Below are positions 1 to 42,670 of a DNA stretch of 42,670 nucleotides, piece after piece. The notes beneath the pieces are model-generated. The model was not told where the DNA came from. It worked only from the letters and a program-made list of their open reading frames with translations, and did not search any database. Each line of letters begins with the position of its first letter. Position 1 is the first letter of the stretch. The DNA lies in assembly GCA_021159005.1 (NCBI GenBank), contig JAGGSN010000138.1, positions 1-42,670 on the forward strand. The letters are read 5' to 3'. The stretch is from Candidatus Zixiibacteriota bacterium. Its GTDB lineage: Bacteria > Zixibacteria > MSB-5A5 > UBA10806 > 4484-95. A program made the translations under genes and the position numbers.

Positions 1-78
1 CGCCCAACATCCCGCTGCTCTATGGGTTATGAAATAAGCAAGCTTCGATTGTTGGGTATTATTTTAAGAACTCTATAA

Positions 79-97
79 AAAAGCCGGACAGTAGTGA
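79..97 (+). repeat. Partial copy of the window-end inverted-repeat unit
   Basis: AAAAGCCGGACAGTAGTGA matches, with one base missing, the inner end of the 58-nt inverted repeats at 41869-41926 and 42535-42592. The rest of the first 166 bases holds no gene that I can see, apart from a 7-bp inverted repeat (CCCAACA at 3-9, TGTTGGG at 50-56). Confidence 0.6.
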
Positions 98-166
98 ATA
101 ACAATATATATTGAATTTAAACTTAGATAATAATAACTTTAAGATGTAAAATAAAAAGGAGAAAAA

Positions 167-1096
167 ATGCGAAAAATTGGTCAACTGTTTTTGGTTGTCA
201 CACTGATGGTATTTCTGATTAATGGCTGTCAGGATGCTTCCATACCGAACAGCCATGAGTCGCAGCAAAAATCATATAGTCCCAACTCAGCATTGCAGAC
301 TGCAGCTATTGGCGATTATATCTGGTTTGATGAAAACATGGATGGAATTCAAGAAGATATTGAGATGGGATTAAGTGATGTTAATGTCAACCTGTATGAT
401 TGCGAAGAGAATCTAATTGCCTCTGCTGTTGCAGATGAAGCCGGTTTTTACGCCTTTGAGGAGCTTGAAGCCGGTGAATATTTACTTGAATTTGTCGCTC
501 CTGAGAATTATGCATTTTCACCGCAGGATCAAGGTGATGATGATGCAATCGATAGCGATCCTGATCCGCTTACCGGTATGACTATGTGTTTCACGCTCGA
601 AGAGGATACAGAAGACATATCCCGGGATGCAGGTTTGTACATGATGGAAGATGACGATTGTACTTATGACAAGGGTTTCTGGAAAAACCACACCGGCATG
701 GGTCCGCAAGATGACCTGGCAGCCGAACTTTTGCCGTTATGGCTGGGTAATGAAGACGGTGATAAAAGCTTGAATATTGAGACTGCTGAGACAGCTTATA
801 ATATCCTGCAACAGCATGAATATGGTCATCCTTCAAACGGTATTACCGGGCTTTACGCTCATTTTTTAGCTGCCAAGCTTAATATTGCTAACGGCGCCAG
901 TGATGAGGATATTGTCGATTTGATAGATGAAGCTGATGATTTCCTTGCCGATTACGACTGGAATGACTGGGGTGATCTTTATAATAAAGATAGACAGATG
1001 GTTAATGAGTGGAAAGGAACATTCGAAGATTACAATGAAGGGGAAATCGGTCCCGGACATTGTAATGACGATAACGAGCTGAATACAAGCCATTAA
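167..1096 (+). CDS. Lipoprotein with SdrD B-like domain and GFWKNH domain
   Basis: The protein has 309 residues. A hydrophobic signal (residues 1-20) ends in the lipobox-like INGC, so Cys21 is probably lipidated and the protein surface or periplasmic. Residues about 46-157 form an SdrD B-like, Cna-B type beta-sandwich (AIGDYIWFDENMDGIQ at its start, acidic Ca-binding-like stretches such as DDDAIDSDPDP). Residues about 163-302 hold a second, Cys-bounded module with GFWKNH at 170-175, a motif seen in other secreted proteins that carry SdrD-like repeats; I know no biochemical function for it. The ATG is preceded by AAAAGGAG and a hairpin terminator follows. The protein is very acidic. The likely role is surface or matrix binding, by inference only. 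Confidence 0.85.
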   Translation: MRKIGQLFLVVTLMVFLINGCQDASIPNSHESQQKSYSPNSALQTAAIGDYIWFDENMDGIQEDIEMGLSDVNVNLYDCEENLIASAVADEAGFYAFEELEAGEYLLEFVAPENYAFSPQDQGDDDAIDSDPDPLTGMTMCFTLEEDTEDISRDAGLYMMEDDDCTYDKGFWKNHTGMGPQDDLAAELLPLWLGNEDGDKSLNIETAETAYNILQQHEYGHPSNGITGLYAHFLAAKLNIANGASDEDIVDLIDEADDFLADYDWNDWGDLYNKDRQMVNEWKGTFEDYNEGEIGPGHCNDDNELNTSH

Positions 1097-1118
1097 GCTG
1101 ATGTCATATTAAAATTTA

Positions 1119-1151
1119 AAGCCTGCGGATATTTAATCTGCAGACTTTTTT
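1119..1151 (+). terminator. Rho-independent terminator after the lipoprotein gene
   Basis: AAGCCTGCGG (1119-1128) pairs with CTGCAGACTT (1138-1147) in 9 of 10 positions including one G-T pair. The stem runs straight into a T-tract (1146-1151). It lies 23 bases after the stop codon. Confidence 0.75.
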
Positions 1152-1284
1152 AATTTAATTATTTGCCGGTAGTGTAAAAAGCAGTCGAAAAGTGTACCAA
1201 AATACGAAAATACGAAAAGACAGCTCGGGAGAGTATGTTAATCATTATCGTATAAGTCCCTATCCTGCAAAATCTATAATAATA

Positions 1285-2727
1285 TCAACCTGCTGCTTTA
1301 GGCCGCACAAAGGCATAATAAAAATCATTGCGATTAAATTTGGCAATATCCTCAAAAATATCCTTAGCTCTTTTTTCATCGCCGGATTTCCGGTAGCTTA
1401 AGCCATAATAATACTTGGGATACTGGCTTTGAGAATCTGCCTGCGACAACTCATCAATAGCGCTTTCGTATTCATTATTCCAATAATAGACTATGCCCTT
1501 AAGGCCATGAAGAGTTTTCTCCAAGTTTGGGTTATTAGAAGTTTTAACTGATTTCTCATATTCGGCGGTTTTCGCTATGGCTAAATCATTCCTATTCTGG
1601 CTGGCATAAACCAATGCCTCTGTATAACTGCAATTACGCAGATATTGCTCTTTTAGTCTGTTATGGATTTGAGGGTTCATGCTTAGTTTGCGCAGGGCCG
1701 CAGTTTCTTTTAAGGCCTTGCTGAATTCGCTTTTCTCATAGTAGATAAAGGCTATCATATTGCGGGTGTTGGCTTCACTATATAAATTACCTGTCTTTTT
1801 TGAATATTTAAGCCGTTTTTTTAATACATCTATGGCTTTTTGATAATTCCCTTCAATGATATGCGAGACTGCTATCCAATAATAACCGGTATTTGTATCA
1901 GCCTCATTCTGGGCATGTTTAAAAATCAATTCATATTTTTCTCTCGCCTTATTATATTTTCCTAGAAACGAATAATTATGCCCCAATCCGGCGATTGATA
2001 TAATAAAATCGGGATCAAGTTCTAAGGCATTGTTGTAGCTCTTTATAGAGTTATTATAATCGCTTATCATCAAATAAATCTCGCCCATTGAATCATGCGG
2101 ATTAGGGTCGTCAGGCTGAAGTTTGGCGTATTTCTTCAACGCCTCAATAGCCTGAGTGTATTTATCCTGATTTGAAAGCGCATAACCAAGCATATTGTAA
2201 GCGGGCGCAAATTCAGGGTCTAATAATATCGATTGTTGATATTCGCTTTCCGATAATGCCCATTCATTGCGGTTGAAATAAAAATTGCCAAGCAAGTAAT
2301 GGGCTCGCTTGCCTTCGGGCAGAAGTTCAACCAATTTCTCTAAGCATTCCCGCGCCTCATACATTTCCTCATCAAAAATCGCCTTGGCTCCATGGATAAT
2401 CAACTTCTCAGGTTCACTAATATTGCCGGATAGCTCAACCGCTTTATTAAAACGATCAATATAATCAGCGGTTGTCGCGGCTAATAAAGCCAAGTGATAG
2501 TAAGCCATAGCAAATTCCGGGTCAGCTTCAATCGCTTGTTTAAAAAGCTCTCCTGCCTCTTCCTCGTAAAACGCATCATCCTTGGCCAGCCCCTCAAGGA
2601 ATAGCTTCCTTGCTTCAGGCGATTTCGTAGTGTAGGTAATATCTTTAGCCTTCTGGCTGCATTGGTAAAATAATACAAAAGCCAATACTAAGACTGACAC
2701 ATGTATTATGACTATTTTTTTAAACAC
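1285..2727 (-). CDS. Membrane-anchored TPR-repeat protein
   Basis: The protein has 480 residues. An N-terminal hydrophobic helix (residues about 3-22) ends at FYQC; Gln before the Cys is unusual for a lipobox, so it may be either a lipoprotein or a signal-anchored protein. The rest is a run of tetratricopeptide repeats (for example the blocks around AYNMLGYALSNQDKYTQAI and ALELDPDFIISIAGLGHNYS), giving a helical solenoid for protein contacts, facing the periplasm. The start is GTG at 2727, chosen because AAGGAGGT lies five bases upstream. It is divergent from the antiporter. The binding partner is unknown. Confidence 0.85.
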   Translation of the reverse strand: MFKKIVIIHVSVLVLAFVLFYQCSQKAKDITYTTKSPEARKLFLEGLAKDDAFYEEEAGELFKQAIEADPEFAMAYYHLALLAATTADYIDRFNKAVELSGNISEPEKLIIHGAKAIFDEEMYEARECLEKLVELLPEGKRAHYLLGNFYFNRNEWALSESEYQQSILLDPEFAPAYNMLGYALSNQDKYTQAIEALKKYAKLQPDDPNPHDSMGEIYLMISDYNNSIKSYNNALELDPDFIISIAGLGHNYSFLGKYNKAREKYELIFKHAQNEADTNTGYYWIAVSHIIEGNYQKAIDVLKKRLKYSKKTGNLYSEANTRNMIAFIYYEKSEFSKALKETAALRKLSMNPQIHNRLKEQYLRNCSYTEALVYASQNRNDLAIAKTAEYEKSVKTSNNPNLEKTLHGLKGIVYYWNNEYESAIDELSQADSQSQYPKYYYGLSYRKSGDEKRAKDIFEDIAKFNRNDFYYAFVRPKAAG

Positions 2728-2797
2728 AAAATACCTCCTTGAATTTAATTCTTTATAAAAACCATTATCTAATTCGCTAAATATGTTTCTAATATTA

Positions 2798-2827
2798 ATA
2801 TTAATTTAACTTTTAAACCAATGTCAA
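2798..2827 (-). promoter_or_regulatory. Putative sigma70-type promoter for the TPR gene
   Basis: On the minus strand a perfect TTGACA (2822-2827) is followed after 18 bases by TAATAT (2798-2803). It lies 71 bases upstream of the GTG start. Found by eye; not tested. Confidence 0.45.
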
Positions 2828-2864
2828 TAAGAATTTTTAAAAATTTCCCGATTATATAAATATC

Positions 2865-2893
2865 TTGCCATGCTTGCATTTGTATTATATTAT
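2865..2893 (+). promoter_or_regulatory. Putative sigma70-type promoter for the antiporter
   Basis: TTGCCA (2865-2870), a 17-base spacer and TATTAT (2888-2893) match the consensus at 5/6 positions each. It would give a leader of about 40 bases before the ATG at 2941. Confidence 0.55.
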
Positions 2894-2940
2894 TGCCAAA
2901 CATTTACTGAAAATGCTGAAAATAAGAAGGAAGGTTGAAA

Positions 2941-4374
2941 ATGAAAAAACAGCTGACACTGCTCATTATTTGTCTTACTACTTTATTTGTGTATCAAACG
3001 ATGGCTCAGGTTTTTGATGATTCGGGAAGCAGTAACGATTCAACGGAAGTTCAAATTACCACTGAAGCTTATCCCCTTGATGAAGCAGATCATAACGTCC
3101 GGACAGAGCATGCCGGTTCGGAAAGCGCGCCTGCCGAGGAATCCGAACAGGACAATGAGGATTTTGCCTCAATACTTATTTCGCTGATAATTATCCTTCT
3201 GGCAGCTAAGCTTGGCGGCGATTTATGCGAAAGAGTAAATCAGCCGGCAGTTCTTGGCGAACTTATATTCGGTGTAATTTTAGGCAATCTATATCTGCTT
3301 GGGTTTGGAGGGTTTGAACATATCAAACATCATATTACAATCGAGATATTTGCCGAAATAGGCGTTATTATCCTTCTTTTCGAGGTTGGTCTTGAATCAA
3401 ACATAAAAGAAATGATGTCAGTTGGCTTGGTTTCTTTCCTTGTTGCAATATTGGGAGTTGTTACTCCGTTTCTTTTAGGCTGGGGAGTTTCGGCGATGTT
3501 TATGCCCGATGAATCTATTTATGTTCATGTTTTCATAGGCGCGACTCTAACCGCCACCTCAGTTGGCATAACCGCCCGGGTTTTACAGGATATCGGGCGG
3601 CTAAGATACCGCGAATCGAAAATAATTCTTGGCGCGGCTGTTATTGATGACGTTCTCGGTTTAGTGATATTGTCAATTTGTACAGGCATTATCGCCGCGG
3701 CAAATGCCGGCGGTTCAGGCACCTCTAGCGGTATGGTTTTGTTTATTGTTGCCAAAGCCTTTGTTTTCATATTTGGTTCGATTGCTATTGGTACTTTTTT
3801 GGCGCCGAGACTATTCGATTTTGTGGCAAAGATGCGCGGCTCCGGACTATTAATAACTTTTTCGCTCATGTTTTGTTTCCTGTTTGCGTATATCGCCAAA
3901 CTTGTTGGGCTGGCGCCTATTGTCGGCGCTTTTGCCGCCGGTTTAATACTTGAGGATGTATACTATAAAGACTTGACCAAAAAAGGAGAAACGCAATTAG
4001 ATGAATTACTGAAACCAATTGCTGCCTTTTTAGTGCCCATTTTCTTCGTTCACATGGGCATGAAAGTTGACCTGATAAGCTTTGGAAATATCTCAATACT
4101 TGGCTTCGCTCTTGTGCTTACCATTGCCGCCATCATAGGCAAACAGGTTTGCTCTCTCGGTACGCTAACCGAGAAAGGCTTAAATAGATGGGTTGTCGGT
4201 ATAGGCATGATTCCGCGCGGAGAAGTAGGTTTAATATTCGCCGGTATTGGGTCGAAGATGATTCTTGATGGCAAACCGGTCGTTGATACTAATACCCTGT
4301 CTGCCGTTGTAATCATGGTTATTTTGACAACTCTCGTTACGCCGCCTGTTCTAAAAGTGGTCTTTAAAAAATAG
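2941..4374 (+). CDS. CPA2-family cation/proton antiporter (NapA/KefB type)
   Basis: The protein has 477 residues. The N-terminus looks like a cleavable signal peptide (MKKQLTLLIICLT..., ending near AQ), then comes an acidic, Ser/Glu-rich extracytoplasmic stretch (about 24-76), then a Na_H_Exchanger membrane domain of roughly 12 helices. TLTATSVGITAR and the Asp-Asp pair in AAVIDDVLGLV (residues about 236-237) are the ion-binding signature of electrogenic CPA2 exchangers. No TrkA-N/RCK or TrkA-C domain follows, so this is the short form. An in-frame TTG at 2935 is possible, but the ATG at 2941 fits the AGAAGGAAGG ribosome site better. It exchanges Na+ or K+ for H+; the substrate ion cannot be decided from sequence. 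Confidence 0.9.
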   Translation: MKKQLTLLIICLTTLFVYQTMAQVFDDSGSSNDSTEVQITTEAYPLDEADHNVRTEHAGSESAPAEESEQDNEDFASILISLIIILLAAKLGGDLCERVNQPAVLGELIFGVILGNLYLLGFGGFEHIKHHITIEIFAEIGVIILLFEVGLESNIKEMMSVGLVSFLVAILGVVTPFLLGWGVSAMFMPDESIYVHVFIGATLTATSVGITARVLQDIGRLRYRESKIILGAAVIDDVLGLVILSICTGIIAAANAGGSGTSSGMVLFIVAKAFVFIFGSIAIGTFLAPRLFDFVAKMRGSGLLITFSLMFCFLFAYIAKLVGLAPIVGAFAAGLILEDVYYKDLTKKGETQLDELLKPIAAFLVPIFFVHMGMKVDLISFGNISILGFALVLTIAAIIGKQVCSLGTLTEKGLNRWVVGIGMIPRGEVGLIFAGIGSKMILDGKPVVDTNTLSAVVIMVILTTLVTPPVLKVVFKK

Positions 4375-4389
4375 AAATTAAATTTGCTC

Positions 4390-4419
4390 TTAACATATTC
4401 CGGTATATGTCGATATTAT
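4390..4419 (+). promoter_or_regulatory. Putative promoter of the diguanylate cyclase-nagZ-anmK-spoIID cluster
   Basis: TTAACA (4390-4395), 18 bases, then TATTAT (4414-4419). A 6-bp inverted repeat (GGTATA at 4402-4407, TATACC at 4417-4422) overlaps the -10 region and could be an operator. The leader would be only about 12 bases. Confidence 0.4.
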
Positions 4420-4437
4420 ACCAGATGGTAATAAATT

Positions 4438-6000
4438 ATGACATTTAGCGGTAAATCTGAAAATATCTATTTCGCCACAAAAGGGGTAATTATTACTCTT
4501 ATGATGGTATTTCTGTTTTTACAGACTAATACACATTCCGAAACTTCCATTATAATTAAATCATCATTAGTATATTTAGTCTTAAATCTTATTCTTTACT
4601 GGATAATGACTAAGAAACAAGTCAGATGGCAAAATATAATATTTGCATTATCTTTTTGGGATGGTCTATTTATATTTTTCATTATGAAATTTGGCGGTGA
4701 TAGCGATAGTCAATTGTTTGTTGCTCTTTATTTTCTAATTGCGTTAACCTCAATTTATCTCCCAACTTGGAAGGTGATTTTAACAGCATCCTTTTTTTCA
4801 GCTTGTTTAATAGCAGGAGACAATATTGCTGCAGGAAACAACTCGATTCTTAATATATCAGCCAGAACCGCTTATATCTGGCTAACTGCCGGTATTGGTT
4901 CTATATTATCATACAGCATGAATCTATCGCAAAAAAAGCTATTGAAAACATTAGATACATTAAATGAAAGAACCTGGGAGCTTGAATCATCTCAATCAAT
5001 GCTGAAAAATCTATATGAAACAACCCGCGCGTTATCTTCAATCCTCGATTTTGAACAGTTGTTAAAAGAAATACTTATTATTGCCGAGGATTTGCTAAAT
5101 GTGAATAGGTGTACGGTGCTTCTGTCGAAAATAAACAGAGATAATCTGTTTGTTTATGCTGAATTGAATAATACTAAAAAATCGTTTTATGACCCACCTA
5201 TCCCGATTTCAGATTTTCGTTCCGCTGATATTGAGAAAAGCAGCTTTAAAAGCAGTCAGATTCAAACAGGAGTATTTTATGTTAACGAGGCCCAAATGCT
5301 CGAACTACCGTTGATTTCTCATGGCAAGGTTATTGGACTTATACAACTGCAATCAATGAATAAAGACGGTTTCACAGGGAAAGAAAGAAAAAACTTCAAT
5401 GTTTTTGCTAATGCTACCGCTGTTGCTATCGATAACGCTTGGCTTCACCGGGAAATGCAGGAGCTGATTATAATAGATGAATTAACAGGATTGTATAATT
5501 ACAGGTATTTTAGAAATAAGCTCTCAGAGGAGATTCGGAGAGCGGACAGATACCATCAAAATCTATCGCTTTTGATGGTTGACTGCGACCATTTTAAAAA
5601 AATAAATGATTCCCAAGGGCACGAAACGGGCAATGTTATTCTCAAGGAAATTACCGACATTATCAGGTATTCGGTTCGCGATGTTGATATTGTTGCCCGC
5701 TACGGCGGCGAGGAATTTATGGTAATTTTACCGCAAACTGATGTTGAATCCACGCTTGTTATTGCCGAAAGAATCAGAGTGCAGATTGAAGAATCATATT
5801 TCACGAATTCTCAGGGTCAGCGCGACCTCAGGATTACTGTTTCTATTGGCGCCGCTATTTTCCCCGATGGCTTAAAATCCTCAAGTGAATTGCTTAAAAA
5901 AGTTGACAAGGCGCTGTATATAGCAAAAAACAATGGCCGTAATCAAGTTAGCACAGTGCCGCCAGCGAAAATGGGAAAAACAAGAAAGATTATGCAATGA
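4438..6000 (+). CDS. Membrane diguanylate cyclase, GAF-GGDEF
   Basis: The protein has 520 residues. Five or six membrane helices span residues about 15-160, a short coiled linker (165-190) follows, then a GAF sensor (about 195-335) and a C-terminal GGDEF domain (about 345-508). The active-site motif is GGEEF (423-427), with metal-binding Asp382 in VDCDHFKKIN. RDVD at 414-417 is the RxxD inhibitory site, exactly five residues before GGEEF. It should therefore make c-di-GMP and be subject to product inhibition. No EAL or HD-GYP domain is present. The stop codon overlaps the nagZ start (ATGA). The Shine-Dalgarno signal is weak. Confidence 0.93.
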   Translation: MTFSGKSENIYFATKGVIITLMMVFLFLQTNTHSETSIIIKSSLVYLVLNLILYWIMTKKQVRWQNIIFALSFWDGLFIFFIMKFGGDSDSQLFVALYFLIALTSIYLPTWKVILTASFFSACLIAGDNIAAGNNSILNISARTAYIWLTAGIGSILSYSMNLSQKKLLKTLDTLNERTWELESSQSMLKNLYETTRALSSILDFEQLLKEILIIAEDLLNVNRCTVLLSKINRDNLFVYAELNNTKKSFYDPPIPISDFRSADIEKSSFKSSQIQTGVFYVNEAQMLELPLISHGKVIGLIQLQSMNKDGFTGKERKNFNVFANATAVAIDNAWLHREMQELIIIDELTGLYNYRYFRNKLSEEIRRADRYHQNLSLLMVDCDHFKKINDSQGHETGNVILKEITDIIRYSVRDVDIVARYGGEEFMVILPQTDVESTLVIAERIRVQIEESYFTNSQGQRDLRITVSIGAAIFPDGLKSSSELLKKVDKALYIAKNNGRNQVSTVPPAKMGKTRKIMQ

Positions 6001-6944
6001 ACCCCGGCCAGAGAATTATACTTGGTATCGAGGGAACATATCTAACCGATTCAGTTATCAGCATCTTATCAAAAAAACAAATTGGCGGTATAATTCTATT
6101 CGACCACAACGGCGAAAACCCCAATCAACTAAAAGCATTAATAAACAGCATATACAATGCCTGCGAAATAAAGCCGTTTATTGCAATCGATTTCGAGGGT
6201 GGTAGAATCCGCCGCTTAAAAAAGTTCTTTCATCTTTTAGCAAAACCATCAGAATATGATGGCAAAGCGAATGAGTTGAAATCAGATTGCGAAAATGTAG
6301 GCAGGGATTTTAAAGAATACAATATCAATCTCAATTTAGCCCCCGTTGCCGACATTTCGTATTCACCGCTTAATGCTGCACTTGAGGATAGAACATTTTC
6401 AGCTGACCCGTTAAAAACATCCGAGTACTGCATTTCATTTTGTGAAGGATTTGCAAAGAATAACATTTTATGTTGTCTAAAACATTTTCCCGGCTTGGGT
6501 TCATCCACAAACGACCCGCATAAATTGACAGCGGTGTCATGCCTGCCCTATGATAGAATCAGAGAGAACGATCTTGTGCCTTTCAAAGCAGGCATCAATG
6601 CCGGTGTTAATATGCTGATGACCACTCATCTGTTGATGACCGCTATCGATGATAAAATCGGGGCTTTTTCTGTTAAAACTACGGGTCTGGCGCGGGCTTT
6701 AGGTTTCGAGGGAATTATCATTTCTGATGATTTATGCATGGGTGCTCTCAAAAGCGAAGACTCATTGCCGGAGATAACGCTAAAATCATTGTGCGCCGGA
6801 CATGACATGGCATTAATTTGCCATAACCATAGCCGGTATAATGAGATTATTTCATATTTAGAGAATAATATATCGGTTTTGGAAAAGCATGGCCACAAAC
6901 GCGCGCTTGAAAGAATTAGAGATGCCAAAGAAAGTTTGTCTTAA
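5997..6944 (+). CDS. nagZ: NagZ-type beta-N-acetylhexosaminidase (GH3)
   Basis: The protein has 315 residues, the usual length for single-domain NagZ. It removes GlcNAc from GlcNAc-anhydroMurNAc (peptides) in cell-wall recycling. KHFPGLG (162-168) is the GH3 NagZ signature, with the Asp-His acid/base dyad in NDPH (Asp173, His175) and the nucleophile region IISDDLCMGA (241-250). There is no signal peptide, as expected for a cytoplasmic enzyme. The ATGA overlap with the diguanylate cyclase gene and overlap with anmK indicate translational coupling. Confidence 0.92.
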   Translation: MNPGQRIILGIEGTYLTDSVISILSKKQIGGIILFDHNGENPNQLKALINSIYNACEIKPFIAIDFEGGRIRRLKKFFHLLAKPSEYDGKANELKSDCENVGRDFKEYNINLNLAPVADISYSPLNAALEDRTFSADPLKTSEYCISFCEGFAKNNILCCLKHFPGLGSSTNDPHKLTAVSCLPYDRIRENDLVPFKAGINAGVNMLMTTHLLMTAIDDKIGAFSVKTTGLARALGFEGIIISDDLCMGALKSEDSLPEITLKSLCAGHDMALICHNHSRYNEIISYLENNISVLEKHGHKRALERIRDAKESLS

Positions 6945-8094
6945 AGATAAAATAAAACTAAAACAGAAAACGATAATCGGACTAAACAGCGGCACCTCTG
7001 CCGATGGCGTGGATACGGCTATAATCAGAATATCAGGCAGCGGATTTAAAAGCAGGGTAAAATTTATCTCAGGCCGCCTATATAAATTTGATAAGAGACT
7101 AAGGTCGAAAATAAAAAAATATGCCGAGCCTGATTATCGAGATGCTGAGGAATGGCTTAAACTTGATATAGAGCTGGCTGAATTCTTTTCGAAAGCGGCG
7201 CTTAAAGCAATAAAATCCGCCGGGTTGAAAACCGATGATATCGATTTAATCGGCTCGCATGGCCAAACAATCCGCCATATGCCGGACACTAAATGGGGGA
7301 CTATTACCTGCCAGCTTGCCGAGCCGGCGCGTATCGCAGTCCGCACCGGCATCATCACAGTGGGCGATTTCCGGGTTGCCGATACAGCCGCCGGCGGTCA
7401 GGGCGCGCCGCTGACCCCTATAGTCAATGCTATCCTGTTTGGACAGAAACATAAAAATATAGGAATGCTCAATATTGGCGGCATCGCTAATATAACCCAT
7501 ATTGCCCCTGATAAGCATGATTATAAAATCTTTGGCTGTGATACAGGTCCTGGGAATATGCTTGTCGATTATCTAACTAAGAAACTTTATGAAAAAGATT
7601 ATGATTTAAACGGACGGTTAGCATTAAAAGGAAAGGTTGATTATTCAATCATAAAAAATATGCTCAACCGAAAGTTCTTCTCCATAAAGGGACCAAAATC
7701 TACCGGCAGGGAAACTTTTGGTAAAGCATTTGCCAAAGATTTTTTGTCTGTTTGCCGAAAGAAAAGGTTAAATAAATATGATATTATAGCCGCTGCTTCG
7801 CAATTTACGATTGAGGCAGTAAAATATTGCCTGCAGATAAATAAACTCAACTTCGATGAGATTATTATAAGCGGGGGAGGAGCTAAGAATAATTATTTCC
7901 AGGATGCGTTATCGCAAGCGTTTAAACAAATAAAAATCACCGCCTCGATTGACTATGGTTTTGATATGGATTATCTTGAGGCGATAAGTTTTGCGGTTTT
8001 AGCTAATGAGGCGTTATGCTCGAACAGGTACCGGTTGAAAAATATTACAGGCGCCCAAAAGGCGGTTGTGCTTGGCAAAATCTGCCAGAGCTGA
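6922..8094 (+). CDS. anmK: Anhydro-N-acetylmuramic acid kinase
   Basis: It phosphorylates and opens 1,6-anhydroMurNAc to MurNAc-6-phosphate, the step after NagZ. Family motifs are IGLNSGTSADGVD at the N-terminus, IGSHGQTIRH, GGQGAPLTPIVNA, LNIGGIANIT, CDTGPGNMLVD and ISGGGAKNNY near the C-terminus. I take the ATG at 6922 (390 residues), because homologues begin only a few residues before IGxxSGTS. An upstream in-frame ATG at 6889 would add 11 residues. Either start overlaps nagZ. No murQ etherase is seen in the window, so the fate of MurNAc-6-P is decided elsewhere. Confidence 0.93.
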   Translation: MPKKVCLKDKIKLKQKTIIGLNSGTSADGVDTAIIRISGSGFKSRVKFISGRLYKFDKRLRSKIKKYAEPDYRDAEEWLKLDIELAEFFSKAALKAIKSAGLKTDDIDLIGSHGQTIRHMPDTKWGTITCQLAEPARIAVRTGIITVGDFRVADTAAGGQGAPLTPIVNAILFGQKHKNIGMLNIGGIANITHIAPDKHDYKIFGCDTGPGNMLVDYLTKKLYEKDYDLNGRLALKGKVDYSIIKNMLNRKFFSIKGPKSTGRETFGKAFAKDFLSVCRKKRLNKYDIIAAASQFTIEAVKYCLQINKLNFDEIIISGGGAKNNYFQDALSQAFKQIKITASIDYGFDMDYLEAISFAVLANEALCSNRYRLKNITGAQKAVVLGKICQS

Positions 8095-9323
8095 TTTTTA
8101 TCATAGCGGCGGCTATATGCCTGCTCAATTCAGAATCGTTTGCTTTCTCCAAAGAGAAGCCGCCTATAAAATTTGAATTTGACCGGCAAATAAGAGTCAA
8201 ATTGGGAGCTTATGACAGCCTGGCAGTTAGCTCATCCGGCGAGATGATTGTTGAATGCTATCGCGATAATAGCCGCGCTGAAATTTATTATACCTCATCC
8301 GATATAGATATTCATAAAAACAGAAAAGGGATAACAATCCTGGATAATAACGGTATTCTGGCGGCAAATCTATCCTCGGTTTTGTTTCGTCCGAGGTTTC
8401 CAAATGTATTCTTAGATTTTGACGGTAATTGCTACCGCGGCAATATCGAATGTGATATTGATGCTAATTCATCCGACAACCTGCGAATATTTAACCTTAT
8501 AGACATAGAGCTGTATCTTAAAGGTGTTCTGCCGGGAGAAATCGGTGATAGAAGCGAGGCTGAGTACGAGGCTGTTAAAGCTCAGGCTATCGCTGCCAGA
8601 ACCTATGCTGTCTGGCGGCTGTCAACCCAGCCGGATGATAAGCACCTGAAAAACTCCATCGACGACCAGCTTTACCTTGGGGCAAGCACAGAACTTGACT
8701 TGCTAAACAAGGCGGTCGAGGAAACCAAGGGCTTGATTATGACTTATGATAAAATGCCGATAGCCGCCTATTATCATGCTGTATGCGGGGGGTCGACAGC
8801 TCCTATCGAAAAAATATGGGACAGTAGAAAAATCCCCTACCTTAGAGGCGTTGTGGATGGCGATTATTGCCAGTGGGCTAAAACATTTTTCTGGAATGAG
8901 GATTTTAGCGCCGCCGACCTCGAAAAAAACCTGAGTAAGTATTTCGGACAGAAAAGCGAATTGCCTCGCAAGGGTTTCGGTAAAATCCAATCGATAAAAT
9001 TTAAAAAGGACAATTCCATCGGCAGAATGGTAGAGTTGAAAGTGAAAACCACTACCGGCACTTTCAAAGTCGAAAATGACCAGATTCGCTGGGCTTTAAA
9101 ACGTCCCTCAGCCCCGGGTTCGATATTGCCCTCAACCAGATTTACCTACAGGGTAAAAAAATCGCAGGGCAGTATCGCCGCATTAGAGTTAGTGGGCGCA
9201 GGCAACGGCCACGGGATAGGCATGTGCCAGTGCGGCGCTATAGGCAGGGCAAGGAATGGAGTCGCCTGTGAGAAGATTCTTAAAACATATTACAAGGGCA
9301 TTACAATAGAAAAGCTTTATTAG
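8016..9323 (+). CDS. SpoIID/LytB-domain cell-wall protein
   Basis: The frame has up to 435 residues. A hydrophobic secretion signal (about residues 27-45, IFIIAAAICLLNS) is followed by the SpoIID domain: YLKGVLPGEIGDRS, AVKAQAIAARTYAVW, AAYYHAVCGGST and the C-terminal NGHGIGMCQCGAIGRA. SpoIID proteins are lytic transglycosylases acting on denuded glycan; here the usual HGVGMSQYGA motif has Cys at the Ser and Tyr positions. The only in-frame ATG (8016) gives a 79-base overlap with anmK and an odd charged lead of about 25 residues before the signal, so the true start may be a non-canonical codon near 8080-8094. It groups functionally with nagZ/anmK. Confidence 0.85.
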   Translation: MLEQVPVEKYYRRPKGGCAWQNLPELIFIIAAAICLLNSESFAFSKEKPPIKFEFDRQIRVKLGAYDSLAVSSSGEMIVECYRDNSRAEIYYTSSDIDIHKNRKGITILDNNGILAANLSSVLFRPRFPNVFLDFDGNCYRGNIECDIDANSSDNLRIFNLIDIELYLKGVLPGEIGDRSEAEYEAVKAQAIAARTYAVWRLSTQPDDKHLKNSIDDQLYLGASTELDLLNKAVEETKGLIMTYDKMPIAAYYHAVCGGSTAPIEKIWDSRKIPYLRGVVDGDYCQWAKTFFWNEDFSAADLEKNLSKYFGQKSELPRKGFGKIQSIKFKKDNSIGRMVELKVKTTTGTFKVENDQIRWALKRPSAPGSILPSTRFTYRVKKSQGSIAALELVGAGNGHGIGMCQCGAIGRARNGVACEKILKTYYKGITIEKLY

Positions 9324-9333
9324 ATATGTAGGG
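9312..9333 (+). repeat. 22-bp direct repeat, copy 1 (end of spoIID-like gene)
   Basis: This 22-base segment covers the last codons of the gene ending at 9323 and is repeated exactly at 9466-9487. Confidence 0.85.
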
Positions 9334-9413
9334 CAGTCCGCCGCGCCGGACAAGACCTGCCAATTACTGCTTATGATTCAACAAAAACTGTGTTTGGTCG
9401 CATAAACGCGTTT

Positions 9414-9439
9414 GTCGTCAGGAAAGGATTCCTGACGAC
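9414..9439 (+). repeat. Perfect 11-bp hairpin between the direct repeats
   Basis: GTCGTCAGGAA (9414-9424) pairs perfectly with TTCCTGACGAC (9429-9439) around the loop AGGA. CCTGACGACGCG then recurs at 9451-9462. There is no T-tract, so it is a palindromic repeat rather than a terminator. Confidence 0.75.
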
Positions 9440-9465
9440 GCGAAAGGGTCCCTGACGACGCGGAG

Positions 9466-9487
9466 AAGCTTTATTAGATATGTAGGG
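9466..9487 (+). repeat. 22-bp direct repeat, copy 2
   Basis: Exact copy of 9312-9333, 154 bases downstream. The interval between the copies holds palindromic material and no gene. Confidence 0.85.
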
Positions 9488-9556
9488 TATCAGCTGCCAT
9501 CGCGGATGCTCTTTTGCTGCAAAGAAGCGCTTGATAACAAGAATAGTTTGTTTCTT

Positions 9557-10255
9557 TTATATCGATTTAATATCTTCATAATTATTATCTGAGGATGATT
9601 GACTTATATTATCGCTAAGGCTTAATATAAATTTCTGGATTTTAGATACGCTTTTTTCGATTTCTTTTAATTTCTTGGTTATATAAACATTTTTCTCCGT
9701 CTGGCATTTCCTCAATAGAAGTTGTGTATTGCCGAGAATTACCGCCAAGGGATTATTGATTTCGTGATTATATGATAGAATTAAATCGGAGATATCTATA
9801 TTATTATTTCGCTTTAATTTATTTGCAAGATCCCGATTCTCTTTGATAAGTTCCTGCAATTCTTTCGCATTAATTAATGCCGCAACTATAGTCTCCTCGA
9901 AGTTATAATTGCGGGGAATGTAGCTTATGCCTTTTTTAATGTCATAACGATACTTTCCCGAAACAATAGTCTTATCCTTTACAAATATTACATGCGGCAC
10001 ATGAATCTGATTATTAATAACTTTAAGTAAATATTCTGTCTCTTTTTTCGTGTAATCCTCATTGAACACAATAGCATCATAATTATTGCGTTTTATTTCA
10101 TTAATAGCGCTTTCGATATTGTATTTAATAACTACTGTAAAGTTGGTTAATATATCTTGCAATATTTTAGACTGTAATTTGTTAGAGTTTCGATGGCAGT
10201 CAATAATCAAAGCTGTTATTCTATTGTTCACGGTATAACTATCGGAATACGGCAT
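9557..10255 (-). CDS. Pseudo-receiver plus DHp (HisKA-like) protein lacking an ATPase domain
   Basis: The protein has 232 residues. Residues about 12-125 resemble a response-regulator receiver fold, but the position of the phospho-acceptor Asp reads AIVFNED (Asn65), so it is probably not phosphorylated. A coiled linker (128-152) leads to a HisKA-like dimerisation helix pair with LSYNHEINNPLAVILG, His164 being the phospho-His candidate. The frame stops at residue 232 with no HATPase_c domain, and I see none in the following bases. It may be a phosphotransfer or scaffold protein served by a separate kinase, or a remnant. It is transcribed after the protease gene, 64 bases downstream. Confidence 0.75.
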   Translation of the reverse strand: MPYSDSYTVNNRITALIIDCHRNSNKLQSKILQDILTNFTVVIKYNIESAINEIKRNNYDAIVFNEDYTKKETEYLLKVINNQIHVPHVIFVKDKTIVSGKYRYDIKKGISYIPRNYNFEETIVAALINAKELQELIKENRDLANKLKRNNNIDISDLILSYNHEINNPLAVILGNTQLLLRKCQTEKNVYITKKLKEIEKSVSKIQKFILSLSDNISQSSSDNNYEDIKSI

Positions 10256-10319
10256 CTCTAATTTATCTAAATATTATATAGAGACGAAAGTACTGTTTTA
10301 AATTGTAAAGCCCTTTTCA

Positions 10320-12272
10320 TTATTTAACAATGGCGAACTTTATAATCTCGCTGCCAAACTCGGTGTATAAATATCCAAGATAAATACCGGAGGCTGTTTT
10401 TTTGCCCGAATCATTGACGGCATGCCATGTTTTTCTGTTTAGCCCTTCATAAGTGGAATTTTCATCTATGGTTATAGTCTTAACTTTTTCGCCGGCGACA
10501 TTGAAAATCATAATGTCAACACTAACCGGCTGTGATAATTCAAATAAAAATATTACCGAATCGCTGGCAGGATTAGGTACCGCCGTAAAATTAATTTTGA
10601 CCGAACTATAGGCATTAAATTCAATAACCTTAGATTGCCTTGAGACATTATCATAAATAACTATTTCATGAACTCCCGGCAGAGGGAAATATATTTTCTG
10701 AATAAGTGTATCCGTACCTATTGGATTGCCTATAATTTCTGCGGTTGATGATTCGATGATAATATCATGTTCGCCGCCCGCCGATGAAAGCGAATCAAAC
10801 AAGGCGATGGCAATCTCGACCGTATCGCCCTTATAGACCGCAGTATTTGGATATTCTACAGTGAAAAAGCCATCGATTGCGAACATATCAAACATATTGG
10901 GAATACCATAACCTAAATCCGTATCCGGGTCGTTTGCCTGGCTGGCGGTCATTCTTAACGCATTATATAATTTATCGAGGTTCCAATCGGGATGTGCCTC
11001 AAGTATCAATGCCACACCGCCGGCAACAACCGGCGCCGACATTGATGTGCCGTTGGTTAGATTAAATCCATCCGATAAGTAATTTGCCGCCGTTACAGAG
11101 GATGCCATCGCCGACACATCAGGCTTAATGTTGTCCCATGAAGAGCGTCCCGGAGAGGAACGAGAATATAAATCGCCATTCGAATTAACGCCGCCAACTG
11201 CAATCACCGAGTCGCCATCGGCAGGCGGGATAATAGTTCCCCACTCATTGCCCCGTTCATTGCCTGCTGAGTTCACTACTGCTACACCCAGCGAGGCGGC
11301 TATATCTGCGGCTATGGTTATAGCGGCACTGTCGCCGGTCAAAATAGTCGTGTCATACCAGTCATAATAACCAACCGAACTTGAAATAACATCGATGCCC
11401 AACGGCTCCATCCATTCAGCCGCCGCAATCCAGTTGTCCTCCTCGGCCTCGATTTCATTATCCAAAATCTCGGTTTTCGCAAGCATATATTCAGCTCCAA
11501 ACGCCGACCCGATAAGCGAACTCTCGGCAAAGCCTCCTATCACCGAAAATGTCGAGGTGCCATGTCTTTCCTGAGCGCCCTCGCCGCCAACATTGCTGCC
11601 GCCATTGATGAAATCCCGGGTTGCTATTAATCGACCGCTGTTAATAATTGGCTGGAAAACGGGATGATCAAGCTTATAGCCGGTATCCATCATGCCGATT
11701 AGTACGCCCTTGCCCGTGTAACCGATTGCATGAAGCGAATCTATCAGGCATAGATGTATTTGAACATACGAACCGCCATAATCAATATCAGTGAATTCAT
11801 CAGAAAGCAGGGGAGGGGTTGATGGTTTTGCATGGCTGTCCTCAATGTATTCAAGCCGTACTTTTGAATAGGCGGCAACCCGTTTTATCGATTTCACAAA
11901 AGGCAATTCACCGGCTTGGATTATAGCGGAACTGCCGCCGGAGACACTAACCGCATTAAGCCATCGCGAAACATGATGAACTTTCAGCCCCAATGACTCA
12001 AGCTGATTGATATAAGCTTTATTGGGATAGACGTCTAAATCTGTATAAACTGCCGATACGCCGCGTTTTTGTCGACGTTCAACGGCTCTTTCCGAAATTT
12101 CTGCTATTTGACCGGTGCCCTTAGATTTAAAATATACCCAGTGTTTTTGGCTGTCGGCTTTGGCCTCTAAAGCGAAAAGCATCCATATAAGAACCAATAA
12201 AAAGGGAATAAAACTTGAAGATAATGTACTATATAGACCTATTTTAAATACTTGACTTTTGTCGATTATCAT
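10320..12272 (-). CDS. Secreted subtilisin-family (S8) serine protease with C-terminal sorting-like domain
   Basis: The protein has 650 residues. It has a signal peptide (about 12-40, ending LEAKA), an I9-like N-terminal region with WVYFKSKG, then the S8 catalytic domain: Asp196 in GMMDTGYKLDH, His237 in ERHGTSTF, oxyanion-hole Asn338 in NSAGNERG and Ser410 in NGTSMSAPVVAGG. After a beta-rich region, residues about 565-650 resemble the FlgD-Ig/type IX sorting-like tails (NPASDSV..., MIFNVAGEKVKTI, GIYLGYLY) common in secreted proteins of the FCB group. It therefore acts outside the cell or at its surface. The start has AGGT five bases upstream. It is divergent from the sigma-factor gene. Confidence 0.93.
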   Translation of the reverse strand: MIIDKSQVFKIGLYSTLSSSFIPFLLVLIWMLFALEAKADSQKHWVYFKSKGTGQIAEISERAVERRQKRGVSAVYTDLDVYPNKAYINQLESLGLKVHHVSRWLNAVSVSGGSSAIIQAGELPFVKSIKRVAAYSKVRLEYIEDSHAKPSTPPLLSDEFTDIDYGGSYVQIHLCLIDSLHAIGYTGKGVLIGMMDTGYKLDHPVFQPIINSGRLIATRDFINGGSNVGGEGAQERHGTSTFSVIGGFAESSLIGSAFGAEYMLAKTEILDNEIEAEEDNWIAAAEWMEPLGIDVISSSVGYYDWYDTTILTGDSAAITIAADIAASLGVAVVNSAGNERGNEWGTIIPPADGDSVIAVGGVNSNGDLYSRSSPGRSSWDNIKPDVSAMASSVTAANYLSDGFNLTNGTSMSAPVVAGGVALILEAHPDWNLDKLYNALRMTASQANDPDTDLGYGIPNMFDMFAIDGFFTVEYPNTAVYKGDTVEIAIALFDSLSSAGGEHDIIIESSTAEIIGNPIGTDTLIQKIYFPLPGVHEIVIYDNVSRQSKVIEFNAYSSVKINFTAVPNPASDSVIFLFELSQPVSVDIMIFNVAGEKVKTITIDENSTYEGLNRKTWHAVNDSGKKTASGIYLGYLYTEFGSEIIKFAIVK

Positions 12273-12288
12273 ATTAACCTATTAAATG

Positions 12289-12309
12289 ATGTAAATATCA
12301 TGATTACAT
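12289..12309. promoter_or_regulatory. Dyad in the protease/ECF-sigma divergent region
   Basis: ATGTAA (12289-12294) and TTACAT (12304-12309) form an inverted repeat with a 9-base spacer, inside the only 40 bases between two divergent start codons. It could be a shared operator. This is inference from position. Confidence 0.35.
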
Positions 12310-12312
12310 ATT

Positions 12313-12921
12313 ATGAGTGAAACAAATAAAAATCAAGACAAAAAAAGCAAGTTCGGAAATCTATTCCTGCCGCTTATGGACAATCTGTACAATCTGGCTT
12401 TACGAATGACTCGCAATCCCAATGATGCCGATGATCTTGTTCAGGAAACATATCTAAAAGCATATCGCTTTTTCAGCCATTTCAAAGAGGGCACTAACGC
12501 TAAAGCTTGGATTATCACTATCTTAACCAACACTTTCCGTACTAAATATCGTAAAGACCAGAAAGAACCGAACCAGGTGGATTTTGAGGATATCGAGAAT
12601 TTCTTTCTAATCGATGAATTAAAACCGCAATTCCAGCCGGCTAATAAAGCCGAAGCCAGAGATGGCGACGCTATAACAGAGATATTGAAGGCCTATGTTT
12701 CTGATGATATAATTAAGGCTTTGGAAAATATTCCGGAACAATTTCGTATAGCAGTGTTGTTATCAGATATAGAGAGATTCAATTATCAGGAAATTGCCGA
12801 TATCCTCGGGATAAGCGTGGGAACAGTGAAATCAAGAATTTTTAGAGGACGTAAACTATTACAGAAGCAGCTATATGAATTTGCTAAGAAAAAGGGCATT
12901 ATTAGGGGTAAGCATGATTAA
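12313..12921 (+). CDS. ECF-family RNA polymerase sigma factor (SigR/RpoE-like)
   Basis: The protein has 202 residues. Region 2 is clear (LYNLALRMTRNPNDADDLVQ, then YLKAYRFFSHFKEGTNAKAW), and region 4 carries the helix-turn-helix (NYQEIADILGISVGTVKSR) preceded by ENIPEQFRIAVLLSDIE. The sequence resembles the SigR group controlled by zinc anti-sigma factors. The ATG at 12313 has no Shine-Dalgarno sequence in front of it, so the message may be leaderless. It overlaps the downstream anti-sigma gene by 8 bases. Confidence 0.92.
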   Translation: MSETNKNQDKKSKFGNLFLPLMDNLYNLALRMTRNPNDADDLVQETYLKAYRFFSHFKEGTNAKAWIITILTNTFRTKYRKDQKEPNQVDFEDIENFFLIDELKPQFQPANKAEARDGDAITEILKAYVSDDIIKALENIPEQFRIAVLLSDIERFNYQEIADILGISVGTVKSRIFRGRKLLQKQLYEFAKKKGIIRGKHD

Positions 12922-13150
12922 ATGCGAAGATGTCCTGCGAATGCTCTATGAATATATCGATAAGCAGCTTGATAAGGTATCTTCATTTCAGATTGAGGAG
13001 CATATCAAGTTGTGCAAATATTGCCGCAAGCATCACGATTTCGAAATAGCTCTTCAGAAAATGGTTGAAAGGAGTTGTTTCAAGAAAAAAGCACCTGATG
13101 TTTTAAAAACGAAAATCAAAGCTATGCTAAACGATGCTCCACCGGAGTAA
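12914..13150 (+). CDS. Zinc anti-sigma factor (RsrA/ZAS type)
   Basis: The protein has 78 residues from the ATG at 12914, chosen because AGGGG lies just upstream and the overlap with the sigma gene is then only 8 bases. Residues about 30-40 carry HIKLCKYC, the HxxxCxxC zinc motif of ZAS anti-sigma factors; such proteins hold the cognate ECF sigma factor and, in the RsrA subgroup, release it on thiol oxidation. No membrane helix is present, so it should act in the cytoplasm. A further Cys follows in RSCFKKK. Confidence 0.88.
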   Translation: MIKCEDVLRMLYEYIDKQLDKVSSFQIEEHIKLCKYCRKHHDFEIALQKMVERSCFKKKAPDVLKTKIKAMLNDAPPE

Positions 13151-13578
13151 GCTCATTATCAAAACGCTTTTACAAGATTAGTATCACCTATATGATGTTG
13201 GCGGTATATGCCCTCGTGCAAGAGCACTTCTGTGCGCGAAACTGGTAATGATGACAACTTGTATCATATTAACGCGTAGGGGCGTATTGCATACGCCCAC
13301 TGGTTGCCAAACCTCTTAGGGAAACCTTATAGCGGTAAGGCAAACCGCGGCGGCTTACTTCTGCCAAATATTTTATAGCTACCAATCAAGTATACATCCC
13401 CGAGAGCCGCCTGACAGGAACCCCCCAACAAGTTTTAAAGAAAACTATACATCTACTGCAAATACTGCAAAATTCAGGTTTAAAAATATTTTCCTTCTGA
13501 TAAACTATCCCAACCCTAAACAGTCTCGCTGAATAACCGAACTATATAACTTTTATGAATAAAAAACCTTAAAAAGCT
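13151..13578. other. Convergent intergenic region with palindromic repeats
   Basis: There are 428 bases between the anti-sigma gene and the small basic protein gene. I see no coding frame worth calling. It holds the hairpin repeat at 13280-13298 and other short GC-rich pieces (CCGCGGCGGC near 13346, GAGCCGCCTGACAGG near 13401) in an otherwise AT-rich stretch. Confidence 0.6.
13280..13298. repeat. Dispersed hairpin repeat GGGCGTAT-TGC-ATACGCCC
   Basis: A perfect 8-bp stem around TGC. The 17-base core GGGGCGTATTGCATACG recurs at 36276-36292, and a related palindrome GGCGTATACGCC lies at 28973-28984. Confidence 0.8.
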
Positions 13579-13674
13579 TTATACTTTTTTCTTTTTATGA
13601 CGGTTTTTCCGTAATCTTTTTTTACGCTTATGTGTTTTTATTTTATGACGTTTACGTTTTTTACCACTTGGCAT
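13579..13674 (-). CDS. AURKAIP1/COX24-domain (mS38-like) small basic protein
   Basis: A 31-residue protein, MPSGKKRKRHKIKTHKRKKR followed by LRKNRHKKKKV. It is nearly all Lys, Arg and His. The sequence matches the short conserved proteins annotated as AURKAIP1/COX24-domain in Bacteroidota, related to the mitochondrial ribosomal protein mS38; a ribosomal role is therefore likely. The gene begins four bases after the stop of the HU gene, so it is translated from the same message. It is too short for ordinary gene calling. Confidence 0.85.
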   Translation of the reverse strand: MPSGKKRKRHKIKTHKRKKRLRKNRHKKKKV

Positions 13675-13678
13675 ACAA

Positions 13679-13972
13679 CTATACTCTGTTCGCTTCAGAA
13701 TTCATAACTAGGTTTTTAAATTCATTTGAGGGTTTAAAAACTGGAATCTTTCTGTCGGGAACTGGTACCTCCTCACCTGTTCTTGGGTTACGCGCTTTGC
13801 GAGCTTTGCGGGGTTTAATCTTGAAAGTGCCAAAACCACGGATTTCAATATTCTTACCGGTTTCTAAGCTTTTTTTAATTGCATCAAGTAAACTATCAAC
13901 TGTTGCCGCTACATCGGTTCTTGTCAAACCGGTTTTTTCAGCAACTTGCTCAACCAGATCAGCTTTGGTCAT
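13679..13972 (-). CDS. HU/IHF-family DNA-binding protein
   Basis: The protein has 97 residues, the usual HU length. It is a nucleoid protein that binds and bends DNA as a dimer. The N-terminal helices (MTKADLVEQVAEKTGLTRTD), IRGFGTFKI, and the DNA-intercalating arm ARNPRTGEEVPVPDRKIPVF with its Pro are all in place. AGGAGG lies seven bases before the ATG. It follows the zinc-ribbon gene by 14 bases. Confidence 0.96.
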   Translation of the reverse strand: MTKADLVEQVAEKTGLTRTDVAATVDSLLDAIKKSLETGKNIEIRGFGTFKIKPRKARKARNPRTGEEVPVPDRKIPVFKPSNEFKNLVMNSEANRV

Positions 13973-13986
13973 TTCAATCCTCCTAT

Positions 13987-14223
13987 TTAATTTCTTCCAT
14001 TTATAGTCAAACTAGAACATCCACTGCAACTGTTTTTAGTACATCCGCTGCAACTTGAACCGGTTGATCCGACAAACACAGATGAACACTTAAAACCGCA
14101 AACTGAAAGCTTCTGTTCAATTTCCGAAGACCCGCATGAGGGGCAGACTGTTTCCTCGTTTCCTCTCACCAACTCTTCAAAATCACTGTTACACTGTTTA
14201 CAATTATATTCGTATATCGGCAT
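13987..14223 (-). CDS. FmdB-type zinc-ribbon protein
   Basis: The protein has 78 residues. The N-terminus MPIYEYNCKQCNSDFEELV plus CPSCGSSE is the FmdB (CxxC_CxxC_SSSS) signature, with two CxxC knuckles at residues 8-11 and 32-35 binding one zinc. The tail is rich in Cys, Ser and Gly (SCSGC, SCSGCSS) as is common in the family. The function of FmdB-like proteins is not settled. It lies 17 bases after sppA. Confidence 0.92.
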   Translation of the reverse strand: MPIYEYNCKQCNSDFEELVRGNEETVCPSCGSSEIEQKLSVCGFKCSSVFVGSTGSSCSGCTKNSCSGCSSLTINGRN

Positions 14224-14240
14224 AAATCCACTAAACTCAA

Positions 14241-15137
14241 CTATTTATAGATATACTCCAATTTAGGCCATGTTTCTTTCGAGATACTAATATCCAATAA
14301 AACGGCGGCTTTTTGCGCTAAATAATCCATTAGACCCGGACGGCGCTGATATTCTTTTACAACTTTTGGATCATCTCCCAAGCCGGCCATCTCGCCAGCT
14401 AATACGATAGCATCCTCAAGTCCGCCCAGTTTATCAACCAAGCCAAGCTCAAGGGCTTGATTGCCTGTAAATATCGACCCGTCAGCAATATCCTCAACTT
14501 GCTCAATATCGAGATTGCGCGATTGCGACACAGCTAAAACAAATTGATTATAAACATCATCAATCGCCGTCTGAAGCATCTCTTGTTCTTTCTGGGTCAT
14601 CTCCCGCGACATATTGCCAACATCCTTTAAAGCACCAGACTTGACAACCTCTAACTGCATTCCAACCTTGTCCATCAACCCCTCAAACGTGTAAAATGAG
14701 AAAATAACACCAATTGAGCCGGTTAATGAGCCGGGGTTGGCTATAATGGTATCAGCTGCGCAGGCAATATAATATCCGCCGGAAGCCGCCAGCGATGAAA
14801 TAGATACAACAACATAAGTGCCATCATTCCGAACTTTAACTATTTGGTCGTATATTTCCTGTGAGGGCGCTACTGCTCCGCCGGGGGAATTAATTCTTAG
14901 CACAATGACAGGAATAGAACTGTCATCGCTGTATTTTTTCAACTGACGGACAATATCCTCTGAGCTTTCGATAATACCCTCAACTTCGATAAGAGCAACC
15001 TTATCGCCAACCGAGACAAGCGGCATGCCTGTATAGTTGTGGGTCAGGCTCCAGATAGAAACGCCTATCATAATAACGAAAAGCGCCGCTACGCTGGCAA
15101 TGACTATCCACAATACGATGTTGCGAGTACTGGCCAT
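14241..15137 (-). CDS. sppA: Signal peptide peptidase SppA (S49, short form)
   Basis: The protein has 298 residues. One N-terminal membrane helix (about 8-31) anchors a ClpP-like S49 domain on the outer face of the membrane. Catalytic Ser119 (SSLAASGGYYIA) and Lys171 (SGALKDVG) form the Ser/Lys dyad. The GSLTGSIGVI strand and QALELGLVDKLGG are also typical. The length fits the short, single-domain SppA found in Gram-positive and many other bacteria. It degrades signal peptides left in the membrane. It is within a minus-strand gene run from mutL to the small basic protein. Confidence 0.95.
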   Translation of the reverse strand: MASTRNIVLWIVIASVAALFVIMIGVSIWSLTHNYTGMPLVSVGDKVALIEVEGIIESSEDIVRQLKKYSDDSSIPVIVLRINSPGGAVAPSQEIYDQIVKVRNDGTYVVVSISSLAASGGYYIACAADTIIANPGSLTGSIGVIFSFYTFEGLMDKVGMQLEVVKSGALKDVGNMSREMTQKEQEMLQTAIDDVYNQFVLAVSQSRNLDIEQVEDIADGSIFTGNQALELGLVDKLGGLEDAIVLAGEMAGLGDDPKVVKEYQRRPGLMDYLAQKAAVLLDISISKETWPKLEYIYK

Positions 15138-15190
15138 AATTGGAGTGAAATGTAAATCAACCTCTGGCTAATGTCAAATCATTTCTTAAG

Positions 15191-17227
15191 TTACCGAGCA
15201 TAAATTTTTAATTTTTTGCCTTTTGTCAATTTTGAGGGATTGGAAATGTTGTTCCATTCTACAATATCTTGAATCGTAACGCCGAACATTTTGGCAATTT
15301 CCCAAAGATTGTCGCCCCTTTTGACTTTATATACTGTTGGAGAAATTTTATTTAATGCTAAAGTATTACTTGAACCAGTTTGTGGAATCTTGAGTTTCAT
15401 ATTGGGATAGATAGTGTTGGACTTTAACCTGTTTAGTTTTTTAATAGCTTTAACAGGCACGCCAAACTTTTTAGCCATTTTAGATAATGAATCTCCTCGT
15501 TTGACAATATAGACATTATTAGAACTCTTGGCGTTTCTTTGATTCCCCTTTTTGCCGGGGATAATCAGCTTTCTTCCCGGATAAATTCTGTTCGATGTTA
15601 GACTATTGGCTTTTTTCAAACTGCTTAAGCTCACATTGTGAGCGCGGGAAATCTCCCATAAAGTCTCGCCTCTTTTGACATGATAAAAGCCGGAACCATT
15701 TGGTACAACGTTGCTTCCACGGGATGAATAAATTTTTCCTGAACCTTTAGTAGTGGGCACCATTAAAGTGTGGCCGGAATAAATCCTGTATGGACGCTTG
15801 ATATCATTAGCCGCAATAATCGATGACATAGAAACGCCGTACTTTCTGGCGATTGTTGAAACGGTTTCGCCTCGTCTGATTCTATGCCTGACCCAATTAG
15901 TATTTTTCTCAGAGGGGATTTCGGCATAGGCAGCCAGAAGCTTATCTTTTGTGCCTACCGGAACTTTCAGCTTATAGTTTTTGTAATTTGGAGGTGTTGC
16001 ACCTCTTAGCAGTTCGGGATTCAGAAGTTCAAGGTCGACAACTGATATGCCTGATTTGGCTGAGATATTGCCGAATGTCATGCACTTGGAGACCTCGACA
16101 GTTTCCCATGAGATAGGCTTTTCATAAGTTGGAAAGAAACCGTATTTTTCAGGCTGTTTGGCAATAATGACAGCCGCCATAAAAAGCGGCACATAATTGC
16201 GGGTTTGCTTTAATAATTTGAGTTTCCAGAAGTCTCTTGTTTTACGTTTTCTAATCTCTCTTCTAACTCTTCCCTCGCCGCCGTTATAACTGGCTAAGGC
16301 TAATTCCCAACTATCAAATTCATCGTGCAAGTCTTTTAAATAGCGGGCAGCGGCGCGAGTGGATTTTTCAAAATCGCGTCTTTCATCATACCACCAGTTG
16401 CGTTTCATCCCATATCTTTTGCCGGTTGCATAAATAAACTGCCAGAAACCTACTGCTCGGGCATACGAATAAGCATGAGGATTAAACCCGGATTCTATCA
16501 ACGGCAAATATACTATATCATGCGGTATGCCTTCTTCCCTGAGGATTTGCTCCATTAATGGCATATACCGTCCGGAGCGGCTTAAATATTTCTCGAATGT
16601 ATCATGAGCCACTGTTTGCAAATATGCTAACGAGTTCTCGACTTTTTCGTTGAAAACAATCGGCACATCATAAACAACAGAATCTTTCTCGAAATGATGA
16701 AACTTGCCGGATTCCTTTAAATCTTTGAAATTCTTAATATCAGAAAAGAGGTCGCGGAAAGCGGCCGCCGAGCCTTCGGAATAAAGCACTCCCGATGTCA
16801 TCAATGTTAGACGATAATCAGATTCTATCTCTTTTAAAAGCGTTTCCATCCATTGAGCTTCCGTCGGGAAATATTCAGCATCAAACTCAAGCTCGGATAA
16901 AACCAGCAAAGCCGCCTCAAAAGCTGCCTGAGATGAATCCAGTGAATTTTGCTGATAATAGATAACCCCATCGGTATAATATGATTCCGATTCGCCCAGC
17001 GCTTCGCGTATATCTGACCGCAGGCTCGAATTATCCTCAATGATAATATCAGCCGCGTTTATTTCATCGCCGTTCTGGTTATTGCCATTTCGAGCGGCAG
17101 GCTGGTTGGGGGTTAAGTTCTGTGAGCCATATTGTGAACAGCTAATGATGACAGCAAGTAAGAAAACTATGATAGCAAAAACACTATTTTTCAAAAATAC
17201 CTCTCTTATTTTCATAACCTGTTGCAT
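15191..17227 (-). CDS. mltD: MltD-type lytic murein transglycosylase with four LysM domains
   Basis: The protein has up to 678 residues. The N-terminus is a lipoprotein signal ending IISC (Cys30). Residues about 225-345 are an SLT domain with catalytic Glu245 in LPLIESGFNPHAYS and the AVGFWQF and LASYNGGEGR motifs. Four LysM repeats follow (about 447-491, 514-557, 572-614, 632-676), binding glycan strands. The enzyme cleaves peptidoglycan with formation of 1,6-anhydroMurNAc, the product recycled by NagZ and AnmK encoded at 5997-8094. A second in-frame ATG (17215) is an equally possible start; neither has a good ribosome site. Confidence 0.93.
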   Translation of the reverse strand: MQQVMKIREVFLKNSVFAIIVFLLAVIISCSQYGSQNLTPNQPAARNGNNQNGDEINAADIIIEDNSSLRSDIREALGESESYYTDGVIYYQQNSLDSSQAAFEAALLVLSELEFDAEYFPTEAQWMETLLKEIESDYRLTLMTSGVLYSEGSAAAFRDLFSDIKNFKDLKESGKFHHFEKDSVVYDVPIVFNEKVENSLAYLQTVAHDTFEKYLSRSGRYMPLMEQILREEGIPHDIVYLPLIESGFNPHAYSYARAVGFWQFIYATGKRYGMKRNWWYDERRDFEKSTRAAARYLKDLHDEFDSWELALASYNGGEGRVRREIRKRKTRDFWKLKLLKQTRNYVPLFMAAVIIAKQPEKYGFFPTYEKPISWETVEVSKCMTFGNISAKSGISVVDLELLNPELLRGATPPNYKNYKLKVPVGTKDKLLAAYAEIPSEKNTNWVRHRIRRGETVSTIARKYGVSMSSIIAANDIKRPYRIYSGHTLMVPTTKGSGKIYSSRGSNVVPNGSGFYHVKRGETLWEISRAHNVSLSSLKKANSLTSNRIYPGRKLIIPGKKGNQRNAKSSNNVYIVKRGDSLSKMAKKFGVPVKAIKKLNRLKSNTIYPNMKLKIPQTGSSNTLALNKISPTVYKVKRGDNLWEIAKMFGVTIQDIVEWNNISNPSKLTKGKKLKIYAR

Positions 17228-17249
17228 ATAAGATTATTATCAAAATATG

Positions 17250-18167
17250 TCAAGTCTTTTTCAAGTATTTATCACAAATCTTGTAAATTATATTGGCATA
17301 ATCTTTCTTTGTTGAATCAAACCAGCGAATGTTTTTCACCTTGCGAAACCAGGTAATCTGCCTTTTGGCATAATTGCGATGGCGCTGTTTGATTTTATTT
17401 ATTGTCTGGTCTTTATCAATATTTTTATCAAACAGATAAGATATCATATCATTATAGCCAACCATCTTCTTCTTACGCAGCACATCCAGAAAAGGTTTTA
17501 GATTTAACACTTCCTGCTCAAAACCAGCATCAATCATATCATCGACACGTTTATTAATCCTGTTATATAAAATATCTCTTGCCGGCATGAGTCCCAGCCA
17601 TAGCGGCTTACCCGTTTTCCGGTAGTCTCCGTTTTTTTGTATTTCCGAAATCGGCTTGCCTGTCAGTTTATATATCTCGATAGCCCTGATTAATCGCGAG
17701 GAATGCCGAGGATTGATTTTTTCAGCGCTTGCCGGGTCTATCACGGCAAGCATCCGGTGAAGTTTTTCGGGACCATCCTGTTGGCATATTTGTTCAAGTT
17801 CCCGACGGTATTCCTCATCCGGTTCGGGCGCTTTAAATAAACCCTCGGTTATAGCTTTTAGATATAAACCGGTGCCGCCGACTATTATCGGCAGTTTATT
17901 TCTGTCTGTAATATCATTGATTAAATCTTTTGCCAGCGAGGCAAACCTGAAAGCTGAGAATTTTTCGTGAAGTTCTAAGATATCTATCAGGTGATGCTTT
18001 ACTCTCAGGCATTCATCGGGTGTTGGTTTGGCTGTGCCTATGTTGGTATGTTTATATATCTGACGCGAATCGGCGTTAATGACCTCGCCGTTATATCGAA
18101 GAGCTATTTGTATTCCAAGGCTGGTTTTGCCGGAACCTGTAGGTCCGCAGACTATAATGTATTTCAT
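17250..18167 (-). CDS. miaA: tRNA dimethylallyltransferase
   Basis: The protein has 305 residues from the ATG at 18167. It adds dimethylallyl to A37 of tRNAs that read codons starting with U. The P-loop GPTGSGKT is at residues 8-15. NADSRQIYKHTNIGTAKP, IVGGTGLYLKA and the C-terminal RNYAKRQITWFRK are MiaA signatures. The longer upstream frame (to 18254) is rejected, because the ATG at 18167 overlaps the mutL stop in an ATGA arrangement and gives the family's N-terminus MKYIIVCG. The mutL-miaA order is widespread in bacteria. Confidence 0.96.
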   Translation of the reverse strand: MKYIIVCGPTGSGKTSLGIQIALRYNGEVINADSRQIYKHTNIGTAKPTPDECLRVKHHLIDILELHEKFSAFRFASLAKDLINDITDRNKLPIIVGGTGLYLKAITEGLFKAPEPDEEYRRELEQICQQDGPEKLHRMLAVIDPASAEKINPRHSSRLIRAIEIYKLTGKPISEIQKNGDYRKTGKPLWLGLMPARDILYNRINKRVDDMIDAGFEQEVLNLKPFLDVLRKKKMVGYNDMISYLFDKNIDKDQTINKIKQRHRNYAKRQITWFRKVKNIRWFDSTKKDYANIIYKICDKYLKKT

Positions 18168-19936
18168 CGCCGTTTGAATATTTTTTCCAAGTCTTCGCGA
18201 GAGATTGAAACTACTGTCGGCCGTCCATGCGGGCACTGGAAAGGTTCTTGGCATTCAAAAAGACGATTGAACAAACCCTGCATCTGTTCCTGAGACAACG
18301 ATTCGCCCGCTTTGATAGCGGCATGGCAGGCAACTGATGAGGCTAACGCCATAACGGCGTCCTCGCCGGTAGAAAGATTATCAGAAAAGCTGTTTAACAA
18401 GTTTCGAAAGATATCCTCGATGGCGGAGCTTTCAAAATAACACGGCACGCCTCTTATTATTACCGCTCTGCCGCCGAATGGCTCAATCTCAAATCCCAGA
18501 CGTTCTAAATAATTCCGGTGTTTTTCGAAAACAGCCATCTCTTCGGGTTCGAGTTCAATCGAGAGATCGAAAAGTAATCGCTGCGAGGCGCCGGGACGTT
18601 CGCACAGGTTATTTAAAGCCGCCTCGTAGAGTATTCGTTCATGTGCTGTATGCTGGTCAATCATCCAGATTTTACCATCGCGAAACCCCATAATAAATGT
18701 ATTATAATATTGCTGAAACCTTTCGCCGCCGATATCGAGTTCCTGTTCCGCCTCTTGAGTAATCTGAGAGTCTTTATCATCCGGGCAGCCGTGATTGGTG
18801 TTGTTTCCATGACTGTATTTTATAACTATCTCCGATTTATGTCCTGCTGGCTGATGGGTTTCGCTGTCTGCCATTCTGCTTATCGTGCCTTTGAAATCGC
18901 TTTTGTTGTTCGCAATAGAATGGGCTGTAAAAAGCGCCGGAACACGCACCGCCGTTTCGACAAGCTTCCGTAATTTCGAATAGAGATATTTCTCATCGGC
19001 AAATCTGACCTCGGTTTTAGCCGGATGAACATTAACATCGACAGCGGACTTGTCAATATCAATGAACACAGCCGCCATCGGAAAAAATCCCGAATCCAAA
19101 GCGTTGCCATAGCCCGAACGGATAGCATGCATGAGAGAAACATCATATATCGGGCGGCCATTGACATTCAGATGAATCTGGTTGCGGTTGCCGCGGCTAA
19201 TTTCGGGGCGCGTTACGAAACCGTGAAGGTGAAGCCCCTCAAACGAATCCTCTACTTCAATAAGATGGGAGCTGACCTTATTGCCCCACAAGCGGGATAA
19301 TCGGTCAATCAGTTTCTTGTCATGCGGGTAGTTTAATATCTCCTTTTTGTCTGATACCATTTTCATGGCATTAGTGAAGCGGCTGACAGCATATTTGCAG
19401 AAAATAGCTGTGGCTTTACGCGTTTCGGAGGTGTCGGATTTTAGAAACTTGCGCCGGGCAGGAGTGTTGTAAAATAGCTGTTTGACAGAAACCACGCAAC
19501 CCTGGCGCGCCGGCGCCGGGTCGAGCAGGATTTCATTACCGCCCTCTATCCTGATTCGAGCGCCCTCTTTGGCTCCCGCTACTGCGCTCGTCATTTCTAC
19601 AATCGAAACTGAGGCTATCGCCGGCAAGGCCTCGCCTCGGAAACCATAGCTGGCAATCGCCTGAATGTCAGCCTCATTTTCCAGCTTGGAGGTAGCATGA
19701 CGGTCGAAAGCTAAGCGAAGCTGGTCGCGCGGGATACCGCTGCCGTTATCTACCAGCTTGATAAGTCTTGTGCCGCCGCGTTCGATAGTCAAGTCGAGCG
19801 TATCAGCGCCCGCATCAAGCGCATTCTCGACTAACTCTTTAATCACAGAGGCGGGATTTTCTACGACTTCACCGGCGGCGATTTTATCGATTAGCAGTTC
19901 CGGCAGTTTTTTTATTCTGGGCACAGTCATCATCAT
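18164..19936 (-). CDS. mutL: DNA mismatch repair protein MutL (endonuclease type)
   Basis: The protein has about 590 residues. The N-terminal GHKL ATPase shows KELVENALDAGAD, DNGSGI and YGFRGEALPAI. The C-terminal domain has DQHTAHERILYE, a match to the metal-binding DQHA(X)2E(X)4E nuclease motif with Thr for Ala, plus SSVACHAAIKAGE and CPHGRP, so the protein should nick DNA itself as in bacteria without MutH. The frame is open to 20002, but similarity starts at TVPRIKKLPELL, so one of the ATGs at 19936-19930 is the likely start; the ribosome site is poor. mutS is not nearby. Confidence 0.95.
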   Translation of the reverse strand: MMMTVPRIKKLPELLIDKIAAGEVVENPASVIKELVENALDAGADTLDLTIERGGTRLIKLVDNGSGIPRDQLRLAFDRHATSKLENEADIQAIASYGFRGEALPAIASVSIVEMTSAVAGAKEGARIRIEGGNEILLDPAPARQGCVVSVKQLFYNTPARRKFLKSDTSETRKATAIFCKYAVSRFTNAMKMVSDKKEILNYPHDKKLIDRLSRLWGNKVSSHLIEVEDSFEGLHLHGFVTRPEISRGNRNQIHLNVNGRPIYDVSLMHAIRSGYGNALDSGFFPMAAVFIDIDKSAVDVNVHPAKTEVRFADEKYLYSKLRKLVETAVRVPALFTAHSIANNKSDFKGTISRMADSETHQPAGHKSEIVIKYSHGNNTNHGCPDDKDSQITQEAEQELDIGGERFQQYYNTFIMGFRDGKIWMIDQHTAHERILYEAALNNLCERPGASQRLLFDLSIELEPEEMAVFEKHRNYLERLGFEIEPFGGRAVIIRGVPCYFESSAIEDIFRNLLNSFSDNLSTGEDAVMALASSVACHAAIKAGESLSQEQMQGLFNRLFECQEPFQCPHGRPTVVSISREDLEKIFKRR

Positions 19937-20130
19937 TTGGTGGTTGGCGTACGTCCTATTGCACCAAAAGGCATCATACGAGGCAGGCAAAGAGCCATAC
20001 AAGAACGTATGTCGCCCGCATAATTAATCATCATAAACATAACTAATACTTTTACTGTAAAGTGGGGGAGATTTCAAGGATTATTTTTGGGGGCAATAAA
20101 ACGTGGCATATTTCATGTGGATTATAAATC

Positions 20131-21354
20131 CTAATCATCAAAGTGGGGATAATCGAGTTTGTCGATGTCTAATTCATTATTTGCCGAAGCGGGCAAGCCT
20201 TTTTGACGGCGCAGACGTTCTATCTCATCAAGGGGTTTTTGCAGTTTGTTGGTTCGAGCGGCAACAAGATTATTATATTCTTTCTGGGCGTCTTCGATTC
20301 GTTTGCCCATCTTGCCCATCTGGGTTTTATAAAGCTCCCATTGCTTATAGAAACTATTCAATAACGTGATAATTTTATTGGCTGTCTTTTCGAGACTGAA
20401 ATTATCGACAGCCTGTCTGATAATCGCCAAAATCGCAAACAGAGTCAAGGGTGAACATAGCGCAACTTTATTCTTGATGGCTTCATCTAAAACCGACCTG
20501 TCGTTTTCGTTGATAAAAGAATACACCTGCTCGTTGGGAATAAACATTATCACCATATCAATAGTATTTTCCGCCGGATTGATATATTCGCGGGAGGTGA
20601 GGATTTTTATATGCTTTTTAACGTCTCTAATGAATAGATTTTTATACCTTTGCTTATCAACATCGTTATCGGTTTCGAGAAATGACCAGTAATTATTGAA
20701 TGGAAATTTAACATCCATATTAATTTTTTGATCGTTGGGCAAAACGAACGTGAAATCCGGTCGGCCGCTTTCGGTTTCCAGATTTTTCTGCTTATAATAA
20801 TTGACATTTTTAATAAAACCGGCAAGATTGAGAACATCCTCTGCCATTCTCTCACCCCAGTTGCCCCTGACCTGTGTTCTAACCAGCGCCGTAGTTAGCT
20901 TGGTTGTTGTATCGGTCAGACGATTCAACTCATTGCCGGTTCCGGTTAACAGGGTTGATAATTCGCTGTATTTAGCCTGCCGCTCCTTCTCGAATTCCTT
21001 CATGAGACCGCCGACTTTATCCAGTTCTTCTTTCATCGAATCGAAAGTCTGAGAGATTAAATCTTTCTTGCCCTGAATGTCTTTAGCTCCCAGCGCCGAT
21101 TGCTCAGACAAGACGTTTTTGGCAATCTCCATATGCTGTGTTAAACTTTTGCTTAATGCCTCCATTGATATCGAATCAAAAGACTCTTTTATTCGCTGAA
21201 GGAAATTATCGAGGTCTTGAAATTTATCGGTATGTACCTGCGATACTAATTCCTTAGCCAGCTTATCGGCATCGCGTTTCTGGAAGCGGTATATTATCAG
21301 GACGATAGCCGCGCCTATTATCAATCCCGTTATCAAATAGATTAATTCAGTCAT
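20131..21354 (-). CDS. rmuC: RmuC-family DNA recombination protein
   Basis: The protein has 407 residues. One N-terminal membrane helix (about 3-23), a long coiled coil (about 30-165), then the RmuC domain with RGNWGERMAEDVLNLAGF and SGRPDFTFVLPNDQKINMDV, a PD-(D/E)XK-like nuclease core. RmuC limits inversions at short inverted repeats in E. coli, which is of interest in this repeat-rich genome. The ATG lacks a clear Shine-Dalgarno sequence. Confidence 0.93.
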   Translation of the reverse strand: MTELIYLITGLIIGAAIVLIIYRFQKRDADKLAKELVSQVHTDKFQDLDNFLQRIKESFDSISMEALSKSLTQHMEIAKNVLSEQSALGAKDIQGKKDLISQTFDSMKEELDKVGGLMKEFEKERQAKYSELSTLLTGTGNELNRLTDTTTKLTTALVRTQVRGNWGERMAEDVLNLAGFIKNVNYYKQKNLETESGRPDFTFVLPNDQKINMDVKFPFNNYWSFLETDNDVDKQRYKNLFIRDVKKHIKILTSREYINPAENTIDMVIMFIPNEQVYSFINENDRSVLDEAIKNKVALCSPLTLFAILAIIRQAVDNFSLEKTANKIITLLNSFYKQWELYKTQMGKMGKRIEDAQKEYNNLVAARTNKLQKPLDEIERLRRQKGLPASANNELDIDKLDYPHFDD

Positions 21355-21415
21355 TGTATGGCTGCGGCTCCTGTTATGATATTAGATACGCAATAGCATC
21401 CGAACGGTACGCCTT

Positions 21416-22213
21416 TCAAACCGATGAACCCTCGATAATAATCTTAATCGTGTTCAAATGGTATCGGGAAACCCAGAAATCTCCAAATTCGATAAGATAT
21501 TTAGAGGAGAACCAGGCTATAAAACCCTGGTATTCGGCTTTTGTTTTTATAACGACCCTGGTCTTGTTCTGGCTGCTATCGAATATATAGTAGCCGGTAT
21601 ATATTTTATTAAACTTGCTCCAGGGGAATCTCTGACGGTTCAACTCTATTGTAATCCCCCGATTTAATTCGGATTGCACAACCTCGCCTATTAAAAGCCT
21701 GTCGCCGATATTGATGCCCGGCAGGTCTTTTAAAATCAATCTTGCCGGTTTGTTTCTTATTATATCGAGTATGCTGAAATTGAGGTTAATAACTCCCTCG
21801 GTCGCCAACTGTTTTATCCAGGGGTAAACATCCGCAGGCGGAGCATTTACAGTGAACGATTTGATGGTAGTGGTTCGCGCCTCCGGCAGAAATTTATCGA
21901 TTGGATATCTGGCGGCAATTTCATCCGCGGTGGCGCCATAGTTAGTAATTTGAGGAACAAATATAAACTGATAAGCCGCCAAGCCAACAATAATCAATGT
22001 TAGGATAAAAAAAAAGTATGAACGGGCGGCTATCGTGGGGAAAAATATTCCGATAATCCATTTCCAGAAAAACTTAACAATCCAGGCAATTATAAGTATA
22101 AAACCGAACAGCGCCCAGAAAGCAAAAAGTTCGGGGTTGTTGGCGATTAAAAAAGCGGCGGCGACAATAACCCAGATTACTATTGAGATGATATGTTTTA
22201 AAAGAGTGAACAT
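21416..22213 (-). CDS. Membrane protein with SRPBCC (START-like) domain
   Basis: The protein has 265 residues. Three membrane helices (about 5-24, 28-56, 66-90) are followed by a cytoplasmic or external SRPBCC-type domain from about residue 95. The stretch beginning TNYGATADEIAARYP and then TIKSFTVNAPPADVYPWIKQ is typical of this family, whose members have a deep hydrophobic pocket. The ligand is unknown. It lies 61 bases upstream of rmuC in the same direction. Confidence 0.8.
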   Translation of the reverse strand: MFTLLKHIISIVIWVIVAAAFLIANNPELFAFWALFGFILIIAWIVKFFWKWIIGIFFPTIAARSYFFFILTLIIVGLAAYQFIFVPQITNYGATADEIAARYPIDKFLPEARTTTIKSFTVNAPPADVYPWIKQLATEGVINLNFSILDIIRNKPARLILKDLPGINIGDRLLIGEVVQSELNRGITIELNRQRFPWSKFNKIYTGYYIFDSSQNKTRVVIKTKAEYQGFIAWFSSKYLIEFGDFWVSRYHLNTIKIIIEGSSV

Positions 22214-22455
22214 ATTAAATAAATGCTCCTGTTATCTTATCAAAATATCTGTCAAATGGCTGCAGTTTCATTAATTAATTTGCAATAAGCTGTTCCGATT
22301 TACCAGTTTTACTCATTCAAGCCATTATATATAAAGATATAGCTGATAAAAATCAAGTTTAAACTCGGGAGAAAGCCAGCGCCGCGTATATTTGCCGCAT
22401 CGGGACGCACAACATCCATAAACAATCGTAAGTTATAATCTGCAGCTTTACATTC

Positions 22456-22671
22456 TTATCCTATTATCTCGAATATTTCGCTATGTTCAGGGAATCTGCC
22501 CATCGCTTTTTTAGAAAAGATAAGTTTACCATCCCTGACAATCTCAAACACGCCGCCCCCTGATTTTATCAGCTCGACATTCATATCATACTTGCTCTTT
22601 AAAGCATCAGCCAGACTGGCCGCTTTCGGCAGATAATTTCATTCTGCGCAATATTCGATTGAGATATTCAT
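22456..22671 (-). CDS. SelW/SelT-like (Rdx family) selenoprotein, UGA at codon 11
   Basis: Read through one in-frame TGA, the frame encodes 71 residues: MNISIEYCAE-U-NYLPKAASLADALKSK and so on to FEIIG, ending in TAA. The TGA (22639-22641) sits exactly at the second redox position of the CxxU/CxxC motif of Rdx proteins (SelW, SelT, SelH, SelV), which have a thioredoxin-like fold. The later GGGVFEIVRDGKLIFSKK matches the SelW C-terminal half (GxFEVxxxGxLxxSKK). AAAGGAG lies six bases before the ATG, and a possible bacterial SECIS hairpin follows the UGA. Function: thiol-selenol redox protein of unknown partner. The alternative, a disrupted Cys homologue, is less likely since the only stop is at this position. 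The start is 60 bases after the ParA gene in the same direction. Confidence 0.85.
22608..22622 (-). promoter_or_regulatory. Putative bacterial SECIS hairpin
   Basis: In the mRNA, CGGCCA-GUC-UGGCUG forms a six-pair stem (one G-U) with a GUC triloop, or AGUCU if the top A-U pair opens. The loop begins 22-23 bases after the UGA. Bacterial SECIS elements lie within the coding region shortly after the UGA and carry a G at the start of the apical loop; E. coli fdhF has AGGUCU. Folding was done by eye. Confidence 0.55.
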
Positions 22672-22731
22672 TGTTTCTCCTTTAATGGCTGTTTCGAAAT
22701 ATTGATATGCTTAGTTATACCTGTCTAATCA

Positions 22732-23592
22732 TTATATTTCGGTGTCCGCTGTTTGAATCCGATAATCCGATTCATTATCTGTTGTCTTCGCCGAATCAAG
22801 CAAGTCGTTTTTTAATGAGGCAATTATCGCTCTATCGTCATCAGTCAATATTTCCTCTGCCAAGGCTTTGAAATCCTCGGCGCCATAGGTGGAACCATAA
22901 CGGGTAATAGCGCAGCCTAAAGACGGCGTCTCGGCAAGTCTCACGTTTTTTCTAATACAGGTTTTAAACATCAAGGGGCCAAGGTACTCGGAGGCTTTCA
23001 TCTGGTCGAGAATTGATTTGGACAGGTTGGTCCGGGTATCGAACATGTTTGGCAAAATGCCGGCGATTTTCAGGTTGGGATGAAATTTACGTTTAATCTC
23101 ACCCAGAGTTTCGAAAAATGGTATGGTGCTTTCGAGGGCAAGTATTTCTGTTTGCAGAGGGATTATAATCTCATCCGAGGCGCATATGGTATTTATAGTC
23201 AGAAGACCGTAGGAGGGTGCGCTGTCGATTATTATATAGTCGTACTCATCTAATGTTTTCAGTTTTTCCCGAAGTATATGCTCGCGATTGTCAAAAGTTA
23301 ATAATTGATCTTCAACCGCTCGCAGGTTATAGCCCGCCGGCAAAATCCAACAATTGGTTTTGGGCCATTTGACTATCACCTCAGCAGGTTCTGTATTGTT
23401 TATAAGTATATCGCCGGTCGTATAACGGCTTTCGATTCCAGACCAGCCCGTAAGGCTTTTCTGCGGGTCCAGATCAACTAAAAGTACTTTCAGACCCAAA
23501 AGCGCTAATGCGGCTCCAAGATTAACGCTCGTTGTCGTCTTTCCAACTCCCCCTTTTAGATTAACAATACCAATAATCCTTGTCATTACCAT
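22732..23592 (-). CDS. ParA/Soj-family ATPase
   Basis: The protein has 286 residues. The deviant Walker A box KGGVGKTT (13-20) follows IIGIVNL, the Walker A' region is LLVDLDPQKSL, and Walker B is DYIIIDSAPSYG. This is the ParA ATPase used in segregation or positioning of DNA or protein cargo. No parB and no parS-like site is adjacent, so it is an orphan ParA; it could serve the chromosome, or position another complex. GAAGGGA precedes the ATG at 23592; the next ATG (23586) is also possible. Confidence 0.92.
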   Translation of the reverse strand: MVMTRIIGIVNLKGGVGKTTTSVNLGAALALLGLKVLLVDLDPQKSLTGWSGIESRYTTGDILINNTEPAEVIVKWPKTNCWILPAGYNLRAVEDQLLTFDNREHILREKLKTLDEYDYIIIDSAPSYGLLTINTICASDEIIIPLQTEILALESTIPFFETLGEIKRKFHPNLKIAGILPNMFDTRTNLSKSILDQMKASEYLGPLMFKTCIRKNVRLAETPSLGCAITRYGSTYGAEDFKALAEEILTDDDRAIIASLKNDLLDSAKTTDNESDYRIQTADTEI

Positions 23593-23842
23593 TTCCCTTC
23601 ATGAGGCTATTAAGAAGTTATCATGTTTAACAGGCTGTCATATTAGTCCTACAGCATAGGAACTAAACAGATTTAACTGATTCTACAATATTTAATTATT
23701 CGGTTTTCACTAAGTTCTACGTAATAAAAGCAGTTCAAAAAATTATATCTACTTGCTCCGTATTACTATCAAAAGAATTTTAATACCAGTACTTTGTTAT
23801 TCACCTCAATTTAAAAAGCATACAGTTTCATCGGGAATTATA

Positions 23843-24436
23843 TCAATCGCTGTTATCATCCTTGTTGTTATCGCCGGATGATTCAATTATTTTCTTAGCC
23901 ACGATTACTTTGGCCGGACGCAAGACCCTGCTGTTATGGAAATATCCTTTTTGAAGTTCCTCTACAATGATGCCGTCATCTTTGTCGCTGACCTCTTTTT
24001 GCATAACTGCCTCGTGATAAACCGGGTCGAATTCTTCATCAACAGCCTTAATCTCTTTCAAGCCGCGTTTCCGAAGCGTTTCTTTCAGCTTATTTAGAAT
24101 CATCTCGATGCCTTGCTTTAACGTTTTAATATCATCAGTATCCTGGTGCAAGGCTCTATCGAAATCATCGACAACTTCCAACAACTGAAAAATAAGGCTG
24201 CTTTCGGCAGTTTCGGTCAGACGGGAATATTCGCGGGCAGTTCTCTTTTTATAGTTTTCAAATTCGGCGGCTAATCTTAGATATCTGTCATTAAGCTGCT
24301 GATACTCTTCCGATTTTTCTATATCTACAACCGGATACTCGATATTGTCGCTGTTTTTATGAGCGCCGGGTTTTTCTTTTGGTTTATTATTTTCCTTATG
24401 TTCTGGTTTCTTTTTCTCTTTTTTATTTTTAGTCAT
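23843..24436 (-). CDS. grpE: Nucleotide exchange factor GrpE
   Basis: The protein has 197 residues. It releases ADP from DnaK. The charged, disordered N-terminus (about 1-40, Lys/Glu-rich) is followed by the long dimerisation helix (LNDRYLRLAAEFENYKKR) and the beta-rich C-terminal head with VDEEFDPVYHEAVMQ and LQKGYFHNSRVLRPAKVIVA. dnaK, dnaJ and hrcA are not adjacent, and I see no CIRCE operator (TTAGCACTC-N9-GAGTGCTAA) upstream. Confidence 0.95.
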   Translation of the reverse strand: MTKNKKEKKKPEHKENNKPKEKPGAHKNSDNIEYPVVDIEKSEEYQQLNDRYLRLAAEFENYKKRTAREYSRLTETAESSLIFQLLEVVDDFDRALHQDTDDIKTLKQGIEMILNKLKETLRKRGLKEIKAVDEEFDPVYHEAVMQKEVSDKDDGIIVEELQKGYFHNSRVLRPAKVIVAKKIIESSGDNNKDDNSD

Positions 24437-24468
24437 CTTGCCTCGATTAAATTTTTTATTTGCTAAGT

Positions 24469-24497
24469 TAATTACTAAAATTTAGAGAATATGTCAA
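24469..24497 (-). promoter_or_regulatory. Possible promoter of grpE
   Basis: A perfect TTGACA on the minus strand (24492-24497) with a weak TAATTA (24469-24474) 17 bases later. Confidence 0.35.
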
Positions 24498-24627
24498 GAT
24501 TATTTAAGGCGGGAATTTCCTGAAATATTTTCAACATAGCAGATCGTGTAATAAGCTCGTCTGAGGTTGTATGACCGACCTGCGATAAACTAAAAATATT
24601 TCGAGAAACACCGAAATATAATATCAG

Positions 24628-24656
24628 TTGACATCGATAGAAAAAGGCTTTAATTT
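24628..24656 (+). promoter_or_regulatory. Putative promoter of tRNA-His
   Basis: TTGACA (24628-24633), 17 bases, then TAATTT (24651-24656). Transcription would start about five bases before the mature tRNA end, leaving little 5' leader for RNase P. Confidence 0.55.
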
Positions 24657-24667
24657 CCTGAAAATAT

Positions 24668-24741
24668 GCAGCTGTAGCTCAGTTGGTTAGAGCGTCTGAC
24701 TGTGGATCAGAAGGCCGATGGTTCAAATCCATCCAGCTGTA
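24668..24741 (+). tRNA. tRNA-His (anticodon GTG), no encoded G-1, discriminator A73
   Basis: All parts of the cloverleaf can be drawn: acceptor GCAGCTG/CAGCTGT (with a G1-U72 wobble), T8-A9, D stem GCTC/GAGC, anticodon stem TCTGA/TCAGA with loop CTGTGGA (anticodon 24702-24704), variable loop AGGCC, T stem GATGG/CCATC with loop TTCAAAT. Base -1 is T and base 73 is A, whereas almost all bacterial tRNA-His genes encode G-1 opposite C73. CCA is not encoded. It lies 21 bases before hisS. Confidence 0.93.
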
Positions 24742-24762
24742 TTTATTTTAAAGGAATCGAAT

Positions 24763-26310
24763 ATGGCAAAACGCGCTAAAGCCCGATTGCCCAGAGGTTT
24801 TCGGGATATTTTTTCAGAGGACTATAAACTTCGCCGGCAGATGATTGAAGCAATCCGGGCAGTTTATGAAAGCTATGGTTTCGAGCCTATTGAGACGCCG
24901 GCGGTCGAGTTTGTCGAGACGCTGGGCAAATTCCTGCCCGAATCCGACCAGCCTGATGCCGGTATATTTGCGTTTAATCCAGAGGACCAATGGCTGGCTC
25001 TGCGGTATGATTTAACAGCGCCGCTTTCACGAATAGTTGCCATGTATAAAGAATTGCCGCGTCCGTTTCGACGTTATCAGGTAGGGCCGATATGGCGTCT
25101 GGAAAAACCAGGTCCCGGCCGTTACCGCGAATTCTACCAGTTCGATATTGACACTGTCGGCACCGGCTTGATGGCCGCTGATGCTGAAATATGTATGATT
25201 ATGTGCGACTCGTTAGAGGCGCTGGGATTCAAGAGGGGCGAATATATAATTAAAGCAAACAATCGCAAAATCCTTGACGGCTTAATAGAAGCAGCTTTTG
25301 AAAATATCGGCAAAGAGAAACATTGCGAACAAATTAAAAAATGGTTTGAATCAGGCTCAAAAGACAAACATATAGATTTGTCTGAAATAACTCCCGAACT
25401 CATGTATAAACACAAGCTCGATATAATGCGTTGTATCGACAAACAGGATAGAATCGGCATTGATGGGGTTGTCAAGCTTTTGAAAACCGGCAGGGAAGAT
25501 GAAACAGGCGATTTCAAATCAGGTTGTTTTTTGGATGATAAACAGGTATCATCGATTATTAATTTCCTCAAACTTGATTGTAAAAGCAGGGCAAGTTTTC
25601 TTGATGGCGTTGCCAATCTCGAGTTAAGCGATATTGGCAAAGAGGGTTTGAGCGAGCTTAAAGAGATTGATAAATTCCTTGCCGATGCCGGATATAATGA
25701 TGATAGAATTGAATTTGACCCCAATGTCGTTCGAGGGTTGGATTATTATACCGGCCCTGTGTATGAGGCGCTATTAACTATTGAGACTGTCGATGAAAAG
25801 GGCAAGCCTATTCAGTTTGGCAGTGTTGGCGGCGGTGGACGGTATGACAATTTGGTCGAGCGGTTTACCGGACAAAAAATAATGGCAACCGGCGCATCGA
25901 TTGGTGTTGACAGACTTCTTATGGCATATAAACAGCGTGTTAATGAGAAATATAAAACAGCTACATCCGTTCTGATAACAGTTATGGATCGTCCGATGCT
26001 GGCTAAATACCAGAAAATGGCAGAGGAAATCCGTCGGGCAGGAATAACCGCCGAGCTTTACCTTGGCAAGAAAGGCATCGGCGCCCAGACAAAATACGCC
26101 GATAAGCGAGGCATTATTGTGGCAGTGATTGCTGGTGAGGATGAGTTCAACAAAAACGAGGTAACGCTTAAAGACTTGCGCCTCGGCTCACGGTTGGCTG
26201 ATAAAATCACCGACCGCGATGAATGGCGTAAAGACCAGCCGGCGCAAATTCAGGTATCGCGGGATAAGCTGGTTGAGGCGGTAAAAGATATTCTAAGCAG
26301 ATATCAGTAA
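24763..26310 (+). CDS. hisS: Histidyl-tRNA synthetase, alphaproteobacterial-like form
   Basis: The protein has 515 residues, longer than the usual 420-430 of bacterial HisRS. It is a class II synthetase: LPRGFRDIF at the N-terminus, WLALRYDLTAPLSR, motif 2 with PIWRLEKPGPGRYREFYQFD, RGLDYYTGPVYEA and GSVGGGGRYDNL, then an anticodon-binding domain from about residue 405 (SVLITVMDRPMLAKYQ). The form (RYDLTAPL, RRYQVGPIWR, EKPGPGRYREF, DIDTVG) resembles the HisRS of Alphaproteobacteria and, in part, eukaryotes rather than the E. coli type (RHERPQKGRYRQF). About 85 residues (205-290) are inserted. The ATG at 24763 has AAGGA seven bases upstream; the frame open from 24718 overlaps the tRNA and is not used. 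Confidence 0.93.
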   Translation: MAKRAKARLPRGFRDIFSEDYKLRRQMIEAIRAVYESYGFEPIETPAVEFVETLGKFLPESDQPDAGIFAFNPEDQWLALRYDLTAPLSRIVAMYKELPRPFRRYQVGPIWRLEKPGPGRYREFYQFDIDTVGTGLMAADAEICMIMCDSLEALGFKRGEYIIKANNRKILDGLIEAAFENIGKEKHCEQIKKWFESGSKDKHIDLSEITPELMYKHKLDIMRCIDKQDRIGIDGVVKLLKTGREDETGDFKSGCFLDDKQVSSIINFLKLDCKSRASFLDGVANLELSDIGKEGLSELKEIDKFLADAGYNDDRIEFDPNVVRGLDYYTGPVYEALLTIETVDEKGKPIQFGSVGGGGRYDNLVERFTGQKIMATGASIGVDRLLMAYKQRVNEKYKTATSVLITVMDRPMLAKYQKMAEEIRRAGITAELYLGKKGIGAQTKYADKRGIIVAVIAGEDEFNKNEVTLKDLRLGSRLADKITDRDEWRKDQPAQIQVSRDKLVEAVKDILSRYQ

Positions 26311-26356
26311 ATCGCGCAGTATTTTAAAATCACAATAAATATTATCGCCATGAAAT

Positions 26357-26390
26357 AACACACCCCTAACCCCTCTCAAGAGGGGAATAA
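26357..26390. repeat. 34-nt dispersed repeat with CCCCTCT-CA-AGAGGGG hairpin, copy 1
   Basis: Identical at 33 of 34 positions to 41720-41753. The core is a perfect 7-bp stem with a 2-base loop. It is not followed by a T-tract. Confidence 0.85.
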
Positions 26391-26563
26391 TAGATTTCCT
26401 CATTGCGTTCGTTTATCGGGTTTAAACACAGTATCTTAGGGAAAAATAGGCATCCGTGATTAAAAAAAGTGAAAAAATATTAAACTTATGGGTTGCATTA
26501 ACCGTTATATTATTTTAAATATTGTTAGTTTAATGAGGAGTCGGTTTAAATTAAATATTGATA

Positions 26564-27658
26564 ATGAAATATCCTGATAAAAATATCAAAGCTGAAAAAT
26601 TTACGGCGGAAATGTTGCCCCAGGTTTCCCGGACATTCAACCTGGCAATAAAATTTTTGCCGAAAGAACTTAGCCGCTCTGTGGGGCTGGCGTATCTTTT
26701 ATGCCGTATTGCCGATACTTACGAGGATTCAGACATATTAAATCCGTCCGAGAGACAGGAAATGCTTTTGAATTATGCGGCGCTTTTAGATGATTGCAAT
26801 CATTACGACAAAGATTTAGTAAATAGTTTGGAAAACGCATTTGTCGATTGCAGTCAACCGCGTCAACCTGATTCAAATCAAGCCACCGCTAAAAACCTTC
26901 AATCAGCCGATGATCTTCCCAGCATAAGATTAGTTGAGAATCTGAATCTGGTTCTTTCCTCGGTGAATACTCTTCCCGCGAACCACAAAAAGCATATTTT
27001 CAACAGGGCGCAGGAGATGGCTAAGGGCATGGCTAATTATACGATGCTTGCCAGCGGCAGAGAATCGAATGTATGTTTCCTAAAAGATGAGGCTGACTGG
27101 GACAACTATTGCTACTATGTTGCCGGAACTGTCGGTCATATGCTAACCGATATTTTTTCCGATTATGCCGGTTTCTCCGATACTGCCAGAGAGAAACTTC
27201 ATATATTTGGCAGGTCTTTCGGCATAGGCCTTCAGAAAGTTAATGTTTTGAAGGATGCCGTAGTTGACACTAAACGCGGAATCTGTTTTTTGCCGCAGAC
27301 ATTTATCGACCGTTATGGTGTCTCATTTCCTCAGTTATCTGGCACCGGTTCCAAAGGAGACCTATCAGGGCTTGTCAGCGCTGTGGTTGATGTATGCCGC
27401 AATCATTTTCAGGATTCGCTCGAATATATCAAGATTATCCCTCATAAGCAGCTTGGTTTGAGGATGTTTCTTATAGTGCCGGTTATGTTAGCTGCCGCCA
27501 CGATGAGGCTGTTTTCCGATTATCCTCAGCATCTCCTTGAAAAAGGCGATATAAAACTTACCCGCAAGGATGTCTGGCGTCTTGTAAGACGGTCATTCTA
27601 CTGCAAATTTTCCAATCGTCTGCTAACATATTCATTCGGGAAAATTTATCCCGGGTAA
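26564..27658 (+). CDS. Squalene/phytoene synthase-family enzyme (squalene-synthase-like)
   Basis: The protein has 364 residues. It should join two prenyl diphosphates head to head. QVSRTFNLAIKFLP, YLLCRIADTYEDSD (first Asp-rich motif, residues about 51-55), the long NYCYYVAGTVGHMLTDIF helix and LQKVNVLKDAVVD (second Asp-rich motif, with Val in place of the usual Glu) resemble eukaryotic-type squalene synthase more than HpnC/HpnD or CrtB. No carotenoid, hopanoid or sterol gene is nearby, so the product cannot be named. A hydrophilic loop (about 98-122) interrupts the fold. The start is the ATG at 26564; a TTG lies six bases before it. Confidence 0.85.
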   Translation: MKYPDKNIKAEKFTAEMLPQVSRTFNLAIKFLPKELSRSVGLAYLLCRIADTYEDSDILNPSERQEMLLNYAALLDDCNHYDKDLVNSLENAFVDCSQPRQPDSNQATAKNLQSADDLPSIRLVENLNLVLSSVNTLPANHKKHIFNRAQEMAKGMANYTMLASGRESNVCFLKDEADWDNYCYYVAGTVGHMLTDIFSDYAGFSDTAREKLHIFGRSFGIGLQKVNVLKDAVVDTKRGICFLPQTFIDRYGVSFPQLSGTGSKGDLSGLVSAVVDVCRNHFQDSLEYIKIIPHKQLGLRMFLIVPVMLAAATMRLFSDYPQHLLEKGDIKLTRKDVWRLVRRSFYCKFSNRLLTYSFGKIYPG

Positions 27659-27668
27659 AAAGTTAATA

Positions 27669-28121
27669 ATGGAAGATTTTAAATTTGAACCTATCGGCTA
27701 TATTGAATGTCCTCAATTAAAAACTATCGATGATATTTACGATAGAAAAAAGCGCGAAAAAATCAAGGCTAAGGTTGTGCTCAACGACAAGTTCGAGGAA
27801 GCCTTAGAGGATATTGAAACATTCGATTATATCTGGTTGATTTTTATATTCAATAGAAATATCGGTAAAGGGTATAAAACAAAATTTAAACCCCGACCTG
27901 ACCCCTCTGCTGAAAGAGGCCTTTTCCTAACAAGGTCGCCCTATCGGCCAAATCCGATTGGCTTGTCATGTGTAAAACTGCTCGGACATGAAAAGAATAT
28001 CTTATATTTCGAGAACTCCGATATTATTGACAGCACGCCGCTATTGGATATCAAACCATATATTCCCAACAGCGACAGTCATCCCAATTTGAGAGCGGGC
28101 TGGCTTGATAAGCTAAAATGA
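27669..28121 (+). CDS. trmO: TrmO-type tRNA (t6A37) N6-methyltransferase
   Basis: The protein has 150 residues. The UPF0066/TsaA signature is clear: FEPIGYIECP at the N-terminus, FDYIWLIFIFN, and RGLFLTRSPYRPNPIGLSCVKL. TrmO methylates N6-threonylcarbamoyl-A37 in tRNAs using S-adenosylmethionine, on a beta-barrel fold. It lacks the C-terminal extension of E. coli TrmO. It starts 10 bases after the synthase gene, so the two are probably cotranscribed. Confidence 0.9.
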   Translation: MEDFKFEPIGYIECPQLKTIDDIYDRKKREKIKAKVVLNDKFEEALEDIETFDYIWLIFIFNRNIGKGYKTKFKPRPDPSAERGLFLTRSPYRPNPIGLSCVKLLGHEKNILYFENSDIIDSTPLLDIKPYIPNSDSHPNLRAGWLDKLK

Positions 28122-28193
28122 TTTTCCAATGACTCGGGATGGAAAAATACCTGTAACCTTTGACATTTACTATTAAAATCCCTATATACAGAT

Positions 28194-28907
28194 ATGACTG
28201 AAGCAATTGCGACATTTGATATAGACGGCACACTTATAAAACGAAAAAATCCCAATTTATCCACTGCCAAAATAGACGCTATCAATAATTCGATAAATAA
28301 GGTGTTTTCTATCGACAGTATTTATTACCTCGATTTAATGAGTCCCGAGATGTACGGGATGACCGACAGATCCATCCTGCGCAAGATACTCTTTAAAATT
28401 GGCATAGATAAGTCGGTTATTGACCATAAATTTGATATTTTATTTGAAGAGATTTTAAAATATTTTTTCCAGCATCGCAAAGAGATTTGCGATGATTATA
28501 TTATTCTGCCCGGAATTGTTCAGCTTCTTGATGCCCTTGAAAAACGGGGAGTAAAGCTTGGCCTTGCCACCGGAAATTTATCAGAGTTTGCCTATTGGAA
28601 ACTTACCGGTGTAAAACTTGGCCATTATTTCAAATTCGGCGGATTTGGTGAGGATAATGAAGACAGGAGCGGCATTATTTCTGCGGCTCTCAAAAGAGCA
28701 AACAATTGCAGCAATACCAAAGCCTGTCATTTTGGCGATACGCCTTTTGATATTGAAGCCGCGAAATCCAATAATATTTTATCAGCGGCTATTTCATCGC
28801 AAGGCGGAGGAACTTTCGATTCTAAAACGCTTGCTGATACCGGAGCTGATTTGGTTGTGAATTCATGGGGGGAGATTGACAGGATATTAGAGCTTTTTCA
28901 TAAGTAA
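28194..28907 (+). CDS. HAD-family hydrolase (phosphoglycolate phosphatase-like)
   Basis: The protein has 237 residues. Motif I FDIDGTLIKR (nucleophile Asp9, Asp11), a helical cap (about 18-90), motif II LATGNLS, a Lys in motif III, and motif IV HFGDTPFDIEAA are all present. The cap and motifs fit the Gph-like C1 subgroup. The substrate is unknown. It follows trmO by 72 bases. Confidence 0.88.
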   Translation: MTEAIATFDIDGTLIKRKNPNLSTAKIDAINNSINKVFSIDSIYYLDLMSPEMYGMTDRSILRKILFKIGIDKSVIDHKFDILFEEILKYFFQHRKEICDDYIILPGIVQLLDALEKRGVKLGLATGNLSEFAYWKLTGVKLGHYFKFGGFGEDNEDRSGIISAALKRANNCSNTKACHFGDTPFDIEAAKSNNILSAAISSQGGGTFDSKTLADTGADLVVNSWGEIDRILELFHK

Positions 28908-28972
28908 ATTAAAACTCATAGACCGCCTTATATGAATTAATCTTGCTGCTAAGCATTGCTTGGTAATAAGAG

Positions 28973-28994
28973 GGCGTATACGCCTAAGGCGGAC
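28973..28994. repeat. Overlapping palindromes GGCGTATACGCC and CGCCTAAGGCG
   Basis: The perfect 12-base palindrome GGCGTATACGCC (28973-28984) runs into CGCCTAAGGCGGAC (28981-28994). The latter is the core of the inverted repeats at 41869-41926 and 42535-42592. Short direct repeats, TATGAATTAATC, flank the area (near 28931 and 29039). Confidence 0.7.
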
Positions 28995-29123
28995 GACCCT
29001 ATGCGCTGCTTTATTCAGAAAATAATGGAAAAAGCCTTCTATGAATTAATCCTTGACTTGTAATCGCAGATAAAATATAAATTATCAGGTAAGCATTTTA
29101 TTGTAAGGAATACTTAAATCATT

Positions 29124-29684
29124 ATGATCTCAATTCCAATAATAGTAGATGATGTTAAAAAATTGGCGGAGTTTGCCATGACGCGCTGTCTTTATTTTAC
29201 TATCGATTCGGATATTCCATTAACCGGCAGTTCCATAAGAGTCAATAAGAGAAAAATATCTTTATATATGGTTGGCTTTTCTGGCATAATCAGGAAGCCG
29301 CTTGGGAGCAAACGCACTTTTTCATCATTTCAGCTTATAGATGAGCTTTTTGACACGATTGAAACAGACCCGAATTTATTTATCGACCCGAATGATATCT
29401 GGCTGCCAAACATGATATTTAGCGATTTGCCGCATGAAAGAGGCAATATCTCTCGTCTCTTTGGTTATCCGCCGCTCAAAAGAGGCAGCGTTTATCGTAT
29501 CAATGGAGATATATTTACCGAGGCATATAAGTTCAGAATGGATCAGATTTCGCAGGAACAGTTCATTGATTTCTGCAAACAGGTAGTTGATTCGACATTC
29601 TATTCGGAGGTTGAAACAATAGCTTTTAATGAATGGGAAAAACATCAGATTGATGAAACAAGGAGGCTTAAAAGCCAGCAGTAG
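29124..29684 (+). CDS. Hypothetical protein
   Basis: I do not recognise this family. The product has 186 residues, no signal peptide and no clear membrane helix, and mixed alpha/beta character; the last third (QISQEQFIDFCKQVV onwards) looks helical and ends in a charged tail. The coding frame is convincing: codon use is like its neighbours and it stands 44 bases before the metallo-hydrolase gene in the same direction. The ATG has TAAGGAAT some 18 bases upstream, which is rather far. Confidence 0.7.
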   Translation: MISIPIIVDDVKKLAEFAMTRCLYFTIDSDIPLTGSSIRVNKRKISLYMVGFSGIIRKPLGSKRTFSSFQLIDELFDTIETDPNLFIDPNDIWLPNMIFSDLPHERGNISRLFGYPPLKRGSVYRINGDIFTEAYKFRMDQISQEQFIDFCKQVVDSTFYSEVETIAFNEWEKHQIDETRRLKSQQ

Positions 29685-29727
29685 TTTCTGATGTAATTAT
29701 AAAGAAAATTATCGAGATTTTTAACGT

Positions 29728-30570
29728 ATGAGTACGCTTGAGGCAACACTAATAGATGTCGGTTGGGGCGATTCGATTTTCATTGAAGCGGATGATAACA
29801 GCGGCCAAAAACATTACGCCCTGATTGATTCCAACGATACAACATATATGCTGTCGTCGTTTATTTATCTGAAAAGATATTTCGAGAAACAAAAGATTAA
29901 GTATGCTGATGTTAAACCGGTTTTCGATTTTATCATACTTACGCACGCGCACTCAGACCATGGCCAGGGCTTAAAGAAGATATTCCGCGAATTCGGCACG
30001 AAGCATTTCTGGTATTCAAAATCGAATAATCTCGGTGTTCTTGCCGGCTTGATGAAATACAGCAACCGGTCTAAAAATGTCGAAAACCATAAAGCTGTTA
30101 ATAATCATACACCGCTGCCTTTATCATCTTTGGGGGATGTCGAGATGAAGGTTTTGTGGCCGCCTCCCAACCATATAGAAAACGATGAGAACAATAATTC
30201 GGTTGTTCTGCATTTGAAATTAGGTAACGCATCAATTGTTTTATCAGGCGATGCTGAGGAAGATGTCTGGCATCAAATAGCTGACCGCATCCCATCCGAC
30301 ACTAAAGTATTCAAAGTGCCTCACCATGGCTCTGTTAACGGCACCTTCGACAACTCTCATAACACACCATGGTTTTCCAATTGCCCTGCTGATGCCTTGT
30401 TAGGTATAAGCAGTCATATAAGACCATACAAACATCCCCACCGTGAGGTAATCGAACTTTTTGAAAATCATAATCGAAAGTATTTCCGAACAGATCGGCA
30501 TTATCATATTACGTTTCAACTACAAGACGGCAATGTTCGGGTGAAGTATTCGCATTATAATGATGTTTAA
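29728..30570 (+). CDS. ComEC/Rec2-like metallo-beta-lactamase-fold hydrolase, soluble
   Basis: The protein has 280 residues. The zinc motif HAHSDH (73-78), the Asp ligand in LSGDAEEDV (about 174-176) and KVPHHGSVNGTF (about 196-207) are those of the C-terminal MBL domain of ComEC. The ComEC membrane channel and OB domains are absent, so this is a stand-alone intracellular enzyme, possibly a nuclease or phosphodiesterase. Stand-alone ComEC-like MBL proteins are often found with small partner genes of defence or unknown function; here the partner would be the unknown gene at 29124. It converges with hypE, 26 bases apart. Confidence 0.88.
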   Translation: MSTLEATLIDVGWGDSIFIEADDNSGQKHYALIDSNDTTYMLSSFIYLKRYFEKQKIKYADVKPVFDFIILTHAHSDHGQGLKKIFREFGTKHFWYSKSNNLGVLAGLMKYSNRSKNVENHKAVNNHTPLPLSSLGDVEMKVLWPPPNHIENDENNNSVVLHLKLGNASIVLSGDAEEDVWHQIADRIPSDTKVFKVPHHGSVNGTFDNSHNTPWFSNCPADALLGISSHIRPYKHPHREVIELFENHNRKYFRTDRHYHITFQLQDGNVRVKYSHYNDV

Positions 30571-30596
30571 CCCCCAGGGATTTTACATGCTCGGTA

Positions 30597-31652
30597 TCAG
30601 CATATTCGCGGCAGCTGCTCGCCGCTTAGCATATCAATGATGCGTTCAACGCCAAGCCCGCTTTTCATAGTTACTAAACCCGTATCCCGATTAGTTGTTT
30701 TGCCGATTATGCAGGCGTCGGCGCTAACAGAATCAGAATGCATAATCTCCAGCGCTTTTTCTGCATGTTTCTTCGGGATAAAAGCTATAAACCTGCCCTC
30801 ATTGGCTATATATATCGGCTCAAAGCCAAGTATCTCGCAAGCGGCTTGAACCTCCTCGTCAACCGGTATGGAACTCTCATCAATTTCAATTTTATAACCG
30901 GAGCCTTTGGCGATTTCAACTAACGCAGAAGCCAGTCCGCCGCGGGTTAAATCTCTCAGGCAATGTATTTCAACTCCCGCATCAATAAGATTCATCACGC
31001 AATTTCTTAGCGGTGCGCAGTCGCTCTCTATTGTCGTTTCAAAAGACAACCCCTCGCGTTTCGCCATAACGGCAATTCCATGACGGCCTATATCGCCGCT
31101 GAGGATAATAATATCTCCGGCCTTTATGCTCGATGGGTCAATAGTCAAAGCATGTTCGATAATACCGATACCGGCAGTATTGATAAACACGCCATCGCCT
31201 TTACCTTTATCTACAACTTTAGTGTCGCCGGTTATTATTCTGACTCCTGCTTCTTTGGCAGTCCGGCCCATAGATATGGCTATTTCCCAGAGCGTTTCTA
31301 TAGGCAGCCCCTCCTCTAAAATGAAGCCAGCGCTAAGATACAATGGCTTTGCGCCGCACATTGCCAGGTCGTTAACCGTGCCGTTAACCGCCAGCGTTCC
31401 GATATCTCCTCCGGGAAAGAAGAGCGGGCTTATAACATACGAATCCGTTGTGAAAGCCAGCTTGCCGGCGCCCGGATTAATAACCGCCCCATCATGTTCT
31501 ATTTCAAGCTCCGGATTTTCGAATGACTGCTTGAATATCCTGTCGATTAACTGATGCATTAATTTGCCGCCGCCGCCATGGGCTAATAGAATGTTGGGGT
31601 AATCAGATATTGGTACAGGGCAATTTAAGTTTAGTTCATTATACGTTTTCAT
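30597..31652 (-). CDS. hypE: Hydrogenase maturation protein HypE
   Basis: The protein has 351 residues. It belongs to the PurM/SelD-like ATPase fold ([41 protein letters not shown]). The C-terminus LPRIC ends in the Cys that receives the carbamoyl group from HypF and is dehydrated to thiocyanate, the source of CN ligands for the active-site iron. It is the last gene of the hyp series, 16 bases after hypD. Confidence 0.96.
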
Positions 31653-31668
31653 AATTGTCGCTCTTGGT

Positions 31669-32772
31669 TTATTGATTTTGATTGCTTATAACTTTTCGAT
31701 AGCGATAATAGGCGGCGCAGGCTCCCTCAGAGGAAACCATAGTGGCGCCTAATGGATTTTCAGGCGTACAGCGTTTGCCAAAGGCTTTACACTCCGGCGG
31801 CTTTTTCAGGCCCTGTAGGATAAGCCCGCTTATACACTCCGCCGATTCTTTGCTATCGAGACCGGAGATATCGAATTTGTTCTCAGCATCATACTCTGTA
31901 TATTTATCAGCCAGCGTCAAACCGCTGTCGGGAATTTCTCCTAAGCCGCGCCAAGTGCGATTGACCACCTTATAGACTTCTCTCATTAATTTCTGAGCTT
32001 GTATATTTCCTGCTCTTTGCACTGCGCGCGCGTATTGATTTTCGACAAAAGCTCGACCTTGTTCAAGCTGAATTATGTTCATATGAATGCCCTGCAGGAT
32101 ATCTAACGGCTCAAAACCCGTTACGGTGATGGGAACCTTATACTTTAAGGCTATCTTTTCATATTCGGCGAATCCCATTATGGTACAGACATGGCCGGCC
32201 GCTAAAAATCCCTGAACCTTGCCTGCCGGTGACGATAATATCGTTTCAATAGCTGGCGGAATCAATACCTGAGCATTCAATATCGAGAAATTTGATAACG
32301 CCAACTGCTTGGCTTGATAAACAGTCATGGCATTAGCCGGCGCGGTAGTTTCAAAACCGATGGCAAAGAATACCGTCTCTTTTGATGGATTATTTTGAGC
32401 TATTGTTAACGCATCCATAGGCGAATATACTACGCGGATATCGCCGCCCTCCGCTTTTGCCGATAAAAGATTCTTGACGCTGCCCGGCACTCTGAGCATA
32501 TCACCGAAAGAGCAGAAGATAACATCATCATTCAAGGCTATCGTGATTGCTTTGTCGATAATATCTATAGGCGTAACACACACCGGACAGCCGGGCCCGT
32601 GAAGCAGAGTTATTTTATCGGGCAGTAGTTGGTCGATGCCATGCTTCAAGATGGCGTGTGTCTGCCCGCCGCAAACCTCCATGATTGTCCAGGGCTTGGT
32701 AGTTATCCGGGTGATTGCCTCAGCATATTTTAAAGCGGCTTGAGAATCACGGTATTCATCGAGATACTTCAA
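31669..32772 (-). CDS. hypD: Hydrogenase maturation protein HypD
   Basis: The protein has 367 residues. With HypC it forms the scaffold on which Fe(CN)2CO is built. Conserved blocks are [38 protein letters not shown] and the C-terminal Cys cluster for the [4Fe-4S] centre ([25 protein letters not shown]). The start codon is TTG and overlaps the hypC stop as TTGA, which suggests translational coupling. Confidence 0.96.
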
Positions 32773-33020
32773 CGATTATCATCCTCAAGTTCAATTTTAG
32801 AGATTTGATCAAGGTAGTCAAATACTGTTTCCGCTTCTTTTTCATCAACGATGTTTATAGCAAAACCGGCGTGGACTATCACATAATCGCCAATTTGCGC
32901 TTGCGGCACATAAGCCAGATTTGTTTCCTTAATCACTCCTCCGAAACTAACCTTGCCCGCTGCCATCAAAGATTCGCTATTTTCAATACTGATTATTTTA
33001 CCTGGTATTGCCAGACACAT
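32769..33020 (-). CDS. hypC: Hydrogenase maturation chaperone HypC
   Basis: The protein has 83 residues. The N-terminus [14 protein letters not shown] carries Cys2, which binds the iron precursor and contacts the large subunit. [17 protein letters not shown] is the second family motif. It follows hypF by 14 bases and overlaps hypD. Confidence 0.96.
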
Positions 33021-33034
33021 TTATCTAATCCTTA

Positions 33035-35350
33035 TCATTTAATATTTAAAGATGCAGCAAGCTGACCCAGACATATGCCGCCATCATTCGGCGGTATCAG
33101 GTGATGCCAATATGGCTGAAACCCGGATTCAATCAATCGGGCAATCGTCCGCTCGGTTAAATATTTATTTTGGAAACAGCCGCCGGTCAATAAGACTTTT
33201 TTCTCGCCTGTATTTGCTGCTATGGCTATTATCATTTCCGTTAGCGTATTATGGAATATCCTTGAGATTTCTCCTGTCGGTTTCAGGTTATCCAAATCGT
33301 CGATGATTTCAAGTATCATCGGTTCCCAGTCTATAATATATGATTCATTCTGCTTTTTCAATGCGAACTTGTATGCATCGTTTGTGCCATATTTTTCCGC
33401 TTCAAATTCAAGCTTCATGGCTGCTTGTCCCTCGAAACTAATGCGCGGTCCGAGTTTTAGAATAAATGACACTGCATCAAACAACCTGCCGGCACTGGAT
33501 GCAACAGGTGCGTTTATTTTTCTTTCGAGCATCTTTCGCAGGATTTTCAATTCGTTTTGATTGAAGGCATCGGCAATAATATGTTTCCTGTCGTCGAAAA
33601 TATTATCTCCGAATATTTCATACAGCAAACCCAGTGCCGACCGGCGCGGTTCATTAATCGCTTTTTCATTTCCGGGAAGCCTGAATGTTCGCAGATGCGC
33701 AGTTCGAGAAAACGAATCTTTGCTGATTGTTAAAAACTCGCTGCCCCAGATTGTGCCATTGAGACCATAACCAGTGCCATCCCAGACCACGCCGAGCGCC
33801 GGCCCTTCAATATCATTATCAATCAAGCAGGAAAGAGCATGGGCATAATGATGCTGAACTTTTAACTGCGGTATGTTCATATCGGAAATATAACTTGATG
33901 AATAATAATCCGGATGTTTATCGCAAACAATAGTGGTCGGCGTAAAATCATAAAGGTTTGCAAGAGACCTTATTACATTCTTGAAAGTATTGCATGATTG
34001 ACTATTTTCCAGATCGCCTATATGCTGGCTGATGAAAGCCTGATTGCCGATTGATATAGCAATACTGTTTTTTTGATGAGCACCAACTGCCAGACGGGGA
34101 GGGATTTTATCGGTTAATGGAATAGGCAACGGCGCATAACCGCGAGCGCGGCGCAATATCAATTCGCGCCCCATCATTACCCGCACGATGGAATCATCAA
34201 CATGATTGACAATAGGACGATTGTGAACCAAGAATATATCGGCGATGCTCCCCAAGCGGCTTAACGCTTCATGATTATCAATGCATAACGGTTCATCCGA
34301 AAAGTTGCCGCTGGTCGCTACTACCGGAAACCTTAGTTCAGCCATCAGCAGATGATGCAATGGCGTATAGGGAAGCATTATCCCAAGATAGGGGTTATTC
34401 GGCGCAGCAAGGGCAGAAACACCAGCCGGACTTTCAGCGGCATTATGTTTTCTCCTCAACAGCAAAATAGGTGATTCCGGCGAACTAAGTAGTTGGCGTT
34501 CCAGTGCGGAAGTTTCGCAGTCGGATGCAGCCGTGTCCGAGTCGGGATACATCAGGGCAAATGGTTTTTCCATACGGGCTTTTTTATACCGGAGACGGGC
34601 GACAGCTTGTTCATTTCTAACGTCAACAATAAGCTGAAAGCCGCCTAATCCCTTTAGAGCTATTATCTCGCCGTTTCGGATAGCATCGCAAGCATTAAGC
34701 AAGGCTTCATTATGAGATGCTAAAATACTTCCATTCTTGTCCCACAATTCAAGGCGCGGCCCGCAATTGGGACAGGCATTAGGTTGAGCATGGAACCGCC
34801 GATTGAGAGGGTCTTCATATTCAGACCGGCACTCATCACACATTGTAAAAGTTTTCATCGTTGTATTTGAGCGGTCATAGGGGAGAGCTTCAATAATGCT
34901 GTATCGCGGCCCGCAATTCGTGCAATTGGTGAAAGGGTATTGATAGCGCCGGTTGTTTGGATCGAATATATCATGCAAACAATCTGAGCAGACAGCAATA
35001 TCAGGCAAGACCAAAGCGGTTTTCTCACCTGATAGTTCGCTTTCTTTTATTGTGAAGCCATCATATCCAACCGTATCGGCAATTTCATATTTAACGCTTT
35101 TTATTAGCGAATGCGGAGGGCTTTCAGTTTGAGCGCGAGTTAAAAATTCATTTAATGTTTCAATGTTTCCTTCAAGTTCTATTACTACCCCCTGCGCAGA
35201 GTTGCTAACCCATCCCGGAATTTTAAGCTGCGTTGCCAAACGATAAATAAAGGGGCGGAATCCTACCCCCTGAACAGCGCCCTGTATCCATATTTTCAAA
35301 CGGCAATTTTTCTTCTTTTCCCCTGATAGTATTTTTATATCTATAGACAT
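33035..35350 (-). CDS. hypF: Carbamoyltransferase HypF
   Basis: The protein has 771 residues. In order: an acylphosphatase domain (WIQGAVQGVGFRPF), a double zinc-finger region with CxxC pairs (CSDC, CTNC, CDEC, CPNC), a YrdC-like domain (ALKGLGGFQLIVD, ATSGNFSDEPLC) and a Kae1-like carbamoyltransferase domain (VQHHYAHALSCL, VWDGTGYGLNGTIWG, LLTGGCFQNKYL). It makes carbamoyl-AMP from carbamoyl phosphate and loads HypE. The ATG at 35350 is taken; a GTG 12 bases earlier is possible. It starts 40 bases after the double-DsrC gene. Confidence 0.95.
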   Translation of the reverse strand: MSIDIKILSGEKKKNCRLKIWIQGAVQGVGFRPFIYRLATQLKIPGWVSNSAQGVVIELEGNIETLNEFLTRAQTESPPHSLIKSVKYEIADTVGYDGFTIKESELSGEKTALVLPDIAVCSDCLHDIFDPNNRRYQYPFTNCTNCGPRYSIIEALPYDRSNTTMKTFTMCDECRSEYEDPLNRRFHAQPNACPNCGPRLELWDKNGSILASHNEALLNACDAIRNGEIIALKGLGGFQLIVDVRNEQAVARLRYKKARMEKPFALMYPDSDTAASDCETSALERQLLSSPESPILLLRRKHNAAESPAGVSALAAPNNPYLGIMLPYTPLHHLLMAELRFPVVATSGNFSDEPLCIDNHEALSRLGSIADIFLVHNRPIVNHVDDSIVRVMMGRELILRRARGYAPLPIPLTDKIPPRLAVGAHQKNSIAISIGNQAFISQHIGDLENSQSCNTFKNVIRSLANLYDFTPTTIVCDKHPDYYSSSYISDMNIPQLKVQHHYAHALSCLIDNDIEGPALGVVWDGTGYGLNGTIWGSEFLTISKDSFSRTAHLRTFRLPGNEKAINEPRRSALGLLYEIFGDNIFDDRKHIIADAFNQNELKILRKMLERKINAPVASSAGRLFDAVSFILKLGPRISFEGQAAMKLEFEAEKYGTNDAYKFALKKQNESYIIDWEPMILEIIDDLDNLKPTGEISRIFHNTLTEMIIAIAANTGEKKVLLTGGCFQNKYLTERTIARLIESGFQPYWHHLIPPNDGGICLGQLAASLNIK

Positions 35351-35390
35351 TTTCTTGTTCACTTTGAATCTTCAAAGCTGCGAATGCAGG

Positions 35391-36050
35391 TTATCTCACT
35401 CGCAAGCCGGCGATCTTTACTGCGCCTCTATGATACCCATCCGGAAACAACCGTTCCAGCTCTTCCAAATCGATGTGGTTTTCTTCACAGGTCTCATAGA
35501 CCGTGGGAACATCATTGTTGTCATTAAAATATTTGCGAAGAAACATTATAATTTGCCAATGCTTGTCGGTCAGTTTGCCGTTTGGTATTTTCATATCATA
35601 AGCTCTGCAGGCGGCATAATATTCATTCCATTCATTGGGGTTCAGCAAGAATCCGCGCACATCAACAGCGTATGTCTTCTCAGCGGCTAATAAGTTATGA
35701 TTCTCAGTAACCAATTGTGATTCATTATCCCCAATATACCCCTCTTTATAGGTAATGCCTGCAAGTTTACAAGCGCCTCTAAGATATCCACTGGGGAAAA
35801 GCCTTTTTAGATTTTGGAGATTCAAGCCGTTTTTTATGGAAACTTCAAAAACAAGAGGGCATTTCCCTGTTTCCTTGAAAGTATTGCGAATGAAATAAAT
35901 AATATCCCAGTGTTCCTTCGTTAAACTATGGATTATTTTAGCTCCTATAGCCATTCCTTCAGCATAATTCTCATCCCAATGATTAAAGTTTATTAGAAAA
36001 TCTCTTGAATCTACTTCATAAGACTTATTATTGTAAGTAAAGGTACCCAT
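35391..36050 (-). CDS. Tandem double DsrC/TusE-family protein
   Basis: The protein has 219 residues, twice the length of a normal DsrC. Domain 1 (about 3-106) and domain 2 (about 126-219) each show the family pattern: YEVDSRDFLINFNHW and YAVDVRGFLLNPNEW, LTKEHWDIIYFIR and LTDKHWQIIMFLR, then RLFPSGY and RLFPDGY. DsrC uses two C-terminal cysteines in sulfur transfer. Domain 1 keeps only the inner one (Cys94 in RGACKLAG; Tyr105 replaces the outer one). Domain 2 has neither (RGAVKIAG, ends RVR). It lies between the hydrogenase and hyp genes, has AAGGAG five bases before the ATG, and has its own strong promoter. A sulfur-carrier, electron-relay or regulatory role for the hydrogenase is inference. 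Confidence 0.88.
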   Translation of the reverse strand: MGTFTYNNKSYEVDSRDFLINFNHWDENYAEGMAIGAKIIHSLTKEHWDIIYFIRNTFKETGKCPLVFEVSIKNGLNLQNLKRLFPSGYLRGACKLAGITYKEGYIGDNESQLVTENHNLLAAEKTYAVDVRGFLLNPNEWNEYYAACRAYDMKIPNGKLTDKHWQIIMFLRKYFNDNNDVPTVYETCEENHIDLEELERLFPDGYHRGAVKIAGLRVR

Positions 36051-36123
36051 ACTGACTCCTTATTTAAGAACCGCCAATTTTATTCAAGGTAGTACTCCTT
36101 TAATACTATCAACTGATTTATTT

Positions 36124-36152
36124 AATATATTTTACCGTTTCAATGCTGTCAA
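36124..36152 (-). promoter_or_regulatory. Strong putative promoter of the DsrC-hypFCDE segment
   Basis: On the minus strand a perfect TTGACA (36147-36152), a 17-base spacer and TATATT (36124-36129, 5/6). The predicted transcript would have a leader of about 67 bases before the DsrC-like gene. Confidence 0.6.
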
Positions 36153-36174
36153 GTTAATGTATCGGATTTCTCAC

Positions 36175-36192
36175 TCTCCGCCGCGGCGGAGA
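36175..36192. repeat. Perfect 18-bp GC palindrome
   Basis: TCTCCGCCGCGGCGGAGA is its own reverse complement. A near relative, CCCGCCGCGGCGAGGG, lies at 41856-41871. It sits just upstream of the promoter at 36124-36152. Confidence 0.75.
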
Positions 36193-36275
36193 ACCAGACC
36201 TACCTTAAATCTGCTTTTAATCATAGATTTTGCAGTTGATATTTTAGCAGTAAATTTAACTTGTCATACATAAGT

Positions 36276-36292
36276 GGGGCGTATTGCATACG
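36276..36292. repeat. Dispersed repeat GGGGCGTATTGCATACG, copy 2
   Basis: Exact 17-base match to the hairpin repeat around 13279-13295; the closing CCC of the palindrome is lost here. Confidence 0.75.
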
Positions 36293-36347
36293 TTCTCTTT
36301 TTTTCAGACGAGCCTACAGACTGCCTTTTTTTAATCTGCTTTCAATT

Positions 36348-36824
36348 TCATTGCTTGGAAATATTATTTATTTCCTTCTCAATTAGATCAATAACTTCAT
36401 AAGCGGCGCTTTCAACTTCCGGAGTTAGGCCGATTCCAGCTGAAAAATCAATACCCTCTATGCCGAAGACAATTAACGAATCGGGGATTTCCCCCAAGCT
36501 TTTAGCCAATTCTATCGATTCGACTAAGCTGATTGAATGAGTTGAATATCCGGTAAATATCTCGCCGGGAATCGTCTCATTCAAAGCGTCAAACCTATAA
36601 ACTGTTCCGGATTTGGCTGATGAAATGACTGCATCTATAATGAAAACCGCATTATCATTCGACCATATATTCATAAGAGCCGCACCATCGCTGACACCAT
36701 CAATCACTTTAACATCATCAAGCTTCATCGCTTTAATTTTTTCAACAGTATATAATCCGACTCCATCATCTTTTCGATACTTATTACCCAATCCTATAAC
36801 TAGTATAGAATTATTTATTTTCAT
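36348..36824 (-). CDS. [NiFe] hydrogenase maturation protease (M52)
   Basis: The protein has 158 residues. GLGNKYRKDDGVG at the N-terminus, VFIIDAVISSAKSG and the His in YSTHSISLVE supply the nickel-sensing ligands of the HybD/HycI family. It clips the C-terminal tail of the large subunit after nickel insertion. It starts 11 bases after hydA, its likely substrate, whose tail after the last active-site His is FLKLNINRD. Confidence 0.93.
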   Translation of the reverse strand: MKINNSILVIGLGNKYRKDDGVGLYTVEKIKAMKLDDVKVIDGVSDGAALMNIWSNDNAVFIIDAVISSAKSGTVYRFDALNETIPGEIFTGYSTHSISLVESIELAKSLGEIPDSLIVFGIEGIDFSAGIGLTPEVESAAYEVIDLIEKEINNISKQ

Positions 36825-36835
36825 GGTTAGTCCGT

Positions 36836-38125
36836 TTAATCGCGGTTAATATTAAGTTTTAAAAAATGACAGGAACAAGATATGCAGGGATCATAGTTGC
36901 GAACCGCCTGTTCGCATTTCCAAGTAAGGTCTTCCTTGGATAGGTCGAGATGTTTGGGGACAAAAGCCATCAGGTCGCTTTCGACAGTTTTTTGATTTTG
37001 CGAGGTTGGCGGGATAATTCTGGCATCCCGAATAACACCGTAATCATCGATTTTGTAATGATTATACAGTAGTCCACGGGGAGCCTCGGAACAGCCATAA
37101 CCTACGCCCGCCCTTGGAGCGACTTCAATGAAAGGCTTGTCCGGCATCTCGTAATTTTCGATAATCTTTATAGCTTCCTCGCAGGCAAAAAGCGTCTCGA
37201 CACTTCGCACGATAATACTTTTAAAGGGATTATTGCATGTCTTTGAAAGCCCGGCTTTCTTAGCAGCCTCCTGAGCAATCGCGGGAAGCTTATCGAAATT
37301 GAGGCTATAGCGCGCCATCGGACCGACGAAATAAGAACCGCGTTCTTTAATAACCGCATGAAGCGAGGTTGAATGTTTCACATGTTCTTCTTCAAAATGA
37401 TTAAGGAACTCGCTAATATTAATATCCAAGCCCTTGCTTGAAATTATCTGCTCGCCGATAAGCGGATACTCATCCGGGTGGCAAGTGGAAACGAATTCAT
37501 AATCCTGCTCAAAATCGGGGAACGGCAAGGTTGAAACCCAGCGAACCGTTTCAAGCGAGGCATCCCTGGCCCATTTTAAAGATTCTAATATAGCGCTTAG
37601 CTTCTTTTTGGTTGGGACTTTATAGAAACCGCCCACCTTGACGCTTACAGGATGAATCTCCCGTCCGCCCAAAAGTATAATCAGGTCATTGCCGATTTTT
37701 TTCAGCTTTAACCCTTGCTTTACGACATCCGGATGATCCTTTGACATCAAGATAGCATCCTGATAGCCGAGAAAATCGGGGGCATGCAGCATGTAGATAT
37801 GCAAGGCATGGCTTTCAATCCATTCGCCGCAATATAGCAAACGCCGCAGTTCGCGAAGCTGGCCATCCACCTTGACTCCGCATATGCTTTCCATAGCATG
37901 AACTGAACTCATCTGGTAGGCGACCGGACAGATGCCGCAGATACGAGCCGTAATATCCGGTGCTTCCGTGAATTTTCTGCCGCGCAGGAAAGCCTCAAAA
38001 AAACGAGGCGGTTCAAATATCTTGAGCTTGGCGGATGTAACCTTGTCGCCTTTTATTTTGATATCTAACCCGCCTTCACCCTCAACACGAGCTAAGTAAT
38101 CTACTTTTATAGTTCTACTTTTCAT
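36836..38125 (-). CDS. hydA: [NiFe] hydrogenase large (alpha) subunit, group 3b type
   Basis: The protein has 429 residues. It carries the Ni-Fe active site: L1 motif [12 protein letters not shown] and L2 motif DPCISCSCH near the C-terminus; four Cys ligands are all Cys codons, not Sec. [11 protein letters not shown] near the N-terminus is typical. The cytoplasmic, NAD(P)-linked group 3b (sulfhydrogenase) assignment rests on the gene set hydB-hydG-hydD-hydA. The ATG at 38125 overlaps hydD by 11 bases; the longer frame to 38164 is rejected. Symbol follows Pyrococcus usage. Confidence 0.95.
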
Positions 38126-38894
38126 GGGCTTCGCTCTCTTTCCTGAATGGCTCTGCGTAAGCATTGAATCCTCTTAAAGCCCTTATAATGTCATCTTTAC
38201 TAACGCCCAGTTTGCTGTAACAATTGCTGAGCGAGCTGGTATTAGGGGTTTCTTTCGGGCCAAAACAGCTGTAACAACCGCGATTAAACGAGGGACAAAT
38301 CGCATCGCATCCGGCTTGTGTTACCGGTCCCAAACATGGAGTTCCATGAGCCACCATCACACAGACATTGCCTTTTCTTTTGCACTCCATGCACAAGCTG
38401 TAGGAGGGAATATTAGGTTTTCTGCCGTTTAGCAAGGCGCTTATAAGCTCAACCAACTGATATTTATTAATCGGACAGCCGCGCAGCTCGAAATCTACGA
38501 AAACATGGTCGGCTATCGGAGTCGACTTGTTTAACGTTTTGATATATTCCGGGTTTGCATATACTATAGAGATAAATTCATTAACATCTTTGAAATTTCG
38601 CAGGGCTTGAATGCCTCCCGCTGTGGCGCAAGCGCCGATAGTAACAAGAATCTTTGAGATTCGGCGGATTTTATGAATGCGTTCCGCATCATGAGGTGTA
38701 GTTATCGAACCCTCCACCAATGAAAGGTCATACGGGCCTTTGGCAATTGCCCGCGAGGCTTCCGGGAAATTTGCAATATCAACAGCGCCGGCAACCGTTA
38801 GCAATTCATCCTCGCAATCCAAAAGACTTAACTGACAGCCGTCGCATGAAGCGAATTTCCAAACAGCAAGCTTTGGTTTTCGTATTGGAGTCAT
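38115..38894 (-). CDS. hydD: [NiFe] hydrogenase small (delta) subunit, group 3b type
   Basis: The protein has 259 residues. It belongs to the NADH-quinone oxidoreductase 20 kDa-like family, with [34 protein letters not shown] and [14 protein letters not shown] supplying Cys ligands for [4Fe-4S] clusters that wire the Ni-Fe site to the diaphorase. There is no Tat signal, consistent with a cytoplasmic enzyme. It starts one base after the hydG stop and overlaps hydA. Confidence 0.95.
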
Positions 38895-38895
38895 A

Positions 38896-39723
38896 TTAAA
38901 TTTCCCGTTTCAAATATATGTCTTTAATATAATCATAACAATAAACCGGCCCGTCCTTGCATATAAATTCCGACCCCATCTGGCAATGACCGCAGAGACC
39001 TATACCGCATTTCATATTTCTTTCCATTGAAACATAGATTCGGTCATCGGAGATGCCCCTTTTCTGAAGCGATAGCGCCGTGAAACGCATCATAATTTCA
39101 GGTCCGCAAACCATGGCGATTGAACTCAATGGATCAAAGGGGGCTTTACCTATCAGGTTGGTTACAACTCCGACATTGCCTTTCCAGTCGCCGGCAGCGC
39201 GATCGACAGTGATATGGGTTTCTATATCAAACCGCGACCGCAGCTTCATTAATTCCTTACGGAAAAGGATGTCATCGGGCGTTCTGGTTCCATATAAAAT
39301 CACGACTTTTCCGTATTCTTCTCTATGCGCCAAGACATGATATACAACCGGACGCAATGGCGCCAAACCTATGCCGCCCGCCACTATTACAACATCATAG
39401 CCGTAAGCTTTCTCTGCCGGCCAGCTTGTGCCATAGGGACCGCGTATGCCAATGGAATCGCCGGTTTTTAATTTCCACATCGCCTTGGTAACATTTCCGA
39501 CAGCTCGCGTCGTATGCACCAATATATTTTGTTTGCTTGGGTTGCCGCTAATAGAAATCGGCACTTCACCCACTCCAAAGACATAAAGCATATTGAATTG
39601 CCCCGGAGTAAATGAATGATTTTTGACTCGACCCTTGGGAACCAACTCCATCGTGAAAGTATCATGGGTCTCCTTAATCACCCGTTCAACAAGATAGGGC
39701 TGAGTCGACATCGGGTCGGCCAT
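38896..39723 (-). CDS. hydG: Hydrogenase gamma subunit, FAD/NAD(P) diaphorase
   Basis: The protein has 275 residues from the ATG at 39723. It is a ferredoxin-reductase-like protein: FAD-binding barrel ([15 protein letters not shown]), NAD(P)-binding domain ([39 protein letters not shown]) and a C-terminal [2Fe-2S] site with [20 protein letters not shown]. It passes electrons between NAD(P)H and the small subunit. The start at 39723 has GAGG five bases upstream; the frame is open to an ATG at 39765, which would overlap the preceding gene by 23 bases. Confidence 0.94.
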
Positions 39724-39742
39724 AAGAGCCTCGCTGGACGAA

Positions 39743-40210
39743 TTATTCTTCTGTTTGCGGGCCATAAATATCCATTAACTGCAGTCTGGTAGCATTCATC
39801 CGTTCGGCTATCACCAGTGCGAATCGTTTCATTATCTCATAACCAAAATCGTGGTCATCATCACATTTTCCTCTGAGGCATTTGCCGTCAAGAGCAACTG
39901 CCCGAGTCATCTCTAAAGCGCGGGCATCAAAATGCCAGTGATAAGGGGGCACCAGCCATGACCATCCGGTTACCTCCCCTTCCTTTCTGGTTTGAATAAC
40001 AACTGCTCCCTTTTGTGGAATGAAAGTTTCGATATTTACTTTGCCCTGACGAATGAAATAGAACGAGTTGGCTTCCTCTCCCTCGCGAAATAAAAATTCG
40101 CCGGGTTTGAAGACAACATTTGACGCACAACCGGTGAGCAATTTGATATGCCGGTCTGCAAGCCCCTTAAGGAAGGGCTGTTCCACTAATACTCGCTCAA
40201 GCATTTCCAT
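39743..40210 (-). CDS. Cyclic-nucleotide-binding-domain protein without DNA-binding domain
   Basis: The protein has 155 residues. It is a CRP/FNR-type sensor barrel: FKPGEFLFREGEEANSFYFI, RQGKVNIETFIPQ, GEVTGWSWLVPPYHWHFDARAL, followed by one helix. No helix-turn-helix follows, so it is not itself a transcription factor. Single-domain proteins of this kind recur in group 3b hydrogenase operons, where their role is unknown; allosteric control of the enzyme is a fair guess. It lies 29 bases after hydB. Confidence 0.88.
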   Translation of the reverse strand: MEMLERVLVEQPFLKGLADRHIKLLTGCASNVVFKPGEFLFREGEEANSFYFIRQGKVNIETFIPQKGAVVIQTRKEGEVTGWSWLVPPYHWHFDARALEMTRAVALDGKCLRGKCDDDHDFGYEIMKRFALVIAERMNATRLQLMDIYGPQTEE

Positions 40211-40239
40211 CTTCTACATCCTTTTTATAAATGGACGCA

Positions 40240-41379
40240 TCATTTATTGATTTCGCTTTCTTCAATAATTGAAGCTTCTTCGGTTATATCTATACCTGCA
40301 GGACACCACGTGATGCAGCGTCCGCAGCCTACACAACCCGACATGCCGAACTGGTCGTGCCAGGCGGCTAATTTATGCATCATCCATTGACGGTAGCGGG
40401 ACATCGGTGAAATACGGATACTGCCTCCGGCTATATAGGAGAAATCTAAAGTAAAACATGAATCCCATACACGCCGCCTTTGAGCTATTTGCCCTGACAG
40501 ATCGGTAGTATCCTCTATGGTAGTACAGAAACAAGTAGGGCAAACCATAGTGCAATTACCGCAGGTAAGACACCGCGCGGCTATTTTTTCCCAATAAGGA
40601 TTTTCAAAATTGCGCTGAAGCAGATTTTTAATTCCTGCGGCGTTTAGCTTGCGTCCCATATTATTAGAAGCATTTTCCACTTTCTTGTCGGCGGCTTCAA
40701 TTTCTTTATCGCCGGCAGGATTACAGGGAACTTCTTTTAGTATTTCAGCGCCAGCCTCAGAGCCAACTTCGACAACGAAGTAATGGCGACCCTTTTCAAT
40801 AACCTCAGTCAGAGCCAGGTCGAAACCCGTAATTGCTTTTGGTCCGGTATTCATTGATACGCAAAAACAGGTGCCGCTAGGATGAGTGCAGTTAACAGCT
40901 ATGATGAAAACATTATCGCGGCGTTTCTTGTAGGATGGGTCGGCATAAGGTCCATCGAGGAATATCTTATCATGAATAGCAATGGCATTAAGTTCGCATG
41001 AGCGAACGCCAATAAATGCCCGCTTTGGAACCTCTTCATTATTCTTTATAATTTCAAAACCGCTTTTAGTCTTTCGAGCCTCCCACAATTTTTGCACAGG
41101 CGGATAAAGATATTTCTTCCATGAATGAGGGCTAGATGCATAACCGAACAAGGACTTGTCATCACTTTTTGTCAGTCGGTAACTAGCGTTATCTTGCTGG
41201 TCATGGAATCCGATTGGAAGTTCATCAAGCGATGAAATAGCGTCATAGACAACGGCATTTTCACTAACAATAGGTCCGATAATCTCATAACTTTTTAGAG
41301 ATAGAACCTCAACGATTTTGTTCAGGTCGTTTCTGAGTGTAACGAATTTGGGTCTTTTTTTGAAATCAGCCGCTTTCAT
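40240..41379 (-). CDS. hydB: Hydrogenase beta subunit, 2x[4Fe-4S] electron transfer
   Basis: The protein has 379 residues from the ATG at 41379. The N-terminal two thirds form the domain typical of sulfhydrogenase beta subunits (FIGVRSCELNAIAIHDK, CTHPSGTCFC), and the C-terminus has two ferredoxin-type motifs, CLTCGNCTMVCPTCFC and CVGCGRCITWCPAG. It relays electrons and, in the Pyrococcus enzymes, belongs to the sulfur-reductase half with HydG. AAAGG lies before the ATG. The frame is open upstream to 41589, but that part is repeat-derived and lies over the promoter. It is the first gene of the hydrogenase operon. Confidence 0.94.
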   Translation of the reverse strand: MKAADFKKRPKFVTLRNDLNKIVEVLSLKSYEIIGPIVSENAVVYDAISSLDELPIGFHDQQDNASYRLTKSDDKSLFGYASSPHSWKKYLYPPVQKLWEARKTKSGFEIIKNNEEVPKRAFIGVRSCELNAIAIHDKIFLDGPYADPSYKKRRDNVFIIAVNCTHPSGTCFCVSMNTGPKAITGFDLALTEVIEKGRHYFVVEVGSEAGAEILKEVPCNPAGDKEIEAADKKVENASNNMGRKLNAAGIKNLLQRNFENPYWEKIAARCLTCGNCTMVCPTCFCTTIEDTTDLSGQIAQRRRVWDSCFTLDFSYIAGGSIRISPMSRYRQWMMHKLAAWHDQFGMSGCVGCGRCITWCPAGIDITEEASIIEESEINK

Positions 41380-41395
41380 TGTGAAACCTTTCACA
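41380..41395 (-). promoter_or_regulatory. CRP-like palindrome TGTGA-N6-TCACA at the hydB start
   Basis: TGTGAAAGGTTTCACA on the minus strand fits the CRP/FNR-family core TGTGA-N6-TCACA perfectly. It directly precedes the ATG and includes the Shine-Dalgarno AAAGG in its middle. A further half-site (41400-41404) makes three alternating arms. Position downstream of the -10 box suggests repression, or an RNA hairpin at the ribosome site. Confidence 0.6.
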
Positions 41396-41407
41396 AACCT
41401 GTGAAAA

Positions 41408-41436
41408 AATTTAACGGCTTTAACTGATTTTGTCAA
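41408..41436 (-). promoter_or_regulatory. Promoter of the hydrogenase operon
   Basis: On the minus strand a perfect TTGACA (41431-41436), 17 bases, then TAAATT (41408-41413, 4/6). Transcription would start near 41401, giving a leader of about 22 bases. Confidence 0.6.
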
Positions 41437-41868
41437 GGAAATAATGAAGAAATTAGAATATATTTTATACAGCCGCATCCCGACAATAATCCACGGTGAG
41501 ACTGATGAGTCCGCTTGTGGCGGATGCCGCCTGCGTGATTGTTTTCTCGCTGCCAATCGGTACTTGGTAACAAGAGAGGTTGTTGACAAAAAGTAATATA
41601 GGGATATATTTCAACACCATGGAAATAGTCGGGGCTATTAAGTTTTAATTATTAACCCGGATTTTGCAGTAGAACTACAAATAAATTATTCGGAATCTTG
41701 TTAAACATTTAGCATTAAGAACACACCCCCAACCCCTCTCAAGAGGGGAATAAATCAATAAAGGCACACGAGGACATGTGCCGCCCAATCCAACCTTTCT
41801 CAAGAGCAGAGTAATATTTGCGTTAACACGTCATATGATTATGCAATTTAAAGTCCCCGCCGCGGCGA
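41437..41868. other. Intergenic region with degenerate repeats
   Basis: I see no gene here. It holds TCCGCTTGTGGCGGA-type palindrome remnants near 41508-41530, the 34-nt repeat at 41720-41753, a decayed relative of it (CCTTTCTCAAGAGCAGAG near 41795), GGCACACGAGGACATGTGCC near 41763, and CCCGCCGCGGCGAGGG at 41856-41871. Confidence 0.6.
41720..41753. repeat. 34-nt dispersed repeat, copy 2
   Basis: Matches 26357-26390 at 33 of 34 positions, same orientation, including the CCCCTCT-CA-AGAGGGG hairpin. Confidence 0.85.
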
Positions 41869-41926
41869 GGGAATGACATTATTATAGTATCCGCCTAAGG
41901 CGGACAAAAGGCCGGATAGTAGTGAT
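41869..41926 (+). repeat. 58-nt inverted repeat, left arm
   Basis: Begins GGGAATGACATT and ends AGTAGTGAT. Its reverse complement matches 42535-42592 at 55 of 58 positions with no gap. It contains the inner palindrome TCCGCCTAAGGCGGA. Confidence 0.92.
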
Positions 41927-42026
41927 TTGATTTGTTTCTATATCTAAACTAATGCCGAAAATAACTTGATTTATCTCGCAGCTAAACTATCATTAATGTA
42001 TAATGCAACATTAAAGGAGATTTAAA

Positions 42027-42419
42027 ATGATTAAGAAAATAAGTCAGGTTATTGTCATGGTAGAAAACTATGATAAGGCTATCAACTGGTACTCTGAAAA
42101 GCTGGGGTTTGAACTTCATCGCGATATACCATTCGGCGAGGGTCAACGCTGGGTATCGATGTTACTGCCGGACGATAAAGGCGTAGAGCTTGCCTTAGTA
42201 CGAGTCGATAGCCAAAAGAAGCTTGATAGCGTAGGCAATCAAACTGCCGACAATGTATTTTTAGTGGTTGAAACTGACGATTGCAAAGGCGATTATGAAA
42301 AACTGAAAGCTAAAGGAGTGGTATTTCATAGCCAACCAGAGCAGATGACTCGCGGTATTGAAGTCATTTTTGAGGACCTTTACGGCAATAGAATTAATCT
42401 GCTTCAAGCTGTCGAATAG
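42027..42419 (+). CDS. VOC-family (glyoxalase/bleomycin-resistance fold) protein
   Basis: The protein has 130 residues, one pair of beta-alpha-beta-beta-beta modules. KISQVIVMVENYDKAINWYSEKLGFE, RWVSMLLPDDKGVELAL and GIEVIFEDLYGNRINLLQ are the typical blocks. Glu in VELAL and Glu in IEVIFEDLYGN may be metal ligands. The substrate is unknown. AAAGGAG stands seven bases before the ATG and TATAAT lies at 41998-42003. It is enclosed by the 58-nt inverted repeats. Confidence 0.9.
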   Translation: MIKKISQVIVMVENYDKAINWYSEKLGFELHRDIPFGEGQRWVSMLLPDDKGVELALVRVDSQKKLDSVGNQTADNVFLVVETDDCKGDYEKLKAKGVVFHSQPEQMTRGIEVIFEDLYGNRINLLQAVE

Positions 42420-42465
42420 AATCTTTGCTAACAGGTTGACAGGACAGCGGCAGGTCGGGTTCCGG

Positions 42466-42480
42466 CTCGCCGAAGGCGAG
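42466..42480. repeat. Hairpin CTCGCC-GAA-GGCGAG
   Basis: Perfect 6-bp stem with loop GAA in the non-coding tail of the cassette; no T-tract follows. Confidence 0.6.
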
Positions 42481-42534
42481 GAGAAACACGGCATTTCGAA
42501 TTTGATAAACGAATTGCTAAGAGAAAGAGAATTT

Positions 42535-42592
42535 ATCACTACTGTCCGGCCTTTTGTCCGCCTTAGGCGGATGCTATAATGATGTCATTCCC
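42535..42592 (-). repeat. 58-nt inverted repeat, right arm
   Basis: Reverse-complement partner of 41869-41926 (55/58). The three differences are all transitions (A to G). It runs directly into the tandem repeats. Confidence 0.92.
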
Positions 42593-42670
42593 ACACTGCC
42601 CGCGTCATTCCCACACTGCCCGCGTCATTCCCACACTGCCCGCGTCATTCCCAACACCGTCCGCGTCATT
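42586..42670 (+). repeat. 20-bp tandem repeats, running off the window
   Basis: CATTCCCACACTGCCCGCGT occurs three times exactly (42586-42605, 42606-42625, 42626-42645), then a 21-base variant (42646-42666), then the first four bases of another unit at the window edge. Confidence 0.93.

Follow-up and report, generated by a model that had tools for sequence, protein, structure and literature searches.

The 42,670-nucleotide window analysed here, contig C138 of a 3.66-Mb, 97% complete Candidatus Zixiibacteriota genome, encodes a protein in which two DsrC domains are joined in a single chain, and this tandem DsrC (TD) belongs to what is apparently a widespread, undescribed family. We interpret TDs as DsrC-derived sulfur/redox regulators that hydrogenase maturation has recruited in Zixibacteria, and put the probability of this reading at roughly 0.4. 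A fuller version of the same idea, in which TDs are cysteine-switched regulators built from a tandem-fused sulfur-carrier fold and tie sulfate uptake and activation, Hmc/DsrMK and Zixibacteria [NiFe] maturation to the sulfur-redox state, is more tentative. No description of a two-domain DsrC was found in the literature searched, whose coverage excludes most subscription papers; the initial annotation of this locus had likewise suspected that such a protein is undescribed.

The window TD is a 219-aa open reading frame on the minus strand (Table 1), and the ORF call, its translation and the presence of two full DsrC-like domains all bear out the initial annotation. The Pfam DsrC profile (PF04358) matches in two stretches with 141.3 bits against a cut-off of 24.9, and in the genome search domains 1 and 2 exceed this cut-off singly (73 and 71 bits, respectively), which places domain 2, too, inside the DsrC family. 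TIGR03342 gives 113.8 bits against a cut-off of 53.5. The two domains share 47% identity over 92 columns, and are 28% and 35% identical to the canonical DsrC of the same genome. An AlphaFold2 model (mean pLDDT 84.5, pTM 0.46) joins them by a flexible linker, and the top Foldseek matches of this model are all DsrC (TMt 0.75-0.91).

Table 1. Positions of the window TD, its parts and the surrounding hydrogenase and hyp genes.
Feature	Coordinates	Strand	Basis
hypE	30597..31652	-	TIGR02124
hypD	31669..32772	-	TIGR00075
hypC	32769..33020	-	TIGR00074
hypF, 28 bp downstream of TD gene	33035..35362	-	TIGR00143, 856 bits
TD gene, 219 aa	35391..36050	-	ORF, translation, Pfam DsrC twice
DsrC domain 2, residues 125-219; Val211 replaces inner Cys, penultimate Cys absent	35394..35678	-	sequence, AF2 model
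Cys188 codon, domain 2	35487..35489	-	
Linker, residues 105-124; pLDDT <50 at residues 104-121	35679..35738	-	AF2 model
DsrC domain 1, residues 1-104; inner Cys kept, penultimate Cys absent	35739..36050	-	sequence, AF2 model
Cys94 codon, inner DsrC cysteine of domain 1, invariant	35769..35771	-	
Ser71 codon; Cys in relatives and canonical Zixibacteria DsrCs	35838..35840	-	
Promoter-like TTGACA-17-TATATT in the 297-bp gap upstream of TD gene	36124..36152	-	11/12 positions
Hydrogenase maturation protease, upstream of TD gene	36348..36824	-	TIGR00072
Group 3b-like [NiFe] hydrogenase large subunit (HydA/ShyA-like)	36836..38164	-	NF040828
Hydrogenase small subunit (HydD/ShyD-like)	38115..38894	-	
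FAD/NAD(P)-binding subunit (HydG/ShyC-like)	38896..39765	-	
Iron-sulfur subunit (HydB/ShyB-like)	40240..41589	-	

The neighbours identified by TIGR00072 and TIGR00143 confirm the position of the TD gene, with the hydrogenase protease gene on one side and hypF on the other. Upstream of it run the protease gene and then a group 3b-like set in the order hydA-D-G-(cNMP-binding gene)-hydB, the large subunit scoring 279 bits with NF040828, which is under the equivalog cut-off of 700. The cyclic-nucleotide-binding-domain-like gene between hydG and hydB (39743-40210, minus strand) recurs at this position in the further group 3b operons of Zixibacteria that were compared. The initial annotation gave the TD gene a promoter of its own: a promoter-like site does lie in the 297-bp gap (36152..36124), so the TD gene may be the first gene of a TD-hypFCDE operon, but shuffles of the TD upstream region also yield promoter-like sites (3.4 on average).

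Elsewhere, the source genome holds a second TD (contig C77), which follows hypB after 15 bp in the order hypA-hypB-TD, and an intact canonical single DsrC (contig C231), ending KPTGCV, that adjoins dsrA, dsrB, a cobyrinate-synthase-like (DsrN-like) gene and a gene for an NAD(P)-binding DsrL-like protein. Neither locus had been part of the initial annotation, and the search for dsrAB that it proposed reveals a Dsr pathway. Group 3b hydrogenases are NADP-linked. DsrL-2 enzymes, for their part, require NADPH for sulfite reduction (PMC7596348), and taken together these two properties make an H2-NADPH-DsrL-DsrAB route plausible, judging by the genes that the source genome carries. The hypA promoter region is shared with a divergent TetR-family gene (L006, 11769-12044) and holds an inverted repeat, TGTTGACCGATTGTTCGGTCAACA, a likely TetR operator controlling hypAB-TD.

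The cysteine pair of a functional DsrC is absent from the window TD, where the inner cysteine is found in domain 1 only and the penultimate one in neither domain; the chain terminates in AGLRVR where canonical copies end KPTGCV, and thus has no GCV/GCL arm end. By comparison, all 20 canonical Zixibacteria DsrCs have both DsrC cysteines as well as a cysteine at the C71 position. Throughout the family, Cys94 is present in 62 of 62 sequences of the unbiased phylum set and in 123 of 123 overall, the latter count being partly biased since Cys94 was part of one of two patterns with which the wider set was collected. Cys188 is found in 60/62 of the phylum set and 120/123 overall, Cys71 in 112/123 (it is Ser in the window TD) and Cys64 of domain 1 in 111/123. 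Domain 2 has Val, Leu or Ile at the inner position in 115 of the 123 sequences and a Cys there in seven; a cysteine in the C-terminal tail was seen in just two. The 'degraded cysteines' of the initial annotation are therefore a misleading description: the pattern is conserved and asymmetric instead of being random loss, and we reject decay because C94 and C188 are kept across the 123 sequences. Domain 1 does keep Cys94 and lack the penultimate cysteine, as had been stated, but Cys94 is not its only cysteine, given C64; similarly, domain 2 had been described as free of cysteines, yet it contains C148 and C188 and lacks the inner and penultimate DsrC cysteines. In one TD branch (L087, L088 and L090), located beside DsrM-like and DsrK-like genes, the inner cysteine is present in both domains; the single DsrC-like gene at the same loci has its inner cysteine replaced (GAYRLAGLPRPSGCL), and the cysteine losses are complementary.

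The family comprises 123 distinct sequences. Full-length TDs occur in 34 of 132 Zixibacteria genomes, several of which have at least two copies, and are sparse outside this phylum, in MAGs of Desulfobacterota, Acidobacteria, Abyssobacteria, Calditrichota, Electryonea, Planctomycetota and Chloroflexi (we use the taxa given in the records, which for some MAGs may be imprecise). Two adjacent TDs are encoded by a cultured organism, Desulfobulbus elongatus DSM 2908; in its phylum only 7 of 297 genomes have one. The wider set was obtained by scanning genome contigs with an alignment as query, the same kind of scan with a single TD protein having returned no matches. In TD genomes dsrAB is nearly always kept, and a single-domain DsrC is also present in 11 of the 11 non-Zixibacteria TD genomes tested. 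Domain 1, domain 2 and canonical DsrC form separate groups in a tree, which would agree with one ancient fusion event, although the support of the domain-1 branch is low (55) and the tree is built from just 100 columns. None of the IMG/VR candidates proved to be a virus carrying a TD. A 363-aa protein with three DsrC domains (L081, 9395-10486, minus strand), whose middle domain ends GYLRGVCKLAG like domain 1, looks like a product of recombination between two TDs. In Zixibacteria, two of the TD genes are split over several frames (L054, 9049-10401, minus strand; L059, 218-922, plus strand), owing to frameshifts or assembly errors.

The genomic context of TDs has a common theme, sulfate reduction together with hydrogen metabolism, which extends beyond hydrogenase alone. 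Since large antisense ORFs at some loci confuse simple gene calling, we based the contexts on genes with homology support. Hydrogenase or hyp genes lie within 7 kb of 26 of the 63 Zixibacteria TDs and of 5 of the 60 TDs from elsewhere; the former fraction yields p = 3e-23 against an assumed background of about 3%, a value computed over related rows that are not independent of each other. When other TDs are skipped, 23 of the 63 directly adjoin a hyd or hyp gene, in 15 genomes of seven families, as against 0 of 60 elsewhere. The survey that the initial annotation had proposed hence carries the hydrogenase linkage well beyond the window in Zixibacteria, and outside this phylum finds homologues without adjacent hydrogenase genes. 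The adjoining gene is always hypB, hypE, the protease gene or hypF; in two cases hydB is the opposite neighbour. The direct gaps, downstream of hypB, hypE or protease, are an operon-like 11-73 bp, the exceptions being one overlap at a contig edge and the 297-bp protease-TD gap of the window. On the TD tree the hydrogenase label changes about 15-18 times, so the linkage recurs in several paralogue lines.

Most TDs (92/123) do not lie near hyd or hyp genes. Hydrogenase-linked TDs also occur at a second hydrogenase type, which has an MvhD-like gene, and at hypAB-only loci, TDs do not occur solely where group 3b genes do, and a strong NiFe hydrogenase match is missing from six TD genomes; a partnership dedicated to this group 3b hydrogenase is thus not supported. 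In Zixibacteria, dsrB is present in 29 of 34 TD genomes and in 20 of 98 others (odds ratio 22.6, p = 2e-11), an association stronger than that with NiFe hydrogenase (odds ratio 4.5, p 0.001), and context together with co-occurrence leads us to reject a hydrogenase-only role. On the sulfur side, genes of a sulfate ABC transporter flank the TD in L118 and L143, with a CysW-like permease and a CysA-like ATPase on either side. In L139 and L171 the TD follows APS kinase after 2 bp, in L112 and L124 it separates a rhodanese gene from hmc genes, with HmcB and HmcF above their equivalog cut-offs, and L087-L090 show a DsrMK context, three of these loci also having a single DsrC beside the DsrMK-like genes (L087, L088, L090). 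Near the TD, APS kinase and two CBS-domain genes of L171, a response-regulator receiver domain is fused to a sodium:sulfate symporter (13546-15576, plus strand). Linkage to two-component genes was discarded as a clue: 33 of 123 TDs have such genes within 7 kb, but only 13 are adjacent to one, and with histidine kinases and response regulators being so common in genomes, such linkage is uninformative.

The DsrC fold includes a helix-turn-helix, which the AlphaFold2 model of the window TD places at helix 67-73, turn and helix 78-84. The LexA_DNA_bind profile matches 24 of 39 TDs (best 1.1e-6) compared with 3 of 20 canonical DsrCs (best 0.024). The TD matches are mostly below the Pfam cut-off (17.0 against 23.7 bits for the window TD), and among the ten shown one passes it, with 28.8 bits in two stretches. 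When the window TD was compared with the PDB by Foldseek, the best short matches after DsrC were LexA, including LexA-DNA complexes (probability 0.54-0.82, E >1, local over 40-57 columns). In domain 2, the second helix of the helix-turn-helix has a mean charge of -2.7; it is acidic, so that at most domain 1 looks compatible with DNA, and the +1.5 of domain 1 is little over the +0.75 of canonical DsrC. The DsrC of A. vinosum reportedly binds DNA upstream of dsr genes. A search for an operator shared by three promoters of the source genome gave nothing beyond chance, and a motif search upstream of 59 TDs returned only ribosome-binding-site-like dyads and A/T-rich words. GC-rich perfect palindromes lie upstream of the TD gene (36176-36191) and of hydB (41590-42026). 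The one upstream of the TD gene, CTCCGCCGCGGCGGAG, has only two copies; palindromes of the form TCCGCCNNNGGCGGA number 202 in the genome against 0 in the reversed control, a REP-like repeat, and we therefore take CTCCGCCGCGGCGGAG for a repeat element and not for an operator.

Of the two roles that the initial annotation had offered for this protein, a redox regulator fits these observations better than a sulfur carrier does. Arguing for it are the invariance of C94 alongside the loss of the penultimate cysteine, the different conservation of the two domains and their separate grouping in the tree, the coexistence with single-domain DsrC in the source genome and elsewhere, the tracking of dsrB, LexA-like matches that are commoner in TDs, the short structural matches to LexA, the several paralogues per genome in different operons at operon-like distances, and the reported DNA binding of A. 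vinosum DsrC; the negative operator searches, the acidic helix, the mostly sub-threshold LexA scores and the position of many TDs last or in the middle of an operon, or as two to three adjacent copies, which is atypical of regulators, argue against it. If TDs instead relayed sulfur or electrons, a C94 persulfide or mixed disulfides with DsrC would act as a modified 'bacterial heterodisulfide' on which hydrogenase, Hdr, DsrMK or Hmc enzymes operate. The retained fold with its invariant C94, the TDs beside DsrMK-like genes and a single DsrC or at the hydrogenase with an MvhD-like gene, and the seven sequences of the DsrMK-linked branch with an inner cysteine in both domains would all suit such a relay. 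We nevertheless regard it as unlikely, since nearly all TDs lack in both domains the penultimate cysteine used by DsrC for sulfur transfer and the trisulfide, which is the very one that TusE keeps (PMC3397948), and in the sulfate transporter and APS kinase contexts there is no enzyme nearby to which a carrier of this kind would be of use.

That the Zixibacteria TDs are accessories of [NiFe] maturation, binding HypB, HypE/HypF or the protease and, for instance, making nickel or CN delivery depend on the cell's sulfur state, would account for the 23 that adjoin hyd or hyp genes on the maturation side and for the location of the source genome's two TDs at hypFCDE and hypAB. It would leave more than half of the Zixibacteria TDs, which lie away from hyp genes, the absence of adjacency elsewhere and the six genomes without a strong hydrogenase match to be explained by a different job for the rest of the family, and appears quite improbable. 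It is highly improbable that the window TD is a spare DsrC/TusE-type protein near hydrogenase genes by chance: although most TDs are not hydrogenase-linked and the linkage is confined to one phylum, its frequency in Zixibacteria, its recurrence on the TD tree and the position of both TD loci of the source genome within hyp gene groups all speak against coincidence.

On the regulator reading, TDs would go back to one ancient event that joined two DsrC domains in organisms capable of dissimilatory sulfite reduction. With the penultimate cysteine missing, a TD cannot make the Cys-Cys trisulfide, and the chemistry of DsrC has been given up; what would be retained is a LexA-like helix-turn-helix and C94 at the reactive position, plus C188 and usually C71. 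The analysis establishes the fold, the duplicated domain, the pattern of cysteines and the linkage in genomes; DNA binding, the sensing chemistry and the direction of control we infer: oxidation or persulfidation of C94, or exchange with DsrC, might alter the binding of the domain-1 helix-turn-helix to a promoter or a partner. Each paralogue could then tune its own operon, be it for sulfate uptake, APS kinase, Hmc or DsrMK, and several Zixibacteria paralogues may have been wired to [NiFe] hydrogenase maturation, matching the route from H2 via NADPH to DsrL/DsrAB. Little is known of how sulfate and sulfite reducers couple their hydrogen turnover to the condition of the sulfur pathway. A conserved two-domain DsrC that is present in several copies, lacks the carrier tail and keeps one invariant cysteine is a concrete candidate for such a link; through this family, probably in a regulatory role, hydrogen metabolism may be tied to sulfate reduction. 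With Desulfobulbus elongatus DSM 2908 in culture, this idea is testable.

Among known systems, the N-terminal winged-helix domain of LexA resembles TDs through weak but frequent profile similarity and a local structural match, which may reflect just the common helix-turn-helix; TDs differ in lacking the LexA protease domain and in the negative outcome of the operator search. RspA-type DsrC proteins, regulatory sulfur-related proteins brought in by the initial annotation, are likewise DsrC relatives without the full cysteine pair and suspected regulators. DsrC itself shares fold and family with TDs by Pfam, TIGR03342 and Foldseek, as well as the inner cysteine of domain 1. TDs are set apart from it by two domains per chain, the missing penultimate cysteine, a domain 2 without the inner cysteine, additional conserved cysteines, the motif GY[LH]RGA[CV]K in place of the canonical GPAKGACK, and a canonical DsrC resident in the same genome. 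TusE, a member of the same superfamily, has also lost one of the two cysteines, and the window TD scores 63.9 bits with the TusE equivalog model, well under its cut-off of 191. The loss is the reverse one: TusE types retain the penultimate cysteine and lose the inner one (PMC3397948), whereas TDs retain the inner and lose the penultimate.
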